In this document: positions 1-64,000 of the stretch, in pieces | Layout of the letters: each line of letters opens with the position of its first letter | Position numbering within the stretch: the first letter of the stretch is position 1 | NCBI RefSeq assembly: GCF_014334135.1 | Contig: NZ_CP060497.1 | Coordinates: 1,302,001 to 1,366,000 of the forward strand | Reading direction: 5' to 3' | From: Olivibacter sp. SDN3 | GTDB taxonomy: Bacteria; Bacteroidota; Bacteroidia; Sphingobacteriales; Sphingobacteriaceae | DNA length: 64,000 nucleotides | The notes under the pieces: generated by a model | Database searches by the model: none | What the model was told of the DNA's origin: nothing | The model's input: only the letters and a program-made list of their open reading frames with translations | Position numbers and translations under genes: made by a program

Positions 1-1
1 C

Positions 2-1225
2 TCCGGCTTATATCCAGCTATTATATTATCAGGCTACCGCCCTATCTTCATCATTAAAGGGAGTTTACATAAGGGTCAGCAATCGCTGACCTCACGAAAT
101 GTGCTTTTAGGCTTTCAATTTATTGTTGCATTTGTCTTTATCAGCACCATGCTGATCATTAACCGCCAAACGCAATTTATGAAAGAAAGTGATCGCGGAT
201 TTGATGCTAGTCACGTTGTTCACATTAAGAATCTGGCGATCTTCAGTGAGTCTTCTCAATTCTCCAATGTTCGGGAGCGAATGAAAGCTATCCCGGGTGT
301 ACAATCCGTAACTATCACCACGAATATCCCGGGTGGCATCGCACCAAATGACGAAGAATTTTCTTTTAAGGATAAATCTTACGCACTGAACCATTTGGGG
401 GTAGATTTTGAATATTTCGAAACTTTAGGTATGGATGTAGTGGAAGGCAGAGTCTTTTCAACACAATTCCAATCGGATACCGCGCACGCCATTGTGCTTA
501 ACGAACGCGCCGCAAAAAGCTTGGGCGTTGCACAACCATTGGGCGAGACGATGCGCATATGTGATCAGAGCTACAAGATAGTGGGAATAGTGAAGGATAG
601 TAAAATGCTGGGTTTTGAACAATTAGTCAAACCTACGGCCTATACGCTTCAAACGAAATGCAGCTATCCTAATCACCCATTCAAAACTGAAATTTTAGCG
701 AAACTGGAAGGCAACAAGGTCCGTACAGCCCTAAACGCTTTGGAAAAACAATGGTCAAGCATCAATACGTTAGATGGCAAATTCTTTAATTACGATTTTG
801 TTGATCAGCGCTACGCCGCTTTATATGCTCAACAGGAACAATTACAACGAGCGTTTATGTCTTTTACGATCTTAATCATGCTGGTAGCGCTAATAGGCTT
901 ATTTAGTATGTCAGCCTATGCTATTACCGTTCGTGAAAAAGAAGTAGGTATTCGCAAGGTGCTCGGGGCAAATGCGCACCAAATTTTGCTGTTATTGAAC
1001 AAACCTTTTATAAGATTGGTGACGATCGCTATCTTGATTGCAACTCCAATAGCATGGTGGGGAGCGAGCCAATGGTTGGATACCTTTGCTTATCGCATTG
1101 AACTGTCCTGGTGGATTTTTGCAGTCGGCGCCGCGTTAACTTTACTATTAGTTTTTATCACCGTAAGCTATCAAGCTTTTAAGGCAGCAATTGTAAATCC
1201 CGTAGACACATTGAGGAATGAATGA
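2..1225 (+). CDS. ABC transporter permease, MacB/FtsX type (5' end cut by window)
   Basis: The reading frame is open from base 2, so the gene begins before the window; the GTG at 101 lies inside it. The visible part has a transmembrane segment followed by a soluble MacB-type periplasmic domain and a C-terminal FtsX domain with three hydrophobic segments. The cytoplasmic motif REKEVGIRKVLGA is typical of FtsX permeases. The protein ends at a TGA at 1223-1225. The matching ATPase follows after about 100 bases, so the two probably form one inner-membrane exporter or stress-sensing complex. Bacteroidota carry many such permeases, often of unknown substrate; none is suggested here. Confidence 0.9.
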   Translation, partial: SGLYPAIILSGYRPIFIIKGSLHKGQQSLTSRNVLLGFQFIVAFVFISTMLIINRQTQFMKESDRGFDASHVVHIKNLAIFSESSQFSNVRERMKAIPGVQSVTITTNIPGGIAPNDEEFSFKDKSYALNHLGVDFEYFETLGMDVVEGRVFSTQFQSDTAHAIVLNERAAKSLGVAQPLGETMRICDQSYKIVGIVKDSKMLGFEQLVKPTAYTLQTKCSYPNHPFKTEILAKLEGNKVRTALNALEKQWSSINTLDGKFFNYDFVDQRYAALYAQQEQLQRAFMSFTILIMLVALIGLFSMSAYAITVREKEVGIRKVLGANAHQILLLLNKPFIRLVTIAILIATPIAWWGASQWLDTFAYRIELSWWIFAVGAALTLLLVFITVSYQAFKAAIVNPVDTLRNE

Positions 1226-1329
1226 TATGACGTGGACACTTCATTGAAGGCCCGCAGCATGCGACTTTGATACTAAAATAACCACAAAAAAACACTATAC
1301 TCGTAAAACAAAAAACACAAAAGAAAAAC

Positions 1330-1995
1330 ATGATTCAGCTGAACAATATTTTCAAATGGTATAATGTAGGAGGTGCCAGAGCTTTTGTACTAAAAGATAT
1401 CAATCTCACTATTAATGAAGGAGAATTTGTTTCCATTATGGGTCCCTCAGGTTCGGGAAAATCGACCTTATTGCATATCCTAGGTCTACTGGATGAGCCC
1501 AATGAAGGAAGTTATCTCTTCCAAGGAGAAGAAGTGCTCCACCTTAAGGAAAAGCAACGCTCTACCCTCTATAAAGAGCATATTGGTTTTGTTTTTCAGG
1601 CCTACCACCTGATCGATGAGCTTACCGTTTATGAAAATATCGAAACCCCCTTGATTTATAAGAATTTAAAAGGAAGTGAGCGAAAAGCGATCGTAGCCGA
1701 TCTGATCGACCGCTTTGGCATTGTGGGTAAAAAGGACCTTTTCCCAGCACAGCTTTCCGGCGGTCAGCAACAACTGGTTGGGATCGCCCGAGCACTGGCG
1801 ACTAAACCAAAACTCCTGCTGGCAGACGAGCCCACGGGCAACCTTAACTCCAAGCAAGGAGAAGAAATCATGAACCTCTTCAAGCAGTTGAATGAAGAAG
1901 ATGGTGTTACCATTATACAGGTTACCCATTCCGAAAAAAATGCCGAATATGGTAGTCGCATTATTGAGCTTTTGGATGGACAGGTAGTAATCTAG
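1330..1995 (+). CDS. ABC transporter ATP-binding protein (MacB/LolD type)
   Basis: This 221-residue ATPase has the size and order of the LolD/MacB family: Walker A GPSGSGKST near residues 38-46, Q-loop, signature LSGGQ near 142 and Walker B LLLADEPTGNLN. It would energise the FtsX permease encoded just upstream. One oddity is that the residues after the signature read QQQLVGIARA, where the family usually has QQQRVAIARA; the normally conserved Arg is Leu. The gene ends 2 bases before the convergent lipase gene, leaving no room for a separate terminator. Confidence 0.93.
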   Translation: MIQLNNIFKWYNVGGARAFVLKDINLTINEGEFVSIMGPSGSGKSTLLHILGLLDEPNEGSYLFQGEEVLHLKEKQRSTLYKEHIGFVFQAYHLIDELTVYENIETPLIYKNLKGSERKAIVADLIDRFGIVGKKDLFPAQLSGGQQQLVGIARALATKPKLLLADEPTGNLNSKQGEEIMNLFKQLNEEDGVTIIQVTHSEKNAEYGSRIIELLDGQVVI

Positions 1996-1997
1996 TT

Positions 1998-3137
1998 TTA
2001 ATACTGCTTTTCTACTAAATAAGCATAAGGTTTAAGGGCATGGTGTACAAAAACATTATGCCCTGTATCTGGATACAATTTATAATACTCTTCGTCGGGT
2101 TGAAGGACAATAGGTGTTCCTGCACGCATATAGTTCATGCTTTCAGCATAAGTTGGTTCTTCCATTTCCGGTAATAATTTATGGATCTGTTTATACAAGT
2201 CTTTACCAAGATATTTTTTAAAATTTTTGCGCGATTTCTTAGATGATCTATCCAGTTTTTTGTAAGCGTGTTTAAGGTATAGCCTTACCAAAAACGACTT
2301 TTGCTTGTTAATTGCCGCGTATGCATCAGTAAAAGGGTTCAAATGATTGAAATCATCCAAAGCTTGCAGTGAAAAAGGTGTCTCAGGCACCCAGTCGCTC
2401 GCATTCACCACGGTAAAGGCCCAGCCCCCTCGGTTAATAAAATCGAAATCGTAGGCATAATACAGATTTCCAGGTTTTGGCGCCGCACTGCAATAGGTTT
2501 TTATCTTAAGATCCGAAGGCAGTTCTCCATGTTTAATTTTGTACCGCAACAGCGAATTTAGCAGAAAAGCCAGAGCTCCTCCCTGACTATGCCCCACCAC
2601 ATAGATATTCCGAACATTATTTTCGTATTGCTCTTCTATCTTTTCGATTATACCGGGAGCCATACTAGCGATCCCAATGGTCCAGCCGGCATGTACGGTA
2701 GCCCGCTGATTATCTGCAAAGTGATAGTCAAACAGGGTTGAGTCGTTCAACCGAATACTTCCCTGAGCGGGCAACATTACACTATAGAAATTTTCCAACC
2801 AGCTTGCCCCATCATTGACTGTTCCACGAATGGAAATAACCATTGCACTTGTGTCCTCGCGCAACCACAGGTCCCATCTATTTCGCAGACCCAATTCCGG
2901 AGAACGGTAAACCCTTAAATAGCCCGCAGGTGACTCTAAATAATCTGGCCCGGGTTTCAGCGTATCTGCCAGACTGGAAACGATCCGCAGCATATCCAGA
3001 TACTCCTGCTTATCAAACCCAGTTTTTAGTTCCTGCGCATGCGCCCGGTAAGGCACCGGCCATAACAAAACCATAACCATTGATACAATAAAAAAAAGAC
3101 GACGGTATGCGAAAGAGGTTTTTCTTAAAAGAGTCAT
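1998..3137 (-). CDS. secreted class-3 lipase family protein
   Basis: An alpha/beta hydrolase of the Lipase_3 type with the nucleophile elbow GHSQGG near residue 180 (the Ser is the expected nucleophile). The frame is open upstream to 3209, but I place the start at 3137 because the protein then begins with a basic N-terminus, a hydrophobic stretch and a likely signal peptidase site after AHA (AHA/QELK). It should act in the periplasm or outside on esters or lipids; the substrate is not evident. It is divergent from dctA and convergent with the ABC ATPase. Confidence 0.8.
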   Translation of the reverse strand: MTLLRKTSFAYRRLFFIVSMVMVLLWPVPYRAHAQELKTGFDKQEYLDMLRIVSSLADTLKPGPDYLESPAGYLRVYRSPELGLRNRWDLWLREDTSAMVISIRGTVNDGASWLENFYSVMLPAQGSIRLNDSTLFDYHFADNQRATVHAGWTIGIASMAPGIIEKIEEQYENNVRNIYVVGHSQGGALAFLLNSLLRYKIKHGELPSDLKIKTYCSAAPKPGNLYYAYDFDFINRGGWAFTVVNASDWVPETPFSLQALDDFNHLNPFTDAYAAINKQKSFLVRLYLKHAYKKLDRSSKKSRKNFKKYLGKDLYKQIHKLLPEMEEPTYAESMNYMRAGTPIVLQPDEEYYKLYPDTGHNVFVHHALKPYAYLVEKQY

Positions 3138-3255
3138 TACTATTCTTTTATTTACCAAACAACAAAGCCATCGATGCAAATGTTTGTCTACAAGACAATA
3201 CACAACCACTTCTATTCCGGATATTTTTCTAACTTAGAATTTTTAACCCAGCAAT

Positions 3256-4503
3256 ATGAGTAAACTGATCAGAAGTTTATACTTTCAGGTAGTTATTGCC
3301 ATCCTATTAGGAATTTTTATAGGTCATTTTTTCCCTGCTTTTGGTCAGCAATTAAAACCACTGGGCGATGGTTTTATCAAGCTGGTAAAGATGATCATAG
3401 CTCCACTGATTTTCTGTACCGTGGTATTGGGCATTGCGGGAATGCAAAATGTTAAGAAAGTCGGGTCCGTCGGATTGAAAGCCATCATTTACTTTGAGAT
3501 CATGACCACTATCGCGCTGTTGCTCGGGCTGCTCATCGTAAACGTAGTGCAACCTGGAACCGGCATGGACGTCGATCCGAAGACCCTCGATAGCTCGAGC
3601 GTTAATAGCTTCATTGAGCAAAGTAAAGAACAGGAGAGTTTAGTAGATTTCTTACTACATATTATCCCCGATAATGTGATCGGAGCTCTTGCTCAGGGCG
3701 ATTTATTGCAGGTACTTTTTTTTGCCCTTCTGCTCGGCTTTGGTTTATCCAAGATTGGCAACGCAGCACAGCCTTTAATCAAAGTGATGCAATCCTTTCT
3801 CGACGGCCTTTTTGCTGTGATCAAGATTATCATGCGGGCAGCGCCATTAGGTGCTCTGGGAGCGATGGGTTTTACTATTGGCAAATACGGGCTAGGTTCA
3901 CTATCTAAACTTGGTTTATTGATGATCTGCTTTTACCTAACTTGTTTGATTTTTATATTCTTAATTGTAGGACTCGTATTATACCTGAACGGCTTCAGTG
4001 TTTGGAAGCTTCTAAAATATATCAAGGAAGAACTGCTTATCGTATTGGGAACTTCTTCATCTGAATCGGCGTTACCGGGCATTATGCAAAAGCTGGAAAA
4101 AGTGGGCTGCTCCAAACCAGTTGTAGGTTTGGTAATTCCCACAGGTTACTCCTTTAATCTCGACGGGACCTCCATTTACCTAACGATGGCTGCTGTTTTC
4201 ATCGCACAGGCACTGAACATGCATATGGATTTCGGCCAACAGCTCACCCTTCTGCTAGTGCTCTTGCTCACTTCCAAAGGAGCCGCTGGCGTAACGGGCA
4301 GTGGATTCATCATCCTTGCGGCCACTTTGCCGCTAGTGGGTCACGTTCCTGTAGAGTCTGTTGCCTTGGTCTTTGGTATTGACCGTTTTATGAGCGAAGC
4401 CCGAGCTCTAACCAATATCATAGGTAATACAGCAGCAACCGTGCTGATTTCTAAATGGGAGAAAGAAATTGATATGGAACAAGCGGAAATGATTCGTGTA
4501 TAA
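3256..4503 (+). CDS. dctA: dicarboxylate/amino acid:cation symporter, DctA-like
   Basis: A 415-residue, strongly hydrophobic protein of the DAACS family. It shows the serine-rich re-entrant loop (SSSES near residue 265) and the transport-core motif [10 protein letters not shown] near 298-308, followed by TMAAVFIAQ, a run that closely matches bacterial DctA. The family couples uptake of C4-dicarboxylates or glutamate/aspartate to protons or sodium. I favour C4-dicarboxylate transport by resemblance to DctA, but glutamate transport (GltP) is possible. Single gene, divergent from the lipase. Confidence 0.88.
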
Positions 4504-4515
4504 CGGCCAACTGTC

Positions 4516-4547
4516 CGATTCCGAACACCACATGCACGATTCCGAAC
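4516..4547. repeat. 11-bp direct repeat, 21-bp period
   Basis: CGATTCCGAAC occurs at 4516-4526 and again at 4537-4547, two helical turns apart. The second copy also starts a short inverted repeat, TTCCGAACGGAA. It lies between dctA and the TolC-family gene, about 95-125 bases ahead of the latter, and could be a regulator binding site. No regulator is identified. Confidence 0.5.
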
Positions 4548-4641
4548 GGAACAGCATATTACACCCTAAATAACCTCCTGTAAATAAACTACATAAGAGT
4601 TTGGCTTGCACTGTGTATTGTTATGGCATAACAATTTCTAC

Positions 4642-5976
4642 ATGAACGCACGGAAGCATATCATCCTAATTTTCATCTATATTTTCCCCTTGCTAGCCTT
4701 TGGTCAGGACACCCTGCAGCATCATTTTAACTTGGAAGACTGTATCGAACTGGCGCTGAAAAACAATGCCAATGCGCAAATAAGTTCTGCAAACAGCGAG
4801 CTTGCCCATGTCGACTTAAAAGAGGCCAAAGCACGTTTACTTCCTACTTTAAATGGACAATTAAGTCACGAAATTAATACGGGTAGAAACACGAACCCTG
4901 TTACCAATGAGAACATTGTGAGCAGCTTTACGGCTGGGCAACAAAGCCTTAACACATCGGTTGTACTCTTCAATGGATTGAATCAATTGCGCACTATCCG
5001 CCAACAAGCCTTTCGCCACAAAGCTTTCCAAGCTGAAGAACAACGCGTGAAAGATGATTTAACTATGGACGTTATATTAGCTTATCTACAGGTTATTACC
5101 GCTCAGGATGTACTGGAACAGAGTAAGCAGCAACGCGAAGTTACGGCAAGGCAAGTTGAACGTCTATCTATTTTGATGAAAGACGGTGCTACCTCCCCCG
5201 GCGATTATTACGATATTAAAGGACAACTTTCAGGCGAGGAAGTTGCGGTATTAACGGCAGAAAACACGTTAAGGACAAATATCATTGCCTTGACCGCACT
5301 GTTAAATATTCCCTATTCCGATCAATTAACGTTTGAGCCTATAAAGCAAATCCCCGGCACCGATGCAGATTCGCTGGATGAACAAACACTATATCAACGG
5401 GCAGCCGAAAGTCTCGGCATACTAAAGGCGATGGAATTCTCCAAGCGAAGTGCCGACTATGGCCTTAGGGCATCTCGTTCACGATATTTTCCGACTTTGT
5501 CGCTAGGCGCCAATTTAGCCAGTAGATATTACAGCGAAACTACTAACGGGAACAACCATGACCCTTACTTCACGCAAATACAAGATAACCTCGGTAGAGG
5601 TGTTGGCCTTACCTTAAGCATTCCCATTTTAAATGGCTTTGCGCGTAAACAGGATGTGTCCCGTGCGAAAATAGCCGTTAGAACGTCTACAATTGATCTG
5701 GAAAACGCGCAGAACAATCTTCAGCAGCAAACCTCCCAAGTGTTAATCGATTTACGCACGGCGAAAGAAAAGTACCTAAAGACAAAAGCACAGGTAGATG
5801 CCTATAACGAGTTGTTTCGTGTAACCCAAGTACGTTTTGAAGCAGGAGCTATCAATTCTGTGGAGTTTCTCCAGCAAAAAAACAAGTACGATCAAGCCAA
5901 TATAGGTCTGGTGGTGGCACAATACGAATGGCAACTGCGTCAGCGAATTGCCAATTATTATAATGGCGAGCGTTAA
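4642..5976 (+). CDS. TolC family outer membrane protein
   Basis: A 444-residue outer membrane efflux protein with two OEP repeats: a signal peptide ending near FGQ, the DCIELALKNN helix at the start of the mature protein, long coiled-coil helices, and the second repeat beginning around LSIPILNGFARKQDVSRAK. I start it at 4642 rather than the open-frame start at 4606 because only the 4642 start gives a proper signal peptide. It would form a trimeric exit duct for a tripartite pump or type I secretion. No membrane-fusion protein is adjacent; the MacB-like genes at the window start could be partners, but that is inference. Confidence 0.9.
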   Translation: MNARKHIILIFIYIFPLLAFGQDTLQHHFNLEDCIELALKNNANAQISSANSELAHVDLKEAKARLLPTLNGQLSHEINTGRNTNPVTNENIVSSFTAGQQSLNTSVVLFNGLNQLRTIRQQAFRHKAFQAEEQRVKDDLTMDVILAYLQVITAQDVLEQSKQQREVTARQVERLSILMKDGATSPGDYYDIKGQLSGEEVAVLTAENTLRTNIIALTALLNIPYSDQLTFEPIKQIPGTDADSLDEQTLYQRAAESLGILKAMEFSKRSADYGLRASRSRYFPTLSLGANLASRYYSETTNGNNHDPYFTQIQDNLGRGVGLTLSIPILNGFARKQDVSRAKIAVRTSTIDLENAQNNLQQQTSQVLIDLRTAKEKYLKTKAQVDAYNELFRVTQVRFEAGAINSVEFLQQKNKYDQANIGLVVAQYEWQLRQRIANYYNGER

Positions 5977-6038
5977 TAATCGTTAAAATCGTTTTGGTTC
6001 TTTAACCCCTTGCAAAAAATAATTAACTTGCAACAGTT

Positions 6039-6830
6039 ATGGGCGATTTTGATTTTAGCTTTTTCAATGTTAGGTTGTTAGATTTTATAGACATCTTTTT
6101 GGTGGCTATTATCATCTATTATATATATAACCTCATTCGTGGTACGATCGCTGTAAACATCCTCATCGGGTTATTTATTATTTATTTAGCCTACCTCGTA
6201 GTTAAGCAGTCGCAAATGCGCTTGCTAACAGAAATTTTTGGTGGTTTTATTAGCGTAGGGTCCATCGCGTTAATCGTCGTGTTCCAACAAGAGATCAGGC
6301 GCTTTCTCATTCATATAGGTAAGAATATATCCTTCCGAAGGAACAGAAGGCTTTGGACACTATTCTTAGGAAAAAGAGAAGTTGAAAAAGATAACACCTC
6401 CCGTCTGAAACCCATCATCGATGCCTGCCGAAGTATGTCTAAATCACATACCGGGGCCCTTATCGTTTTTTCCAAATTCTTTGATGAAGAATACTATCAA
6501 AATAGTGGAGAATTCATTGATGCAGAAATATCCAAACGTTTACTGGAAAGCATTTTTCAAAAACACAGTCCCTTACACGATGGGGCCCTGGTTATTGTAG
6601 ACTTCCGTATAAAAACTGCGAGCTGCATCCTTCCCCTATCAGATAGTGAAGACCTCCCCCTACATTTTGGTTTACGCCACCGAGCTGGCATAGGTGTTAC
6701 GGAAATGAGTGATGCCGTAGCAGTTATCGTTTCTGAAGAAACCGGAGAAATTTCTTATGCCAAGCAGGGTAATGTAAATATGAACATCACCCACGAGGAG
6801 TTGGAGCACTTATTAAATGAGGATGTCTAA
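6039..6830 (+). CDS. cdaA: diadenylate cyclase CdaA (DisA_N domain)
   Basis: A 263-residue membrane-bound diadenylate cyclase that makes c-di-AMP from two ATP. Three hydrophobic segments occupy about residues 15-85, then comes the DisA_N catalytic domain with the DGA motif at 181-183 (context SPLHDGALV) and the RHR motif at 213-215 (context GLRHRAGIG). These are the catalytic signatures of the family. c-di-AMP controls osmolyte transport and envelope homeostasis in many bacteria. No folP or CdaR-like partner gene is next to it; the downstream neighbours are a two-component pair. Confidence 0.95.
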   Translation: MGDFDFSFFNVRLLDFIDIFLVAIIIYYIYNLIRGTIAVNILIGLFIIYLAYLVVKQSQMRLLTEIFGGFISVGSIALIVVFQQEIRRFLIHIGKNISFRRNRRLWTLFLGKREVEKDNTSRLKPIIDACRSMSKSHTGALIVFSKFFDEEYYQNSGEFIDAEISKRLLESIFQKHSPLHDGALVIVDFRIKTASCILPLSDSEDLPLHFGLRHRAGIGVTEMSDAVAVIVSEETGEISYAKQGNVNMNITHEELEHLLNEDV

Positions 6831-6963
6831 ATATCCGCCTATTACTACCATTCGGCCATTATATCTTCCCTTTCATCTGAAATAGCTTTATCTTGTAAGT
6901 AAATGATCTCATTTTCGCAAGCAGAAGATAGAAACAAATTGTGTAACTTCAACTTTATACATC

Positions 6964-8019
6964 ATGGCTAATCTGACACTAACATCCAATCGGTGGCTAA
7001 AACTGAACGTATTACTTTTTTTTACGGGTCTTTTTCTTGCTTGCATTATATTCATCGTGCGATCCATTATAATTAGCGAATGGCAGCTAAGGAGTTTATT
7101 CATAGGAGCTGTGTTTAGTAGTGCTATCTGCTTGTCTATAACCAATAGTTATCTTATCGGGGAGCGGTATATGCTCGATTGGCAAAATAGACCCTGGCTT
7201 TCTTTTGCTTTATATTTTCTGCTATGCAGTATGGGTATGATTGTTGGTTTGGAATTAGCACATCTTCTGTTATATCTACTCTATGATTTTCCCATCGGTT
7301 TTCCTCATTGGAATGAATACCTATATAATACTATCATTGTGCTTGTACTGTGTTGCCTGATCTACCTATACCATTATAGGAAAGCCCAAGAAAAGGCCAT
7401 GCTTCAAGAAAAAGAGCTTGATCTCTTAAAGCTAAAGCAGCTGAAGACTCAGGTAGAATTGGATGCCTTGCAAGCCAAAATAAATCCTCATTTTCTATAC
7501 AATGCACTCAACTCCATTGCGACATTGATTAAGGAAGATCCCGATCAGGCTGAAACCATGACCATTAAGCTTTCTAAGTTATTTCGTTATAGCATCAACA
7601 GCAACCAAGAAAACCTAATTCCCTTACGTGAGGAGCTGGATATCGTTGACAATTATCTACAGATCGAAAAAATTCGTTTTGGTAATCGTATTAAGTTTAC
7701 ATTTGAAGTACAAGACGCTGTACTGCATTATAAGGTTCCACGTTTTCTACTCCAACCAATGGTAGAAAATGCCATCAAACATGGGTTGAAAGATTGCGTA
7801 ACCGGAGGTTTGTTAACGTTGAAAATTTTGGAACATCAGAAAGGCTTAAAAATAGCACTGGAAGACAATGGCATACCTTTTCCAGAGGAACTCCATATAG
7901 GATATGGCTTGCAGAGCACCTATGATAAGTTAACGCTCTTGTATGGAGATGAAGCATCCATACAGCTGGTTAATCATCCTACCAAAGAAATATGCATACT
8001 AATTCCGATAAAGCAATGA
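6964..8019 (+). CDS. LytS/YpdA-type sensor histidine kinase
   Basis: A 351-residue kinase with four hydrophobic segments in the first 135 residues and no obvious extracellular domain, a short coiled coil (about 140-170), then a His_kinase domain with INPHFLYNAL (His176 is the predicted phosphorylation site), and an ATPase domain with the N-box MVENAIKHG at 266-274. Its stop overlaps the start of the response regulator gene by ATGA (8016-8019), indicating translational coupling. The stimulus is not evident. Confidence 0.93.
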   Translation: MANLTLTSNRWLKLNVLLFFTGLFLACIIFIVRSIIISEWQLRSLFIGAVFSSAICLSITNSYLIGERYMLDWQNRPWLSFALYFLLCSMGMIVGLELAHLLLYLLYDFPIGFPHWNEYLYNTIIVLVLCCLIYLYHYRKAQEKAMLQEKELDLLKLKQLKTQVELDALQAKINPHFLYNALNSIATLIKEDPDQAETMTIKLSKLFRYSINSNQENLIPLREELDIVDNYLQIEKIRFGNRIKFTFEVQDAVLHYKVPRFLLQPMVENAIKHGLKDCVTGGLLTLKILEHQKGLKIALEDNGIPFPEELHIGYGLQSTYDKLTLLYGDEASIQLVNHPTKEICILIPIKQ

Positions 8020-8765
8020 TAAAAACCATCATAATTGACGACGAGCCTTTGGCCCGGAAGCGTTTACGGACTTTATTAGAAGATTTCAGCGATAAAATTG
8101 CGCTCATAGCAGAGGCCTCTAATGGCAAAGATGCGTTAGCACTGATGGAACGTTTACACCCCGATCTTATCTTTTTAGATATTGAAATGCCTGCTATGAA
8201 CGGCTTTGAAATGCTTCGGCAATTGAAAACGAAGCCTGCGGTTGTTTTTATCACGGCTTATGATCAGTTTGCCATAAAGGCTTTTGAAGAAAATGCGTTA
8301 GACTATCTCATGAAGCCGGTCGAAAAAGACCGCTTATGTAAAACCATCGTTCGTGTAGAGCAAGACCTGCATGCGTCATTTGATATTATCCAACGTTTTC
8401 TCGAAGGGGCATTAATAAAACCTAAGAAAGAAATCAGCAGCATCAGTATTAAAGTTGGCGATCGGATAATCTTTATAAAAACCGCAGATATTGTTTTTAT
8501 AGTAGCCGAAGAAAAATATGTTTTCTTATACGACACAAAAGGGAATAAACACTTGACTGACTATACCCTTCAACGGCTGGAAGAAAAGCTTCCTAATGAT
8601 TTTTTGAGGATCCATAGAGGCAGTATCATTAACCGTCACTACATTAAAGAAATAAGAAAAGGTTTTAACGGCTCTTTTACCTTCGTCATGGCAAACCCTG
8701 AAGCAAGCCGACTCAAATCCAGCCGAGGGTATCAAGAAGCCATCCGCATGCAACTGGATCTATAA
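8016..8765 (+). CDS. LytTR family response regulator
   Basis: A 249-residue regulator with a receiver domain (acidic pair Asp8-Asp9, phospho-acceptor Asp55 in FLDIEMP, Thr80 and Lys100) and a C-terminal LytTR DNA-binding domain (about 145-245). The open frame extends back to 7992, but the start at 8016 overlaps the kinase stop as ATGA and gives the standard MIKTIIIDDEP N-terminus. Works with the kinase immediately upstream. Targets unknown. Confidence 0.93.
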   Translation: MIKTIIIDDEPLARKRLRTLLEDFSDKIALIAEASNGKDALALMERLHPDLIFLDIEMPAMNGFEMLRQLKTKPAVVFITAYDQFAIKAFEENALDYLMKPVEKDRLCKTIVRVEQDLHASFDIIQRFLEGALIKPKKEISSISIKVGDRIIFIKTADIVFIVAEEKYVFLYDTKGNKHLTDYTLQRLEEKLPNDFLRIHRGSIINRHYIKEIRKGFNGSFTFVMANPEASRLKSSRGYQEAIRMQLDL

Positions 8766-8796
8766 GTCAGGGCGCCTCACGTGATATTATCACATT

Positions 8797-8826
8797 AAAA
8801 AGCCTCACCGATTTTGTCGGGAGGCC
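8797..8826 (-). terminator. intrinsic terminator of the bacilliredoxin gene
   Basis: On the minus strand a hairpin of GCCTCCCGA and TCGGTGAGGC (one bulged base, 5-nt loop) is followed by five T residues. It sits 30 bases after the stop codon of the minus-strand bacilliredoxin gene. It may also slow transcription arriving from the response regulator gene, but there is no T-tract on the plus strand. Confidence 0.7.
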
Positions 8827-8855
8827 CTTAAAATAAGATATGATTGTCTAAATCA

Positions 8856-9266
8856 CTAGCAATATTCGTCAAAAGCAGCAATGAGGTTATCGGCAATCAT
8901 CTGCGCCGGTCTTCCTTCAATATTGTGCCTTTCGATCATATGCACTAATTTTCCATCTTTAAACAAAGCCATGGCCGGAGAAGAAGGAGGGTACGGCAAC
9001 ATGTAGCCACGTGCTTTATCTACTGCGTCTTTCTCCATACCCGCAAATACCGTTACTATTTTCGACGGGTGTTTTTCGTTTTGAACAGCTACACGGGCAG
9101 CAGGACGTGCATTTGCCGCCGCGCAACCACATACCGAGTTAACCACCACAAATACGGTTCCTTCAGAATTGATGGCCGTATCCACCTCTTCCGGTGTTTT
9201 CAGTTCTTCAAAACCTACCGCAGTCAATTCCTTACGCATAGGTTCTACTAAATATTCTGGATACAT
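8856..9266 (-). CDS. BrxA/BrxB-family bacilliredoxin (YphP/YqiW)
   Basis: A 136-residue thioredoxin-fold protein of the DUF1094 family with the characteristic CGC motif at residues 46-48 (context NSVCGCAAANARPA). In bacilli these proteins remove bacillithiol from oxidised proteins; many Bacteroidota make bacillithiol or carry the homologue. Monocistronic, with its own promoter and terminator. Confidence 0.9.
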   Translation of the reverse strand: MYPEYLVEPMRKELTAVGFEELKTPEEVDTAINSEGTVFVVVNSVCGCAAANARPAARVAVQNEKHPSKIVTVFAGMEKDAVDKARGYMLPYPPSSPAMALFKDGKLVHMIERHNIEGRPAQMIADNLIAAFDEYC

Positions 9267-9297
9267 AAATGTTTAATTTTCGTTTCTTAAATGAATA

Positions 9298-9328
9298 CAA
9301 AGATAGTAGATACCAACGGTATAGACAA
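9298..9328 (-). promoter_or_regulatory. predicted promoter of the bacilliredoxin gene
   Basis: Minus-strand TTG (9326-9328), a 20-nt spacer, then TATCTTTG (9298-9305). This matches the Bacteroidota primary-sigma pattern. The start of transcription would be about 9294, giving a leader of roughly 28 nt. Confidence 0.65.
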
Positions 9329-9414
9329 TACAGCTATTTCAACATAATGTCAGATTAACACCGACTCCTTCCAGGCACTTATTAGGATAACTATTCTTAG
9401 GTCTTGTTCTTTGT

Positions 9415-11121
9415 CTATTCTTTTAACTGTTTCTCCTTTTGCATACGTTCTGCCTTATGTTGAAGAATTTCCGCCTTTTTGGTTAACTCTTCTGCCTTTT
9501 GTTGTAAAGCTTCCTGCTTGGCTTTAAATTCCGGACTTTCAAATTTTTGCTGAAGGGCCTCCGCATTTTGCGCAAGCTCTTCTGCTTTACGTTCCAGCGC
9601 TTCACGCTTGGCCTTCATCTCATCGGAATTGACCTTTTCTACCAGCTGTTTAGACATGTTTTCCAGCTTTTTAGTTCGCTCCTCCATTTCCTTTTCTTTT
9701 AACTTCCACTCCGGGGAATCAAAATAGGTTGTATCATAGTTCAAAGCAGACAAACCCATTTGCTGAGCATGTTCCTGTACCTCACGCATCGTTTCTTTCC
9801 ATTCCGGAGAGTCAAAAAGCTCGAAAGTGGTTTCTTTGACAATGGCTTGACTATGCTCTCCAACCTCCTTCATAAAGGTTTTCCATTCCGCCGAATTAAA
9901 TTGTTCGTGCATAACTGCTGCAACTTCTTCTCCTATGGCCTTCCCGTTGGCAGACAGTTCTGACTGCAGCTTCTTCCACTCAGGGGAAGTAAATAAGGTT
10001 TCAGCTTTGTTTGGATCACTTTTTTTTGCAACTGTATCTGGTGTTGGTGGTGCTACAGAAGGTGCCGGTGGTACAGGTGGGCGAGGTTCCTTTACTACTT
10101 TTAAAACAGTGTCTTTTACAGGGTCACTAACCGGCCCTGTCCACGCCAGGCCTATAATTCCTGCAAGCAGAAATGTCATCGCGGCAAGTTTATGCCGTAT
10201 ATGAAAATTATTATTCGTTTTCATCATGGTCATCCTTTTAATTCGTTCAAGTAAATATTCTTTTTTATTAAATGCTCCCAAGGCAAAAACAGGAAGTTTT
10301 CTGGAGCGTATGTTTTCCAATACCAGCAATGCCTGCGCATAAGTTAATGCATTTCCAGTTATTTGCAGTACCTGATCGTCACAGCTATGCTCTCGCTCCT
10401 TTTCAAGCAGACGTCCAAGCATCCATACAAAGGGATTGAAAAAGAGAACAGCTTCTATCAGGCATTTAACTAAATTTAGGATATAATCATTCCTACGGAT
10501 ATGGGAAATTTCATGAATCAGGATACTCTCCACTTGCTTTAAGTCCAAAGCTGTTACTGCTGCTAACGGAAAAAGTATCACGGGTTTAAAGTAACCGATT
10601 ACCGTAGGAATCTGTACTTTATCCGACAAGTAGAATCCTATATTTCGTTTGATTTGGAGTTTTTGGCATAAAATCGAAAATATATCCTGCCATGCTATAG
10701 AAACAGGATATCTCTCCCCATTTTTCAACCGCGAGATTCGCAAATATCCAATACATAGTGCAAACAACTGAAACATCACACCAACGATGTAAATACCGGC
10801 AGCATGAGGAAAGAAAGCTTCCAATCGCCAATGCTTTTTTTCGGTAAATACTGCTGAATAATCGTAATTAGATAGCATAATGGCTCCCTCTGCTTTACCT
10901 ATAGGCCTTTCATTGGGCAAGTACATCAAAAAAGTTCCTACAAACCCCACTAATAGCAAACATAACAAAGTAAACAATAAGTTTGCCTTTTCCTTGGATG
11001 ATAAATAGAATACCGATACCAACACATAGGCGATTCCGCAAAGTAAAGCGCCCTGCCATAAGGAATGGAGCAAGCTCCAACCCAATGCGTAAACAAGTGG
11101 TTCAAAATTCATAAAAATCAT
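9415..11121 (-). CDS. BlaR1/MecR1-like M56 metallopeptidase with SPEWK-repeat C-terminus
   Basis: A 568-residue membrane protein. Residues 1-130 hold three or more membrane segments, and the zinc-protease motif HEISH is at 203-207 within the M56 domain. Another membrane segment near 312-325 leads into an extracytoplasmic tail. In BlaR1 the tail is a penicillin-binding sensor; here it is a proline-rich linker followed by six tandem units (starting at about 378, 409, 437, 468, 498, 528) each opening with [N/D/E/T]-S-x-E-[W/M/F]-K and continuing as a charged helix. The first four units keep Trp or a close variant, the last two are A/E/K-rich coiled coil. The start overlaps the blaI stop (ATGA, 11118-11121). 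By analogy, signal-induced proteolysis would remove the BlaI-type repressor. The signal is unlikely to be a beta-lactam bound by a transpeptidase fold, since that domain is absent. Confidence 0.85.
   Translation of the reverse strand: MIFMNFEPLVYALGWSLLHSLWQGALLCGIAYVLVSVFYLSSKEKANLLFTLLCLLLVGFVGTFLMYLPNERPIGKAEGAIMLSNYDYSAVFTEKKHWRLEAFFPHAAGIYIVGVMFQLFALCIGYLRISRLKNGERYPVSIAWQDIFSILCQKLQIKRNIGFYLSDKVQIPTVIGYFKPVILFPLAAVTALDLKQVESILIHEISHIRRNDYILNLVKCLIEAVLFFNPFVWMLGRLLEKEREHSCDDQVLQITGNALTYAQALLVLENIRSRKLPVFALGAFNKKEYLLERIKRMTMMKTNNNFHIRHKLAAMTFLLAGIIGLAWTGPVSDPVKDTVLKVVKEPRPPVPPAPSVAPPTPDTVAKKSDPNKAETLFTSPEWKKLQSELSANGKAIGEEVAAVMHEQFNSAEWKTFMKEVGEHSQAIVKETTFELFDSPEWKETMREVQEHAQQMGLSALNYDTTYFDSPEWKLKEKEMEERTKKLENMSKQLVEKVNSDEMKAKREALERKAEELAQNAEALQQKFESPEFKAKQEALQQKAEELTKKAEILQHKAERMQKEKQLKE
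9418..9990 (-). repeat. six tandem ~30-residue SPEWK units inside the M56 gene
   Basis: Six in-frame units of 28-31 codons, with a longer final unit running into the C-terminus, each begin with a motif such as TSPEWK, NSAEWK, DSPEWK, DSPEWK, NSDEMK, ESPEFK. The DNA of the units differs, so this is an old protein repeat and not a recent DNA duplication. The predicted structure is a chain of amphipathic helices or a coiled coil. Confidence 0.75.
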
Positions 11122-11495
11122 TTTTTATTTTCCAATTCGTTTAATAACTGTTTTATTTTTTCAATTTCTAGGTCACTTGCGCTGTGGTTCCCCAATGCCT
11201 GCATGACCAGGCGCGCTGCCGAACCTTCGAACAAATCATGGATCATTTTTCCCAACATTTGCTGCTCTGCCTTATCGCGACTAACCAACGCTCTGTAAAT
11301 GTGCGTTCTGTTAGTTTCATCACGTGTTAATAAACCCTTAGCGTGCATAATCTGCATTAGCTTCAAGGTTGTAGTATACCCCACATCCTTATTCGCTGAA
11401 AATAGATTGTGCACCTGCCGCACGGTACTATCACCTTGCTCCCATAATATTTTAAGGATCTCTAATTCACTCTCTGTTGGTTTTATTACTGCCAT
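11118..11495 (-). CDS. BlaI/MecI/CopY family transcriptional repressor
   Basis: A 125-residue winged-helix repressor with the typical start PTESELEILKILWE and the recognition-helix region VGYTTTLKLMQIMHAKGLL. It is translationally coupled to the M56 protein, its presumed anti-repressor. A palindromic operator pair lies in the promoter about 90-130 bases upstream, so the operon is very probably autoregulated. No beta-lactamase gene is in the window, so the regulon beyond this operon is unknown. Confidence 0.93.
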   Translation of the reverse strand: MAVIKPTESELEILKILWEQGDSTVRQVHNLFSANKDVGYTTTLKLMQIMHAKGLLTRDETNRTHIYRALVSRDKAEQQMLGKMIHDLFEGSAARLVMQALGNHSASDLEIEKIKQLLNELENKK

Positions 11496-11583
11496 GCTAT
11501 TAGGTTTCTAAAATCTGATCGTAATCCTACTTATACTTCTGTCTTTCCTGGCCTGATAAACATTTATCTCTCATCCATTTTCT

Positions 11584-11603
11584 AATACGAAGCTCTTCGT
11601 ATT
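11584..11603. promoter_or_regulatory. BlaI-type operator O2 (downstream of -7 box)
   Basis: AATACGAAGCTCTTCGTATT is a 9+2+9 bp perfect inverted repeat. It begins directly after the predicted -7 box of the minus-strand blaI promoter and covers the expected transcription start near 11600. The half-site TACGAA is shared with O1, and the two dyad centres are 24 bp apart. Confidence 0.8.
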
Positions 11604-11633
11604 CAAATATACGAAAGCTTTCGTACTATCAAA
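11604..11633 (-). promoter_or_regulatory. predicted blaI promoter
   Basis: On the minus strand TTTG (11630-11633), an 18-nt spacer and TATATTTG (11604-11611) match the Bacteroidota promoter pattern. Operator O1 fills the spacer and O2 follows the -7 box, so bound repressor would exclude RNA polymerase. The predicted leader is about 105 nt. Confidence 0.75.
11610..11625. promoter_or_regulatory. BlaI-type operator O1 (between -33 and -7 boxes)
   Basis: TACGAAAGCTTTCGTA is a perfect 16-bp palindrome inside the spacer of the blaI promoter, sharing two bases with the -7 box. Family repressors bind similar dyads as dimers, though the classic staphylococcal half-site is TACA/TGTA, not TACGAA. Confidence 0.8.
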
Positions 11634-11703
11634 ATAAATTTAACATTTTTTCATTACTGCCATTAAATTACCTCTTGTAAACACATTCCTCCCAAATAGT
11701 TAG

Positions 11704-11745
11704 TAACTTTGCAAACATCTCATACCAAAACTAAAAGTGGTATGA
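11704..11745 (+). promoter_or_regulatory. sahH -7 box and 5'-leader hairpin
   Basis: TAACTTTG (11704-11711) fits the -7 consensus and puts the transcript start near 11715. Almost at once the RNA could form a hairpin with stem TCATACCA (11720-11727) and TGGTATGA (11738-11745) and a 10-nt A-rich loop. The sahH ATG is 39 bases beyond. It lacks the conserved features of known SAH or SAM riboswitches that I would recognise; it may simply protect the 5' end. Confidence 0.5.
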
Positions 11746-11784
11746 TTTGAAATAGGCAAACACTTAATATTAAATTAATAAACT

Positions 11785-13101
11785 ATGTCATCAGTAGAGA
11801 CGAAATATGTGCCTTATAAAGTAAAGGACATTAGCCTTGCCGATTGGGGCCGTAAAGAAATTGAATTAGCAGAAGCCGAGATGCCTGGTCTTATGGCACT
11901 TAGGGAAGAATATGGCACTTCAAAACCCTTAGCAGGTGCACGCATTGCCGGATGTTTACACATGACCATCCAGACCGCGGTACTAATCGAAACCTTGGTT
12001 GCGCTAGGAGCAGAAGTAAGCTGGTCTTCCTGCAACATATTTTCCACACAAGATCACGCTGCCGCTGCCATTGCTGCGGCAGGTATATCTGTTTATGCAT
12101 GGAAGGGCTTAACAGCAGAAGAATTTGACTGGTGTATTGAGCAAACCCTATTTTTTGGAGAAGACAGAAAGCCCCTAAATATGATTTTGGACGACGGGGG
12201 AGACCTTACTAATATGGTGTTCGATAAATATCCGGAACTTATTGAAGGGATTAGAGGTTTATCTGAAGAAACTACTACTGGAGTACACCGTTTGTACGAA
12301 CGTATGAAGAAAGGGACCTTACATTTACCTGCAATCAACGTAAATGATTCGGTAACAAAGTCCAAATTTGACAACAAGTACGGTTGTCGTGAATCATTGG
12401 TTGACGCCATTCGTCGTGCTACAGATTTAATGCTGGCTGGAAAAGTAGCGGTTGTTGCTGGATACGGCGACGTGGGTAAGGGCTCTGCGGAATCATTAAG
12501 CAGTGCAGGTGTTCGTGTAATTGTATCAGAGATAGATCCAATCTGTGCATTACAGGCCGCCATGGAAGGTTATGAGGTGAAAAAATTTGCAACCGCTGTT
12601 AAAGAGGCAGATATCGTAGTAACAACTACTGGAAACAAAGATATTGTGCGTCCTGAACACTTCAAAACAATGAAGGATAAAACCGTAGTTTGCAACATTG
12701 GCCATTTCGACAATGAAATAGATGTGGCCTGGCTCAATAACAATTACGGACATACCAAAGTGGAAATCAAACCACAGGTGGATAAATATACGATTGAAGG
12801 AAAAGATATTATCCTGTTAGCAGAAGGAAGGTTGGTAAACCTAGGATGTGCTACAGGCCATCCATCATTTGTAATGAGCAATTCATTCACCAACCAAACA
12901 TTAGCGCAGCTTGAATTGTGGACCAACACTAATCAGTATGAGAATAAGGTGTATACCTTACCCAAGCACTTGGATGAAAAAGTTGCCCGTCTACATTTAG
13001 CGAAAATTGGCGTTGAATTGGATGTGTTGACAGCGGATCAAGCCGAATATATCGGTGTAAGCGTTGAAGGGCCTTTCAAGCCTGAGCACTATCGTTATTA
13101 A
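11785..13101 (+). CDS. ahcY: adenosylhomocysteinase
   Basis: This 438-residue enzyme hydrolyses S-adenosylhomocysteine to adenosine and homocysteine, keeping methylation going and feeding the methionine cycle. The NAD-binding loop [10 protein letters not shown] is at 226-235. Other family hallmarks are DDGGD near 136, the C-terminal [18 protein letters not shown] block and an ending in HYRY. Length and ends fit the bacterial family. It is a single gene with its own leader and a strong terminator. Confidence 0.98.
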
Positions 13102-13118
13102 TCGTATAATTTTCTAAC

Positions 13119-13157
13119 AAACAAGCTTTCGATGTAGTGTCGGAAGCTTGTTTTGTT
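13119..13157 (+). terminator. intrinsic terminator of ahcY
   Basis: A hairpin formed by AAACAAGCTTTCGA (13119-13132) and TCGGAAGCTTGTTTT (from 13140), with one mismatch and a 7-nt loop, ends in a T-rich run. It lies between ahcY and the convergent small gene, and the A-run on the 5' side means it could also act on the minus strand. Confidence 0.85.
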
Positions 13158-13163
13158 TCCTAA

Positions 13164-13490
13164 TTAGTTCTTTCCCTTTAAAATATCATATACATTACCT
13201 AAATAAGCAGCCTCCGTAAGCGCTTCTTTAAATTCTTCCCACTCATCTTCTTCAAAAGCTAAGCTCAACTCTTTTGCAGAAGAATGGATAATTATTCGGT
13301 CTTCTCCATCCGGAAAAATAACTGAACGTTCGCTAAACACATAACGCTTAATATAAGAAAGAAAGAGATGATATTCTTTATCGAGAAAACTGAGTAGCAT
13401 ATTGTTATGCCAAATAAAAAACATTCCACAATCACTGCATTGACTAACGGTTGTCCGTGTATGTTGACAAAGAACCCGGGTATTACACAT
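13164..13490 (-). CDS. small zinc-ribbon-like hypothetical protein
   Basis: A 108-residue protein I cannot assign firmly; it resembles the DUF6686-type proteins of Bacteroidota. From the chosen start it has C2, C8, H10, C18 and C21, the last two as CSDCG, suggesting a small metal-binding ribbon. The C-terminal half is acidic (AFEEDEWEEFKEAL). The frame is open to 13571, but that extension would translate through a perfect hairpin and lacks family-like features, so I start at the ATG at 13490, which has GAGG 6-10 bases upstream. It has its own promoter and a long structured leader. Confidence 0.65.
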   Translation of the reverse strand: MCNTRVLCQHTRTTVSQCSDCGMFFIWHNNMLLSFLDKEYHLFLSYIKRYVFSERSVIFPDGEDRIIIHSSAKELSLAFEEDEWEEFKEALTEAAYLGNVYDILKGKN

Positions 13491-13520
13491 GCTATCCTCT
13501 TTTTTCCAGATTGCGCCTGA

Positions 13521-13554
13521 TTTACCCACGCACCGTCTATATAGCGTGGGTAAA
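13521..13554 (-). promoter_or_regulatory. perfect 11-bp leader hairpin
   Basis: TTTACCCACGC (13521-13531) and GCGTGGGTAAA (13544-13554) pair perfectly around a 12-nt loop. It sits within the minus-strand leader of the small zinc-ribbon-like gene, about 30 bases ahead of its start codon. No T-tract follows on either strand, so it is not an intrinsic terminator. It may be an RNA control element or a protein-binding palindrome. Confidence 0.6.
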
Positions 13555-13602
13555 CAGGACTTTAAAAACAAACCATTCTAAAATTAGTCACTCTAGATGA
13601 CG

Positions 13603-13610
13603 CAAAGATA
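13603..13610 (-). promoter_or_regulatory. predicted -7 box for the zinc-ribbon-like gene
   Basis: Minus-strand TATCTTTG matches TAnnTTTG. Transcription would start near 13599, giving a leader of about 110 nt that contains the 11-bp hairpin. The -33 element is weak (TTTA about 19 nt upstream). Confidence 0.5.
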
Positions 13611-13809
13611 ACATTATTTTTAATCATTCTAAATAAGGACATTATTCTGACATTTTTATTACAAAAAAGAACAGTGTCAAATCCAATCCTCATTACTTAA
13701 TAATGTATATATAATAACGGAAGAATTAAACGCAAATTATCGGTATTGCATCATTATTTCCTATAAATAGCGGATCAATCCGAGGATCGTTTTGTATGCT
13801 ATTTATTGG
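13611..13809. other. intergenic region before pdxJ
   Basis: No gene is visible. It contains an inverted repeat of 9 bp (ATAAATAGC at 13763-13771 and GCTATTTAT at 13798-13806) whose right arm touches the pdxJ promoter, with a smaller GGATcaATCC hairpin in the loop. This may be an operator or attenuator, but the evidence is only the symmetry. Confidence 0.4.
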
Positions 13810-13810
13810 G

Positions 13811-13841
13811 TTGCATATCAGATACAAATTGTCTAAGTTTG
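13811..13841 (+). promoter_or_regulatory. predicted pdxJ promoter
   Basis: TTG (13811-13813), a 20-nt spacer and TAAGTTTG (13834-13841) match the Bacteroidota promoter pattern. Transcription would start about 13845, only some 16 nt before the ATG at 13861. Confidence 0.65.
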
Positions 13842-13860
13842 CTCAAAAACACGTGAAACA

Positions 13861-14577
13861 ATGACAAAGCTATCTGTAAACATCAATAAAGTAGCCACTT
13901 TAAGGAATAGTAGAGGAGGAAACAAGCCCAACTTGTTACAGGTAGCGCTAGATTGCGAGAAGTTCGGTGCACAGGGCATCACCGTGCACCCGAGGCCAGA
14001 TGAGCGGCATATTCGTTACCAAGATGTATATGACTTAAAAGCGGCCATCGGCACAGAATTCAATATTGAAGGGAATTGTAAGGAGCAAAAATTTGTTGAC
14101 CTTGTTCTGGCCAATAAGCCAGCACAAGTGACCTTGGTTCCCGACGAGCTTGGCCAGATTACATCTAATCACGGTTGGGATACCATCAAACATCAATCAT
14201 ATTTACAAGAGATAGTGGCCATGTTCAAAGAAGCAGGTATACGGGTCTCCATCTTTGTAGATCCCGACCTAAAAATGGTAGAAGCAGCAGCTACGACAGG
14301 AACCGATCGGATAGAGTTATATACAGAGGTCTATGCTAACCAACATAAAAAAAATCCAGAAATAGCCATTAAGCCCTATATAATTGCTGCAATCCGCGCA
14401 AACGAGCTCGGATTAGGATTAAACGCCGGCCATGATTTAGATCTTCACAACCTACATTATTTCTATCAGCAGATACCGAATTTACTAGAAGTAAGCATAG
14501 GCCATGCACTAATATCGGATGCACTATATTTGGGCTTGGAAGAAACCATTAGACAATACCGAGCGCAACTCGCCTAA
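13861..14577 (+). CDS. pdxJ: pyridoxine 5'-phosphate synthase
   Basis: The 238-residue PdxJ condenses 1-deoxyxylulose 5-phosphate with 3-amino-2-oxopropyl phosphate to make pyridoxine 5'-phosphate in the DXP-dependent vitamin B6 pathway. Family hallmarks are the N-terminal [17 protein letters not shown], the active-site stretch [14 protein letters not shown], and the C-terminal [11 protein letters not shown] and [13 protein letters not shown] phosphate-binding segments. Length is typical. Convergent with ndk; other B6 genes are not adjacent. Confidence 0.97.
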
Positions 14578-14659
14578 ACAACCTGAAAAAGGTGGGATAA
14601 AGGGTATAGGAGCCTACTAAATGAGCCCACGACCTTATCCCTCGCTTCTTTTATGATGA

Positions 14660-15079
14660 CTAATGTCTTTCCAGTGCGGAAAAAAAGAAATTACCTTCAA
14701 TTGCAGCATTTTCATCGGAATCCGATCCATGAACTGCATTCGCCTCAATTGATGTAGCATATTTATTACGAATTGTTCCTTCTTCGGCTTTTGTAGGATC
14801 GGTAGCGCCAATAAGCTTACGGAACTCTTCCACAGCGTTGTCTTTTTCCAAAATAGCTGCAACGATAGGCCCAGAGGTCATAAACTGTACCAAATCGCCA
14901 TAAAAAGGCCGTTCTTTATGCACCTCATAAAAAGCGCCAGCATTTTTCTCCGTTAAATGCGTATACTTCATCGCTACAACTTTGAATCCCGCAGCAATAA
15001 TGTCGTTTAAAATAGCCCCGATGTGTCCATTAGCAACCGCATCAGGTTTAATCATTGTAAATGTTCTGTTAGTAGCCAT
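14660..15079 (-). CDS. ndk: nucleoside diphosphate kinase
   Basis: A 139-residue enzyme that balances nucleoside triphosphate pools by transferring the gamma-phosphate through a histidine intermediate. The active-site motif NAVHGSDS places the phospho-histidine at His117; the N-terminal [10 protein letters not shown] is typical. Single gene, divergent from the DHH phosphoesterase gene. Confidence 0.98.
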
Positions 15080-15101
15080 CTAATTATAATATATTTAAGT
15101 G

Positions 15102-15109
15102 CAAAAATA
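15102..15109 (-). promoter_or_regulatory. predicted ndk -7 box
   Basis: Minus-strand TATTTTTG, with a TTG about 25 nt further upstream. The start of transcription would be about 15098, giving a leader of about 19 nt. Confidence 0.5.
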
Positions 15110-15180
15110 CAGTTTTATAGCCATTTAATCCTTTCAATTTGTAATAATCTATATACCAATGAAAAGCAATCCTGTTTTCT

Positions 15181-15213
15181 TTTGAATATGTAGGAAAAAT
15201 TTTAATAGCTTTG
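15181..15213 (+). promoter_or_regulatory. predicted promoter of the DHH phosphoesterase gene
   Basis: TTTG (15181-15184), a 21-nt spacer and TAGCTTTG (15206-15213) are a near-ideal Bacteroidota promoter. This decides the gene start: the open frame begins with a TTG at 15211 inside the -7 box, so the real start must be the ATG at 15232. Confidence 0.75.
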
Positions 15214-15231
15214 CATTCTTTAAAACGCTGC

Positions 15232-16245
15232 ATGTTAACGATAACCACGCTGAAACAAATAATATTAGCCGAGCCCAAAAAAATAGTAATTACCACGCAC
15301 TATAAGCCCGATGGTGATGCGTTGGGATCTTCTTTAGCTATGCTCCTTTGGTTACGGGCCAAAGGGCATGAGGTATCACTTATCGTTCCTTCAGACTATC
15401 CCGCTTTCTTAAGCTGGATGCCCCTCCAGGAAGAAGCGATCATTTACACCGAGAACAAAGAACGTTCGGATAACCTTATAGCTGTGGCAGATCTTATTTT
15501 TTGTCTGGACTTCAACGGTCTTGCCCGTACCAACGAGATGCAAGGTGTGCTCGCGCAGACAACAGGCCTGAAAATTATGATCGACCATCACCTGGAACCC
15601 GAAAATTTCGATGATTTCAGACATTGGAATACCAACGCGGCGGCTACAGCGCTTTTGGTTTATGATTTCATCGTCAACTTGATAGATGATAGGGCGGGTA
15701 TTACACCAGCAATTGCCACCTGTATATACACAGGGATCATGACGGATACCGGCTCCTTCAGATTCCAGTCAACAACCGCCGAAGTACATTTAGTAGTGGC
15801 AGACCTCATTACCCTGGGTGCCAAAAACGCAGAAATACATGAACATATCTATAATAGTGCTTCTGAGAATAAATTAAAATTTCTTGGTTTTTGCCTACTT
15901 AACCGTTTGGTAGTTTTGCACGAGTATAATACGGCCTATTTTGCCATAACAAAAGAGGATTTGACACGTTTTAATATAATTACAGGAGATACAGAGGGTC
16001 TTGTAAATTATGCTTTATCCATTAGTGGTATACGTTTGGCAGCGCTTCTTATTGATAGAACTACACAGATCAAATTATCATTACGCTCCACAGGAAACTT
16101 TCCAGCAAATGAAATCTGCAGTAAATATTTCAATGGTGGTGGTCATAGAAATGCCGCGGGAGGCCATGCAGATCTTCCTCTGGAAGAGGTGGTAGCTAAA
16201 TTCCTAGCTGTTCTGCCCTTGTATAAAAGTCAACTAACCAAATAG
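15232..16245 (+). CDS. DHH family phosphoesterase, NrnA-like (nanoRNase/pAp phosphatase)
   Basis: A 337-residue two-domain protein. The DHH domain carries the metal-binding motifs HYKPDGDALGS (His23, Asp27, Asp29), CLDFNGLAR and IDHH, and the C-terminal DHHA1 domain has GGGHRNAAGG. These fit NrnA-type enzymes that degrade 2-5 nt RNAs and dephosphorylate 3'-phosphoadenosine 5'-phosphate. In Bacteroidota, where orn is usually missing, this is a likely route for nanoRNA turnover. It may form a unit with the FKBP gene about 70 bases downstream. Confidence 0.88.
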   Translation: MLTITTLKQIILAEPKKIVITTHYKPDGDALGSSLAMLLWLRAKGHEVSLIVPSDYPAFLSWMPLQEEAIIYTENKERSDNLIAVADLIFCLDFNGLARTNEMQGVLAQTTGLKIMIDHHLEPENFDDFRHWNTNAAATALLVYDFIVNLIDDRAGITPAIATCIYTGIMTDTGSFRFQSTTAEVHLVVADLITLGAKNAEIHEHIYNSASENKLKFLGFCLLNRLVVLHEYNTAYFAITKEDLTRFNIITGDTEGLVNYALSISGIRLAALLIDRTTQIKLSLRSTGNFPANEICSKYFNGGGHRNAAGGHADLPLEEVVAKFLAVLPLYKSQLTK

Positions 16246-16315
16246 AAAACATTACACCAATAATAGATAAGAGAACAAACAGTAAAAATTTTAAACAAGT
16301 AAAAGAAAACAAATA

Positions 16316-17272
16316 ATGAAAAAAACAACCCTTATTTTAGGTTTGGCTGCTTTAACAGTGTTAGGAGCTACGTCATGCCAAAGTTTTAAAGATGGTGAAG
16401 GAGGCATGCAATATAAGATCGTAAACGATGAAGGAAACACCAAAATTAAAGAAGGCGACTTTGTTTCTTTGGGTGCGGTTATTACCACAGAAAGCGACTC
16501 TGTCTTAAACAGCAGCTACGAAATGGAACAGCCATTTTATTTAGCTGCACAAAAGCCAATGTACCCTGGTGATATTTTCACGGCATTAACCATGCTTGGA
16601 GAAGGCGATAGCGCGGTATTTAAATTAAACATAGACTCTATGGTGTCTAAAAGCGGACAGCCGAAGCCACCGTTCAAAGGTGATTATATTGTACACACGT
16701 TTAAAATAAACAAAGTAATCCCTAAAGGCGATTTAACCGATAGTTTGTTCAACATTGAGGTAGAGAAATACATTAACCAAGATCGGGAAAAAGCAAAAAA
16801 CGCAGAAGCGGGAAAAATTGAAGGTTATATCAAGAAAAACAAATTGGACGTTCAAACCACGTCTTCAGGATTGAAATACCAGGTAGAAAAAGAAGGTGAA
16901 GGCAATAAGCCCAACGTAGGAGATACCGTAGTCGTACACTATACCGGGCGCTTCTTGGGCGGTAAAGTTTTTGATACCAGTGTTAAGAAAGAGGCTGAAG
17001 ACGCTGGCGTCTACAACCAGATGCGTGAGCCTTATGAACCAATGAAATTACCTGTAGGTATAGGAGCGGTGGTTCCAGGTTGGGATGAAGGACTTGCACT
17101 ACTGTCAAAAGGAGCAAAAGCGACGCTTGTGCTTCCTTCCGATTTAGCATACGGGGAACATGGTAGTATGGGAATACAACCTTACACTCCACTAGCATTC
17201 GAGGTGGAAGTAATCGATATTATTCCACAAAAAGGTGGTGCAGCGCCAACAGCTGCAACACCAGCAAAATAA
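16316..17272 (+). CDS. FKBP-type peptidyl-prolyl isomerase lipoprotein
   Basis: A 318-residue lipoprotein with the lipobox LGATSC (Cys21). The C-terminal FKBP domain (about 190-305) shows VGDTVVVHYTGRFLGGKVFDTS, GWDEGLALLSKGAKATLVLPSDLAYGE and a final VEVIDI strand. The N-terminal half (30-150) looks like a second, divergent FKBP-like or dimerisation region. It should help fold proteins in the periplasm or at the outer membrane. Confidence 0.92.
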   Translation: MKKTTLILGLAALTVLGATSCQSFKDGEGGMQYKIVNDEGNTKIKEGDFVSLGAVITTESDSVLNSSYEMEQPFYLAAQKPMYPGDIFTALTMLGEGDSAVFKLNIDSMVSKSGQPKPPFKGDYIVHTFKINKVIPKGDLTDSLFNIEVEKYINQDREKAKNAEAGKIEGYIKKNKLDVQTTSSGLKYQVEKEGEGNKPNVGDTVVVHYTGRFLGGKVFDTSVKKEAEDAGVYNQMREPYEPMKLPVGIGAVVPGWDEGLALLSKGAKATLVLPSDLAYGEHGSMGIQPYTPLAFEVEVIDIIPQKGGAAPTAATPAK

Positions 17273-17281
17273 AACATCGTC

Positions 17282-17314
17282 AACGCCTTTCGGATAATTC
17301 GAAAGGCGTTTTCG
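17282..17314 (+). terminator. intrinsic terminator after the FKBP gene
   Basis: A perfect 11-bp stem, AACGCCTTTCG (17282-17292) with CGAAAGGCGTT (17300-17310), and a 7-nt loop. The T-run is short (TTTT including the stem end), but the position 9 bases after the stop is right. Confidence 0.85.
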
Positions 17315-17364
17315 CTTATCTACTCCCCTCGGATATTTCCTATGCGTAAATTAATATTTTTCTA

Positions 17365-17376
17365 TAAGTTTGCTAC
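17365..17376 (+). promoter_or_regulatory. tatD -7 box directly abutting the start codon
   Basis: TAAGTTTG (17365-17372) is followed by only four bases and then the ATG at 17377. At the usual spacing the transcript would start at or within a base or two of the A of the ATG, so tatD mRNA is predicted to be leaderless. The -33 element is weak. Confidence 0.55.
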
Positions 17377-18144
17377 ATGCAACTCACCGATACACATACG
17401 CACATCTATTACCATGCCGACACCCTTGCACTTCAGGAACAAATAAATCGCTGTCTGGAAAATAACATCAGCCGTTTGTTCTTACCAAATGTAGATACCG
17501 CATCGATAACAAATGTGTTGAACACAGCAAGTGCCTATCCAGAAAACTGCTATGCCATGCTAGGCCTGCATCCCTGCAGTGTGAAGGAAAACTTCAGGGA
17601 AGAGCTTGCTTCCATTAAATCGGCCATTGAAGAAAATAATATATATGCCATTGGTGAAATCGGTCTTGATCTCTACTGGGACAAAAGTACGCTGGAAGAA
17701 CAAAAAGAAGCCTTTCGCATACAAGTAGGTTGGGCAAAAGAGAAAAACCTACCCATAGTCATCCATTGCAGAGACGCCTTTAAAGAGCTTTTTGAGCTAC
17801 TGGATGAACAAAAAGACGAAAAACTTTACGGTATCTTCCATTGTTTCACCGGTAATTTAGAACAGGCTCGAAAAGCCATAAACCTCGGCTTTTTCCTCGG
17901 CATTGGAGGTGTGGTGACATTTAAAAATGCGGGTCTCGATAAGGTGGTAGAACAACTGGACCTTAAACATCTTGTGCTTGAAACAGACGCCCCATATTTG
18001 GCCCCCACGCCCTACAGAGGAAAACCGAACGAAAGCAGTTATTTGATACATATAGCCAAAAAAGTAGCTGACATTCATGGGCGATCGTTAGCGGATGTTG
18101 CAAATATAACTACCGAAAATTCTAAAATTGTTTTCGGCATTTAA
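17377..18144 (+). CDS. tatD: TatD family metal-dependent hydrolase
   Basis: A 255-residue TIM-barrel hydrolase. Metal ligands are visible in TDTHTH (residues 4-9), the GEIGLDLYWD strand, VIHCRDAF, FHCFTG and the C-terminal ETDAPYLAP. TatD proteins act as 3'-5' DNases/RNases or D-aminoacyl-tRNA-associated hydrolases depending on the lineage. The L-asparaginase gene follows after 50 bases and may be co-transcribed. Confidence 0.93.
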   Translation: MQLTDTHTHIYYHADTLALQEQINRCLENNISRLFLPNVDTASITNVLNTASAYPENCYAMLGLHPCSVKENFREELASIKSAIEENNIYAIGEIGLDLYWDKSTLEEQKEAFRIQVGWAKEKNLPIVIHCRDAFKELFELLDEQKDEKLYGIFHCFTGNLEQARKAINLGFFLGIGGVVTFKNAGLDKVVEQLDLKHLVLETDAPYLAPTPYRGKPNESSYLIHIAKKVADIHGRSLADVANITTENSKIVFGI

Positions 18145-18194
18145 TATCTTTACTTTCGGCATCAACCTATATTGTTATCCATACGCTAATTTAA

Positions 18195-19211
18195 ATGAAT
18201 AATATACTTATTATATATACTGGAGGTACCATCGGAATGGTAATTGATGAGACATCAGGAACATTCGTTCCTTTTGATTTTGACCTCATCCATAAGAATG
18301 TTCCCGAGCTCGGTCGTTTAAACTATCATCTTACCATACATTCTTTTGATCCTATTATAGATTCTTCCAATATGCAGCCAGCTATCTGGATCCAAATGGC
18401 GGAGCTAATAAAAGACAATTATGACCTATACGATGGTTTCGTCATCCTTCATGGATCAGACACTATGGCTTTTTCGGCGTCAGCTTTAAGTTTCATGTTG
18501 GAAGGGTTACAGAAGCCTGTCATTTTCTCCGGCTCTCAGCTGCCTATCGGGGAAATCAGAACCGATGCTCGTGAAAACTTGATAACTGCCCTGGAAATTG
18601 CTTCGGCAAAAAAGCAGGGAAGATCATTAATCCAGGAAGTCTGTATTTATTTCGACAGTAAGCTTTTTAGAGGTAATCGGTCTTTTAAATATAATTCAGC
18701 TAAGTTTGAGGCATTCAGGTCGCCCAACTACCCTGTGTTGGTTGAAGCTGGCGTCCATCTAAAATATAACCGGCCGGCACTAATGAACAATACCGGTAAA
18801 GAATTTATCTTACATACCAATATCGACAATTCTATCTCCGTTTTAAAGCTTTATCCTGGTATAAGCAAACAAGTGGTAAAAGCCGTACTGGAATCTGATG
18901 CGCGATCAGTCATCATGGAAACATTCGGTTCAGGAAATACCACCACCGACACCTGGTTTTTAGACATGCTTCGAAGCGCTATCCAGAGCGGTAAAAATAT
19001 TGTTGACATTTCTCAATGCAAAGTCGGTTCAGTCGAACTAGGGAGATATGAGACCAGCCATTGGCTTAAGGACATGGGGGTGCTAAGCGGCTTTGATATG
19101 ACCTTCGAAGCCGCCGTAACCAAACTCATGTACCTTCAGGGCGAATTTGAAAGCCAAAGCGAAGTAGCCCGTTGGGTAGAAGTGAGCATACGGGGTGAAC
19201 TAACAGATTAG
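18195..19211 (+). CDS. ansA: type I L-asparaginase
   Basis: A 338-residue cytoplasmic asparaginase that hydrolyses asparagine to aspartate and ammonia. The nucleophile Thr12 is in YTGGTIG and the second catalytic motif HGSDTMA has Asp89-Thr90. No signal peptide is present, which fits the type I (AnsA) form. Lies 50 bases after tatD. Confidence 0.95.
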   Translation: MNNILIIYTGGTIGMVIDETSGTFVPFDFDLIHKNVPELGRLNYHLTIHSFDPIIDSSNMQPAIWIQMAELIKDNYDLYDGFVILHGSDTMAFSASALSFMLEGLQKPVIFSGSQLPIGEIRTDARENLITALEIASAKKQGRSLIQEVCIYFDSKLFRGNRSFKYNSAKFEAFRSPNYPVLVEAGVHLKYNRPALMNNTGKEFILHTNIDNSISVLKLYPGISKQVVKAVLESDARSVIMETFGSGNTTTDTWFLDMLRSAIQSGKNIVDISQCKVGSVELGRYETSHWLKDMGVLSGFDMTFEAAVTKLMYLQGEFESQSEVARWVEVSIRGELTD

Positions 19212-19240
19212 CGTATACGTTAAATCGTTGAGTTGTTGGA

Positions 19241-21391
19241 TTACTTAACCACTCCTTCCAACGCAAATAGAAAGGCGTAATTCAGGGCGATATCCTTAAG
19301 ATAATCAAACCTGCCCGAGGCTCCTCCGTGGCCAACTTCCATATCGGTTTTAAGTAAGAGCACATGTTGATCGGTTTTACTTGCTCGCAACTTAGCCACC
19401 CATTTTGCCGGTTCAAAATATTGTACCTGACTGTCATGCAGACCGGTGGTCACCAATATATTGGGATACGCCTTTGGCTCGATCTGCTCGTAAGGCGAAT
19501 AGCTTTTGATATACTCGTAAGCCTCTTTATTCTTAGGATTTCCCCACTCATCAAATTCATTAGTGGTTAATGGTATCGTTTCATCCAACATGGTATTCAC
19601 CACATCCACAAAAGGTACTTGAGCAATGATACCCTTCCAAAGGTCGGGCGCCATGTTACTGACTGCCCCCATTAGTAATCCTCCAGCGCTTCCTCCTTGT
19701 GCATAAAGATGCCCCAGCGAAGTATATCGCTGATCAATCAAGTGCTCGCCACAATCGATAAAATCGGTAAAAGTGTTTTTCTTTTTCATCATTTTACCGT
19801 CCTCATACCACTGTCGCCCCATCTCCTGTCCACCCCTGATATGAGCAATAGCATATACAAATCCCCTATCCAACAAACTTAATCGCGTACTGCTGAAAGT
19901 AGGATCCATAGAAGCACCATACGATCCGTAGCCATACAGTAACAACGGGGCCGATCCATCCTTTTTAAATCCTTTTTTGTAAACCAAAGAGATCGGAATT
20001 TTAGTGCCATCTTTTGCTTTTGCATATAGTCGCTCGGTATGGTAATCGCTCGGCTTGTATCCTCCCAGTACTTCCTGTTGCTTTAGCAACTTTCTATCGC
20101 GTGTACCCATGTGATAATCATAGGTAGAAGAAGGTGTAGTAAGCGATGTGTAATTATAGCGGAGAACGTCTGTATTATACTCCATGTTTGCCGTTGCGTA
20201 AGCAGTATATGCCTCTTCACCAAAATCCAGATAATGATCTTCTCCACTTTTCAGGCTTTTGATATTTAACCGTGTGAGGCCATCTTTCCGTTCCGAAACG
20301 ACCAAAAAATCTTTAAATTCATCAACATCCTCCAATAATACATCCTTTCTATGCGGGATCATCTCCTTCCAATGCGCGATAGAGGTCTGATCAAGTGGGC
20401 ACTCCATCAGTTTAAAATTCAGAGCATCCTTATTGGTAAGGATCAGAAATTTATCTTCCAGAGCCGTTACCTCGTATAATACGTCCTTCATCCTCGGCTG
20501 GAACACTTTAAATTCAGCGTTGGGCTCATCGGCTGAAATGAACCGTGTCTCGGAACTGGTTGTCGCTCCCGAATAAATGTAAATAAACTTACCGGATTTC
20601 GATCGGCCTACCCCGATGTAATTGGTGTTATCATTTTCCTCATACACTATTTTGTCCGACTCGCTATCTTCGCCCAGCACATGTTTTTTTATCTTTTCAG
20701 TTAGTAGGGTCACGGGATTTTTACTGGTATAGAAAAACGATCGGTTATCGTTTGCCCATGCTACGCTGCCCGTAGTACCCTTAATTTTCTCTGCATACAG
20801 CTCTCCAGTCTCCAGGTTCTTGATATGAATAACATATTCCCTTCGCGATACGGTGTCTATCCCAAAAGCCATCAGCTTATTGTCCGGACTGACACTGAAA
20901 CCTCCTGCGCTGAAATAAGCATGTCCTTCGGCCATATCATCCACATCCAGTAAAAGCTCCTCAGCAGCGTCCAACGTTTCCTTTTTTCTACAAAATTTGT
21001 AGTATTGTTTGCCGTCTTCTGTGCGGGTATAGTAATAATAACCATTCTTAAAATAGGGTACCGACTCGTCCTTCTCTTTAATCCGATCTTTTAACTCTTT
21101 AAAAAGTTTCTCTTGGAAACCTTCCGTCCCCTTCATCATCGTATCCAGGTACTTATTCTCTGCATTTAAATATTCGATCACGCGAGAGCTGTCAGGCCCG
21201 TTCTTGAAGTAATCAATCATCCAATAATAGTTATCTACTACCGTATCACCATGAAGTACACGTTCATGCGGAATCTTATCTGCTTCGGGCGCCTCTACCG
21301 CCGGCCATTCATACGCTTTTTTCTTTTGTTGATTTCCGGCACATGAGGCCAATAAGGTTAAAAGTATCATGGGTATATTTATCTTGTTCAT
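19241..21391 (-). CDS. S9 family oligopeptidase (PtrB-like), lipoprotein
   Basis: A 716-residue serine peptidase with an N-terminal beta-propeller and a C-terminal alpha/beta hydrolase. The catalytic triad can be placed at Ser568 (GGSAGG), Asp653 (TGLHDSQV) and His688 (VGHGG). The order and GLHDSQVQYFEPAKW motif resemble oligopeptidase B, which cleaves short peptides after basic residues. The N-terminus has a lipobox (LLASC, Cys17), so it is probably attached to a membrane outside the cytoplasm. Confidence 0.92.
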   Translation of the reverse strand: MNKINIPMILLTLLASCAGNQQKKKAYEWPAVEAPEADKIPHERVLHGDTVVDNYYWMIDYFKNGPDSSRVIEYLNAENKYLDTMMKGTEGFQEKLFKELKDRIKEKDESVPYFKNGYYYYTRTEDGKQYYKFCRKKETLDAAEELLLDVDDMAEGHAYFSAGGFSVSPDNKLMAFGIDTVSRREYVIHIKNLETGELYAEKIKGTTGSVAWANDNRSFFYTSKNPVTLLTEKIKKHVLGEDSESDKIVYEENDNTNYIGVGRSKSGKFIYIYSGATTSSETRFISADEPNAEFKVFQPRMKDVLYEVTALEDKFLILTNKDALNFKLMECPLDQTSIAHWKEMIPHRKDVLLEDVDEFKDFLVVSERKDGLTRLNIKSLKSGEDHYLDFGEEAYTAYATANMEYNTDVLRYNYTSLTTPSSTYDYHMGTRDRKLLKQQEVLGGYKPSDYHTERLYAKAKDGTKIPISLVYKKGFKKDGSAPLLLYGYGSYGASMDPTFSSTRLSLLDRGFVYAIAHIRGGQEMGRQWYEDGKMMKKKNTFTDFIDCGEHLIDQRYTSLGHLYAQGGSAGGLLMGAVSNMAPDLWKGIIAQVPFVDVVNTMLDETIPLTTNEFDEWGNPKNKEAYEYIKSYSPYEQIEPKAYPNILVTTGLHDSQVQYFEPAKWVAKLRASKTDQHVLLLKTDMEVGHGGASGRFDYLKDIALNYAFLFALEGVVK

Positions 21392-21694
21392 ATAAAATCT
21401 TTAGGTTGATTGAACAAACTTCGACAAATGCTCGCTATAATAAAACTACAGAAACGCCAAATAGAGGCATTCATCAAAAAATAAATTTCTAAGCTGTTCA
21501 CAGCTCTGCTGTAGTTAACAGAATTTCATCTGCCATTGAGAACTTCATTTACAGATGCAATGAACAACATTGCAATATAGCCATTTGATTTCAATATTGT
21601 ACGGGGAAACACCTTGTTGCTAACAAAAATTTACAATCTGTTGCCGGAGTATATGGAAACGGTTATCTTGCCAGCCTAATAACACGTTAAGCAA
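21392..21694. other. divergent intergenic region, 303 bp
   Basis: Lies between the divergent S9 peptidase and DUF2891 genes, so it must hold both promoters. A weak plus-strand promoter (TTG at 21641-21643, 20-nt spacer, TATCTTG at 21664-21670) precedes DUF2891. Nothing else distinct was seen. Confidence 0.5.
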
Positions 21695-22795
21695 ATGAAC
21701 AGTAGAATATTTACCTTTTTTTTGAGTTTATCCGCTTGCTACTTACTGACTTCCACCGTATCAGGTCAGGAAACATTCTATACCGAAAAGCAGGGAAAAT
21801 ATGCCCTTACGGCTGCCGGAGCTTCTCATTTAGCGAACCTACCGCTTAAATGCATGCAGCAGGAGTATCCTTATAAAACCGGTGTCACCTTCTCAGACAC
21901 CAGCCTTATCAAACCACCGATCAACTACCATCCCGCTTTCTACGGTTGCTTCGACTGGCACAGCAGTGTACATGGTCACTGGATGTTGGTAAGATTACTT
22001 AAGCTGTTCCCGAACTTGCCGGAGGCAGATGAGATACGAAATAAACTTAGTGCTAATTTATCGGCTGAAAATATTGCAGTAGAAGTAGAAATTTTTATGG
22101 AAGAAGCGCACAAAGGTTTTGAACGCACCTACGGCTGGGCGTGGCTTCTTCATTTGCAGCAAGAGCTGTTGACCTGGGAAGACCCTTTGGGCAAACAATT
22201 AAGCGACAATCTAGCCCCTTTAGCTCAACAGCTCTGTAAATTATATATCGACTATCTTCCAAAAATGAATTACGCAATACGTGTTGGCGAACACAGCAAC
22301 CTAGCCTTCGGTTTGACCCTTGCATACGACTACGCTCAGCATACCAAACAGGACAGCCTGCTGCAAGTTATCCGAGAGACTGCCCTTCGCTTTTACGGGG
22401 ACGACCGCGGTTGTCCAATCAGCTGGGAACCTGGTGGATCGGATTTTCTAAGCCCTTGTTTGGAAGAAGCTGATTTGATGTGGCGTATATTACCTAAAAA
22501 GGAGTACAAAGATTGGTTAAGACCATTTTTGCCTGAACTTTTTGAAAAAGGGTTTCAACTAGCGCCAGGCACAGTAAGCGACCGTTCGGATGGAAAACTC
22601 GTGCATTTAGATGGGCTAAATCTCAGTAGGGCCTGGTGCCTATATGGAATTGCCCATCACAGTGATAATAACGGTCCTCTTTTGTCCTTAGCCAATAAGC
22701 ACCTCGCCGCTGCACTTCCGCATGTTGCCAGTGGAGACTATATGGGCGAGCATTGGCTGGCGTCTTTTGCCGTTTATGCTTTAACAACACAGTGA
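21695..22795 (+). CDS. DUF2891 family secreted protein
   Basis: A 366-residue protein with a signal peptide (cleavage probably after VSG) and the DUF2891 hallmark PAFYGCFDWHSSVHGHWMLV. The many conserved aromatic residues and the repeated helices suggest an alpha/alpha-toroid fold, common among carbohydrate-active proteins, but no activity is established. Divergent from the S9 peptidase and convergent with the TonB receptor. Confidence 0.88.
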   Translation: MNSRIFTFFLSLSACYLLTSTVSGQETFYTEKQGKYALTAAGASHLANLPLKCMQQEYPYKTGVTFSDTSLIKPPINYHPAFYGCFDWHSSVHGHWMLVRLLKLFPNLPEADEIRNKLSANLSAENIAVEVEIFMEEAHKGFERTYGWAWLLHLQQELLTWEDPLGKQLSDNLAPLAQQLCKLYIDYLPKMNYAIRVGEHSNLAFGLTLAYDYAQHTKQDSLLQVIRETALRFYGDDRGCPISWEPGGSDFLSPCLEEADLMWRILPKKEYKDWLRPFLPELFEKGFQLAPGTVSDRSDGKLVHLDGLNLSRAWCLYGIAHHSDNNGPLLSLANKHLAAALPHVASGDYMGEHWLASFAVYALTTQ

Positions 22796-22820
22796 TCGAG
22801 CGTTAGATCCAAGCAAAGCC

Positions 22821-25322
22821 TTAAAATTTCACATTTAAGCCCAGTAGAAAGTTTGTACCTGCCTGCGGAAAATAGAAGTTGGAGGCATACACCGTTGGAT
22901 CTCCCTGAAATATCGAACTATACGTATACCCATTTGACTCATATTTTTCATTGAACAAATTGTTCACCAACAAGCTTATACCTAGATTTTTAACTCCTCT
23001 AAAGGCAAGGTTATAACTTAACCTCAGGTTATTGACAAAAAATGCATCCAAACTGCGGTCTACATTGGAAGTGTTGTCCAAATACTGCCGGGATACATAT
23101 TTCGATATCAGCGCAATTTCGGCTTTTGCCAGTGGTCTGTAAGCAATTTCGCTGGATCCCACAAATGAAGGCGAAAGTGCAATATGGGTATTGGAGAATT
23201 GACTCACCTGTTGATCACTTACGTCCCAATTCTCATCATAAATATTGATATACTCATAAAAATCCTTTATTCGGTTACGGCTCAACGCACCGGTTAGTGC
23301 CCATGAGAACTGACGTGCAGGTTGCCACTTTACATCAGCCTCTATCCCTATACGATAACTATCCGGCACATTTAAGCGCGTTTGTGCCCCAACATCGTTA
23401 ATCTGCCCAGTCAAAATCAGCTGGTCTTCGTAGATCATCGCATAGGCGTTGATGCCGGCATTGAATTCTCGCTGAGCTAAGCGGTAACCTAATTCGATAT
23501 TTTGCATACGCTCAGCTTTTGGCCGGCTATCAGGAGTTGAATTTTCGAAATCATCTCTTACCGGTTCTTTATTTCCAATAGCATAGGATACATAAGCATT
23601 ACTATTATTGGCAAACTGATAACTCACCCCAAATTTGGGGTTGAAGAAATTCATTTCGGTTGACTGTTGTATATTATTCAAGTTACGATCGTAACCTAGA
23701 AAAGAATACGTTACCCGACGATATTGCAGGTCGGCAAAAAACACCGCATTTGCGATTTTATACTCTCCTTTGCCAAATACGTTAAAATCTGTTTTGTGTG
23801 CATCATTGAAATAGTAACGATGATTAGTATGGAAAGAGCCATCAGCATTAAAATCGTAATCCTCTCGTTCGGTAAACAAAGGATTTCTAGACCAGATGAT
23901 ATCTCCGAAGTGGTCGCCTTTATATTCGTTATAGGCTCCTCCCAAGGTCAGGTTCAACCGATCAGAAGCGTTATAGTCTATCGAGTAGGTCAAGCCGTAG
24001 AAATGATTGGATAGCCAACGCTGCCGTACAAGATCCGTTCTACTGATCGACTCCCCGTTAACCAGTACAGGCTCGAGATCATAATCGGTATAAGATGCGT
24101 TCGGTCTGTATTCCTCATAATAACCCCGCCCTCTTGTGTAGTGCAACGCACCATTTACCACTAAATTAGGCATCAGGTTATTGGAGTATAGTAGCTGATA
24201 ATGGTCTTGTTGGTAATTATCATGCTGGTTCTCGTATAAAAAGGAATTATATCTTCTTGGATCGGCGTCACGTATGTTCACGGCGTCACGTCCTTCCAAA
24301 CCGTTAGCGGCAATATAGTCTTCAAGGTCTTCCGCTGTTCCAAACAATTTTTCTTCCGGCACTCCATTCCATGCCTGATAAGTTCGCTCTTTTCCAGAGA
24401 ACACATTGGCACGCAACAAGCTGTTTTTTCCATACCAAGCACCACTTAGAAAGAACGACTTCAGATCGGAGGAACCCCTATCGATAAAGCCATCTGATTG
24501 AATACGCGATAAACGCCCATCAAACGTAAACCGATCGTTTATTAGTCCCGTACCGATTCTAACTGTGTTTTTCCAGGTATTAAAAGAACCGTAAGTGTTG
24601 TCTAGTTCAGCATAGGCCGTGTCCATGCGCGTATTGGTTTGGATGTTTATACTTGCTCCAAAAGCCCCAGCCCCATTGGTAGATGTTCCCACCCCTCGCT
24701 GAATCTGAATATTATCTACAGACGAGGCAAAGTCGGGAAGGTTCACAAAAAAGCTTCCCATGCTTTCCGAATCATTATAGGGAATGCCATTCAAGGTCAC
24801 GTTGATACGCGTTGGGTCACTTCCACGAATACGAAGGCCGGTATACCCCACCCCGGCACCGGCATCGGAGTAGCTTACCACTCCAGGTGTCTGATCAAGA
24901 AGAAAGGGCAAATCTTGACCTAAGTTATTCTTCGCAAGATCTTCCTTGGTTAAATTCTTATAACTCGTTGCAGAATTTGCATTTGCACGGGTAGCATTTA
25001 CGATCACCTCATCGGCCAGGAATTCCTGCGGTTCTAGTATAAAGTTTAACTGCTCTTCACCGGTAACTGTCACTGTTCTTTCGATAGGTTTATATCCGAG
25101 AAAGCTTACACGGATAAGCCGCCTCCCTTCTTCTACATTTCTAAATCGGATATTCCCCGAACGGTTGGTCTGTCCGGTAGCTAAAGTTCCTGCAACACTG
25201 GCTGTGGCTCCCGCCACTTGTCTATTCATTTCGTCGGCTACATGAATAGACAAGTGGTACTGCGCCAACAATAAAATAGGGCAACTTGCCACTAAAACGA
25301 ATAGTAGTAATGCTTTCCTCAC
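22821..25322 (-). CDS. TonB-dependent receptor, predicted thiamin uptake
   Basis: An 833-residue outer-membrane receptor: signal peptide, a CarboxypepD_reg-like domain (about 22-100), a plug domain (about 115-235, with GLRIRGSDPTRINVTLNGIPYND) and a beta-barrel ending in NFLLGLNVKF, whose last Phe is typical of barrel proteins. A TPP riboswitch occupies the leader, so the gene is expected to be shut off by thiamin pyrophosphate, and the cargo is most probably thiamin or a derivative. The start is GTG at 25322; an in-frame stop lies five codons upstream and no ATG intervenes. No thi genes or pnuT are adjacent. Confidence 0.9.
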   Translation of the reverse strand: MRKALLLFVLVASCPILLLAQYHLSIHVADEMNRQVAGATASVAGTLATGQTNRSGNIRFRNVEEGRRLIRVSFLGYKPIERTVTVTGEEQLNFILEPQEFLADEVIVNATRANANSATSYKNLTKEDLAKNNLGQDLPFLLDQTPGVVSYSDAGAGVGYTGLRIRGSDPTRINVTLNGIPYNDSESMGSFFVNLPDFASSVDNIQIQRGVGTSTNGAGAFGASINIQTNTRMDTAYAELDNTYGSFNTWKNTVRIGTGLINDRFTFDGRLSRIQSDGFIDRGSSDLKSFFLSGAWYGKNSLLRANVFSGKERTYQAWNGVPEEKLFGTAEDLEDYIAANGLEGRDAVNIRDADPRRYNSFLYENQHDNYQQDHYQLLYSNNLMPNLVVNGALHYTRGRGYYEEYRPNASYTDYDLEPVLVNGESISRTDLVRQRWLSNHFYGLTYSIDYNASDRLNLTLGGAYNEYKGDHFGDIIWSRNPLFTEREDYDFNADGSFHTNHRYYFNDAHKTDFNVFGKGEYKIANAVFFADLQYRRVTYSFLGYDRNLNNIQQSTEMNFFNPKFGVSYQFANNSNAYVSYAIGNKEPVRDDFENSTPDSRPKAERMQNIELGYRLAQREFNAGINAYAMIYEDQLILTGQINDVGAQTRLNVPDSYRIGIEADVKWQPARQFSWALTGALSRNRIKDFYEYINIYDENWDVSDQQVSQFSNTHIALSPSFVGSSEIAYRPLAKAEIALISKYVSRQYLDNTSNVDRSLDAFFVNNLRLSYNLAFRGVKNLGISLLVNNLFNEKYESNGYTYSSIFQGDPTVYASNFYFPQAGTNFLLGLNVKF

Positions 25323-25352
25323 GATAAGATCTCTTTAAATTTCATTTGTTAA

Positions 25353-25491
25353 CTCCCTCCCTACGCCGGCATTATCCGGATCAGGTGCTCAGAAAGAAGC
25401 GATGCTGTCAAAGCACGCAGCTCTCCGAAGGGTATGATCTCAGCCTTGATTTGTGTTTTCCTCCAATCAAAAGAAACAAGGCACCCCTTAA
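25353..25491 (-). ncRNA. TPP (thi-box) riboswitch
   Basis: Read on the minus strand: GGGGTGCC at the 5' side, CTGAGATCATACCC (25430-25443) in the J3-2/P2 part, a variable extra stem, then ACCTGATCCGGATAATGCCG and GCGTAGGGA near 25360. These are the conserved elements of the TPP aptamer. Only about 30 bases separate it from the GTG start, with no T-tract, so control is probably at translation initiation. Confidence 0.95.
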
Positions 25492-25504
25492 GCGATGTAC
25501 ACTG

Positions 25505-25512
25505 CAAAGATA
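25505..25512 (-). promoter_or_regulatory. predicted -7 box of the riboswitch leader
   Basis: Minus-strand TATCTTTG, with TTG about 25 nt upstream. It puts the transcript start near 25500, just ahead of the TPP aptamer, which is where a riboswitch promoter is expected. Confidence 0.6.
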
Positions 25513-25529
25513 CTAAATTTTCAAATAGG

Positions 25530-25687
25530 ATCACGCCCAACTTCGCCAGGAACCAAGAGGGGCTAGCAAGGGGGGCTAGAGAGCAGTCGGAACCAGCTAA
25601 ATCCCGAAAGACAGCAATATGTCCCGGTGAAAAGCCCAGTCAGAAAAACCGTTGTTCGGCTATTTCCACAACAAAAGTGAAGTAATA
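25530..25687. other. G-rich intergenic stretch of unknown nature
   Basis: About 150 bases between the riboswitch promoter and the small gene ending at 25688. It is richer in G+C than its surroundings and has GGGGCTAGCAAGGGGGGCTAG, an imperfect direct repeat. No tRNA or convincing ORF is visible; it could be a small RNA, a terminator region or a degraded remnant. Confidence 0.35.
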
Positions 25688-26086
25688 TTATTTATACGGG
25701 TAAAAAACAAAATTTGCTCCCTCTGGAACAACTACAAAGAGGCACATAAAATCTTCAGCTTTTTTGTAATTCTTAATGAATTGTTCCTTTTTATTTTTAA
25801 GAATGACCCCACGCTCTACAAATTCCTCAAGCGTGGATGCCTGGACGGTCCACTGTGTACCCAGCTCATTCCTATCCAGAATAAGCTCGCCCAAGTTAAC
25901 CTGGTGCTGATGAGCTATAAATATGGGGTATTGTGATAGGCCTTCGGCCATAATCTCAATGGAAACTTCTTTAATTGATTCTTTATAAAAGTCTAAATCC
26001 TTCTTTAAGCTTTTTAAAGGGCTTTCCTTTTTCGGCTGCTGCCCGTCATCTCCAGCTTGCGCCGACAATAATTCTTCTAAATCCAT
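25688..26086 (-). CDS. hypothetical protein downstream of rlmD
   Basis: A 132-residue soluble protein I do not recognise. The N-terminal 50 residues are charged and probably helical; the middle (IMAEGLSQYPIFIAHQHQVNLGELILDR) and the C-terminal hydrophobic strand (CLFVVVPEGANFVFYPY) suggest a compact alpha/beta domain. It starts 11 bases after the rlmD stop, so it is almost certainly co-transcribed with it. Confidence 0.75.
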   Translation of the reverse strand: MDLEELLSAQAGDDGQQPKKESPLKSLKKDLDFYKESIKEVSIEIMAEGLSQYPIFIAHQHQVNLGELILDRNELGTQWTVQASTLEEFVERGVILKNKKEQFIKNYKKAEDFMCLFVVVPEGANFVFYPYK

Positions 26087-26097
26087 TCTTTGATTAG

Positions 26098-27528
26098 TTA
26101 TTTCAGCTCCAACAATACCACATTCTCTACGTGTTGTGTATGCGGAAACATATCTACTGGTTTTATCCGTTTTACCTCGTATTTTTCTGTCAACAGTGCA
26201 AGATCGCGCGCCTGTGTGGCGGCATTACAACTCACATAAACAATTTTTGGTGCTTCCAAATCCAGTAATCTCTCCACCACATCGGGATGCATCCCCGCCC
26301 TGGGAGGGTCAGTTATCACGACATTAGGCTTACCATGCTTTTCAACAAAAGCGGACACCAGCACGTCTTTCATATCGCCTGCAAAGAACTGAGCGTTCGT
26401 TATCCCATTAAGCTGTGCGTTGATTTTGGCATCTTCAATAGCCGAAGGTACATATTCAATCCCTATAACCAACTTCACCTGCTTCGCCACAAAGTTGGCA
26501 ATCGTTCCCGTACCGGTATACAAATCGTAAACCAGTTCATCTCCCTTAAAACCTGCGAATTCCCGGGTGATTTTATACAATTCATAGGCCTGTTCTGAAT
26601 TGGTTTGGTAAAAGGATTTGGCCCCTATTTTAAATTTTAAGCGCTGCCCTCCAAGTTCATCCACCTCCATCTCTTCGAAGATATGATCTTTGCCTGCGTA
26701 CACCACTATTTCCTGATCAAAAATGGTATCGTTCTTTTTCTGGTTAATAATGTAAAGTAAAGAACTGATTTCCGGGAAACGCTGTTTAAGAAATTCCATT
26801 ACTAGTTTGACCTGGTCATCAGTCGGATATGCGAAAACCACCACTACCATTAAATCTCCGGTAGTAGCGGTTCTGATTATTAAATTGCGTAACGCTCCTT
26901 CGTGGCTTCGAAGATCATAGTAACTGATTTGATTATCTAAGGTGAATGCCGCTAGCTCATTCCTTATAACGTTGGAAGGGTCTTGCTGCAAATAGCAACG
27001 ATCAATAGCCAATATCTTATCAAAGCGTAAGGGAACATGAAAACCTAAAGCATTCATCTCATGCTCTTGACCTCTGGCAACATCTTCAGCTGTTAGCCAA
27101 CGCTTATTAGAAAAGGTATATTCTAATTTATTCCGATAATAACTTGTTTTTTCAGAGGGAAGAATACTTTCCATGGTAGCGGTATCTATCTTACCTATCC
27201 TAGAAAGGGCATTAGCTACACTTTGCTGTTTGTAATGCAGCTGTGCTCCATAGTCCATATGTTGCCACTTGCATCCTCCACAAGTGCCAAAATGGTTACA
27301 AAAAGCATCGATTCTATACTTGGAAGGCTTTTTGACTTTGGTGATTCTAGCCTCTGCAAAGTTTTTTCTCTTACGAATCAACTCCACATCTACCACATCT
27401 CCCGGGACAGCCTTCTCAATAAATAACACTAAATCGTCAGTTTTCCCAACACCTTTTCCTTCTTCGGCAATATCAATTATTTCAATATTTTCTATCAGCC
27501 TTTTCTCTTGTGGAATTTTTCTTCTCAT
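26098..27528 (-). CDS. rlmD: 23S rRNA (uracil-C5)-methyltransferase RlmD/RumA type
   Basis: A 476-residue methyltransferase: TRAM domain (about 10-70), iron-sulfur cysteines C77, C83 and C86 in CNHFGTCGGCKW plus a later Cys, a SAM-binding motif near YDLYTGTGTIANF, the DPPRAGMH motif and the catalytic Cys in VYVSCNAATQARDL. This layout fits RlmD (m5U1939), though Bacteroidota homologues may modify other uridines. Sits between a small upstream ORF and a short co-transcribed hypothetical gene. Confidence 0.93.
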   Translation of the reverse strand: MRRKIPQEKRLIENIEIIDIAEEGKGVGKTDDLVLFIEKAVPGDVVDVELIRKRKNFAEARITKVKKPSKYRIDAFCNHFGTCGGCKWQHMDYGAQLHYKQQSVANALSRIGKIDTATMESILPSEKTSYYRNKLEYTFSNKRWLTAEDVARGQEHEMNALGFHVPLRFDKILAIDRCYLQQDPSNVIRNELAAFTLDNQISYYDLRSHEGALRNLIIRTATTGDLMVVVVFAYPTDDQVKLVMEFLKQRFPEISSLLYIINQKKNDTIFDQEIVVYAGKDHIFEEMEVDELGGQRLKFKIGAKSFYQTNSEQAYELYKITREFAGFKGDELVYDLYTGTGTIANFVAKQVKLVIGIEYVPSAIEDAKINAQLNGITNAQFFAGDMKDVLVSAFVEKHGKPNVVITDPPRAGMHPDVVERLLDLEAPKIVYVSCNAATQARDLALLTEKYEVKRIKPVDMFPHTQHVENVVLLELK

Positions 27529-27581
27529 GTGGATGCAAAATTACACTTTTAGCTACAATTTTACATCATATGATCGGGAGG

Positions 27582-27710
27582 TCACTTAAGATAAGCAGCC
27601 TTCTTGTTGAAGTACGCTTTTAGTGAAAGCCAAAAACCTTTTTCCTTGGTCTTTTCTGTCATAAACCGACTTTCAATCACCATAGAAAAGTGGAGCAATT
27701 CGCGACGCAT
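27582..27710 (-). CDS. candidate small protein, 42 residues
   Basis: An ORF from ATG 27710 to TGA 27582 encodes a basic 42-residue peptide (MRRELLHFSMVIESRF at the start, FWLSLKAYFNKKAAYLK at the end) with an amphipathic helix in the second half. It has its own promoter match (27727-27756) and lies 53 bases upstream of rlmD, so it may be the first gene of that operon. I do not recognise it. It is short, so coding is not proven. Confidence 0.45.
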   Translation of the reverse strand: MRRELLHFSMVIESRFMTEKTKEKGFWLSLKAYFNKKAAYLK

Positions 27711-27726
27711 AACACTGTCTTTTTTA

Positions 27727-27756
27727 TAAAGCTAACATTTTTACACTAGAAACAAA
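27727..27756 (-). promoter_or_regulatory. predicted promoter of the small ORF/rlmD unit
   Basis: Minus-strand TTTG (27753-27756), about 18 nt, then TAGCTTTA (27727-27734), one base off TAnnTTTG. Transcription would begin about 27723, 13 nt ahead of the small ORF's ATG. Confidence 0.5.
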
Positions 27757-27801
27757 AACAGTCATCCGTGAAAATAAGCAAAACCTAAAAATCCAGTAAA
27801 T

Positions 27802-29148
27802 TTAATCCAGAGAAGGAAAAGAAATTCCCTTTATCTTTCTAAAAAGTTCAACGGCATATAAATCAGTCATACTTGAAACAAAATCCAATACTGACCGAAT
27901 TTTATCATAAGTGGTATTTTCCGGATATTTATACTGATTGGGAATGAGCGCAACCAACTTTTTGTCGTAAGCTGATGTATTATGGATATAAGCTGGAACA
28001 AACTCTTCCAGTAAACCGCTCATTACCTTATAACCGGCAACCTCTATTTGTACCACACTCTGGGCATTATATATTTTCGCTATCGATATTTTTTCGATCC
28101 GCTCCATGACTTCCCTCAATTGCGGATTAATATGATCAATCAGAGACGACTCAAATTTACCGTTCAGGATAACCTTTTCTTTCTCAAAGAAAACAGTTGA
28201 ACACTGCTGGATCAATGTACTGATCGCTTTCGCCCGCAGCAAACTCACTTTACTATCTAAATCTCTAATGGCCTCAAGCCGTTTCTCGATTTGTGTATCT
28301 TGCGTCAGTGGAATCAGCAATTCCTCTACCTCTTGGTAAGAAAGAATGCTCAAGCGGTGCGCATCCTCTATGTCAATAATATTATAACAGATATCATCGG
28401 CAGCTTCCACCAGGTAGACCAGTGGGTGTCTTTTATAAACATCGGGAAGATCGGCATCATTCATCATACCCAATGCCTCGGCAACTTTTACAAAGGAAGT
28501 CTTTTCAGGCTGAAAATAACCATACTTTTTTCTATGTAACCCGAGGCCCTTTTTATTGCCATCGATTGCTGCACACGGGTATTTTACAATGGCTGCCAAC
28601 GTACTGTAAGTGAGCCCAAAACCACCACTCTCCTTCCCATTAAATTGGTGAGTAAGTATACGAAGAGCATTGGCATTCCCTTCGAAATGTAACAGATCAT
28701 GCCATTCCTGCTCGCTTACCTCATTTTGGTACCTTAGGCCATCTCCATTAGAAAAATAAAACGAAATTGCTGCTTCCCCTGAATGTCCAAAGGCGGGATT
28801 TCCCAGGTCATGCGCTAGACAGGCGCTGGAAACGATGTTTCCTATCTCTTGTAAATAAGGAAACTCCCTATCAACTTCCGGATAATCTTCTTTGTATTTC
28901 GTGTAAAAGATACGGCCGAGCGACCTACCTACACTGGCCACTTCTAAACTATGAGTAAGCCTATTATGCACAAAAACACTTCCTGGCAATGGAAAAACCT
29001 GTGTTTTGTTCTGTAAACGTCTAAAAGGAGAAGAGAATATCAAACGATCATAATCCCTCTGGAATTCTGATCTCGCCATATCTTCATTTTTTATCTCGCG
29101 ATGTTCATATCCCCAACGTTTTGCAGAAAGTAGTTTTTTCCAGTCCAT
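27802..29148 (-). CDS. dgt: dGTP triphosphohydrolase (dGTPase, HD family)
   Basis: A 448-residue HD-domain enzyme that splits dGTP (or dNTPs) into deoxynucleoside and triphosphate. The metal-binding residues are in RLTHSLEVASVGR and ACLAHDLGNPAFGHSGE, typical of Dgt. The N-terminal FRRLQNKTQVF motif is also diagnostic. It helps control dNTP pools; the family also includes phage-defence members, but nothing here points to that. Confidence 0.93.
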   Translation of the reverse strand: MDWKKLLSAKRWGYEHREIKNEDMARSEFQRDYDRLIFSSPFRRLQNKTQVFPLPGSVFVHNRLTHSLEVASVGRSLGRIFYTKYKEDYPEVDREFPYLQEIGNIVSSACLAHDLGNPAFGHSGEAAISFYFSNGDGLRYQNEVSEQEWHDLLHFEGNANALRILTHQFNGKESGGFGLTYSTLAAIVKYPCAAIDGNKKGLGLHRKKYGYFQPEKTSFVKVAEALGMMNDADLPDVYKRHPLVYLVEAADDICYNIIDIEDAHRLSILSYQEVEELLIPLTQDTQIEKRLEAIRDLDSKVSLLRAKAISTLIQQCSTVFFEKEKVILNGKFESSLIDHINPQLREVMERIEKISIAKIYNAQSVVQIEVAGYKVMSGLLEEFVPAYIHNTSAYDKKLVALIPNQYKYPENTTYDKIRSVLDFVSSMTDLYAVELFRKIKGISFPSLD

Positions 29149-29187
29149 TCGTAAAGTTTAGGGCAAAGATAAGATAGCTCACGTATT

Positions 29188-30183
29188 TTACCTCATTTTT
29201 AATCGTAATACCTGGTGGCTTGCTGTTATATAAATGGTTTTTCCGTCCGCAGATAACGCACAATTAGATACAGCTTGTGGAATTTTTATCTGCCCGATGG
29301 GCTCATACGACTTATTAAAAACCCATATTCCGCCCGGTCCGCTGGAAAAAATATTTCCTTCTTCATCTATCTTCAATCCATCAGGTCCGCCCCCGTGTTC
29401 GCTAAAATCAAAAACAACACCAGCGGCTTTTACTGAATCATCGGCAGTGATGTCATAAGCAAACAGCATAGGTTTTGCATTATCTGAGTTACCGACAATA
29501 AGCTTTTGTTCGTCTGGCGTAAAAGCCAGTCCGTTTGGCCGCGATAAGCTATCGATAATCAAGGTTAAATTGCCTGCGGTATCTAACTTATAAACGCCAT
29601 TTACCGCCAGTTCTTGCTTGTAAATATCCTGATCATTCAATCCATATGGAGGGTCCGTAAAAAAGAAATCGCCATTACTCCGCTGCACCACATCGTTAGG
29701 ACTATTGAAACGTTTATTGTCAAACGTATCAGCCAATGCAATAAATTTTGGTTGTGGGTGTGTAATCAAGGCATCCATTCTTGCTAAACTTCTGTTGCCA
29801 TGCTGGCAAAGAATAAGGTTATCATTTAAGTCTAAGATCAGGCCATTAGATCCCATTTCACCGCCACGAGGTACATCCCCGGTATAACCAGAAGGCTTGA
29901 GGTACTCCTCCAGACCGTTTTGTGCCGTCCACTTATACACCACATTATTGGGTACATCAGAGAAAAGCAGCATATTATGCTCGTCGACCCATACGGGGCC
30001 TTCACACCAAGCAAAGCCCTCGGCGAGGACCTCCAATTGAGCATTTAGCTCTATTAGCTTGTCTATGTCTGTATGTAGTCTTTCTATGCTGCCGATAGTG
30101 TCCTCCTCCTTATTATCTTGCTCTTGCTGATTGTTACAGGCCAATAATGGCACAACCAGCAATACAGTTAATACTAATTTCAT
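29188..30183 (-). CDS. SMP-30/gluconolactonase family lipoprotein
   Basis: A 331-residue beta-propeller lactonase. From the chosen ATG at 30183 the protein has a lipobox (LLACN), which argues against the longer open frame to 30228. Propeller signatures include EGPVWVDEHNMLLFSDV, NSPNDVV, DPPYGL and SRPNGLAFTPDE. The family hydrolyses sugar lactones with a divalent metal, so a periplasmic gluconolactonase-type role is plausible. It begins 50 bases after the desaturase stop and may be co-transcribed. Confidence 0.85.
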   Translation of the reverse strand: MKLVLTVLLVVPLLACNNQQEQDNKEEDTIGSIERLHTDIDKLIELNAQLEVLAEGFAWCEGPVWVDEHNMLLFSDVPNNVVYKWTAQNGLEEYLKPSGYTGDVPRGGEMGSNGLILDLNDNLILCQHGNRSLARMDALITHPQPKFIALADTFDNKRFNSPNDVVQRSNGDFFFTDPPYGLNDQDIYKQELAVNGVYKLDTAGNLTLIIDSLSRPNGLAFTPDEQKLIVGNSDNAKPMLFAYDITADDSVKAAGVVFDFSEHGGGPDGLKIDEEGNIFSSGPGGIWVFNKSYEPIGQIKIPQAVSNCALSADGKTIYITASHQVLRLKMR

Positions 30184-30233
30184 TATAAACAATCCTTTTT
30201 TGTATTTTTTTAATCCCCCTAATAACAATTGTT

Positions 30234-31334
30234 TTAAAGCTCTCCGGTTTTAAATAAATTCTCTTTACGCCCATTTTTCCGTAACAAACGGAAGTGCGAG
30301 CTAACCGCTTTCCAAAAAGGATAACACGTATAAGGTAGATTATGTTCTTTGGCATAACGTCTGATTACTTTGGTTATATAGGGGTAGTAGGTATGCGCTA
30401 CACCCGGGAATAAGTGGTGAGCCACATGATGGGTAAACCCTCCAAATAAAAAATTAGCTAGTTTACTATCCGCGCTGAAATCTTTTGTCACACTCATCTG
30501 GTGCTCAGCCCAGGTTGTTTGCATTTTTCCATCTTCTGGAGCCATGGGGAAGTGCGCGTGTTCGTCTACATGTGTAGATAATAAGGCGACCACACCTAAG
30601 ACGCTCCCACAGAGATGCATCGTAATCCAAGCCACCAAAATGATATGCCACGGTTGTGCCAGCACTATCATCGGAACGATGAGCATATAAAAAAGATTAA
30701 ATAATTTGCAGGCAAACAGCTTTACATACTCCACCTTCGGGATTTTTACCACACGCTTGAGGTAATTATCTTTCGATCCAAAAAAATCCTTGAAATCTCT
30801 AATAAACAACCAGTTCAATGTATAACAAGGGTATAAAAGCCACATATAAATATGTTGGTACTGGTGGTAATTAAAAAATCTACTCGAAGGGAAAATCCGA
30901 ACTAGATCGCTCTGCTTAATGTCGATATCCCAATTTTGTATATTGGCATAGGGATGATGTAACACCAAGTGCCTTTTCTTCCAGATAAAGCTGTTACTAC
31001 CAAAAAGCTCCAGTACATAAGTAAACCACTTGTTATATTTCGGGTTTCTAAAGACAGCGTTATGTGCAGCATCATGAAATGCGTTTATAAAAAGTACGAT
31101 CATAAATAATCCTGCCAAAATATAAAAGAAGAATAGCAGGGAAATAGCATTTCCGTAAACCAAAATCCCTATATAGGCAGCAATATAGCCCGCCAACAAT
31201 CCAATTGATTTTACAATATTAGCCGTTTGGATCATTGGGTTCTTCAAGATATTTTCATGCACCTCCCTTTGCATCTTTTTGAAAAAATCGTCCTCGGAGG
31301 TTTTTCTAAAAGTAGGTTTTATAAGTTTTTCCAT
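30234..31334 (-). CDS. fatty acid desaturase, acyl-lipid/acyl-CoA type
   Basis: A 366-residue membrane di-iron desaturase with the three histidine boxes: HDAAHN (87-92), HLVLHH (122-127) and HVAHH about residue 310. Four hydrophobic segments surround them. The spacing fits front-end or linoleoyl-CoA-type desaturases. It would introduce double bases of unsaturation into membrane acyl chains. No cytochrome b5 domain is fused. Confidence 0.9.
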   Translation of the reverse strand: MEKLIKPTFRKTSEDDFFKKMQREVHENILKNPMIQTANIVKSIGLLAGYIAAYIGILVYGNAISLLFFFYILAGLFMIVLFINAFHDAAHNAVFRNPKYNKWFTYVLELFGSNSFIWKKRHLVLHHPYANIQNWDIDIKQSDLVRIFPSSRFFNYHQYQHIYMWLLYPCYTLNWLFIRDFKDFFGSKDNYLKRVVKIPKVEYVKLFACKLFNLFYMLIVPMIVLAQPWHIILVAWITMHLCGSVLGVVALLSTHVDEHAHFPMAPEDGKMQTTWAEHQMSVTKDFSADSKLANFLFGGFTHHVAHHLFPGVAHTYYPYITKVIRRYAKEHNLPYTCYPFWKAVSSHFRLLRKNGRKENLFKTGEL

Positions 31335-32214
31335 ATGCTTTCAATCAACCAATCGTCAGCCACATTTTACTGGGGGCTGATCAAATGCGTAAGCTATAGA
31401 CGCTAACCGTTACAAAAATGATACATTTTAATTTTAATATGGTTTTAATTGAATCATTTTTTACATAGAAAAGACCTTTCTTCTATTCTTATTGTGTTAA
31501 GGTGAATTACTAACGTACATTAATATTTTCTGATTATTACTATATTATTTTGCTATTCATAAATTCCTTAATTAACATTATTATCATTTCATGAAACAAC
31601 AGCTCAATTCAAACTTTTTCTATTGTAAGTCTACACAGTGACCGTTAAGGAGACCTGCATTTTGAAGACTATACAATCAATTTAACATCCAAGGTAATGC
31701 GCGCTAGATCTTATTATTAGAAGCCGAATCTGTGAATAAATTTTTTTCGAAAAGTAAGAAGTGATTATGATAAGAACTTTCATCACGCCTCTATATGTCA
31801 ATAAACACTCTTTTTAGATGGCGAAGTAGCTATAGAAACCTCCTAGGGATAAATCAGGATATTTACGTCCGGAAAGTGTTATTGGGAAAAGATACCCTAC
31901 GGAAAAGACACCATTCACTTGCGTAGGCGCAGCATTTTAGATCTATTATAAGTGTTTTAATAGATAAAACACCGTCAGAATACGATGGCTTTTTTAATTT
32001 GGTCTACCAGAAAAATTTTCTTATCCTTGTTTAACCAAAGTTTATAAATAGCGTTATGGCGCCCTAAATTATGAGGTATACATTCGGAAGATTGATCGAC
32101 CTAAGGTGCTATTATTTTAATGGATTTTAATAAATTTCAGGCGGCATACCGTTCTATAAATTTTGCTAAAAGGTTTTATATGTTTATTTTAAGGATTTAT
32201 AAATAGCAAGAAAC
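31335..32214. other. 880-bp AT-rich region without a recognisable gene
   Basis: Both strands lack an ORF of 60 codons and I find no credible short one. It must contain the desaturase promoter at its left and that of the ECF sigma factor at its right. One perfect hairpin is present: GTGTTTTA (31952-31959), 5-nt loop, TAAAACAC (31965-31972). It is unusually long for this otherwise compact window and may be a degraded gene or carry an unrecognised RNA. Confidence 0.6.
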
Positions 32215-32751
32215 ATGGAACAGGAAGATACCCTATTGCTTCAGCAAATCCAGGAAGGGTCTATCTTGGCCTATGAGCAGTTGTTCAAAAAGTATTATAA
32301 ACCATTGGTTCTTCAGGCAAGATTCCTTTTGAACGAAGAGATGGAAGCAGAAGATCTTGTGCAAAATCTTTTTGTAAAAATGTGGCAAAAAAACATCTTC
32401 ACTTTTGTTAATTCTTCTATTAAAGCATATTTGCAACGTGCAGTGCGAAATGAATGCTTACATGTACTAGAGAAAAAGAAGGTTCATGAACGAAAAATGC
32501 TTCAATATTTTGCATCTTTGGAAAAACCTATAGAAAACGATACCTTAGAAGCAAGAGAGACACAAGTGCAGATAGAAAACGTTTTGAAGGACCTGCCCAT
32601 GCAACGTCTAACGGCCTTCAAACTGGTGTATTTTGAGAAGAAAAAATATCAGGAAGCTGCAAATGAAATGGGGATATCAATTAATTCCATAAAAACGCAT
32701 CTGAAGCTCGCGATAAAGTCTCTCCAACAGAAAATGATTCATATAAAATAA
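32215..32751 (+). CDS. ECF-type RNA polymerase sigma factor
   Basis: A 178-residue sigma-70 family protein of the type paired with FecR and SusC/SusD in Bacteroidota. Region 2 contains YEQLFKKYYKPLV and EAEDLVQNLFVKMWQ, and region 4 is a helix-turn-helix near EAANEMGISINSIKTHLKLAIKSL. It is the first gene of sigma-fecR-susC-susD, and its likely job is to transcribe susCD when the SusC STN domain signals through FecR. Confidence 0.95.
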   Translation: MEQEDTLLLQQIQEGSILAYEQLFKKYYKPLVLQARFLLNEEMEAEDLVQNLFVKMWQKNIFTFVNSSIKAYLQRAVRNECLHVLEKKKVHERKMLQYFASLEKPIENDTLEARETQVQIENVLKDLPMQRLTAFKLVYFEKKKYQEAANEMGISINSIKTHLKLAIKSLQQKMIHIK

Positions 32752-32794
32752 CATAGCATTCACCCTATCGATAGATTTTAGGGTCAATAATATA

Positions 32795-33934
32795 ATGCCA
32801 CAAGATATTGATACCATAAGGCTGCTCATGATCGAGAAACTCGCCGGTTCCATTACAGAGACCGACGACCAATATCTTATGCACTTAATCTCATCTTCTG
32901 AAGAAATCAAGCGTCTTTGGCGAAGTATGCAGCAACAGTTTTCTAGCGATAAAATCGACGAAAACATCGCATGGAACAAGGTTCTTCCTCGATTAGAAGA
33001 CAAGACCCCCGAGCCATTATCACCGGGCCGTCATACGAGAAGGCGTCCTTACTGGATATGGATAAGCGGAGCCGCTGCAACCTTTCTATTAGGTGTATTC
33101 TTTTTATTGTCTCGCCCGTCCTCAAGCGATGCCCCGTCAGTTGCCTCCTTATTTGATGAGTTTCCTGTAGTAGATTCTGTTCAGCTACTTACTGCAGAAG
33201 CGCAAACGATCAATCTAGAAAACGAAGAGGCCGGGAAGCGCTTGGGAGAACACCTGGTTGCTTCCAAAAATAATTTAAGGGTTGAAGGCAGAGATGCTAC
33301 TGCCAGATGGCACATACTGTTGGTTCCCCCCTCTAAAGATTATCAGCTCACCTTGGCCGATGGCACCAAAGTAACCCTGAACTCGACTAGTAAAATCAGG
33401 TTTCCAACAACCTTTGACACGAACAAGCGGGAGATCTTTTTAGAAGGCGAAGCTTATTTTGAAGTTGCGAAAGATGCCCGACGCCCCTTCAACGTGATAA
33501 CCGCATCTGGACAGGTAGAGGTACTGGGAACAGCCTTCAGCGTAAAGGCCTATAAACAGGAAGCATTTGAGACCTCGCTTCGGGAAGGGAGCGTGCGCGT
33601 ATCCGCTGCCAGCCAAAAGCGTTTATTAAGGCCCGGTTATAAGCTCACTATAGCCGGCGACAAACCTACGCTGAGCAAATTTGATTTCGATGAAGAATTC
33701 TCATGGGTATCAGGAGTCTTCCATTTTCACAAACAACCCTTAAGTGTAGTTGCCCGAGCAATGGAACGTTGGTACGATATTGAAGTCATCATCCAACAAG
33801 AGCATTTAAAGCAGGCTCGCCTTTCTGGAGCCATTATAAAACAGGAACCCCTGGAAAATACACTGTTTTTTTTGGAGCAATCAATGAAAATAAAAACAAA
33901 AACAGAAGGTAAAACACTGATATTAAGCCAATAG
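32795..33934 (+). CDS. FecR family anti-sigma factor
   Basis: A 379-residue protein with a cytoplasmic anti-sigma part (1-85), one transmembrane segment (about 86-106), a periplasmic FecR domain (about 180-280; LADGTKVTLNSTSKIRF, GEAYFEVAKD) and a C-terminal DUF4974 domain (about 300-379). It begins 43 bases after the sigma gene and should hold that sigma until the STN domain of the following SusC contacts it. Confidence 0.95.
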   Translation: MPQDIDTIRLLMIEKLAGSITETDDQYLMHLISSSEEIKRLWRSMQQQFSSDKIDENIAWNKVLPRLEDKTPEPLSPGRHTRRRPYWIWISGAAATFLLGVFFLLSRPSSSDAPSVASLFDEFPVVDSVQLLTAEAQTINLENEEAGKRLGEHLVASKNNLRVEGRDATARWHILLVPPSKDYQLTLADGTKVTLNSTSKIRFPTTFDTNKREIFLEGEAYFEVAKDARRPFNVITASGQVEVLGTAFSVKAYKQEAFETSLREGSVRVSAASQKRLLRPGYKLTIAGDKPTLSKFDFDEEFSWVSGVFHFHKQPLSVVARAMERWYDIEVIIQQEHLKQARLSGAIIKQEPLENTLFFLEQSMKIKTKTEGKTLILSQ

Positions 33935-34034
33935 TAATTTTTATTCACACAATTTTCATTTTGCGTTCACCCATTTCTTTATAAAATACGGTCATACCCA
34001 GAAACAAATTATAAAACCAAATGAAGTTTCAGGT

Positions 34035-37000
34035 ATGCGAAAAAGAAAAATTCTCCTTAAGCCCAAGATCCTACTAACAAGCTGGTTTCTTTTGACCCTT
34101 CATGCGCTATGCTACGCCGATCAGGGCGGCAACAGCCGGGTAACGTTCAGCGGAAACAATGTACAGCTCGTTGACCTTTTCAAAGCGATAAAGAAACAAA
34201 CGGGCCTGACGGTCTTTTACAGCAATGAGGCGCTTAATGAAGCAGAAAAAATCAAAGTCGATTTCAACCAGGAAACCGTAGAAAATGTATTGTCCAGTGT
34301 TTTGGCCAAGCAAAATTTTACGTGGACTATCAAAGGTAATTTTATTGTCCTCAACCCAGACAAGCCCGCCGCCAAACGGCAGGAATTCACGGTATCAGGC
34401 ACTATCAAAGATGCCGAAACGCAGGAGGTACTCCCCGGGGTGAGTGTCATTTTAAAGGGAACCAACATCGGGACTACCTCCAATGTCGACGGCAACTTCA
34501 GCTTGTTACTCAGTAAAGAGCAGGCGGCCAACGGCACATTATCATTCTCATATGTAGGCTATACTCCCTTAGACACGCTTATACGATCGCGCGAAACACT
34601 TAACGTCACAATGACGGTAGATGCTTCTAGCCTAGACGAGGTAGTTGTGTTGGCCTACGGGTCGCAGAAAAAGGCTACTGTTACCGGTTCTGTTGCATCT
34701 ATCCCTACAAAAGAATTAGTACAAAGCCCGGTATCCAATTTAACCAATGCTCTGGCAGGTAGATTACCTGGATTGATCACCACCCAACGCAGTGGTGAAC
34801 CGGGTGTAGATGCCGCTTCACTATACGTCAGGGGCGTAAGCACCATCAATAATGCCAATCCGATTATTATGGTAGATGGCGTAGAACGTAGCATGGATTA
34901 CCTCGACCCAAACGATGTCGAAAGTGTAACCATTCTCAAAGACGCCGCTGCTACAGCCGTTCTGGGAATGCGGGGCGCTAACGGTGCCGTATTAGTTACC
35001 ACCAAGCGCGGAAAAGCCGGCAAGCCCGAAGTAAGTTTTAGAGCGTCTACCGGTTTCCAAGAGGCCACCCGTATACCCGAATACTTAGGTTCTTACGATT
35101 ATGCCCGTTTATATAACGAAGCGATCACAAATGATGGTGGGCAGATTGCCTTTTCTGATGAAGAGCTGGAAGGTTATCGTAATGGAACACTACCCAATAT
35201 TGATCATTATGCGTATATGATGCGCCCATCTAATGTAACACAGGGGAATCTCAATGTGAGTGGAGGAACAGATATTGCCCGCTATTTTATCTCCGCAGGA
35301 TATAACCGGGCAGAAGGGAACTACCGTCATACCTCCGATAACGAACAGGGTTTCGATGGAAATAACCTCATGAACCGTTACAACCTCCGGGCAAATGTAG
35401 ATGTAGATATTACCAAAACGCTGTCGGCACGTGTAGATTTGGCCGGCATTATCACCCAACGCCGAGACGGCAACAACTCCGCCTCGAGTATTATGAATCT
35501 GGCCAATCGGATGCCTCCCATTTTCCCGTTATTCAATGAAGATGGCAGTCTTTGGGGAAATGGAACTTTTACACAGAACCTACATGGGGAGCTTTCCCGT
35601 AAGGGCTATCGTAATTTTTTCAACAATACAACACAGGGGACATTCTCGCTCAAGCGAAAGTTAGATTTCATCACTAAAAACCTTTCCGGCCAAATACTTA
35701 TGGCCTATGATCAAACCAACAATCCAAGCGCTTCCTATACCAGGGATTACGCTGTGTTCGAGCCGCTTTACAATAATGGCGGAGAGTTAACGGGTTACCG
35801 AAAGTTTAGGGACGATACACAAATTAACCCTGATGGGAGCTTCAATGGAGGCGGACTCAACCGCAACACCTACCTCGAGGCCTCCCTCAATTGGAACGGT
35901 ACCTTTGGCAATCATAATGTATCGGCCATGGCCTTGGTTAATCGGCGTCTGCAAAACAACAACTCAGAAATTCCGTTTGCCTACGAATCCAGCCTGTTCC
36001 GGGGAACATACGATTACAAACAACGTTACCTCTTAGAAATAAGCGCTTCTTACCAAGGCTCTGAGAACTTCCCTCCCGGCAGTCGCTATGGGCTATTTCC
36101 GTCCATCTCGGCAGGATGGGTACTCTCTGAGGAATCCTTTCTAAAAGATGTGGCGTTTATAAACTTTCTAAAATTGCGCACCTCCTACGGAGAAGTTGGG
36201 AACGACCGTTCGGGTGGTGATCGATTTTTATGGTTCACCTCCTGGCGAGAAAATCCCAGTGATCACCAGAACCAATACTTCTTCGGCACCGGAGCTTCCC
36301 GTGCAGCGGGTTGGCAACAGGAGGCTGTAGGTAATCCGGGTGTTACCTGGGAACGGGGACGCCAATTCAATGTCGGACTGGAAGCCAGTCTATTCAGGGA
36401 CATCCTATCCTTCACCTTAGATGTGTTTAAAGAGAGAAGAAGCAATATTTTAATCACACGAAACAGTTTGAGTGATGTCTTCGGGCAGAACATTAAACCT
36501 CAGAATCTTGGTATCGTAGATAACCACGGTTTCGAATTAGAAGTAATAGCTAGGCAGCAATTGGGTGACTTTTCTTATACCGTACGTCCTAATATCACTT
36601 TCGCCCGCAACAATCGAGTATTCTTTGATGAAGTGGCACGGGCTTATCCCTGGATGCGTCGTACCGGCACCCCTATCGACACCAAATTCGGTTTAATCGC
36701 CGATGGCTTCTTCGAAAATCAAGCGGCAGTAGACGCTCATCCCTATCAGAACTTCTCCGACTACGGTCCTGGCGATATCCGCTATGTTAAATTAACCGGC
36801 GACGAATATGACTATATACAACCCGGATTTGACGAAACCGTTATCGGCCGACCGCGTACTCCGGAGTATATGTTCGGAACAGCGATAGAGCTTGCTTACA
36901 AGAATTTTGATGTTAGCGTACTTTTTCAGGGCGCAACCGGTGCCGACGTCATGCTAGAAAATGAAGCCGTTTATGAATTCTTTCAGGGAGGAAAGGTCAA

Positions 37001-37340
37001 ACCCTTCCACCTTAATAGATGGACACCAGAAACCGCAGCCACAGCGACTTATCCTAGCTTGCACTCTTCCGTCAATGGGAACAATCACAGGGCCAGTTCG
37101 TTCTGGGTAAGAAGCGCCGATTATTTACGCCTAAAAAACTTCGAAATCGGTTATCGCTTGCCTCGAAATATTGTTGAGGCAATAAATCTCTCTTTTTTCC
37201 GGATTTATGCCAATGGTATGAACCTGTTTACTTGGGATAAGCTGAAAGACTGGCAGGTAGATCCAGAAATCGGCGATGGTAACGGCGCCATGTATCCCAT
37301 TCAGCGGATATGGAATTTTGGAATAGATGTTCGATTTTAA
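34035..37340 (+). CDS. SusC/RagA TonB-linked outer membrane protein with STN domain
   Basis: An 1101-residue outer-membrane transporter. After the signal peptide comes an STN domain (about 35-110) that can signal to FecR, a CarboxypepD_reg-like domain (about 117-200), a plug (about 205-320, with GLITTQRSGEPG and GANGAVLVTTKRG) and the barrel, ending WNFGIDVRF. It forms the channel under the SusD lid encoded next. The presence of STN together with ECF/FecR means the transporter senses its own cargo. No enzyme or sulfatase gene is adjacent, so the cargo is unknown. Confidence 0.96.
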   Translation: MRKRKILLKPKILLTSWFLLTLHALCYADQGGNSRVTFSGNNVQLVDLFKAIKKQTGLTVFYSNEALNEAEKIKVDFNQETVENVLSSVLAKQNFTWTIKGNFIVLNPDKPAAKRQEFTVSGTIKDAETQEVLPGVSVILKGTNIGTTSNVDGNFSLLLSKEQAANGTLSFSYVGYTPLDTLIRSRETLNVTMTVDASSLDEVVVLAYGSQKKATVTGSVASIPTKELVQSPVSNLTNALAGRLPGLITTQRSGEPGVDAASLYVRGVSTINNANPIIMVDGVERSMDYLDPNDVESVTILKDAAATAVLGMRGANGAVLVTTKRGKAGKPEVSFRASTGFQEATRIPEYLGSYDYARLYNEAITNDGGQIAFSDEELEGYRNGTLPNIDHYAYMMRPSNVTQGNLNVSGGTDIARYFISAGYNRAEGNYRHTSDNEQGFDGNNLMNRYNLRANVDVDITKTLSARVDLAGIITQRRDGNNSASSIMNLANRMPPIFPLFNEDGSLWGNGTFTQNLHGELSRKGYRNFFNNTTQGTFSLKRKLDFITKNLSGQILMAYDQTNNPSASYTRDYAVFEPLYNNGGELTGYRKFRDDTQINPDGSFNGGGLNRNTYLEASLNWNGTFGNHNVSAMALVNRRLQNNNSEIPFAYESSLFRGTYDYKQRYLLEISASYQGSENFPPGSRYGLFPSISAGWVLSEESFLKDVAFINFLKLRTSYGEVGNDRSGGDRFLWFTSWRENPSDHQNQYFFGTGASRAAGWQQEAVGNPGVTWERGRQFNVGLEASLFRDILSFTLDVFKERRSNILITRNSLSDVFGQNIKPQNLGIVDNHGFELEVIARQQLGDFSYTVRPNITFARNNRVFFDEVARAYPWMRRTGTPIDTKFGLIADGFFENQAAVDAHPYQNFSDYGPGDIRYVKLTGDEYDYIQPGFDETVIGRPRTPEYMFGTAIELAYKNFDVSVLFQGATGADVMLENEAVYEFFQGGKVKPFHLNRWTPETAATATYPSLHSSVNGNNHRASSFWVRSADYLRLKNFEIGYRLPRNIVEAINLSFFRIYANGMNLFTWDKLKDWQVDPEIGDGNGAMYPIQRIWNFGIDVRF

Positions 37341-37360
37341 ACACACAAACAATAGATAAG

Positions 37361-39037
37361 ATGAAACCGATCTATAACATATACACCTTGTTTTTGGTAT
37401 TTTTAACAGCCTCTTGCGGGGACTACCTCGACCGCGCTTCCACCACGCAAAGACAGGATGAAGACATTTTCAATAATTTTACTATGACAGACCAAGCCGT
37501 CAATGCCTTGTACGGCAGCACGCTGAGAAGGTCAAACTATAACTATCTGGGCGGCTATAACATGTCGTCTGCCACGGATGAATCCAAAGATGCCTCCACC
37601 TGGATGGCTTCTTACAGTTTTAATAACGGCTCTTGGTCGAGCAATCAAAACCCAATAGGAAATACCTGGCGGGAATATTACGAGTCGGTACGTATGGCCA
37701 ATCTAATTTTAGAAGGAGTTGTGGAATACAACACGCCTGATGATGCCAATAACCCCGGCTATCTAGAAAACAGAATTGGTGAAGTGTATTTTTTACGTGC
37801 TTATGCATTGTTTGAGTTGGTTAGACAATTTGGTGGTGTTATTATTTTTACCAATACAATCGATCAAGCAGATGAAGAAGCGCTTAATCGGCCTCGAAAC
37901 ACCTACGATGAATGTGTCAATCAGATCCTTGCCGACTGCGATGAAGCCATCGCAAGGGTACCCAATACATACCCAGCGAACCAATTGGGAAGGATAACTA
38001 AAGGGGCTGCTATGGCATTAAAATCTAAAATCCTACTATTCTCAGCGAGTCCGCTTTGGGCAGAGGCAGGAAAAACGGGCTTTCAGGGAGATATCTCCGA
38101 CAATCAACGTGCTTCAGATCCTGAGAAATGGCAGCGAGCTGCGACGGCAGCCAAAGAAATCATTGATATGGGCCAGTATAGTCTGGAGCCAACTTTGGAG
38201 GCGCGGCAATCCATGTTTACAGCTACCACCTTGCAAAGTACAGAAGTTATCTTTGTACGGATGAATGCTTGGAACCAGGACATGGACCGCTACTTTTTTC
38301 CACACGGTAGCAGTGGTTGGTCCGGCGGGGCTCCAACACAAAACCTAGTAGATGATTATGAGATGGAAGACGGTTTACTTTATGATGAATCGCCATTGTA
38401 CGATGAAGACAACCCCTATGCCAATCGTGATCCTCGTTTCTATACCGACATTTCCTATAATGGGGCGCCATGGAAAGATCGTGTGATTGAGACCTTTACT
38501 GGTGGATTGGATGAGCTCAGCACACAAACCGACAGGACCCGTACCGGCTATTACTCCAAAAAATTAGTCGATGAAAGCATTTCCATTGGTCAAGGTCAAG
38601 GTCGAAGGGTAGATGCTATTATGTTTCGCCTGGCAGAGATCTATCTCAATTATATAGAAGCACTAAATGAGTATGACCCAGGCAACCCAGACATCCTACT
38701 ATATCTCAACCGCATCCGTGAACGGGTGGGGCAAGTCCCTATTTCCGATGGTTTAAGCCAAGAGGTTATGCGTGAGAAGATAAGAAACGAAAGACGTATT
38801 GAACTTTCCTTTGAAAACCATCGTTTCTGGGATGTAAGACGCTGGAAAATTGCTTCGCAAACCGAACCCACCATTTATGGTATGCGGGCGATACCTGATG
38901 ATACCAAATCTAGCGGTTTCCGCTACGAACGTTTTAAAGTGGAGGATCGATTGTGGAGAAGCGCTATGTATCTTATTCCGATTACACAAGATGAAACCTT
39001 GCGTAACCCTAACTTGGTACAAAACGAGGGTTGGTAG
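37361..39037 (+). CDS. SusD/RagB family outer membrane lipoprotein
   Basis: A 558-residue lipoprotein (lipobox LTASC) of the SusD/RagB fold with N-terminal TPR-like helices and the C-terminal motif RNERRIELSFENHRFWDVRRW. The ATG at 37361 gives the correct lipoprotein signal; the open frame back to 37310 overlaps susC. It caps the SusC channel, binding substrate at the surface. Starts 20 bases after susC. Confidence 0.95.
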   Translation: MKPIYNIYTLFLVFLTASCGDYLDRASTTQRQDEDIFNNFTMTDQAVNALYGSTLRRSNYNYLGGYNMSSATDESKDASTWMASYSFNNGSWSSNQNPIGNTWREYYESVRMANLILEGVVEYNTPDDANNPGYLENRIGEVYFLRAYALFELVRQFGGVIIFTNTIDQADEEALNRPRNTYDECVNQILADCDEAIARVPNTYPANQLGRITKGAAMALKSKILLFSASPLWAEAGKTGFQGDISDNQRASDPEKWQRAATAAKEIIDMGQYSLEPTLEARQSMFTATTLQSTEVIFVRMNAWNQDMDRYFFPHGSSGWSGGAPTQNLVDDYEMEDGLLYDESPLYDEDNPYANRDPRFYTDISYNGAPWKDRVIETFTGGLDELSTQTDRTRTGYYSKKLVDESISIGQGQGRRVDAIMFRLAEIYLNYIEALNEYDPGNPDILLYLNRIRERVGQVPISDGLSQEVMREKIRNERRIELSFENHRFWDVRRWKIASQTEPTIYGMRAIPDDTKSSGFRYERFKVEDRLWRSAMYLIPITQDETLRNPNLVQNEGW

Positions 39038-39060
39038 TAACGAGTGATAACCACAAATGC

Positions 39061-39093
39061 GGGGTACGGTCGACGAAGCCGTATCCCTTTTTT
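39061..39093 (+). terminator. intrinsic terminator of the sigma-fecR-susCD operon
   Basis: A 9-bp stem, GGGGTACGG (39061-39069) and CCGTATCCC (39079-39087) with one G-U pair, a 9-nt loop and six T residues. It lies 24 bases after the susD stop and ends 7 bases before the end of the convergent flavoprotein gene. Confidence 0.9.
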
Positions 39094-39099
39094 AAAATC

Positions 39100-39912
39100 C
39101 TACGTTATTGCATTTTTCTCCTGTTGCCTATCGGCTGCCGATTTTTCCTCAGCGACACCTGCTTTCCAGTACGAATAAGCGTAGAGCTCCTCCCGTGTCC
39201 AATTTCGCTGCTTTCGGAGATAGGTTCTAATCGCTTTTACCGTCGCAAACTCCGCTGCTATGTAGGCAAATCGCGACTCCCTAGGTAAGTTCAAACCGGC
39301 AACAAAATCTGCCAAAACACTTCCCTTTTGCGGTTCTGCATTGTGTAACCATACCTGTTCCACTTCTGCTACTGTTTGCAGATGCTGTTCATCGGCCTTA
39401 CCATGCACTTCGATCACGCATACCACCCTCGCTTTCGCCGGCAACGATTCTAAAATAGCGCCAAGTACCGGAATAGCTGTTGCATCGCCCGCCAACAGGT
39501 ACCAGTCTGCATTTGGGTATAATTCGGCTTTACCATCACGCATCAGCACCCCTAATACATCTCCCTCGGTAGCATGTAAAGCCCACGCGGATGCCGGGCC
39601 TTCTTCCCCATGCGCTACGAAATCAATCCATATTTCATTTGTATCCAAATCTATTCCTCGATGGGTATACGTACGCACAATAGGTCGCACTTCTTCTGGT
39701 AAAGGTATCCATTGGCCTTTCTCATAGTCAAATTCTGGAAAATAAATCTTGTCAACACCTTTTGGTGGTATCAAAATTTTGTTATTTACTCCAACAGTAG
39801 TGTTTGCTATCAATTGCACATCCTCGCCAGTCAACGTAACACGTATGTAATGCGGAGTCAGCCACTCCTTTTTCTTAACGCTGAGCTCCGCCTTGATTGT
39901 CTTTGCCTTCAT
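39100..39912 (-). CDS. siderophore-interacting protein (FAD-binding ferric reductase)
   Basis: A 270-residue protein of the SIP/ViuB family with an N-terminal FAD-binding barrel (RTYTHRGID resembles the FAD motif) and a C-terminal NAD(P)H-binding half (WYLLAGDATAIPVLGAILESLP, AAEFATVKAIRTYLR). These reduce ferric siderophores in the cytoplasm to release iron. I use the internal ATG at 39912, which gives the family-typical N-terminus. It has its own promoter with a repeated 11-mer that may be an iron-responsive operator. Confidence 0.9.
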   Translation of the reverse strand: MKAKTIKAELSVKKKEWLTPHYIRVTLTGEDVQLIANTTVGVNNKILIPPKGVDKIYFPEFDYEKGQWIPLPEEVRPIVRTYTHRGIDLDTNEIWIDFVAHGEEGPASAWALHATEGDVLGVLMRDGKAELYPNADWYLLAGDATAIPVLGAILESLPAKARVVCVIEVHGKADEQHLQTVAEVEQVWLHNAEPQKGSVLADFVAGLNLPRESRFAYIAAEFATVKAIRTYLRKQRNWTREELYAYSYWKAGVAEEKSAADRQQEKNAIT

Positions 39913-39947
39913 TCCTAAACATTTAATCTTATACAAGAGCAGTCAAT

Positions 39948-39973
39948 AGAATCAATCTATTAAGAATCATTCT
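39948..39973. promoter_or_regulatory. repeated 11-mer in the SIP leader, possible operator
   Basis: AGAATCAATCT (39948-39958) and AGAATCATTCT (39963-39973) differ by one base and are 15 bp apart; the second is a perfect AGAAT-C-ATTCT palindrome. They lie just downstream of the -7 box of the siderophore-interacting protein gene, where a repressor such as Fur would act. The identity of the regulator is inference. Confidence 0.45.
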
Positions 39974-39988
39974 AATTAACTATTCATG

Positions 39989-39996
39989 CAAAGGTA
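39989..39996 (-). promoter_or_regulatory. predicted -7 box of the SIP gene
   Basis: Minus-strand TACCTTTG fits TAnnTTTG, with a TTG about 15 nt further upstream. Transcription would begin about 39985, directly before the repeated 11-mer. Confidence 0.5.
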
Positions 39997-40106
39997 TCGA
40001 TTTATTGGAAACAACACCTACGTCAAACGGATAAAAAATAATACCAAACGGAGCAGTTCATATTTACGGTATCAACTATGCATAATCGATTTAAAAGAAT
40101 GAGCAG

Positions 40107-41186
40107 CTAGTCTTTTTTTCTTCGGTTTGTTAAATATCTTCTCAGCGGAATATCGTAAAGTACCATCGCGAGATAGGCAACCACCAACAATAGAAAGGTA
40201 CCAATAACGATAATAGCTGCCAATTTCGGAGTATCTGGCTCATTGAGCGTATAATAGTTAAGAAACATCCAGATGACTGCATAATGCGTCATATAGAGCG
40301 GATAAGAAATTTTTCCGGAAAGAATACACAATTTCCGGAGACCTTGCTGTAGCTGTGCGCCCGCTCCCAAGGCTACCAATAACGGGAAATAAAAAAGTAC
40401 TACCGCCGTTTCTGCCAACCACCCGCCACTAAAGGGCATCAGGAAAGCCAAGATAAGCAAGACTGCTAGCCCAATGAAGCCCAGTTTACTTTTTATGACC
40501 CAATTAGCGCGATAAATCAACATACCTGCTAAAAAAGAATAAGCTATACGCGCGCCGCCATCTAGAAAGCTGTCACGCCCCCATCCTCCCAATAAAGATT
40601 CTGCCCGATAAGCGACTGCACAGAGCACGAAAGCCATGATAATTGTCAATATCAATAAGGCCTGGCGACCAATTCTATATAAAATCAAAGCATATATGAT
40701 ATTGGCTACATATTCCCAAAACAATGACCATGCAGGGGCATTAAGCCCGAACAAATTAAAGGCGCGTTCATCCATTACCGGAAATGGGATAAGCAAAATC
40801 GAACATAAAAAAATCAAAAAAACCTTCCCTGCACTGTATACTTCCGCCTGACCACCAAAGGGGTCATAAAGAAACGTAAGCAAGCCCAGCACCGATCCCA
40901 GCACAACAAGCGGATGCAATCGGATTAATCGTGATTTGAAAAATTCTATTGCACCCATCTTCCCTATACGATCGTCATAAGCATAGGCAATTACAAAACC
41001 CGACAAACAGAAAAAGAAGTCAACGGCCAAAAAGCCGTGGCCAATGAAGTTTTCATTGAAGTCGGAATAAACCATTTCCATAAAATGGAACAGAACGATT
41101 GCCAGTGCAGCGATCCCTCTTAACCCATCCAAGATTTCAAAATGCCGTTTTGTTTGTAGTATACTTGTTGTATCGCTTTTCTTCAT
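40107..41186 (-). CDS. acyltransferase family membrane protein (OafA/NodX type), copy 1
   Basis: A 359-residue integral membrane acyltransferase of the Acyltransf_3 family with about ten hydrophobic segments and the signature LDGLRGIAALAIVLFHF near the N-terminus. The start at 41186 is chosen because it aligns the N-terminus residue for residue with the paralogue at 58160-59254. The family adds acetyl or other acyl groups to surface polysaccharides or antibiotics. No glycan genes are adjacent. Confidence 0.88.
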   Translation of the reverse strand: MKKSDTTSILQTKRHFEILDGLRGIAALAIVLFHFMEMVYSDFNENFIGHGFLAVDFFFCLSGFVIAYAYDDRIGKMGAIEFFKSRLIRLHPLVVLGSVLGLLTFLYDPFGGQAEVYSAGKVFLIFLCSILLIPFPVMDERAFNLFGLNAPAWSLFWEYVANIIYALILYRIGRQALLILTIIMAFVLCAVAYRAESLLGGWGRDSFLDGGARIAYSFLAGMLIYRANWVIKSKLGFIGLAVLLILAFLMPFSGGWLAETAVVLFYFPLLVALGAGAQLQQGLRKLCILSGKISYPLYMTHYAVIWMFLNYYTLNEPDTPKLAAIIVIGTFLLLVVAYLAMVLYDIPLRRYLTNRRKKD

Positions 41187-41295
41187 ATCATGGTAAAATA
41201 GAGCCAAGAATAAGGAATCCTGCTTACTCAAACAAATTTTAGATGAAAACCTCCATTTTCATCTGCCACCACAAAAGGAAATACCAGATCTATTT

Positions 41296-41628
41296 TTAAG
41301 CACTTCCGCCTTCCTTTCCCAATTCGAGCGCCAATACCCCAGCTACAATAAGTCCTATACCTATGATTTGGACAGGACTTATCGTTTCTTTAAAAAAGAA
41401 TACCCCTATACCTGCCAGCAAGGTAATGCCCAACGCAGCCCAAATGCCGTAGGCAACACCTATTAACATCCCTTGTTTCAGGGACAACGACAATAAATAA
41501 TACGCTCCTACCACTCCCAATACGGCAACGATGGACGGTAAAACCTTAGTAAATCCCGACGACTGTCGGGTAGCAATAGCTCCTACCACTTCAGCAAGGA
41601 TTGCCCCCAAAAGAAAAATATACTTCAT
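41296..41628 (-). CDS. SMR family efflux transporter (EmrE/QacE type)
   Basis: A 110-residue protein with four membrane segments. Glu13 in AILAEVVGA is the essential proton/substrate-binding residue of this family, and WAALG near 65 is another hallmark. Dimers export quaternary ammonium compounds, guanidinium or polyamines in exchange for protons. It is divergent from an HxlR regulator, with a palindrome pair between them. Confidence 0.93.
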   Translation of the reverse strand: MKYIFLLGAILAEVVGAIATRQSSGFTKVLPSIVAVLGVVGAYYLLSLSLKQGMLIGVAYGIWAALGITLLAGIGVFFFKETISPVQIIGIGLIVAGVLALELGKEGGSA

Positions 41629-41697
41629 GACTAACTACTATTGATCTCAAGGGCAATTTGCATTAAAAATAGTAGTTTGGGAATAGGGGGTAAAAGA

Positions 41698-41730
41698 ATC
41701 ACTCGGTGATAAATTCATCACCATTAGTGA
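41698..41730. promoter_or_regulatory. paired inverted repeats between SMR and HxlR genes
   Basis: ATCAC-TCG-GTGAT (41698-41710) and TCAC-CATTA-GTGA (41718-41730) share half-sites and have dyad centres exactly 20 bp apart. They sit between the divergent SMR and HxlR genes, upstream of the HxlR -7 box. They are good candidates for HxlR binding sites controlling both genes. Confidence 0.6.
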
Positions 41731-41756
41731 GGGACCTGCACCCGACCAATAATTCT

Positions 41757-41764
41757 TAACTTTG
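41757..41764 (+). promoter_or_regulatory. predicted -7 box of the HxlR gene
   Basis: TAACTTTG fits the consensus and predicts a start near 41768, 29 nt ahead of the ATG. No clear -33 TTG is present, which would fit a promoter that needs an activator. Confidence 0.5.
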
Positions 41765-41796
41765 TATAACGTACCATAAATGATAGGTCTATTGCA

Positions 41797-42177
41797 ATGT
41801 ATAGCTACGAAAACAAAATACCACAGGATCTTACATATGGCGTGACGGCAGCCATGAAAGTAATCGGGGGAAAATGGAAGCCATGTATTATTGATTGTAT
41901 TAATAAAGGGATAAAACGACCTAGCCAAATTCATAAAGCTATTGGTCAGGCCAGCTTGCGTGTAATTAAACAACAATTGAAGGAACTCCACGATTACGAC
42001 GTAGTATCTAAAACAATGTATCAAGAATACCCGCTTAAAGTAGAGTATGAATTGACGGTATTCGGCAAAACAGTTTTACCCATCATTGAGGTACTGCAAA
42101 GCTGGGGCGACCGCCATTCGGAAAAGATTGCCGAGCTAGCCCTGAGAAGACAGGAAAACATCATATATGACAAATAA
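41797..42177 (+). CDS. HxlR family transcriptional regulator
   Basis: A 126-residue winged-helix regulator with the family signature VIGGKWKPCIIDCINKGIKRPSQIHKAI, a recognition region (SLRVIKQQLKELHDYDVV) and EYELTVFGKTVLPII. Unlike many members it lacks the redox Cys at the very N-terminus; one Cys is in KPCIIDC. It is divergent from the SMR pump and followed after 11 bases by a GNAT gene, so it may control both. Confidence 0.93.
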   Translation: MYSYENKIPQDLTYGVTAAMKVIGGKWKPCIIDCINKGIKRPSQIHKAIGQASLRVIKQQLKELHDYDVVSKTMYQEYPLKVEYELTVFGKTVLPIIEVLQSWGDRHSEKIAELALRRQENIIYDK

Positions 42178-42188
42178 ATAGGAAAATA

Positions 42189-42653
42189 ATGAACATCAGT
42201 ATTCGTGTTTTATCCACAACAGACGTGCAAGAACTGACCGACTTGATAACCCTTTTTAAACAGGTTTTTGACATGCAGCCCTTTGTAACACCAAACCATG
42301 AACACTTGGAACAGTTACTGCAAAAAAATAATTTCATAGCTGTAATAGCCGAAATAGATAATCACATCATTGGCGGTTTAACGGTATATTTACTCGATCA
42401 GTATTACTCGACAAAACCACTGGCTTATCTTTATGACCTAGCAGTGCTGCCAAGCTATCAACGGCAAGGAATAGGCAAAAAGCTTATAAACTTTATTAAC
42501 TTATACTGTGCGCAGCAAGGTATTGAAGAAGTGTTTGTTCAGGCTGACAAAGTAGACGACTATGCGATTGATTTCTATCGCTCCACCAAACCAACAAACG
42601 AAGAAGAAGTCGTACATTTTTCTTATCGGCTTCCGCCTGATATCGCCCCATAA
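42189..42653 (+). CDS. GNAT acetyltransferase, AAC(3)-I-like
   Basis: A 154-residue GNAT protein with the acetyl-CoA loop RQGIGKKL. The combination of LYDLAVLPSYQRQGIG, VFVQADKVDDYAIDFY and EEVVHFSYRL resembles aminoglycoside 3-N-acetyltransferases of the AAC(3)-I group. Whether it acts on aminoglycosides is unknown, and related Bacteroidota proteins may have other substrates. Likely co-transcribed with the HxlR gene. Confidence 0.75.
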   Translation: MNISIRVLSTTDVQELTDLITLFKQVFDMQPFVTPNHEHLEQLLQKNNFIAVIAEIDNHIIGGLTVYLLDQYYSTKPLAYLYDLAVLPSYQRQGIGKKLINFINLYCAQQGIEEVFVQADKVDDYAIDFYRSTKPTNEEEVVHFSYRLPPDIAP

Positions 42654-42669
42654 GCCGTCAGCCCTCGTT

Positions 42670-44256
42670 TTATAGTTCAATCGCGCGTTCAGCCCTAATT
42701 TCATCCAAGAAAGTCTGGTCGTGCGACACCACCAACAGTGTCCCTTGGTAGGTATTAATTGCCGTGGTTAAAATCTCAACGTTCTGAATATCCAGGTTAT
42801 TGGTAGGCTCATCCAGTATGATCATGTCTGGAGCTTGATCACTTATTGTAAGGCAGCATAGCATTAGACGCATTTTTTCACCACCACTTAAAGCCACACA
42901 CGATTTATCCCAATCTTCCTTCGGAAAAAGAAAACGGTTAAGCCTGATTTTCAGCTCATGTTCCTGTAGTCCGGAAGTATTAAACTGCTGCGCCTGATCA
43001 TAAATCTTGAGCGTATTATCAATCAGGGAATAATCCTGATCAATATATACCGATCTATTTTCCGCTCTATACACCTCCCCAATCTGCGGTTCCAATCTTC
43101 CCAGGATGATCTTAATGAGCGTGGTTTTACCAGATCCATTTGCTCCTTTCAGCACGATACGTTCACCGCTCGTCATCCGAAAGTGCAGGTGCTCCGGCCA
43201 CATCCATTGATTTCCATAGGTAAAGTTGATATCCTTAGCCGTAAATAATGCTTTGCCCCTGTGCAGCTCAGCATAGTCAAAACCGAATTTCATTTTATCC
43301 AGATCGGGTAGCCCGGCACGCAAATCCCGTAATTCATGTGCAATCCCATCAATTTTTTCAGCATGTATGCCTCTGATTTTCGAGGTGCTCTTCTCTGCAC
43401 TATTTTTTAGGGTATTCATCATGATCCGTGCGACACCCGCCTTTTCCTGTTTTCTCTTTCCTCGCGCATCTAGTTTCTGCTGTCGTTCCAGCGTCTCCCG
43501 TTCTTTTTCTTTGGCCTTCCGCAAAGCCTTTTCTTTGCTTCTCACGTTTTGGTTCAAAGCATTGCTTTCCACCTCTTTCTGTTCAGCATAAAAATCGTAA
43601 TTGCCCCCATAAGTACTTATACCGTATTTATTCAATTCATAGACGGTTTCAAGTAAGTTCAGCAACATTCGATCGTGACTCACCACCATGAGCGTGCAGG
43701 AAGTAGATTGGAGAAACTCATATAAAAGAGCTCTTCCCGCTGCATCCAGGTGATTGCTTGGCTCGTCCAACAACACCAGTTCAGGCTGATGAATAGTAAT
43801 ACCCGCAAGAAATACTTTTGTTTTCTGTCCACCACTCAGGCTTTCCAGTTTTTGTGTCAGGTCAAGGCCCTCCAGTTTCCATAATGCCAACGCTTCCCGG
43901 CAACGTTCTTCAATGGTCCAATCATCGTTAAGTAGCATAAAATTGGCTTCAGTAGCTTGGCCATCGAGGATTTCCTTTAACGCTCTTAGCTTATCTTCAA
44001 CCTGTAGTGCCTGCGCCACCGTCAAATGATTGCATTGCCCGAAAATCTGCGGCACGTAATAAGCGTTTGCTTCCACCTTAACTGTTCCATCCGTCGCTTG
44101 GACTTTATCGGCAATTATTTTTAACAAAGTGGATTTCCCTGTTCCGTTATCACCGATCAGGGCTACTTTATCATATTTCTTAAGGCTAAGATGAATGTTT
44201 GTAAATAAGACATCCTTGTTGGGATGTATATATGTGATATTCTGTAGAAAAAGCAT
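42670..44256 (-). CDS. ABC-F ATPase (ribosome-associated, possible antibiotic protection)
   Basis: A 528-residue protein with two ABC domains and no membrane segments. The first has Walker A GDNGTGKST (35-43) and LSGGQKTK; the second has GANGSGKTT near 370 and LSGGEKMRL with LDEPTNNLD. A charged, Lys/Glu-rich linker (about 230-330) joins them, as in ABC-F proteins that act at the ribosomal E site. The family includes antibiotic-protection factors such as Msr, Vga and Lsa as well as housekeeping translation factors. The drug-gene neighbours slightly favour the former. Convergent with the GNAT gene. Confidence 0.88.
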   Translation of the reverse strand: MLFLQNITYIHPNKDVLFTNIHLSLKKYDKVALIGDNGTGKSTLLKIIADKVQATDGTVKVEANAYYVPQIFGQCNHLTVAQALQVEDKLRALKEILDGQATEANFMLLNDDWTIEERCREALALWKLEGLDLTQKLESLSGGQKTKVFLAGITIHQPELVLLDEPSNHLDAAGRALLYEFLQSTSCTLMVVSHDRMLLNLLETVYELNKYGISTYGGNYDFYAEQKEVESNALNQNVRSKEKALRKAKEKERETLERQQKLDARGKRKQEKAGVARIMMNTLKNSAEKSTSKIRGIHAEKIDGIAHELRDLRAGLPDLDKMKFGFDYAELHRGKALFTAKDINFTYGNQWMWPEHLHFRMTSGERIVLKGANGSGKTTLIKIILGRLEPQIGEVYRAENRSVYIDQDYSLIDNTLKIYDQAQQFNTSGLQEHELKIRLNRFLFPKEDWDKSCVALSGGEKMRLMLCCLTISDQAPDMIILDEPTNNLDIQNVEILTTAINTYQGTLLVVSHDQTFLDEIRAERAIEL

Positions 44257-44564
44257 TATTTCCTTCTTTAAAGTGAATATTAAGCGAACCTTAGTACGGC
44301 TACGCCACCCATTTTTATGAAAGAAATTATCTCCTACATTAATGTATCCTTTTTGATTTTTAAGTTTTCAAATTTACGAATTATTTTTCAATAATCATTT
44401 TTCATGTTCTTATCCACAAAAGAAGAAGCATTTACCCAGTCGACCGAGCACATCATCTCCCTGTATTTAGCCAAATCGATACATGAATGGCGGTGTTCCA
44501 GATACCGGATTAACTTTTTTGCAATGTGAAGAATAATATTTTTTAGTTTTTATTTGTAAAACAA
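44257..44564. other. 308-bp region before tRNA-Leu
   Basis: Contains the ABC-F promoter and the upstream region of the tRNA. A 41-codon ORF (44404-44529, MFLSTKEEAFTQSTEHIISL...) is open on the plus strand, but it lacks a convincing promoter or ribosome site. I do not count it as a gene. Confidence 0.4.
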
Positions 44565-44572
44565 TATCTTTG
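44565..44572 (+). promoter_or_regulatory. predicted tRNA-Leu -7 box
   Basis: TATCTTTG, 30 bases ahead of the mature tRNA 5' end, fits the consensus; the -33 element (TTTTAG about 20 nt upstream) is weak. Confidence 0.5.
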
Positions 44573-44602
44573 GCACAGCCCCTGATCATTCAAGCCTTTC
44601 CC

Positions 44603-44686
44603 GCCCGGATGGCGAAACTGGTAAACGTTGCGGTCTCAGAAGCCGTTGGGAGGAGTCCCTTGAGAGTTCGAGTCTCTCTCCGGGCA
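44603..44686 (+). tRNA. tRNA-Leu (anticodon CAG)
   Basis: An 84-nt class II tRNA. Acceptor arms GCCCGGA and TCCGGGC pair perfectly with discriminator A at 44686; the D-loop has CTGGTAAA; the anticodon loop CTCAGAA reads CAG; a long variable arm (GGGAGGAGTCCC) is present; and the T-arm loop is TTCGAGT. CCA is not encoded. It reads CUG codons. Confidence 0.95.
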
Positions 44687-44697
44687 CAAATATTAGG

Positions 44698-44722
44698 AGC
44701 ACTCCAAAAGGGTGCTTTTTTA
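44698..44722 (+). terminator. intrinsic terminator of tRNA-Leu
   Basis: AGCACTC (44698-44704) pairs with GGGTGCT (44710-44716), one T-G wobble, with a 5-nt loop, followed by a T-run. It is 12 bases after the tRNA. Confidence 0.8.
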
Positions 44723-44739
44723 CTTTTAACCAATACAAT

Positions 44740-44774
44740 TTTGTACCACTCCAAGAAATTTATCAGTAGCTTTG
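44740..44774 (+). promoter_or_regulatory. predicted promoter of the AraC regulator gene
   Basis: TTTG (44740-44743), a 23-nt spacer and TAGCTTTG (44767-44774). The open frame begins with a TTG inside this -7 box, so the true start is downstream, at 44796. Confidence 0.65.
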
Positions 44775-44795
44775 CTTTTATTCAATACTTATGTT

Positions 44796-45695
44796 ATGAC
44801 CAATATCCTCCAATTCAGCGAAATAAGTGACTACCTACAGCGCACTAATCTGCAAATAGAAAGCAAGTTTTCTGATTTTGTGATATATGACTGGGCAGAT
44901 GTCAATTGGGCTACTTGTGTAGAAGATCTCCCCTATCGCAGTCATTATTTTGAGGTTGTGTTTGAGATGGACTCCGACTGTAAATACAGCGTTGACCAGT
45001 TCGATTTTACGTCATCACCTAACAAAAGCAACCTGTTTTTCATCAGTCCATACCGTCTACAATCCTGCCAAAGTGGTACGTCGTCAGTACCCTATAAAGG
45101 TTTTACCATCTTATTCAAGCCTGAATTTATCCATCTAAACCCATCAAATGAACGCTTTCTGCAAGATTTTCCTTTCTTTAATTCGCTTAATACACCAGGC
45201 ATAGCCTTAGAGCCCCAAATGGTGAAAGAGATTGCCGAATTGTTTCGTAAAATAAAACATGAATACGATCATTATACCATCTTTAGTCGGGAGATCATCA
45301 AGAACTACCTCAATATTCTGTTGTTGAAAGGCAAAGCTTATTACCGCAATCATCTACCGATACCAAATGGTGTTGGTCGTGAGCAAGAGATTTACAACCA
45401 ATTCATGTCGTTGGTGCAACAACACTACCTTGACTTCGATTCCGTGGGCAGTTATGCTGAACACATGCACATGAGTTCTAAGCATCTCTCTGAAACCATC
45501 AAGAATATCAGCGGTCAGAGCGCCCTTCAGGTTATCCACAATGCGCGACTGCACCACGCCAAATCGCTATTGAGACAAACGAATATGACCGTTTCCCAGA
45601 TTGCTTATGAGCTTCACTTTGACAATCCCGATTACTTTTCCGTTTTCTTCAAGCGCCTCGCGGGTGAAAGCCCCTTAGCATTCCGTAATTCTTAA
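44796..45695 (+). CDS. AraC family transcriptional regulator
   Basis: A 299-residue regulator with an N-terminal ligand/dimerisation domain of the AraC-binding type and a C-terminal double helix-turn-helix (HMSSKHLSETIKNISGQSAL and MTVSQIAYELHFDNPDYFSVFFKRLAGESPLAFR). The start at 44796 is set by the promoter. It directly precedes two oxidoreductase genes in the same direction and is likely to regulate them. Confidence 0.92.
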   Translation: MTNILQFSEISDYLQRTNLQIESKFSDFVIYDWADVNWATCVEDLPYRSHYFEVVFEMDSDCKYSVDQFDFTSSPNKSNLFFISPYRLQSCQSGTSSVPYKGFTILFKPEFIHLNPSNERFLQDFPFFNSLNTPGIALEPQMVKEIAELFRKIKHEYDHYTIFSREIIKNYLNILLLKGKAYYRNHLPIPNGVGREQEIYNQFMSLVQQHYLDFDSVGSYAEHMHMSSKHLSETIKNISGQSALQVIHNARLHHAKSLLRQTNMTVSQIAYELHFDNPDYFSVFFKRLAGESPLAFRNS

Positions 45696-45709
45696 AGTGT
45701 TTACCGCCT

Positions 45710-45748
45710 TTTGTACAGTATCGTACCCCTACTGGTAGTTTATTTTTG
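45710..45748 (+). promoter_or_regulatory. promoter region of the first IRED-like gene with GTAC repeats
   Basis: TATTTTTG (45741-45748) fits the -7 consensus. TTTG at 45710-45713 is 27 nt upstream, longer than ideal, which suits an activator-dependent promoter. GTAC occurs at 45713-45716 and 45723-45726, 10 bp apart on the same DNA face, a possible AraC-type site. Confidence 0.4.
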
Positions 45749-45766
45749 CAATAAACAAATTAGGAA

Positions 45767-46657
45767 ATGAATCATTCAATAAACGGTAAAAACAAGGTAA
45801 CCCTGATTGGCCTAGGACCAATGGGGCAAGCCATAGCGAATGTGTATTTAGAAAACGGTTATCGTGTGACAGTGTGGAATCGAACGGCAAGCAGAGCAGA
45901 GAAATTAGTGGCAAACGGCGCTATTCTGGCACCTACTGTTACCGATGCTTTGCAAGCTTCAGACCTTGTATTACTCAGCCTTACAGATTACGCAGCAATG
46001 TACGATATTTTGGACGCAACCGATGTGTTATTAGCAGACAAGGTGATTGTCAATCTCAGTTCAGACACGCCACAGAAAACTAGAGCGGCGTCTGTATGGC
46101 TAGCGGAAAGGGGCGCTTCGCTTATCGTTGGAGGCATCATGGTTCCTGCAGATCTTGTAGGCAAAGCGGGAGCATACGTGTTTTATAGCGGGCTAAAATC
46201 TGTTTTCGAACTTCACGAGGGTTCACTGCAATTGATTGGTAAGCCCGACTACGTTGGCGAAGATCCTGGGCTCGCTCAACTTTTCTACCAAGCACAATTG
46301 GACATTTTCCTTACATCCCTATCGGCTTATCTGCATGCTACCGCCCTAGTTGGGTCAGCAGGAATATCTGCGAAAGCATTTCTTCCCTATGCCATCGAGA
46401 TGTTCGAGAACCTACCAGCGATTGGCGGCTTGACTGAGGCTGCGGATCACATCGACATGGGGGTATACCCAGGCGATATGGCCAACATCATCATGATGGG
46501 AGCAACGGCAGACCACATTGTAGGCGCTAGCCGATCTGCAGGATTAAATGCTGGATTGCCGGGCGCTGTAAAAGCACTCTACGATCGCACGATTGCCACT
46601 GGACACGGTAGAGATGGTTGGCCAAGCCTTATTGAAGCAATAAAAAACCCCTCTTGA
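45767..46657 (+). CDS. NAD(P)-dependent oxidoreductase, imine-reductase-like, copy 1
   Basis: A 296-residue protein with an N-terminal Rossmann fold (GLGPMGQAIA, then VTVWNRT, suggesting NADP preference) and an all-helical C-terminal half of the 6-phosphogluconate dehydrogenase/imine reductase type. The catalytic Lys of beta-hydroxyacid dehydrogenases is not obvious, which favours the IRED-like subgroup. Its tandem paralogue follows after about 107 bases. Confidence 0.88.
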   Translation: MNHSINGKNKVTLIGLGPMGQAIANVYLENGYRVTVWNRTASRAEKLVANGAILAPTVTDALQASDLVLLSLTDYAAMYDILDATDVLLADKVIVNLSSDTPQKTRAASVWLAERGASLIVGGIMVPADLVGKAGAYVFYSGLKSVFELHEGSLQLIGKPDYVGEDPGLAQLFYQAQLDIFLTSLSAYLHATALVGSAGISAKAFLPYAIEMFENLPAIGGLTEAADHIDMGVYPGDMANIIMMGATADHIVGASRSAGLNAGLPGAVKALYDRTIATGHGRDGWPSLIEAIKNPS

Positions 46658-46764
46658 AATCTATCAGAAAAAAGGGCACTAGCTCGGCCGAGGGAGGCCG
46701 GAATATATTGTCTCATGTATTAAGATTAAGGAAAAAACACTTTTAATTTTTTAACTGTATTGAT

Positions 46765-47658
46765 ATGGCAGAAACGAATAAAAAAGAGGCGGTCACTGTA
46801 CTGGGCTTAGGCGCTATGGGTAAAGCCCTAGCTAAGGCTTTTCTTCATGCTGATCACAAAACTACTGTATGGAATCGATCGTCGGGGAAAGCCAACGAAC
46901 TCATCGCAGCGGGAGCTAAAAACTCCGGGCTCCTCCCTGAAGCTATCGCTGCTAGCTCTTTGATCATTATTTGTCTCCTCAACTATGACGCAGTATACAA
47001 CATTCTAGAAAATTTGAAAGACGATTCCCTACGAGGCCGTACCGTGGTTAACCTTACGAATGGCACACCCGGACAGGCTAGAGAGATGGCATCATTTATT
47101 GAAAGTAAAGGAGGAAAAGCTTACCTTGATGGCGGAATCATGGCGGTACCATCGCTCATCGGTCGAAAGGATATCTTTATACTCTACAGCGGAAGTTCTT
47201 TTAGCTATGAAAAGCACCGAAACACCCTGCAGGCCCTTGGGGAAGCCAAGTTTCTGGGAACCGATGCCGGATTGGCTTCATTACATGACTTGGCGCTACT
47301 GAGTGGAATGTATAGCATGTTTGGTGGATTTCTCCAAGCAATCGCCTTATTAGACAGCGAGCATATACCAGCAAAAGAATTCACAGCTTCATTATTCATC
47401 CCCTGGTTACAGGCAATGATGACAACCTTGCCCGAGATGGCGTTGCAGATTGATAAGGGGAATTATGCGTCTCAAGAAGCGTCTCTTGCCATGCAAGTTT
47501 CGGGTGGAAGTCTCATTGATTTTAGCATTTCACAAGGTGTAAGACCAGATTTGCTCGTTCCGATAGAACTTTTGATGAAGCAGCGCGTTGCAAACGGTTA
47601 CGGCGAAGATGATTTTGCAAGTACCATTGAACTGATTAAAAAAAGCGCTAAGCATTAA
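46765..47658 (+). CDS. NAD(P)-dependent oxidoreductase, imine-reductase-like, copy 2
   Basis: A 297-residue tandem paralogue of the preceding gene with GLGAMGKALA and TTVWNRSSGKA in the Rossmann domain and a matching helical C-terminal domain. Identity with copy 1 is moderate by eye (clearest in the first 80 residues), so the duplication is old and the two may differ in substrate. Likely expressed with copy 1. Confidence 0.88.
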   Translation: MAETNKKEAVTVLGLGAMGKALAKAFLHADHKTTVWNRSSGKANELIAAGAKNSGLLPEAIAASSLIIICLLNYDAVYNILENLKDDSLRGRTVVNLTNGTPGQAREMASFIESKGGKAYLDGGIMAVPSLIGRKDIFILYSGSSFSYEKHRNTLQALGEAKFLGTDAGLASLHDLALLSGMYSMFGGFLQAIALLDSEHIPAKEFTASLFIPWLQAMMTTLPEMALQIDKGNYASQEASLAMQVSGGSLIDFSISQGVRPDLLVPIELLMKQRVANGYGEDDFASTIELIKKSAKH

Positions 47659-47705
47659 ACTTTGGTTATTTAAAATACTCCAACACGTAAAGACGATTTA
47701 TATCT

Positions 47706-48293
47706 ATGAAGAAAATTATGCTTTACGTGTTGTTAATCTGCGCCATTGTCTTTGTTTATCCAAGCGCTGCCCAAGCACAGCCTCAATTAGTTGTTACACT
47801 TAACACGCTGGATCAAATCGGGCGTATCCGTTTCCTTTTTTCCGATTTACAGCTCGACTTAAATAACGACGGTCAGCTTTCTAACACTTTCAACCGTTTT
47901 GACGACGCTTCACTTCAATTTGACTATTATGATCGCTTCGACACCAAAGAAAAACAGGGCAAGTTAAAATCAATAGGAACTATACAGATTGATTATTACG
48001 ATAGTTTTGATAACGAAACGAAACGTGGGAAGGTCAAACGTATTGGTGATACAACGATCGATTATTACGATCAATTCGACCAAGAAGAGCTACAGGGCAA
48101 GATAAAGTCAATAGGTGGAGAAGCCATCACCTATTATGATCGATTTGCAAACGAAGAGATCCGCGGCAAACTGAAGTCGATTGGCGGCACTGAAGTTTAC
48201 TATTACGACCGTTTTGATGGTGCAGATAAAGCTGGAAGGATAAAAGCTATCACCAAGAATGGAAATGGAAAGATTCGCATTATGGTGAGATAA
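47706..48293 (+). CDS. secreted protein with five 23-residue YYDxFD repeats
   Basis: A 195-residue protein of unknown function with a clear signal peptide (cleavage after AQA, about residue 24), a non-repetitive N-terminal part (25-72) and five repeats starting at 73, 96, 119, 142 and 165. The unit is roughly YYDxFDxxxxxGKxKSIGxxxI: aromatic pair, acid, Phe, a charged turn, then GK-K-IG. This predicts two short beta strands per unit. Spacing recalls MORN repeats (about 23 residues, aromatic start, Gly in the middle), but MORN GxG patterns are not kept. The N-terminal part also holds a related FNRFDD element at 62-67. Confidence 0.8.
   Translation: MKKIMLYVLLICAIVFVYPSAAQAQPQLVVTLNTLDQIGRIRFLFSDLQLDLNNDGQLSNTFNRFDDASLQFDYYDRFDTKEKQGKLKSIGTIQIDYYDSFDNETKRGKVKRIGDTTIDYYDQFDQEELQGKIKSIGGEAITYYDRFANEEIRGKLKSIGGTEVYYYDRFDGADKAGRIKAITKNGNGKIRIMVR
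47922..48266 (+). repeat. tandem 69-bp in-frame repeats (5 units)
   Basis: Five in-frame 69-bp units encode the 23-residue YYDxFD repeats; the codons for the shared YYD-FD and GK-K-IG cores are partly conserved (for example GATTATTACGAT recurs), while the variable turn differs. The last unit is extended by a short Gly/Asn-rich insertion before the C-terminus. Confidence 0.8.
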
Positions 48294-48305
48294 AGCAAAA
48301 GAGCT

Positions 48306-48331
48306 TCCGCCACCATTGGTGACGGATTTTC
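48306..48331 (+). terminator. intrinsic terminator after the repeat-protein gene
   Basis: TCCGCCACC (48306-48314), loop ATT and GGTGACGGA (48318-48326) with one mismatch, then TTTT. It sits 13 bases after the stop codon. Confidence 0.7.
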
Positions 48332-48360
48332 TAATAGTTGTAGTAAGCCGGCATCCTCGC

Positions 48361-49008
48361 TTAGTTGTTTTTCTCCAACCATTCTATCCGTCTTTGGTCA
48401 GGTAAATGCTTTACCGAGAAATGCTCAAACTTCGCCTCGAAACCTTCGCCATCAGGAGATGCCGCCATCAACCCGATCATCACCGGCATATTATCCGGCA
48501 AAGGCGCATTACGGGTCATCACATAGTTTTTGTCGTCATAAGAGTAAAACACTTCCAATGCATCCAAACGCCTTAGCACTTTAATCCATATGAAAGGAGG
48601 TGTCTTTTCCAGAGGAGTTACACTCCAGTCGCTTTTTCCCTGCGTCACTACCGTACTGATATTGTATTTTCCATCGACAAACTCAATTCCGGTTTTAATA
48701 TAGCGTTCATGATCTATCCTGATCATTAGTCCCATTTGATCAAACCTCGCTTTGTAATCACCGGACAGTTTTACCTTTGCTTCAAATTCCCCTCCATAGT
48801 TTGCAAAGTAAAATGGTGCATCGTCTACAGTAAACCCGTAATGGGAAACCCGCCAATAATCAGTTTTCGGTGTAACCTGCATAATCAATGCCCCATCTTT
48901 AATCTCCCATTTTTCGGGTTCATTGAACCATTGCATTTTTTCCAATGTTTGGCTTTTTACAGTTTGACCCGCAAGCGCAAACACTAACCCAAGAACTAAT
49001 TTCTTCAT
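48361..49008 (-). CDS. DUF1349 family secreted protein
   Basis: A 215-residue protein with a signal peptide (cleavage after VKS) and a DUF1349 beta-sandwich resembling regulatory or lectin-like concanavalin folds: WFNEPEKWEIKDGALIMQ, FDQMGLMIRID, KTGIEFVDGKY and VMIGLMAASPDGEGF are typical. Function is not known; related proteins often accompany carbohydrate systems. Convergent with the repeat-protein gene. Confidence 0.85.
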   Translation of the reverse strand: MKKLVLGLVFALAGQTVKSQTLEKMQWFNEPEKWEIKDGALIMQVTPKTDYWRVSHYGFTVDDAPFYFANYGGEFEAKVKLSGDYKARFDQMGLMIRIDHERYIKTGIEFVDGKYNISTVVTQGKSDWSVTPLEKTPPFIWIKVLRRLDALEVFYSYDDKNYVMTRNAPLPDNMPVMIGLMAASPDGEGFEAKFEHFSVKHLPDQRRIEWLEKNN

Positions 49009-49121
49009 TTTCGTTAATAATTATTTGCTTTAACCCATAATAAAACCTTATGCTTCTTCACCGCCGTGCGTTTCTATGAGCTATGCAAAAAAAGCATTTT
49101 TACATTAAAAATCACAGTTAA
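49009..49121. other. left part of a 370-bp intergenic stretch
   Basis: Lies upstream of DUF1349 on the minus strand and before a plus-strand promoter. Contains the DUF1349 promoter, whose boxes are unclear. Nothing else seen; the rest of the stretch (49122-49378) holds the small-gene candidate. Confidence 0.4.
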
Positions 49122-49152
49122 TTGTATCCTCTAAGGCAAATAAGTATCTTTA
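49122..49152 (+). promoter_or_regulatory. predicted promoter of a small gene
   Basis: TTG (49122-49124), 20-nt spacer and TATCTTTA (49145-49152), one base off the -7 consensus. It points into 200 bases that contain no long gene on the plus strand, only the 49-codon ORF. Confidence 0.5.
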
Positions 49153-49210
49153 CGAACCTATAAATACCATTAGCCGCATTTTTTTAAGAAATTTCTAACT
49201 TACCGAGTCA

Positions 49211-49360
49211 ATGCCCAAGCCTTTTTCAGGAAACATGAAGTCTGGTACATCTTTTTGTAGGTACGGAACGTTCCCACAAAACGAAAAATCCAAGCAACAC
49301 CTTTTGAATGCCCTATTGCTTCTTTATGGAGGGGGTCAACTACGCCCATATTTCCACTAA
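49211..49360 (+). CDS. candidate small protein, 49 residues
   Basis: ATG at 49211 to TAA at 49358-49360 encodes a basic peptide (MPKPFSGNMKSGTSFCRYG at its start) with a hydrophobic stretch ALLLLYGGGQLRPYF. A promoter match lies 60 bases upstream. I do not recognise it. It is convergent with the oxidoreductase gene ending at 49379. It may be a true small gene, or a chance ORF over an untranslated RNA. Confidence 0.35.
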   Translation: MPKPFSGNMKSGTSFCRYGTFPQNEKSKQHLLNALLLLYGGGQLRPYFH

Positions 49361-49378
49361 AAAATCAAAAGAGACTAA

Positions 49379-49999
49379 TTAATTAGAGATACTCACCGGT
49401 TTTTTCACGTATTGCCCGGTTTCCAGTTCTCTCAACATAAACCCCGCTACGTCTGCCCTGGCTATTTTAAGGCTCAACCCCTTTGCATTGCCATCAAACC
49501 CCACCTTAAAATTGGCTGTCTGCGCGCCATCACTAAATGCGGCTGGGCGTACGATAGTATAATCTAAATTGCTTTTAAACAAATATTCTTCCTGTAACTT
49601 ATGATCGTTGAAAGCTTTTTTCAGCAAAAGCCCAAACATAATATACTTCCAGAAAAAATTCAGGTTTCCTTTACTCTCTCCGAGGCCCAAGGTTGTTTCA
49701 CAGATAATCCTCCGGATGCCTACTGTCTGCATAGCATCGATAATATGCCGGGTACCCAAAGCCCTGATACCTCCTTTACCACCGTCGCCAATAGCGCACA
49801 ATACTGCATCCTGATTGCTTACCGCTTTCTCTACCGCTTGTCTATCCATGAGATCTCCTTTAAAAACCTCTAGGCGAGCTTGTGGGGCTAGTTTTTCTGG
49901 CCTACGGGTAAAAGCCCTCACCTGAAAGCCTTTTTCAAGTGCTTGTTTTACAATGTGCGTGCCTACGCTGCCGGTGGATCCAAATACTACAATATTCAT
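49379..49999 (-). CDS. NAD(P)-binding oxidoreductase (NmrA-like atypical SDR)
   Basis: A 206-residue protein with an N-terminal dinucleotide-binding motif GSTGSVGTHI and an arginine pair after the second strand (AFTRRPEKL), which suggests NADPH. The middle has GDLMDRQAVEKAV and the typical TIVRPAAFSDG segment. Members act as NADPH sensors or flavin/quinone reductases. An AraC regulator (50086-50877) lies upstream on the same strand. Confidence 0.88.
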   Translation of the reverse strand: MNIVVFGSTGSVGTHIVKQALEKGFQVRAFTRRPEKLAPQARLEVFKGDLMDRQAVEKAVSNQDAVLCAIGDGGKGGIRALGTRHIIDAMQTVGIRRIICETTLGLGESKGNLNFFWKYIMFGLLLKKAFNDHKLQEEYLFKSNLDYTIVRPAAFSDGAQTANFKVGFDGNAKGLSLKIARADVAGFMLRELETGQYVKKPVSISN

Positions 50000-50085
50000 G
50001 ATAAAAAATTTAATGTTTTTGATACCACAAATTTGCAGAGATCTGCTAGCGAAAAATAGAAAAAAAACGACAGTTGGCAGTATGC

Positions 50086-50877
50086 TTAATTCATTCTCTT
50101 TGAAAAAACCCGTGGTGTTTTACCAGTAAAAGCTTTGAACACCCGTATAAAGTGTGATTGATCAGCAAATCCATTAGCGTACACCACTTCATTCATTTTG
50201 TCAAAATCCTTTTGTGCGAGCTGTTCAAAAGAAGCATTAAACTGAATAATCCGCGCAAACTGCTTGGGCGGCAGTCCGGTCTCCCTTAAAAATCTACGCT
50301 CGAGCGTCCTTCCGTTAACATGCACGGCCGAAGCAATCGAATGGATACTTTCCTGTCCGTTCGTGCGGATGATCCGCTCGATCACCTGTTTAACTTTGAA
50401 ATCCAAGTTTTGTTTTTTCCGCTCCAGTAAACCAAACAATAAATTGGCAATAGCCTTCACCTTAGCCTCCACTGTTCCGTGAGCGAACAAATGCCGGTTA
50501 AAAGATGTCATATCCACCTCCCGGAAAGCCTCCAAATCATAACATCCATCATTGATCGATTTCGGATCTACACCGAAGAAACTTTTAAAGACAAAGGGGT
50601 ATAACCGAAAGATAACCAGCAAATAGGCCCCGCTGATTTGCATTTCGATGGGCCGGATGGTTTGCCCGTATAAAAAAGAAGTCGGCATCAATTTATTATG
50701 AGGTTTAATAAACAGGCCATGTGCCGTTTGTTGAAAAAGCAAACCCGGATAACCATCTGCAAAAAAAGGTAAATTTGTTTCCTTCCCAGAATCAGTTTCC
50801 TCAAATATCAGGATATCCTTTACCAATAAAGCAACCGATGTTGGTGGTACCATTTTTAAAGGCTCCATAATCTTCAT
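50086..50877 (-). CDS. AraC family regulator with DUF6597-type sensor domain
   Basis: A 263-residue regulator. The N-terminal 150 residues resemble the DUF6597 sensor (PFFADGYPGLLFQQT, MPTSFLYGQTIRPIEMQISG), and the C-terminus has the AraC DNA-binding domain (SIHSIASAVHVNGRTLERRF, FADQSHFIRVFKAFTGKTPRVF). The start could be 50877 or the ATG three codons later. It lies 87 bases upstream of the NAD(P)-binding protein gene on the same strand and may control it. Confidence 0.9.
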   Translation of the reverse strand: MKIMEPLKMVPPTSVALLVKDILIFEETDSGKETNLPFFADGYPGLLFQQTAHGLFIKPHNKLMPTSFLYGQTIRPIEMQISGAYLLVIFRLYPFVFKSFFGVDPKSINDGCYDLEAFREVDMTSFNRHLFAHGTVEAKVKAIANLLFGLLERKKQNLDFKVKQVIERIIRTNGQESIHSIASAVHVNGRTLERRFLRETGLPPKQFARIIQFNASFEQLAQKDFDKMNEVVYANGFADQSHFIRVFKAFTGKTPRVFSKRMN

Positions 50878-51086
50878 TTAAGCCATTAACCATCCGCTAA
50901 AATAAAAAAGAATTTACAGCCGAAGAAATTTTACGCAGCTTGAGCGATAAACTAATACTTCTAGGGGGACCTATTTCACTAAATTTGTTTTCATTGGTAT
51001 TCGTAAATGCCAAACATTATATTTATTTTGGTTAAGAAATTGACCTAGTCACTGTATTTATCGTACGATATAACACGCCAGCTGTA

Positions 51087-52610
51087 ATGACAAAAGAATC
51101 AACCATATTAATCGGCTTCATCGTGCTAAAGTTTCTATTACAGTACCATCTAATAAGTCCTGAATACGAATTACAGCGAGATGAATACCTACATCTCGAC
51201 CAGGCTAACCATTTAGCTTGGGGCTACCTGTCTGTTCCTCCGGTTACTTCCTGGATTTCTTACATCATTAAACTCCTAGGCAATTCGGTGTTTTGGGTTA
51301 AATTTTTCCCAGCGCTTTTTGGTGCGTTAACTATTTTAACCGTTTGGAAAGCTATTGAGGTATTAAAAGGGAATCTATTTGCATTGATTTTAGGGGCCAC
51401 CTGTGTTTTATTTTCGTCGCTATTAAGATTAAACACGCTTTACCAGCCCAATTCCTTGGATGTGTTATGTTGGACAGCATTGTATTTCTTTGTGTTAACA
51501 TACCTGTCTACAGAAAAACCTAAATGGCTTTTCCTCGGAGCGACCGTATTTGCTCTGGGATTTCTAAATAAATACAATATTGTGTTTCTAATGATGGGGC
51601 TTCTTCCTGCTATTCTGATCAGCCAACAACGTAAGCTTTTTCTTCAAAAACATTTCTATTTAGCCATTTTATTGGCTTTGCTAATTATTCTACCCAATCT
51701 TCTATGGCAATACTTTAATAATTTTCCTGTAATCCACCATCTACAAGAGCTGGCAGAAACACACCTGGTAAATGTAGATAGATGGAGCTTTCTTCGTTCG
51801 CAGTTACTTTTTTTTATCGGGTCTCTAGTTGTTATTTTCTCAGGTCTATATGCTTTATTATTTTACAAACCTTTTAAAAAATATCAGCTCTTCTTTTGGG
51901 CGATGGTTTTCACGCTGGTCATTTTTCTCTATCTACGGTCGAAAAGTTACTATGCTATCGGCATATACCCTATCTATATAGCTTTTGGGGCAGTCTTCCT
52001 CGCAAATCTGCTGCGTGTAGGATGGAAAAGATATTTACGGCCAGTTACGTTATTAATCCCCTTACTTTTTTTTATTCCCATGTACGAAGTAGCCTTCCCG
52101 AATAAAACACCAGCCTATATTATAGAGAACCAACAGCAATATAAAGCGTTGGGAATGCTGCGCTGGGAAGATGGCAAAGATCATAGTTTACCGCAAGATT
52201 ATGCCGATATGCTCGGCTGGAAAGAGTTAGCTTATAAGGTTGACAAGGCATACTCCATTCTTGTCGAGCGAAACAAAACACTTGTTCTCTGCGATAATTA
52301 CGGGCAAGCAGGAGCTATCAACTATTACACCAAGCAAGGTATCAAGGCCGTATCCTTTAATGCCGATTACCTCAACTGGTTTAACCTTGAACTACCGTAT
52401 ACCAACCTTATACGGGTAAAAAACGCTGGTAGTACCGTCCGTGAGTTAGAAGAAACCAGTCCTTATTTTCACGATGCACAAATTGCAGACTCCATTACTA
52501 ACAGCTATGCCAGAGAGTACGGAACAAATATTTTTGTATTCACTGGAGCGAAGATTAATATTAACGAAAGAATAAAAACCGAAATAGCGGCAGCTAAGCG
52601 GCGCCGCTAG
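51087..52610 (+). CDS. GT39 family glycosyltransferase (ArnT/PMT-like)
   Basis: A 507-residue membrane protein with about ten to twelve hydrophobic segments and an N-terminal DE motif (RDEYLHLDQANHLAWGY, Asp32-Glu33) that is the catalytic signature of PMT/ArnT-type lipid-phosphate-sugar transferases. The C-terminal 150 residues are soluble and periplasmic. It would transfer a sugar from a polyprenyl carrier to a lipid, protein or glycan in the periplasm; the acceptor is unknown. Confidence 0.85.
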   Translation: MTKESTILIGFIVLKFLLQYHLISPEYELQRDEYLHLDQANHLAWGYLSVPPVTSWISYIIKLLGNSVFWVKFFPALFGALTILTVWKAIEVLKGNLFALILGATCVLFSSLLRLNTLYQPNSLDVLCWTALYFFVLTYLSTEKPKWLFLGATVFALGFLNKYNIVFLMMGLLPAILISQQRKLFLQKHFYLAILLALLIILPNLLWQYFNNFPVIHHLQELAETHLVNVDRWSFLRSQLLFFIGSLVVIFSGLYALLFYKPFKKYQLFFWAMVFTLVIFLYLRSKSYYAIGIYPIYIAFGAVFLANLLRVGWKRYLRPVTLLIPLLFFIPMYEVAFPNKTPAYIIENQQQYKALGMLRWEDGKDHSLPQDYADMLGWKELAYKVDKAYSILVERNKTLVLCDNYGQAGAINYYTKQGIKAVSFNADYLNWFNLELPYTNLIRVKNAGSTVRELEETSPYFHDAQIADSITNSYAREYGTNIFVFTGAKININERIKTEIAAAKRRR

Positions 52611-52711
52611 ATCTTATCAAGGTGCAGTGGATTACCAAGCGATCTATTGTACAGATATTGCCTCAAAGACCCGCTTCCCTATATCGCTGTTCTCCACTGT
52701 TTTCAGGTCTA

Positions 52712-53236
52712 TTAAAAGCCTATTTGCTCTTTTAGCTGTTTTACATGTCGTAAGGTATGGTAAGTATTTAACGCTAACCATTCCAAGCGTGTAAAGGTGC
52801 CATAGCCGGGTATTGCAAAATCGATACACAAACGAGATAGATCATCTTGCTGCCACACACTATTTTGTTGATCAATCCTTTCACGCAAACCGTTTATCAG
52901 TTCATCCTTACTCACCCAGCCGTCTGGAGGAATTATTTCTTCCGGTGCATCGTAGCGTGCTTCAAAATTCAGAAAGACATCTTTTATGCTGGGTATTTTT
53001 TTATCTACCGGCCTATTAGCTGCTTCCGTTGTTCCTTTGATGGTATCAATAGATGCATAAGACTTATAGAGATGTACACCCAATTGGCCAGGAGTCCATT
53101 TATCGGGTACAAATTTTTTATTTAGCTGTTCCTCGGTCAGTGAATTAAGCTGCTGCACCAACTCAAGCGTGACCTTTTTAAACAATTCTTCCAGATGGTC
53201 TGTATCAGGTTTCATAATTTTCATTTTTGTTCCCAT
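52712..53236 (-). CDS. DinB family protein
   Basis: A 174-residue four-helix-bundle protein of the DinB/DfsB type. Metal-binding histidines are in GQLGVHLYKSY, and the last is in the C-terminal LEWLALNTYHTLRHVKQL. Members include thiol transferases for small-molecule detoxification. The real start may be the third Met (MKPDTDHL). Convergent with the GT39 gene. Confidence 0.85.
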   Translation of the reverse strand: MGTKMKIMKPDTDHLEELFKKVTLELVQQLNSLTEEQLNKKFVPDKWTPGQLGVHLYKSYASIDTIKGTTEAANRPVDKKIPSIKDVFLNFEARYDAPEEIIPPDGWVSKDELINGLRERIDQQNSVWQQDDLSRLCIDFAIPGYGTFTRLEWLALNTYHTLRHVKQLKEQIGF

Positions 53237-53400
53237 TCAAAGATACTTCAATTCTCCCTGCAGGAACAAGGGGTAATAGCGACAAATAGCACGCAAAATG
53301 CGTCTATTAGATGACGTATAAGCTCTTGATGCTGAATAAGGTTAAAGCTATCTGCCCATAAAAGAAAAAGCGTTAGTATCTTTACAGAATCATTTTTTAC

Positions 53401-54630
53401 ATGAAAGAAGACACCTTATTGCCAGATCTATTCAGAAAAGAGTACCAAAAACTCGTTTCAGTGCTTTGTTATCTTTTTGGTATACAACATATTGAAATAG
53501 CGCAAGATATTGTTAGCGACACTTTCCTTACGGCCACAGAAGATTGGAGTTTGAAAGGCACTCCTCAAAATCCTACCGCATGGCTTTATACTGTCGCAAA
53601 AAATAAGACAAAAAATTACCTAAAAAGGAATGCCCTTTTTGAGCAGAAGCTTTCACCAGAGATCAAACATCTCGCACCGCGAACAGAAGAAATTGAAGTT
53701 GACCTTTCCACTAAAAGCATTGCCGACAGTCAGCTTGCCATGATTTTTACCGTATGCAATCCTAACATCTCCCATGAATCTCAAATCGCTTTGGCGCTAC
53801 ATCTGCTATGTGGTTTTGGTGTACAAGAAATTGCAGATGCCTTTTTAAGCAACAGAGAAGTTATCTACAAGCGCATCAATCGGGCGAAAGAAAAGCTAAA
53901 AGAAGAAAATATAAAGATAGCGCAGCCCAGTCTATCACAGATTACCAGTCGGCTCGATACTGTTTTAACCACGCTGTATTTACTTTTCTCGGAAGGCTAT
54001 TATTCCTCTTCGCAAGATACTACCATGCGCAAAGATCTTTGCGCAGAAGCAATGCGTATGACCCATCTGCTCATTGAAAATCAGACGACCAATAAGCCCT
54101 CCGTTAACGCCCTATTAGCTTTAATGTGCTTTCATGTCTCCCGGTTTGACGCCCGAGTCAATGATTTTGGAGAAATGATTTTATATCAAGATCAGGATGA
54201 AGCGCAGTGGAACCAGGAACTGATTGAGCAGGGAAAACGCTATCTCAACCTGGCCTCTCACGGTAAAGAACTAACAAAATACCACTTGGAAGCAGGCATA
54301 GCTTATTGGCATACGCACAAGGAAGATTCAAAAGAGAAATGGGAAAATATCCTGCAACTGTATAATCATTTGGTACTTGAAGCGTACTCACCCGTTGCAG
54401 CAATGAATAGGGTTTTTGCGCTGGCAAAAGCAAGGGGAAACAGCCATGCCATCAGCGAGGCAGAAAAGCTGAACATGGACGACAATCATTTTTATTTTGT
54501 GCTACTAGGCAATCTATATACCAATATTGATAATAAAAAAGCCTATACACATTTACAGACAGCATTGTCTTTGGCCCGCTCCGCCAGTGATAAAGCAATT
54601 ATACAAAAAAGCATGGAAGCGCTTAGATAA
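53401..54630 (+). CDS. ECF sigma factor with C-terminal TPR-like extension (ECF42-like)
   Basis: A 409-residue protein, more than twice the length of a normal ECF sigma. Region 2 (about 5-75; AQDIVSDTFLTATEDW) and region 4 (about 120-165; GFGVQEIADAFLSNREVIYKRINRAKEKL) are followed by about 230 residues of DUF6596/TPR-like helices (LFSEGYYSS is a hallmark). This architecture is that of the ECF42 group, which uses the extension instead of an anti-sigma factor. It ends 16 bases from a convergent DGPF gene, the protein family normally linked to ECF42. Confidence 0.92.
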   Translation: MKEDTLLPDLFRKEYQKLVSVLCYLFGIQHIEIAQDIVSDTFLTATEDWSLKGTPQNPTAWLYTVAKNKTKNYLKRNALFEQKLSPEIKHLAPRTEEIEVDLSTKSIADSQLAMIFTVCNPNISHESQIALALHLLCGFGVQEIADAFLSNREVIYKRINRAKEKLKEENIKIAQPSLSQITSRLDTVLTTLYLLFSEGYYSSSQDTTMRKDLCAEAMRMTHLLIENQTTNKPSVNALLALMCFHVSRFDARVNDFGEMILYQDQDEAQWNQELIEQGKRYLNLASHGKELTKYHLEAGIAYWHTHKEDSKEKWENILQLYNHLVLEAYSPVAAMNRVFALAKARGNSHAISEAEKLNMDDNHFYFVLLGNLYTNIDNKKAYTHLQTALSLARSASDKAIIQKSMEALR

Positions 54631-54646
54631 GCACCTCCACGCTAAA

Positions 54647-55003
54647 TTATTCCGATGTTGCCGGTGTTTCCGCCATACGAATCTCCACATTTCCTCCTAA
54701 CTCCAAAACCGGGCACCCTTTAGCTATCTCTGCTGCTTCCTCGTAATCTGCGGCCCATATAAATATCATGCCGCCAATAGATTCTTTTATCTCAACGTAA
54801 GGACCATCCGTCACGACCTTCCCTTTTTTTACGACTTTGCCCTGACCATCCCAACGCTGTAAAGGTCTGGCCAGCTTTTTTTGTGCGGCGATCCCTCCAA
54901 GCCAATCCTGCCAATGTTTAATCGAGTTTTGCAATTGTCTTGGAGATGGTTGATTTTCTTTTGCAGAAAAATCTCTACGAAAAATTAATAAGAATTCGTT
55001 CAT
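54647..55003 (-). CDS. YciI-like DGPF domain protein
   Basis: A 118-residue alpha-beta barrel protein with the family's DGPYVEIKE motif (DGPY at 66-69). ECF42-type sigma factors are typically encoded beside DGPF proteins, so this is probably a regulon member or partner of the adjacent sigma. The enzymatic role is unknown; it is probably soluble. Confidence 0.93.
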   Translation of the reverse strand: MNEFLLIFRRDFSAKENQPSPRQLQNSIKHWQDWLGGIAAQKKLARPLQRWDGQGKVVKKGKVVTDGPYVEIKESIGGMIFIWAADYEEAAEIAKGCPVLELGGNVEIRMAETPATSE

Positions 55004-55034
55004 GATGTAGTTAATTCAAAGGGTTCATATATAC

Positions 55035-55487
55035 TTAACCAAACTGCCCTACTTGATAGTTTCCGGGAATACTGGGGAAAGCAATATTCATCCGATTCCA
55101 TGTATTTATCGTAGTAACTGCCAAGGTCAAGTCGATCAGTTCCTCTTCAGAAAAATTGGCTCTCGCTTGTAGATATTCTTCTTCTGGTGCTTTGCAAGCC
55201 GTTACCGCCTCGGCCCAGGCCAGTGCGGCTCGTTCCCGATCGCTATAATACGGTGTTTCCCGCCATGCGCTCAATCCATACAAACGCTGCTCTGTCTCTT
55301 CCATAGCTCGTAGCTCTTTTGAGTGCATATCCAAGCAGTAAGCGCATTGGTTAATCTGCGACACCCTAAAATACACCAGCTCCAGTAATTTTCTGTCAAT
55401 TGCGGATTTTTTTAAGTAAACACCTATTCCGAAAATTGCTTTTAATGCATTTTGCCCTTTTTCTTGCACATTGATTCTTTGTTCCAT
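55035..55487 (-). CDS. AhpD-like/carboxymuconolactone decarboxylase family protein
   Basis: A 150-residue helical protein with the redox motif CAYCLDMH (Cys48, Cys51, His55), typical of AhpD-like alkylhydroperoxidase proteins. It starts 31 bases upstream of the DGPF gene on the same strand, so both are probably one transcript. Confidence 0.93.
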   Translation of the reverse strand: MEQRINVQEKGQNALKAIFGIGVYLKKSAIDRKLLELVYFRVSQINQCAYCLDMHSKELRAMEETEQRLYGLSAWRETPYYSDRERAALAWAEAVTACKAPEEEYLQARANFSEEELIDLTLAVTTINTWNRMNIAFPSIPGNYQVGQFG

Positions 55488-55650
55488 AATATTAATATTT
55501 TTTAAGTGTTAAAACCTATTGACAAACAAGTTTTTCAAATTGGACAAAAAAATATTATTTTATTACGATCTATGGTGCCATTGTACCGATTCGTTAATCA
55601 GGGCAATTTAAGCGGCAGGATCTTTCAGATTACAGCGATCGTTTAGGTTG

Positions 55651-56079
55651 CTAAAGCAGCACAAACAGATGGGAGAAAGCCAATAATAGGCATAACGGAG
55701 AATACAACTTTGTATCACGCTTACCGAAGGAAGTGCGATAATGGCTCCGACGTTTAGTAAATCCGATATACCTAAAATCACCCATGGCCCGTAAAGCAAA
55801 AATGAAAGCTATACTTGCCATTAAAAAGCGTATATATTCCTTAGCCAACTCCTCAGGATATATCCAGCCTGCATATACTAAATTTACAGCGGCAAATCCC
55901 AATAAACCAATAGCCACCATCAATGTGTTCACCGCATTTGGGCGGAACAAATGGCGACCATTTACGTCAGTTGGTATCGCCACATCAAACGCCCACCTAC
56001 CACCAAAAGCCCAATAAAAATGAACCGAAGCCAGCACTAAAAAAATAAACGCATTCAGAAAAGGCAGATACTGCTCCAT
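55651..56079 (-). CDS. DUF3995 membrane protein
   Basis: A 142-residue protein with four hydrophobic segments. It shows the DUF3995 hallmarks: SVHFYWAFGG near the N-terminus and ALRAMGDFRYIGF... with RDTKLYSPLCLLLA at the C-terminus. Function unknown. Confidence 0.88.
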   Translation of the reverse strand: MEQYLPFLNAFIFLVLASVHFYWAFGGRWAFDVAIPTDVNGRHLFRPNAVNTLMVAIGLLGFAAVNLVYAGWIYPEELAKEYIRFLMASIAFIFALRAMGDFRYIGFTKRRSHYRTSFGKRDTKLYSPLCLLLAFSHLFVLL

Positions 56080-56132
56080 CGTTTTTGGTATAAATGTATA
56101 GCAAATTAGTTGTTGAGCATGCTAAACGCCGA

Positions 56133-56504
56133 TTAAAGAGCCGAAAATACCACCATATTATCCACCATTAATTTAGTAATCTGTTTTTTACCGATCATCG
56201 GACCGAAATTTGTCAACGCTTTTGGTTTAAGATAGGACACGGAGACCTGCTGTCCGGTAAGTGTTTTTGATAAACTATCAATATTTAGGTGCTGACTATG
56301 TATCTTACTAATGAAATACATACCACTTCTCCCCTGTAATTCAACAATATAGTCTCCCAAACCACCTTCATTGACCTTCCAAACCACAGATTGTACTTCT
56401 ATTGAATTTTCTTTTGTAATCTCAATCGGCTTCAGCAAATAGTAAAAGAGCATAACAACGCTCAACCCAACCAATCCAGCAAATATACTTTTAAAACGAT
56501 TCAT
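56133..56504 (-). CDS. hypothetical membrane-anchored protein
   Basis: A 123-residue protein with one N-terminal hydrophobic segment (8-25), probably a signal anchor, and a beta-rich extracytoplasmic domain. I recognise no family. It is 53 bases upstream of the DUF3995 gene on the same strand and may be co-transcribed. Confidence 0.65.
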   Translation of the reverse strand: MNRFKSIFAGLVGLSVVMLFYYLLKPIEITKENSIEVQSVVWKVNEGGLGDYIVELQGRSGMYFISKIHSQHLNIDSLSKTLTGQQVSVSYLKPKALTNFGPMIGKKQITKLMVDNMVVFSAL

Positions 56505-56893
56505 AAGCTTTAGATTTTAAACACCACACCCTGTTGACTGCTAGTAATATACAAAAAACATCCGCTTTATCAAAGACAAAGCTCTTTCACTCTAATGCTA
56601 ACATTTAAAACAACAGCTTGTTACGCTAAACATCAGCCAAACAAAGATCTTGTTGCTGTAGTTCATGATCAGTTCGGTCATATAATCGATATTTAGTGGA
56701 AAAGTCCCTATGAACCCAGCCTTACCTCTTCCGGATATAATTCAGTACGGACGAAAAGCCTGGCTTCGTCTGCTCAGCGTAATTTTTTACCCATATTTTC
56801 TTCTGTTTAAGGCTCCGCTTTTTGAGAATAAATGAATTTACCTATTTTTCACATCAAAAGCATAAGTAATAAGCAGATCCGATTGGGATTTTT
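56505..56893. other. 389-bp divergent intergenic region
   Basis: Lies between the hypothetical membrane-anchored protein and the Omp85-like gene. A 41-codon plus-strand ORF (56710-56835, MNPALPLPDIIQYGRKAWLR...) with a hydrophobic C-terminal half is open but has no recognisable promoter box; I keep it only as a possibility. The Omp85-like gene's promoter must also be here. Confidence 0.4.
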
Positions 56894-58057
56894 ATGAAAA
56901 AAAGTACATATACAACTGTTATCCAGCAGATTATTCGCTACGTTCTCTTTCTTCATTTTTTGATTCCTTCTACGCATGCGCAACAACTAAAAGAGAATTG
57001 GGTAAAGCGGTATGTTAATTCCATCATCAATGATACTACACATGCCGAACAAGCCACACTCACTATTTATCCCACTTTTGCAACTTCTCCGGAGACAGGC
57101 ATAGAGCTTGGTGCTTCGATTATGAAACTGTTCTACGCCGAGGGAGATACCTTGAACCGTCTGAGTGAGTTACAAGCTTTTACCTTCTTCACTTTTAAAG
57201 GGCAGTACGGACTTGTTTTGGAAAATGCTATTTATGGCGATCAGGACAAATGGTTTTTTCTTGGCGAAACCAAAATCCAGCAATTTCCACTTTTATATTA
57301 TGGAATCGGTCCAAACACACCTAAACACCATCCGGCATCGGTCAACTCCTTTAATATATTATTCCGCCAACGTGTACTCCGGAAGATCAGCAGAAACCTT
57401 TTTTTAGGCCCGGAGGTCGATTACCAACTGATCTCCGGCGTTCGTTTTGATCAACCATCGGAAGGAGATCCGTATCCTATTCCGGCTGGGGGAGAAGGGA
57501 CGAGCAACCTCGGCATGGGTATGGCTTTGGTATATGACGATCGGCACAATGTCTTGAATGTCCGCAAAGGCCGTTTCGGTGAAGTTGCTTATTTACGCAA
57601 TTTTGACGGTTTCGCCAGTGATTATAACTTTGGTACCCTGAATGTGGAGTTCCGATCCTTTCATCCCATCGGAAAAAGAGATGTGTTGGCCTGGCAGATC
57701 AAAGGTAATTTTCTACAGGGCGAAGTACCTTTTAACCAGTTGGCACAGCTCGGAGGAGACCGATTGATGCGAGGTTACTATCTAGGACGCTTTCGAGACA
57801 AACATGCCATTGCAGCGCAAGTAGAGTACCGCATCCTTCCTTTTGCTTTCAGTAAAAGGCTGGGCGCTTCAGTTTTTGCTGCTGCCGGAGCCGTCGCTCC
57901 ACATTTCAATGCCTTTGAGGCTCGAAATATTAAAGGAACTGCTGGTGTTGGGCTACGTTATTTATTGTTTCCCAAGAAAGATATTTATATCCGTTTTGAT
58001 ATCGGTTTCACCAAAGAGGGCGCCAACTTTTATATTTTCAATGGAGAGGCTTTTTAG
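56894..58057 (+). CDS. Omp85/BamA-TamA family surface antigen protein
   Basis: A 387-residue outer-membrane protein: signal peptide ending near THAQQ, then a 16-stranded-barrel type D15/Omp85 domain with GMGMALVYDDRHNVLNVRKGRFGEV and LGGDRLMRGYYLGRFRDK, the latter carrying the conserved RGY of the L6 lock loop. No POTRA repeats are present, so it is a short, POTRA-less member seen in Bacteroidota. Role unknown; perhaps insertion or export of a specific outer-membrane partner. Confidence 0.85.
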   Translation: MKKSTYTTVIQQIIRYVLFLHFLIPSTHAQQLKENWVKRYVNSIINDTTHAEQATLTIYPTFATSPETGIELGASIMKLFYAEGDTLNRLSELQAFTFFTFKGQYGLVLENAIYGDQDKWFFLGETKIQQFPLLYYGIGPNTPKHHPASVNSFNILFRQRVLRKISRNLFLGPEVDYQLISGVRFDQPSEGDPYPIPAGGEGTSNLGMGMALVYDDRHNVLNVRKGRFGEVAYLRNFDGFASDYNFGTLNVEFRSFHPIGKRDVLAWQIKGNFLQGEVPFNQLAQLGGDRLMRGYYLGRFRDKHAIAAQVEYRILPFAFSKRLGASVFAAAGAVAPHFNAFEARNIKGTAGVGLRYLLFPKKDIYIRFDIGFTKEGANFYIFNGEAF

Positions 58058-58159
58058 TTGTTGTGTATCCCTTTCCTGCCGTCCCACAGTGTATCATTGT
58101 TTAGCTCTCTAAAAATGGCCTGGCTTTTTTTAATAAACAGGAATGACAACATCGTTGAT

Positions 58160-59254
58160 TTATTTAGAAAATCTTTCCAAAGCAGATTTCGGCTTCGCAT
58201 TTAGATATTTACGGATTGGTATATCATACATCAACATGACGGTATAGGCAAGTACGAGAGAAAAAGCCGTACCAGCTATAATAATCAACGTCAGCTCCAT
58301 GGTATTCACGTTATAACTGTCATAGTAATTACCGAAAACCCATATCATAGGGATGTGTGTCATATATAGCGGGTAAGAAACCCTGCCAAAGAAAACACAA
58401 AGTTTTTTGATCCTGTTCGAGCACTCAGCTCCCACGCCAAGCGCAATCAGTAGCGGAAAATAAAAGAGTACGACAAGCGCCTCCACGAACCAATTTGCGC
58501 TAAAGTAAGGCACGATGAAAGATAGCAACAATAATATCGAAAGACTCACAAAACCGAGTTTATTTTTAAAAACCCAGGAAGAGCGATGCAGCAGTAGACC
58601 CGCGGGAAAAGAGTAAGCAATGCGTGCCGCTCCGTCCCATACACTAGGACCGTCCCAGCCGCCGATCAGCGTGCCAGAGCAATAGCTCATCCAACAAAGC
58701 CAAAGCGCCGCTAAGATCGTTAATATCGTCAATGCGCGCCGACTGATTCTATAAAGTACGAGCGCGTAAAAAATATTAGCGATGTATTCAAAGAATAAAG
58801 ACCAGGATGGCGTGTTCAACCCAAACAGGCCAAAGCCACGCTCCGACATTACCGGAAAAGGGATGAGCAGAACAGAACAGATAAAAATCAAGGACAGCGT
58901 TCCCGCATTGTATTCCTTATCAGCAAAGGGATCTATCCAAAGCCCTAGCAAACCCAGTACCGAACCCAACAGCACTAAGGGATGCAACCTGATGAGCCGT
59001 GCCTTAAAAAATTGCCAGATGCCTATTTTTCTTATCCGCTCATCATAAGCATAGCCGATTACGAAGCCCGATAAGCAGAAAAAAAAATCGACCGCCAGAA
59101 AGCCGTGACCTAAAAAATTCTTGCTATAATCTGGGTATACAAACTCCAGAAAATGAAAAACGACGATTGCTAGTGCGGCTACACCCCTCAAACCATCCAG
59201 CAACTCGTAATGCGGTTTGCTCTGTAAATAGGCGACTTCAACGTACTGTCCCAT
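58160..59254 (-). CDS. acyltransferase family membrane protein, copy 2
   Basis: A 364-residue Acyltransf_3 protein with LDGLRGVAALAIVVFHF and the HGFLAVDFFFCLSGFVIGYAYD motif. It is a close paralogue of the gene at 40107-41186; in the first 60 residues after the shared H-x-E start, 47 positions are identical by eye. It would O-acylate an envelope glycan. It is followed on the same strand by nothing obvious and preceded by the BNR protein gene. Confidence 0.88.
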   Translation of the reverse strand: MGQYVEVAYLQSKPHYELLDGLRGVAALAIVVFHFLEFVYPDYSKNFLGHGFLAVDFFFCLSGFVIGYAYDERIRKIGIWQFFKARLIRLHPLVLLGSVLGLLGLWIDPFADKEYNAGTLSLIFICSVLLIPFPVMSERGFGLFGLNTPSWSLFFEYIANIFYALVLYRISRRALTILTILAALWLCWMSYCSGTLIGGWDGPSVWDGAARIAYSFPAGLLLHRSSWVFKNKLGFVSLSILLLLSFIVPYFSANWFVEALVVLFYFPLLIALGVGAECSNRIKKLCVFFGRVSYPLYMTHIPMIWVFGNYYDSYNVNTMELTLIIIAGTAFSLVLAYTVMLMYDIPIRKYLNAKPKSALERFSK

Positions 59255-59386
59255 ATTATTGGCTACCTTGGTTATGAGTACATAGTTAACCTATTTCTCA
59301 CAAAAGCCATTCAGGTATTTTGGCATTTCGTTCAGCTAAATTACTTTCACTATTCCCTCAAACAAAAATTTCTGCTGTTGGTTTCC

Positions 59387-60724
59387 TTACTTTGATTTGG
59401 CCCATGTACGCAGCAATATGTTAGTGTCATAATCGGTATAGTGACGATAAGTGCCCTGCATCCAAAGCACCATTTCAGCTTTCCCATGCTCCCGTTTTAC
59501 CAAAAAAGGCCGTACGTTATCTATTTTCGACCCACTCGTAAGGCTTTCCACACCCCAGGTTTCCGCATCATTTAATTGCCAGCGTTCCACTTCATACACT
59601 CCATTGATTTGCTTAGATAAATAAACAGTCTTCGGGTCGTTGTGATCAAGTACGACCCCACCTGAATAATGTCCTTCCAGCAATTTCTTGCCTGGCTCTA
59701 GCCGTGTAATGTAAGGTCCTGCTCTACAAAGTTCCTGATCTTGCCACCGTTCTCCATCCCAGCGAACATAATGATAACGATGATCGGTTTCATCAGGATA
59801 TTGCGTATAGGCCAATACTGGGCTTCCCTCCCCATCAAGGCAAACATCCCATATCCAAGATTTCACTCCATGCTCCTTTACATCATAGACTTTATTAACC
59901 TGCTCTATAGGAACCGGATAAGCCTCCAGCGACTGCATGGCGGTACCATCTGTTTGATATAAGGAGTCCTTTTCATAATACATATGATATACCGATGAAG
60001 GGCCAATCTTCGGATGACCATCGGTAAACAGAAAATCGATCCGATTATTGCTGTTGTTCGCCACTTTCATGTACACCGCATTGTTAATTTCACGACTATC
60101 AATCAGTCGTTTTCCGGCCGACCAAGTCTCGCCCAAATCGTCACTATATGCGTAACACTGCCACCAGCCCTTATAAGTATCATTCTTAGGCATGGGGTGC
60201 TGCAATCGATAAAACATATAAATCCGGTTATTTTCTGCCGAAAGCATCACCGGATGTGAATAGCAAATACGCTTATTCTCGAAATCAAAATTCAACTCTT
60301 TTTCCTCTTCCCATGCACTGATATCCTCAGGATTTTTGCTTTTGCGCATAAAAAAACGCCCGCCGTGTTCCGTATAGAAAGTGAGCAGCTTTCCATCAGG
60401 TAAAAACAAGATAGACGGCACATTATGATCGTCTACCTGAAGTTTCTCATGTAAATTAAACACCGCTGTTTGTTCTGTTTCCTGATCCTGTGAGGCAATC
60501 ATTACATCGCCAAGGCTATTGATGTAAGCAAAGAAGAGACGCTTATGTTCTCCTTCAAAATAAACTGCGCGGGGATCGGAGAACCAGCACCACGCGGCAT
60601 CCCTTGCCAATACTTTATTTTCTACCGTGTTGGTATCCAAATCCTGTGATCTAAGTTGATGAATGTGGGATACTACAGCAAACATGCAGCAACATATAAA
60701 TTTGTTTTTAAGTGATTTCATCAA
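59387..60724 (-). CDS. BNR-repeat (BNR_4) secreted protein, probable carbohydrate-active enzyme
   Basis: A 445-residue secreted protein with a signal peptide (cleavage near LRSQD) and a BNR_4-type seven-bladed beta-propeller: AWCWFSDPRAVYFEG, AYINSLGDVMIAS, YSDDLGETWSAGKRL and SHPVML fit that family. BNR_4 proteins include polysaccharide lyases and glycosidases. It is in one reverse-strand unit with the SusD/SusC genes, which supports a role in degrading the imported glycan. The exact activity cannot be read from the sequence. Confidence 0.8.
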   Translation of the reverse strand: MMKSLKNKFICCCMFAVVSHIHQLRSQDLDTNTVENKVLARDAAWCWFSDPRAVYFEGEHKRLFFAYINSLGDVMIASQDQETEQTAVFNLHEKLQVDDHNVPSILFLPDGKLLTFYTEHGGRFFMRKSKNPEDISAWEEEKELNFDFENKRICYSHPVMLSAENNRIYMFYRLQHPMPKNDTYKGWWQCYAYSDDLGETWSAGKRLIDSREINNAVYMKVANNSNNRIDFLFTDGHPKIGPSSVYHMYYEKDSLYQTDGTAMQSLEAYPVPIEQVNKVYDVKEHGVKSWIWDVCLDGEGSPVLAYTQYPDETDHRYHYVRWDGERWQDQELCRAGPYITRLEPGKKLLEGHYSGGVVLDHNDPKTVYLSKQINGVYEVERWQLNDAETWGVESLTSGSKIDNVRPFLVKREHGKAEMVLWMQGTYRHYTDYDTNILLRTWAKSK

Positions 60725-60784
60725 TGTATCTTGCTTTTTTATCGATTAATGATTTAGTTTAGTTAACTTTCGCCATAACGACAT

Positions 60785-62605
60785 TTATTCTTCAATCGTT
60801 TCTTCGATTGATTCTAGCGGCGGAACGTTTCGCTCATAGCCGGCATAGCCCTTATTCTGGTTAATAACCCCCTGTGTATTTCCATTAATGGTGCTTGCCG
60901 GTACCGGCCATAGCACGTGATAGGGACTCATTCTAAACTCATTGCCATAATTTGTTCTCACGCCCTTATTATAGAAGTCCGTTTTCTCCATAATCCGGTC
61001 GTAGAAAAAGTTGTTATCCGAAAAATTGGATAAACTATAGGTTTTTCCATTATAGGCCGGTATGCCCGTCTGCGCGAAGATGTAAGCCATACGGGTGAGC
61101 TCTGTTTTTCTCGGTTCTTCATAAAAGAGTTCCCTATTACGCTCGTCGAGGATATATCCGATATTGATCATCTCCGGACCCACCGGATCGGCATTCGCTC
61201 TTTCCCGCACTTTGTTAATATCTTCTGCCGCCTTCAACACATCTCCTTTCCAAGTATATGCCTCTGCCCTCAACAAATGGGTCTCTGCCAACCTGAACAC
61301 ATACCAATCGGTGTAACCTCCCCGTGCCGGTTCATAAGTAAAATCAGGTATATAGGTTTTGTAGTGTGGCCACTGAAACCAGGCCCTAATCGTATCTGTT
61401 ACAAGTAGTCGCCCATCGTCACTGTATTTCTGCAGCGGCTCGCCATAATAAGCATCTTGATTATCCTGATTGTTATAAAACAGATCTTCCATCCGCATCC
61501 AGTTGCCGGGGGCATGGCGATAATCATCACCACTATCATTCCAGATCATATGCGTACTATACCAGGTACCACGTCCTTGGGCCACCCCTCGACCATAAGC
61601 ACTCGACTGATCGATTTCAATACCCGCACGATCTAAAGTGCCCTTATTACCCGAAGGAGTAACAATATTATTGTGCCATTGTGGCACCAGTGCATACATT
61701 AACTGGCTTGCGGTAGAGGTATTCCCCTGTTCATTCAGCCGGTCGATCGTAAGCAATATTCCTTCCCTATTTTCCGGTAACGCCTTATTTTCGGCTCTAT
61801 GCAAATCCCAGGTCACATTTTTATCTGCCCGCCCTGCATCAATGCCAAAACGGGAGGTCATCAATGCATGAACGCCACCATCGATAACATTGGTTGCCGA
61901 TTGAATGGCATCATCAAACAGTCCCAGCGAAAGGTTTATCTTGGTGAGCAAATGGCTCACGGCCCCCCTATTTACCGCCCCTTTATCCACATTCACTGGC
62001 ACCCATTGTTCAGCGAACTCCAAATCTTCTTTCATCCTCCGGAGAATAACCTCTCGTTTAGTTGAATAAAAATCCAGCCGTGGGGTTTCTACTAAACTCA
62101 AAATCAGCGGCACATCACCAAATTGATGGCATAAGCCATAATAGCGGTACGCCCGATGAAAAAAGGCTGTTCCCAGCAATGCGTTCCGTTCCTCCTCCGA
62201 AGTATATTCCGGTTCATCTATTTTTGAAATCACCGTATTGGCATTTTTGATTGTTCGATAGCTTTCGTCCCAATACCATCCTATCCGGTTGTAGCTGCCA
62301 TCATTCAGTTGCGCGTCTGGCGTAATGGATAAGTTCATATTCTGCGCAGGTGATGCTGCATCTGTTTTGCCAAAAACCATTACTTCAGAAAAAATAAGTT
62401 CTGAAATTAAGGGTGCATTAGTGGTCAGGTATTCTTCACGCATAATTTCTTCGCAGCTCACCAGCACATTTCTCAGTGCTTCAGGGCTTTCAAAAGTATT
62501 TTCTGTAGAATAAAATGATAGCGGGTTAGGTTCCAGATAGCTCTTGTTGCATCCTGTAAAACCTAAATACAGAACAACTATGATCAATACTATTATCTTT
62601 TTCAT
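60785..62605 (-). CDS. SusD/RagB family lipoprotein (second SusCD pair)
   Basis: A 606-residue lipoprotein with lipobox LGFTGC and the SusD features: TPR-like helices, YRTIKNANTVISKI, AETHLLRAEAYTWKGDVLKAAEDINKVRERA and ELFYEEPRKTELTRMAY. It starts 167 bases after the susC stop and is followed by the BNR gene. It caps the adjoining SusC. Confidence 0.95.
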   Translation of the reverse strand: MKKIIVLIIVVLYLGFTGCNKSYLEPNPLSFYSTENTFESPEALRNVLVSCEEIMREEYLTTNAPLISELIFSEVMVFGKTDAASPAQNMNLSITPDAQLNDGSYNRIGWYWDESYRTIKNANTVISKIDEPEYTSEEERNALLGTAFFHRAYRYYGLCHQFGDVPLILSLVETPRLDFYSTKREVILRRMKEDLEFAEQWVPVNVDKGAVNRGAVSHLLTKINLSLGLFDDAIQSATNVIDGGVHALMTSRFGIDAGRADKNVTWDLHRAENKALPENREGILLTIDRLNEQGNTSTASQLMYALVPQWHNNIVTPSGNKGTLDRAGIEIDQSSAYGRGVAQGRGTWYSTHMIWNDSGDDYRHAPGNWMRMEDLFYNNQDNQDAYYGEPLQKYSDDGRLLVTDTIRAWFQWPHYKTYIPDFTYEPARGGYTDWYVFRLAETHLLRAEAYTWKGDVLKAAEDINKVRERANADPVGPEMINIGYILDERNRELFYEEPRKTELTRMAYIFAQTGIPAYNGKTYSLSNFSDNNFFYDRIMEKTDFYNKGVRTNYGNEFRMSPYHVLWPVPASTINGNTQGVINQNKGYAGYERNVPPLESIEETIEE

Positions 62606-62772
62606 TCGAATAGATTATTAATATTTTATTTGTTTTTTTGGTGTCAATGAGCTCGCTTATGCTCAGTTAGTTTAAAAGGCAATGAAGTGGGCATAAGCTG
62701 TTCTATTGATTTCTTTTTGTGAATGATGGCTCATGCGGGTTTCTTCGCAAATAACTATGTAGTTTATCCTTT

Positions 62773-64000
62773 TTATAAGGTTAAATTAATCCCCAACATG
62801 ACGGTTCTCGGTGTAGGTCCGTTATTTTCCGGATCCCACAAAAACATATCCGGGGCATAAAATCCGGCATTCCGAACACTGAGCACCACCTTCAGCGCCT
62901 GTAGTCCCGTTCTATTCAATAGGCTGTTTGGTACACTGTAAGAAGCCGCAATATTATCCAACCTGATAAAAGATTTCCGCCGGTAGATATCGTAATCGGC
63001 GCTTCCGCTGCTGGATGACAAACGAGCAAAATCATTTATCGGGTTATCCGGTGTCCAATAAGGAAGGATATAAGCATTGGTTCGATCCATATAACCGTTG
63101 CCAATATTCTTTGCTTCATTAAATGTTGCCCGCTGACCCCAATTCGAGTACATCATGAACGAGAAGTTAATTCGCTTAAAAAAGGTAAATTCATTCCGAA
63201 GCGTCCATCTAAACCGCGGTGTGGTATAACCCTGAAACTGGCGATCTGCATCCGTATAATTTCCATCCTGGTTAACATCCTCCAGTTTGAAGTCGCCCGG
63301 TTCAACACCATAGCGACCAGCTTCCTCACGCTCATGCTCCTGGTAAACACCTAGAACGTTAAGATCCCATATCTCATCTATATCCCGCCCGATAAACCAT
63401 CTATTTGTAATATCGTCCAATTCTCTTTGGCCGATTACCTGTCCATTTTCATCTAAAACATCTGCCATATCGCCGTATAAATGAACAATCTTGTTTCTGT
63501 TCAGTGAAAAATTGACGGACGTATTCCAAGAAAAATTCTCCCTGGTCATATTCAGTGTATTCAGTGTTATTTCGAAGCCTTTGTTATTCACCTCTCCGAG
63601 GTTAGTCATCACCGATGTAAAACCCGTAATAGGCGGAAGAGCCCGTTCTACGAGCAAATCTGTAGTAGACATATTATAAGCCTCAATACTTCCACTAATC
63701 CTATCGTTCCAAAGCGAAAAATCCAGTCCCAGATTATACGCTGCTGTTTTTTCCCATTGCAAGTCTTTATTACTCATGTTCGTTATTTCAAGCGAAGGTA
63801 TTCGCTTCACGGTTCCATCAGAGCCAACATGTAGGTAATCTCCTGCGGTTAGTCTTGCCAATGCCGCATAACGCCCGATGTCGCGGTTCCCATTAACACC
63901 ATATGAAAGCCGCAATTTTCCATAATTAAACCATCTGGAAGAGAAAAAGTCTTCATCAGTAAACACCCAACCCAAAGCAGCAGCGGGAAAAGTCGCACGG
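62773..64000 (-). CDS. SusC/RagA TonB-linked outer membrane protein (5' end cut by window)
   Basis: The C-terminal part (about 408 residues) of a SusC barrel. The frame continues to the window edge (RATFPAAALGWVFTDEDFF), so the gene starts outside. Characteristic segments include LRLSYGVNGNRDIG, WEKTAAYNLGLDFSLWNDRISGSIEAYN, TPRFRWTLRNEFTFFKRINFSFMMY and the ending TVMLGINLTL. With SusD and the BNR protein it forms a polysaccharide-uptake operon. Confidence 0.96.
   Translation of the reverse strand, partial: RATFPAAALGWVFTDEDFFSSRWFNYGKLRLSYGVNGNRDIGRYAALARLTAGDYLHVGSDGTVKRIPSLEITNMSNKDLQWEKTAAYNLGLDFSLWNDRISGSIEAYNMSTTDLLVERALPPITGFTSVMTNLGEVNNKGFEITLNTLNMTRENFSWNTSVNFSLNRNKIVHLYGDMADVLDENGQVIGQRELDDITNRWFIGRDIDEIWDLNVLGVYQEHEREEAGRYGVEPGDFKLEDVNQDGNYTDADRQFQGYTTPRFRWTLRNEFTFFKRINFSFMMYSNWGQRATFNEAKNIGNGYMDRTNAYILPYWTPDNPINDFARLSSSSGSADYDIYRRKSFIRLDNIAASYSVPNSLLNRTGLQALKVVLSVRNAGFYAPDMFLWDPENNGPTPRTVMLGINLTL

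Follow-up and report, generated by a model that had tools for sequence, protein, structure and literature searches.

The closest described systems to the locus studied here are the staphylococcal BlaR1/MecR1-BlaI/MecI pairs, with which it shares an M56 gluzincin that has a four-helix membrane core and the HExxH and ExxxD motifs, a repressor partner of the BlaI/MecI family, and the expected arrangement of a cytosolic protease and an extracytoplasmic C-terminal domain (PMC9834060, PMC7593790). The zinc site of BlaR1 is made up of H201ExxH and E242xxxD (PMC9834060). Unlike the staphylococcal systems, this locus has no penicillin-binding sensor; a helix-repeat tail is found instead, and the operon contains no resistance gene. 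Membrane proteases of the BlaR1 kind turn on genes for antibiotic resistance. M56-BlaI pairs are widespread outside staphylococci, and to our knowledge the signals that they read are mostly unknown. Our literature search, which covered part of the literature, found no published description of a helix-repeat M56-BlaI system. What is new here is a known BlaR1-type switch with a conserved, non-penicillin helix-repeat ectodomain that is shared across a single family.

The window, a 64,000-nucleotide stretch of DNA from Olivibacter sp. SDN3, encodes on its minus strand a 568-aa M56 (BlaR1-type) membrane metalloprotease with a helix-repeat tail (9415 to 11121), as identified by Pfam, alignment to BlaR1 and fold matching. 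All coordinates of the operon given below are on the same strand. Residues 1 to 331 (10129 to 11121) form the M56 core, for which hydropathy predicts four transmembrane (TM) segments, with TM4 at about residues 312 to 331. In the AF2 model, the pLDDT of the core is mostly 84 to 96 and is low in the loops. The Pfam family Peptidase_M56 (PF05569) spans residues 110 to 295 (E = 2e-31; 109.7 bits against a cut-off of 31). The HExxH zinc motif reads HEISH (residues 203 to 207; 10501 to 10515) and corresponds to BlaR1 H201-H205, and the ExxxD motif (E244-D248; 10378 to 10392) corresponds to E242-D246. Both align with the zinc motifs of the BlaR1 structure 8exp, and their key residues are invariant among 22 homologues. 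In a Foldseek search of the PDB with the model of the window protein, the best matches were S. aureus BlaR1 structures (8exs, 8exq, 8ext and 8exp; E = 5e-8 to 4e-7). The original prediction of a genuine M56 protease is borne out by the Pfam match, the invariant motifs and the BlaR1 alignment, which leave the zinc site intact.

The NCBI BlaR1 model NF000326 aligns only at its positions 106 to 317 of 585 (92 bits; cut-off, 400). Because the alignment covers only the first part of the model, the penicillin-binding half of BlaR1 is missing. The tail gave no significant match to penicillin-binding, class D β-lactamase or other families in Pfam and the NCBI collection, and a motif scan found neither SxxK nor K[ST]G in it, as the prediction of a lost penicillin-binding sensor had anticipated. 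At the sequence level, the ORF is thus confirmed as an intact BlaR1-type (M56) zinc protease in which repeats replace the penicillin-binding domain.

The partner gene (11118 to 11495) overlaps the M56 gene by 4 nt and encodes a 125-aa BlaI-type repressor, which we aligned to BlaI (1sd4) and MecI (1okr). It matches the winged-helix repressor profile Penicillinase_R (PF03965; E = 9e-28; 97.4 bits against a cut-off of 22.6). In S. aureus BlaI, cleavage occurs at Asn101-Phe102 (PMC9834060), a bond that marks the staphylococcal branch and not all of PF03965. The S. aureus sequence LVLNFAKN aligns to LVMQALGN in the window, where Gln-Ala replaces Asn-Phe, and LVMQAL or a near variant is present in nearly all relatives read. 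Therefore, the partner was rightly called a typical BlaI in profile and position, but not in its cleavage site, and cleavage by the M56 protease is uncertain because the scissile bond is not conserved. The autocleavage loop of BlaR1 (Ser283-Phe284, with a bulky P1') aligns by HMMER to PVFALGAFNKKEYLL in the window protein, which has the equivalent Phe. Most relatives carry ALAATGK-like loops without a Phe at this position, and the loops of the family often contain A-[LM]-[AGS]-A. One hypothesis suggested by these sequences is a common cut before Leu or Met in BlaI and in the M56 loop; with Ala-Leu-[Gly/Ala] as the common motif, BlaI would be cut ahead of the Leu in QAL.

Past TM4, a Pro/Ala-rich linker (residues 332 to 376; 9994 to 10128; pLDDT 31 to 49) is predicted to be disordered. 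It leads into six S-x-E-[W/M/F]-K repeats (residues 377 to 568; 9418 to 9993), which were recognized by motif, profile and predicted helices. The motifs begin at residues 379, 410, 438, 469, 499 and 529, with spacings of 31, 28, 31, 30 and 30. The predicted start near residue 378 needs only a small correction, to 377 to 379. In 20,000 rounds of shuffling, the tail never gave more than two S-x-E-[WFM]-K motifs against the six observed. A profile derived from repeats outside the window gave the tail 79.7 bits; none of 2,000 shuffles exceeded 7.9 bits. The six-repeat tail of the original prediction is confirmed by these three results. Repeats 5 and 6 share 61% amino acid identity, which makes them, by sequence, a more recent pair than the rest. 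The other repeats share just 14 to 39%, and most are therefore old.

E, K, A and Q abound in the tail, and the full-length AlphaFold model starts a helix at each motif (H380, H411, H439, H470, H500 and H530). The pLDDT in this model is about 31 to 57 before residue 470 and 66 to 84 beyond it. A tail-only model, made from a shallow alignment of nine rows from the window and related loci, was similar, with one helix per repeat at low confidence (mean pLDDT 65; pTM 0.34). We suggest that the motif reads as a helix cap, with the S as N-cap, P at N1 and an acidic residue at N2. Basic residues precede TM4 and none directly follow it. The charge pattern fits a periplasmic tail, and the predicted chain of charged periplasmic helices therefore stands as to helices and charge, with the periplasmic placement being probable. 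A PDB fold search with the tail model returned assorted coiled-coil and BAR proteins and nothing below E = 0.6. No transpeptidase or known sensor fold was matched, and we rejected a known sensor fold in the tail, although this search has little power because the tail model is weak. Apolipoproteins carry Pro-punctuated amphipathic 22-mer helices. The tail resembles them, by analogy only, in its proline-punctuated amphipathic helices of about 22 to 23 residues; it differs in having no sequence match to them, in its capping S-P-E-W start and in its expected periplasmic location.

All four genus-mates examined have repeat tails, as do most of the genera sampled from the family (sphingobacteria), and the proteins that carry them are nearly always M56 proteins encoded behind blaI. 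The proposed check, that other M56 proteins next to blaI should carry these repeats, thus holds family-wide. We read 55 complete M56 proteins of the family, which were chosen via the conserved operator-bearing promoter. Their 264 distinct repeat units give a 23-residue consensus, F-N-S-P-E-W-K-x-[KQ]-[MI]-x-x-I-x-x-N-A-x-x-[ILM]-x-K-x, in which S is conserved at 93%, E at 88%, W at 87% and K at 88%. The units are amphipathic, with a helical hydrophobic moment of 0.32 versus 0.20 when shuffled. The number of repeats per protein ranges from 1 to 9, with a median of 7 and 6 in the window; the threshold was permissive, such that low counts are upper limits, and a 20-residue Pedobacter variant is undercounted. 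Repeats follow one another every 23 residues in most genera and every 20 in many Pedobacter (SPEAQAKWKK); one genus-mate has a spacing of 27, and the window and its closest relatives have 28 to 31.

The tail profile matches 20 of the 27 family genomes searched, mostly in one ORF of about 500 to 710 aa. In the window's own genome it matches solely the M56 gene, and we rejected a mobile repeat domain elsewhere in that genome. Across the class, 16 of 395 genomes were matched, and 14 of these belong to the same family. The other two matches were weak, one to a different M56 protein (G321) and one to a sulfatase-like protein (G558), and repeat tails are not convincingly present outside the family in the class. 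Other Bacteroidota M56 proteins (such as L008 to L012, L015, L019 and the paralogue L024) likewise combine an M56 core with a C-terminal tail, which in several contains charged helical stretches. However, a small "INGK...Y" domain closes these proteins, and S-P-E-W-K repeats are absent from them. L024 is part of a second blaI-M56 pair in the window's genome, with a short, different tail (L024:1082-2770; C1, about 3556100 to 3557800). The blaI of this pair is preceded, at a distance of 53 nt, by the near-match dyad TACGAAAAATTTCCTA. In genus g15, two M56 genes with intact active sites follow one blaI in three of four genomes (L166:2038-7385, plus strand; L167; L168). The L166 cluster has a third ORF, of 366 aa, with only a TM4-like segment and repeats. 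This arrangement may represent a heterodimer or a decaying duplicate.

Bacteroidota promoters have a TTTG element at -33 and TAnnTTTG at -7. Upstream of blaI, conservation identifies two predicted operator dyads of the form TACGAA-N4-TTCGTA, separated by 8 to 9 nt; this operator and the Gln-Ala site distinguish the repressor from staphylococcal BlaI. Dyad 1 (TACGAAAGCTTTCGTA; 11610 to 11625) lies between a probable -33 box, TTTTG (11630 to 11634), directly upstream of it, and a probable -7 box of the TAnnTTTG type (TATATTTG; 11604 to 11611) that overlaps it. Dyad 2 (TACGAAGAGCTTCGTA) is at 11586 to 11601. Of 60 operators, up to 51 have TTTG at 8 to 9 nt upstream of dyad 1, and 45 have a TAnnTTTG that overlaps the end of this dyad. 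The tandem dyad is present about once each in 123 of 301 family genomes, with no reversed control pattern among the genomes listed, and lies directly upstream of blaI-M56 in 30 of 30 loci read. We infer that BlaI binds these dyads. Because they overlap the -33 and -7 boxes, bound BlaI would block the core promoter.

Several other genes in the window may be mentioned. A BrxA/BrxB bacilliredoxin gene (8856 to 9266, minus strand) lies downstream of the M56 gene and also adjoins it in genus-mates L028 to L030. In Pedobacter, recN follows the M56 gene, not brx, and the placement of brx is probably neighborhood rather than operon. Convergent with brx are a gene for a CdaA-type diadenylate cyclase and then a His_kinase/LytTR two-component pair (6039 to 8765, plus strand). 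A 409-aa sigma-70 ECF-like protein (53401 to 54630, plus strand) matches sigma profiles in its N-terminal 170 residues, and its remaining residues, about 240, have no NCBIfam match. A 135-aa ORF with a TTG start (13164 to 13571, minus strand) has several Cys/His residues near its N terminus and no NCBIfam match.

We propose that the locus encodes a one-component proteolytic switch like that of BlaR1, in which the extracytoplasmic sensor is now a chain of capped helices engaged with the cell envelope, and we put the probability of this reading at about 50%. BlaI on the two dyads over the core promoter would keep blaI-M56 expression low. TM4 would hold the tail outside the inner membrane, and the Pro-rich linker would lead it into the periplasm, where it may extend as a chain of 23- to 31-residue helices, probably paired if the M56 protein dimerizes like BlaR1. 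This chain may engage, or be held by, an envelope component such as peptidoglycan, the outer membrane or a protein. A change in this engagement would pass as strain via TM4 to the cytosolic zinc site, and the activated protease would then cut BlaI and derepress the operon. The sensory role of the tail is plausible. Its range of one to nine repeats, with at most one in L091, L099, L102 and L119, argues against a ligand-specific sensor. Because the number varies and these four operator-bearing homologues nearly lack repeats, the switch itself does not require them, and the tail may instead be a tether, a spacer or an effector.

In the effector scenario, the tail is a membrane-anchored periplasmic tether or spacer whose abundance is the output, and BlaI and the protease serve as a homeostat. 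The distribution of operators fits this. Exact dyads are nearly confined to the blaI-M56 operon in 20 genomes. Neither exact nor one-mismatch dyads were enriched over the reversed control. In the window's genome and three genus-mates, dyads with at most one mismatch numbered 16 to 19, versus 21 to 51 for that control, and 46 of the 58 such sites outside the operon fall inside ORFs. In these four genomes, one intergenic site has the same neighbor in two genomes and none is shared by more than two. We therefore rejected a wider BlaI regulon. Because no other conserved target or output gene was found with the exact or one-mismatch pattern, the circuit seems to be closed on itself. The number of repeats can vary freely, and the 366-aa ORF of L166 consists of just a TM4-like segment and repeats. 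However, this free-standing tail was found in a single genome, where it could be a duplicate in decay, and BlaI could use weaker sites that the dyad pattern misses. We consider it doubtful that the tail is purely an effector. A combined version is more speculative still: an M56 receptor-tether with a variable number of helix repeats, both sensor and effector, would read some mechanical or spatial feature of the periplasm and regulate nothing but its own synthesis, as a closed-loop envelope switch common to the sphingobacterial family.

The tail could also be a passive spacer, and the signal would then be read by the membrane-spanning region, by a short loop or by a partner protein. L091, L099, L102 and L119 retain the operator, BlaI and the protease with at most one repeat, as a spacer would allow, and the tail has a nonsynonymous rate (dN) about 1.6 to 3.9 times as high as the M56 part. 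However, strong conservation of W, K and S-P-E from genus to genus speaks against this, and the tail is better conserved than the linker. Between the window protein and three close genus-mates, identity is 59 to 70% in the M56 part, 45 to 56% in the repeats and 33 to 44% in the linker. The dN/dS was 0.17 and 0.20 for the tail and 0.11 and 0.14 for the M56 part in the two pairs with measurable synonymous change in the tail, on which the estimate rests because synonymous sites were saturated in the other pairs. These values and the dN ratio indicate that the tail is constrained, though less than the protease, and the substitution pattern shows purifying selection on it. We regard a purely passive tail as unlikely.

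A β-lactam response kept as in BlaR1, via cell-wall damage or directly, would suit the M56 and BlaI architecture common to both systems. However, the tail has no penicillin-binding or class D β-lactamase match and no SxxK or K[ST]G motif, and the operon has no β-lactamase gene. Direct acylation is very unlikely for these reasons, whereas induction by an indirect route may occur, and we judge the response as a whole to be highly improbable. Finally, the E, K, A and Q richness of the tail might suggest that the repeats are low-complexity noise or stem from a frameshift or sequencing error, but we rejected this, because the repeats occur in open frames of many independent genomes, including the same arrangement within the genus, far outscore shuffled tails and are under purifying selection.

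In the switch that we propose, with the capped-helix chain as sensor, BlaI apparently has no targets beyond the operon. Such a restriction is uncommon among repressors and suggests the M56 protein itself as the output. The bacterial family that shares the repeat-tailed M56 proteins lives in soil and water. With a conserved non-penicillin ectodomain and a readable promoter, sensing by a BlaR1 relative can be tested in soil bacteria that grow in culture. A tail that gauges the envelope, if this is what it does, would give switches based on regulated proteolysis a new kind of input.
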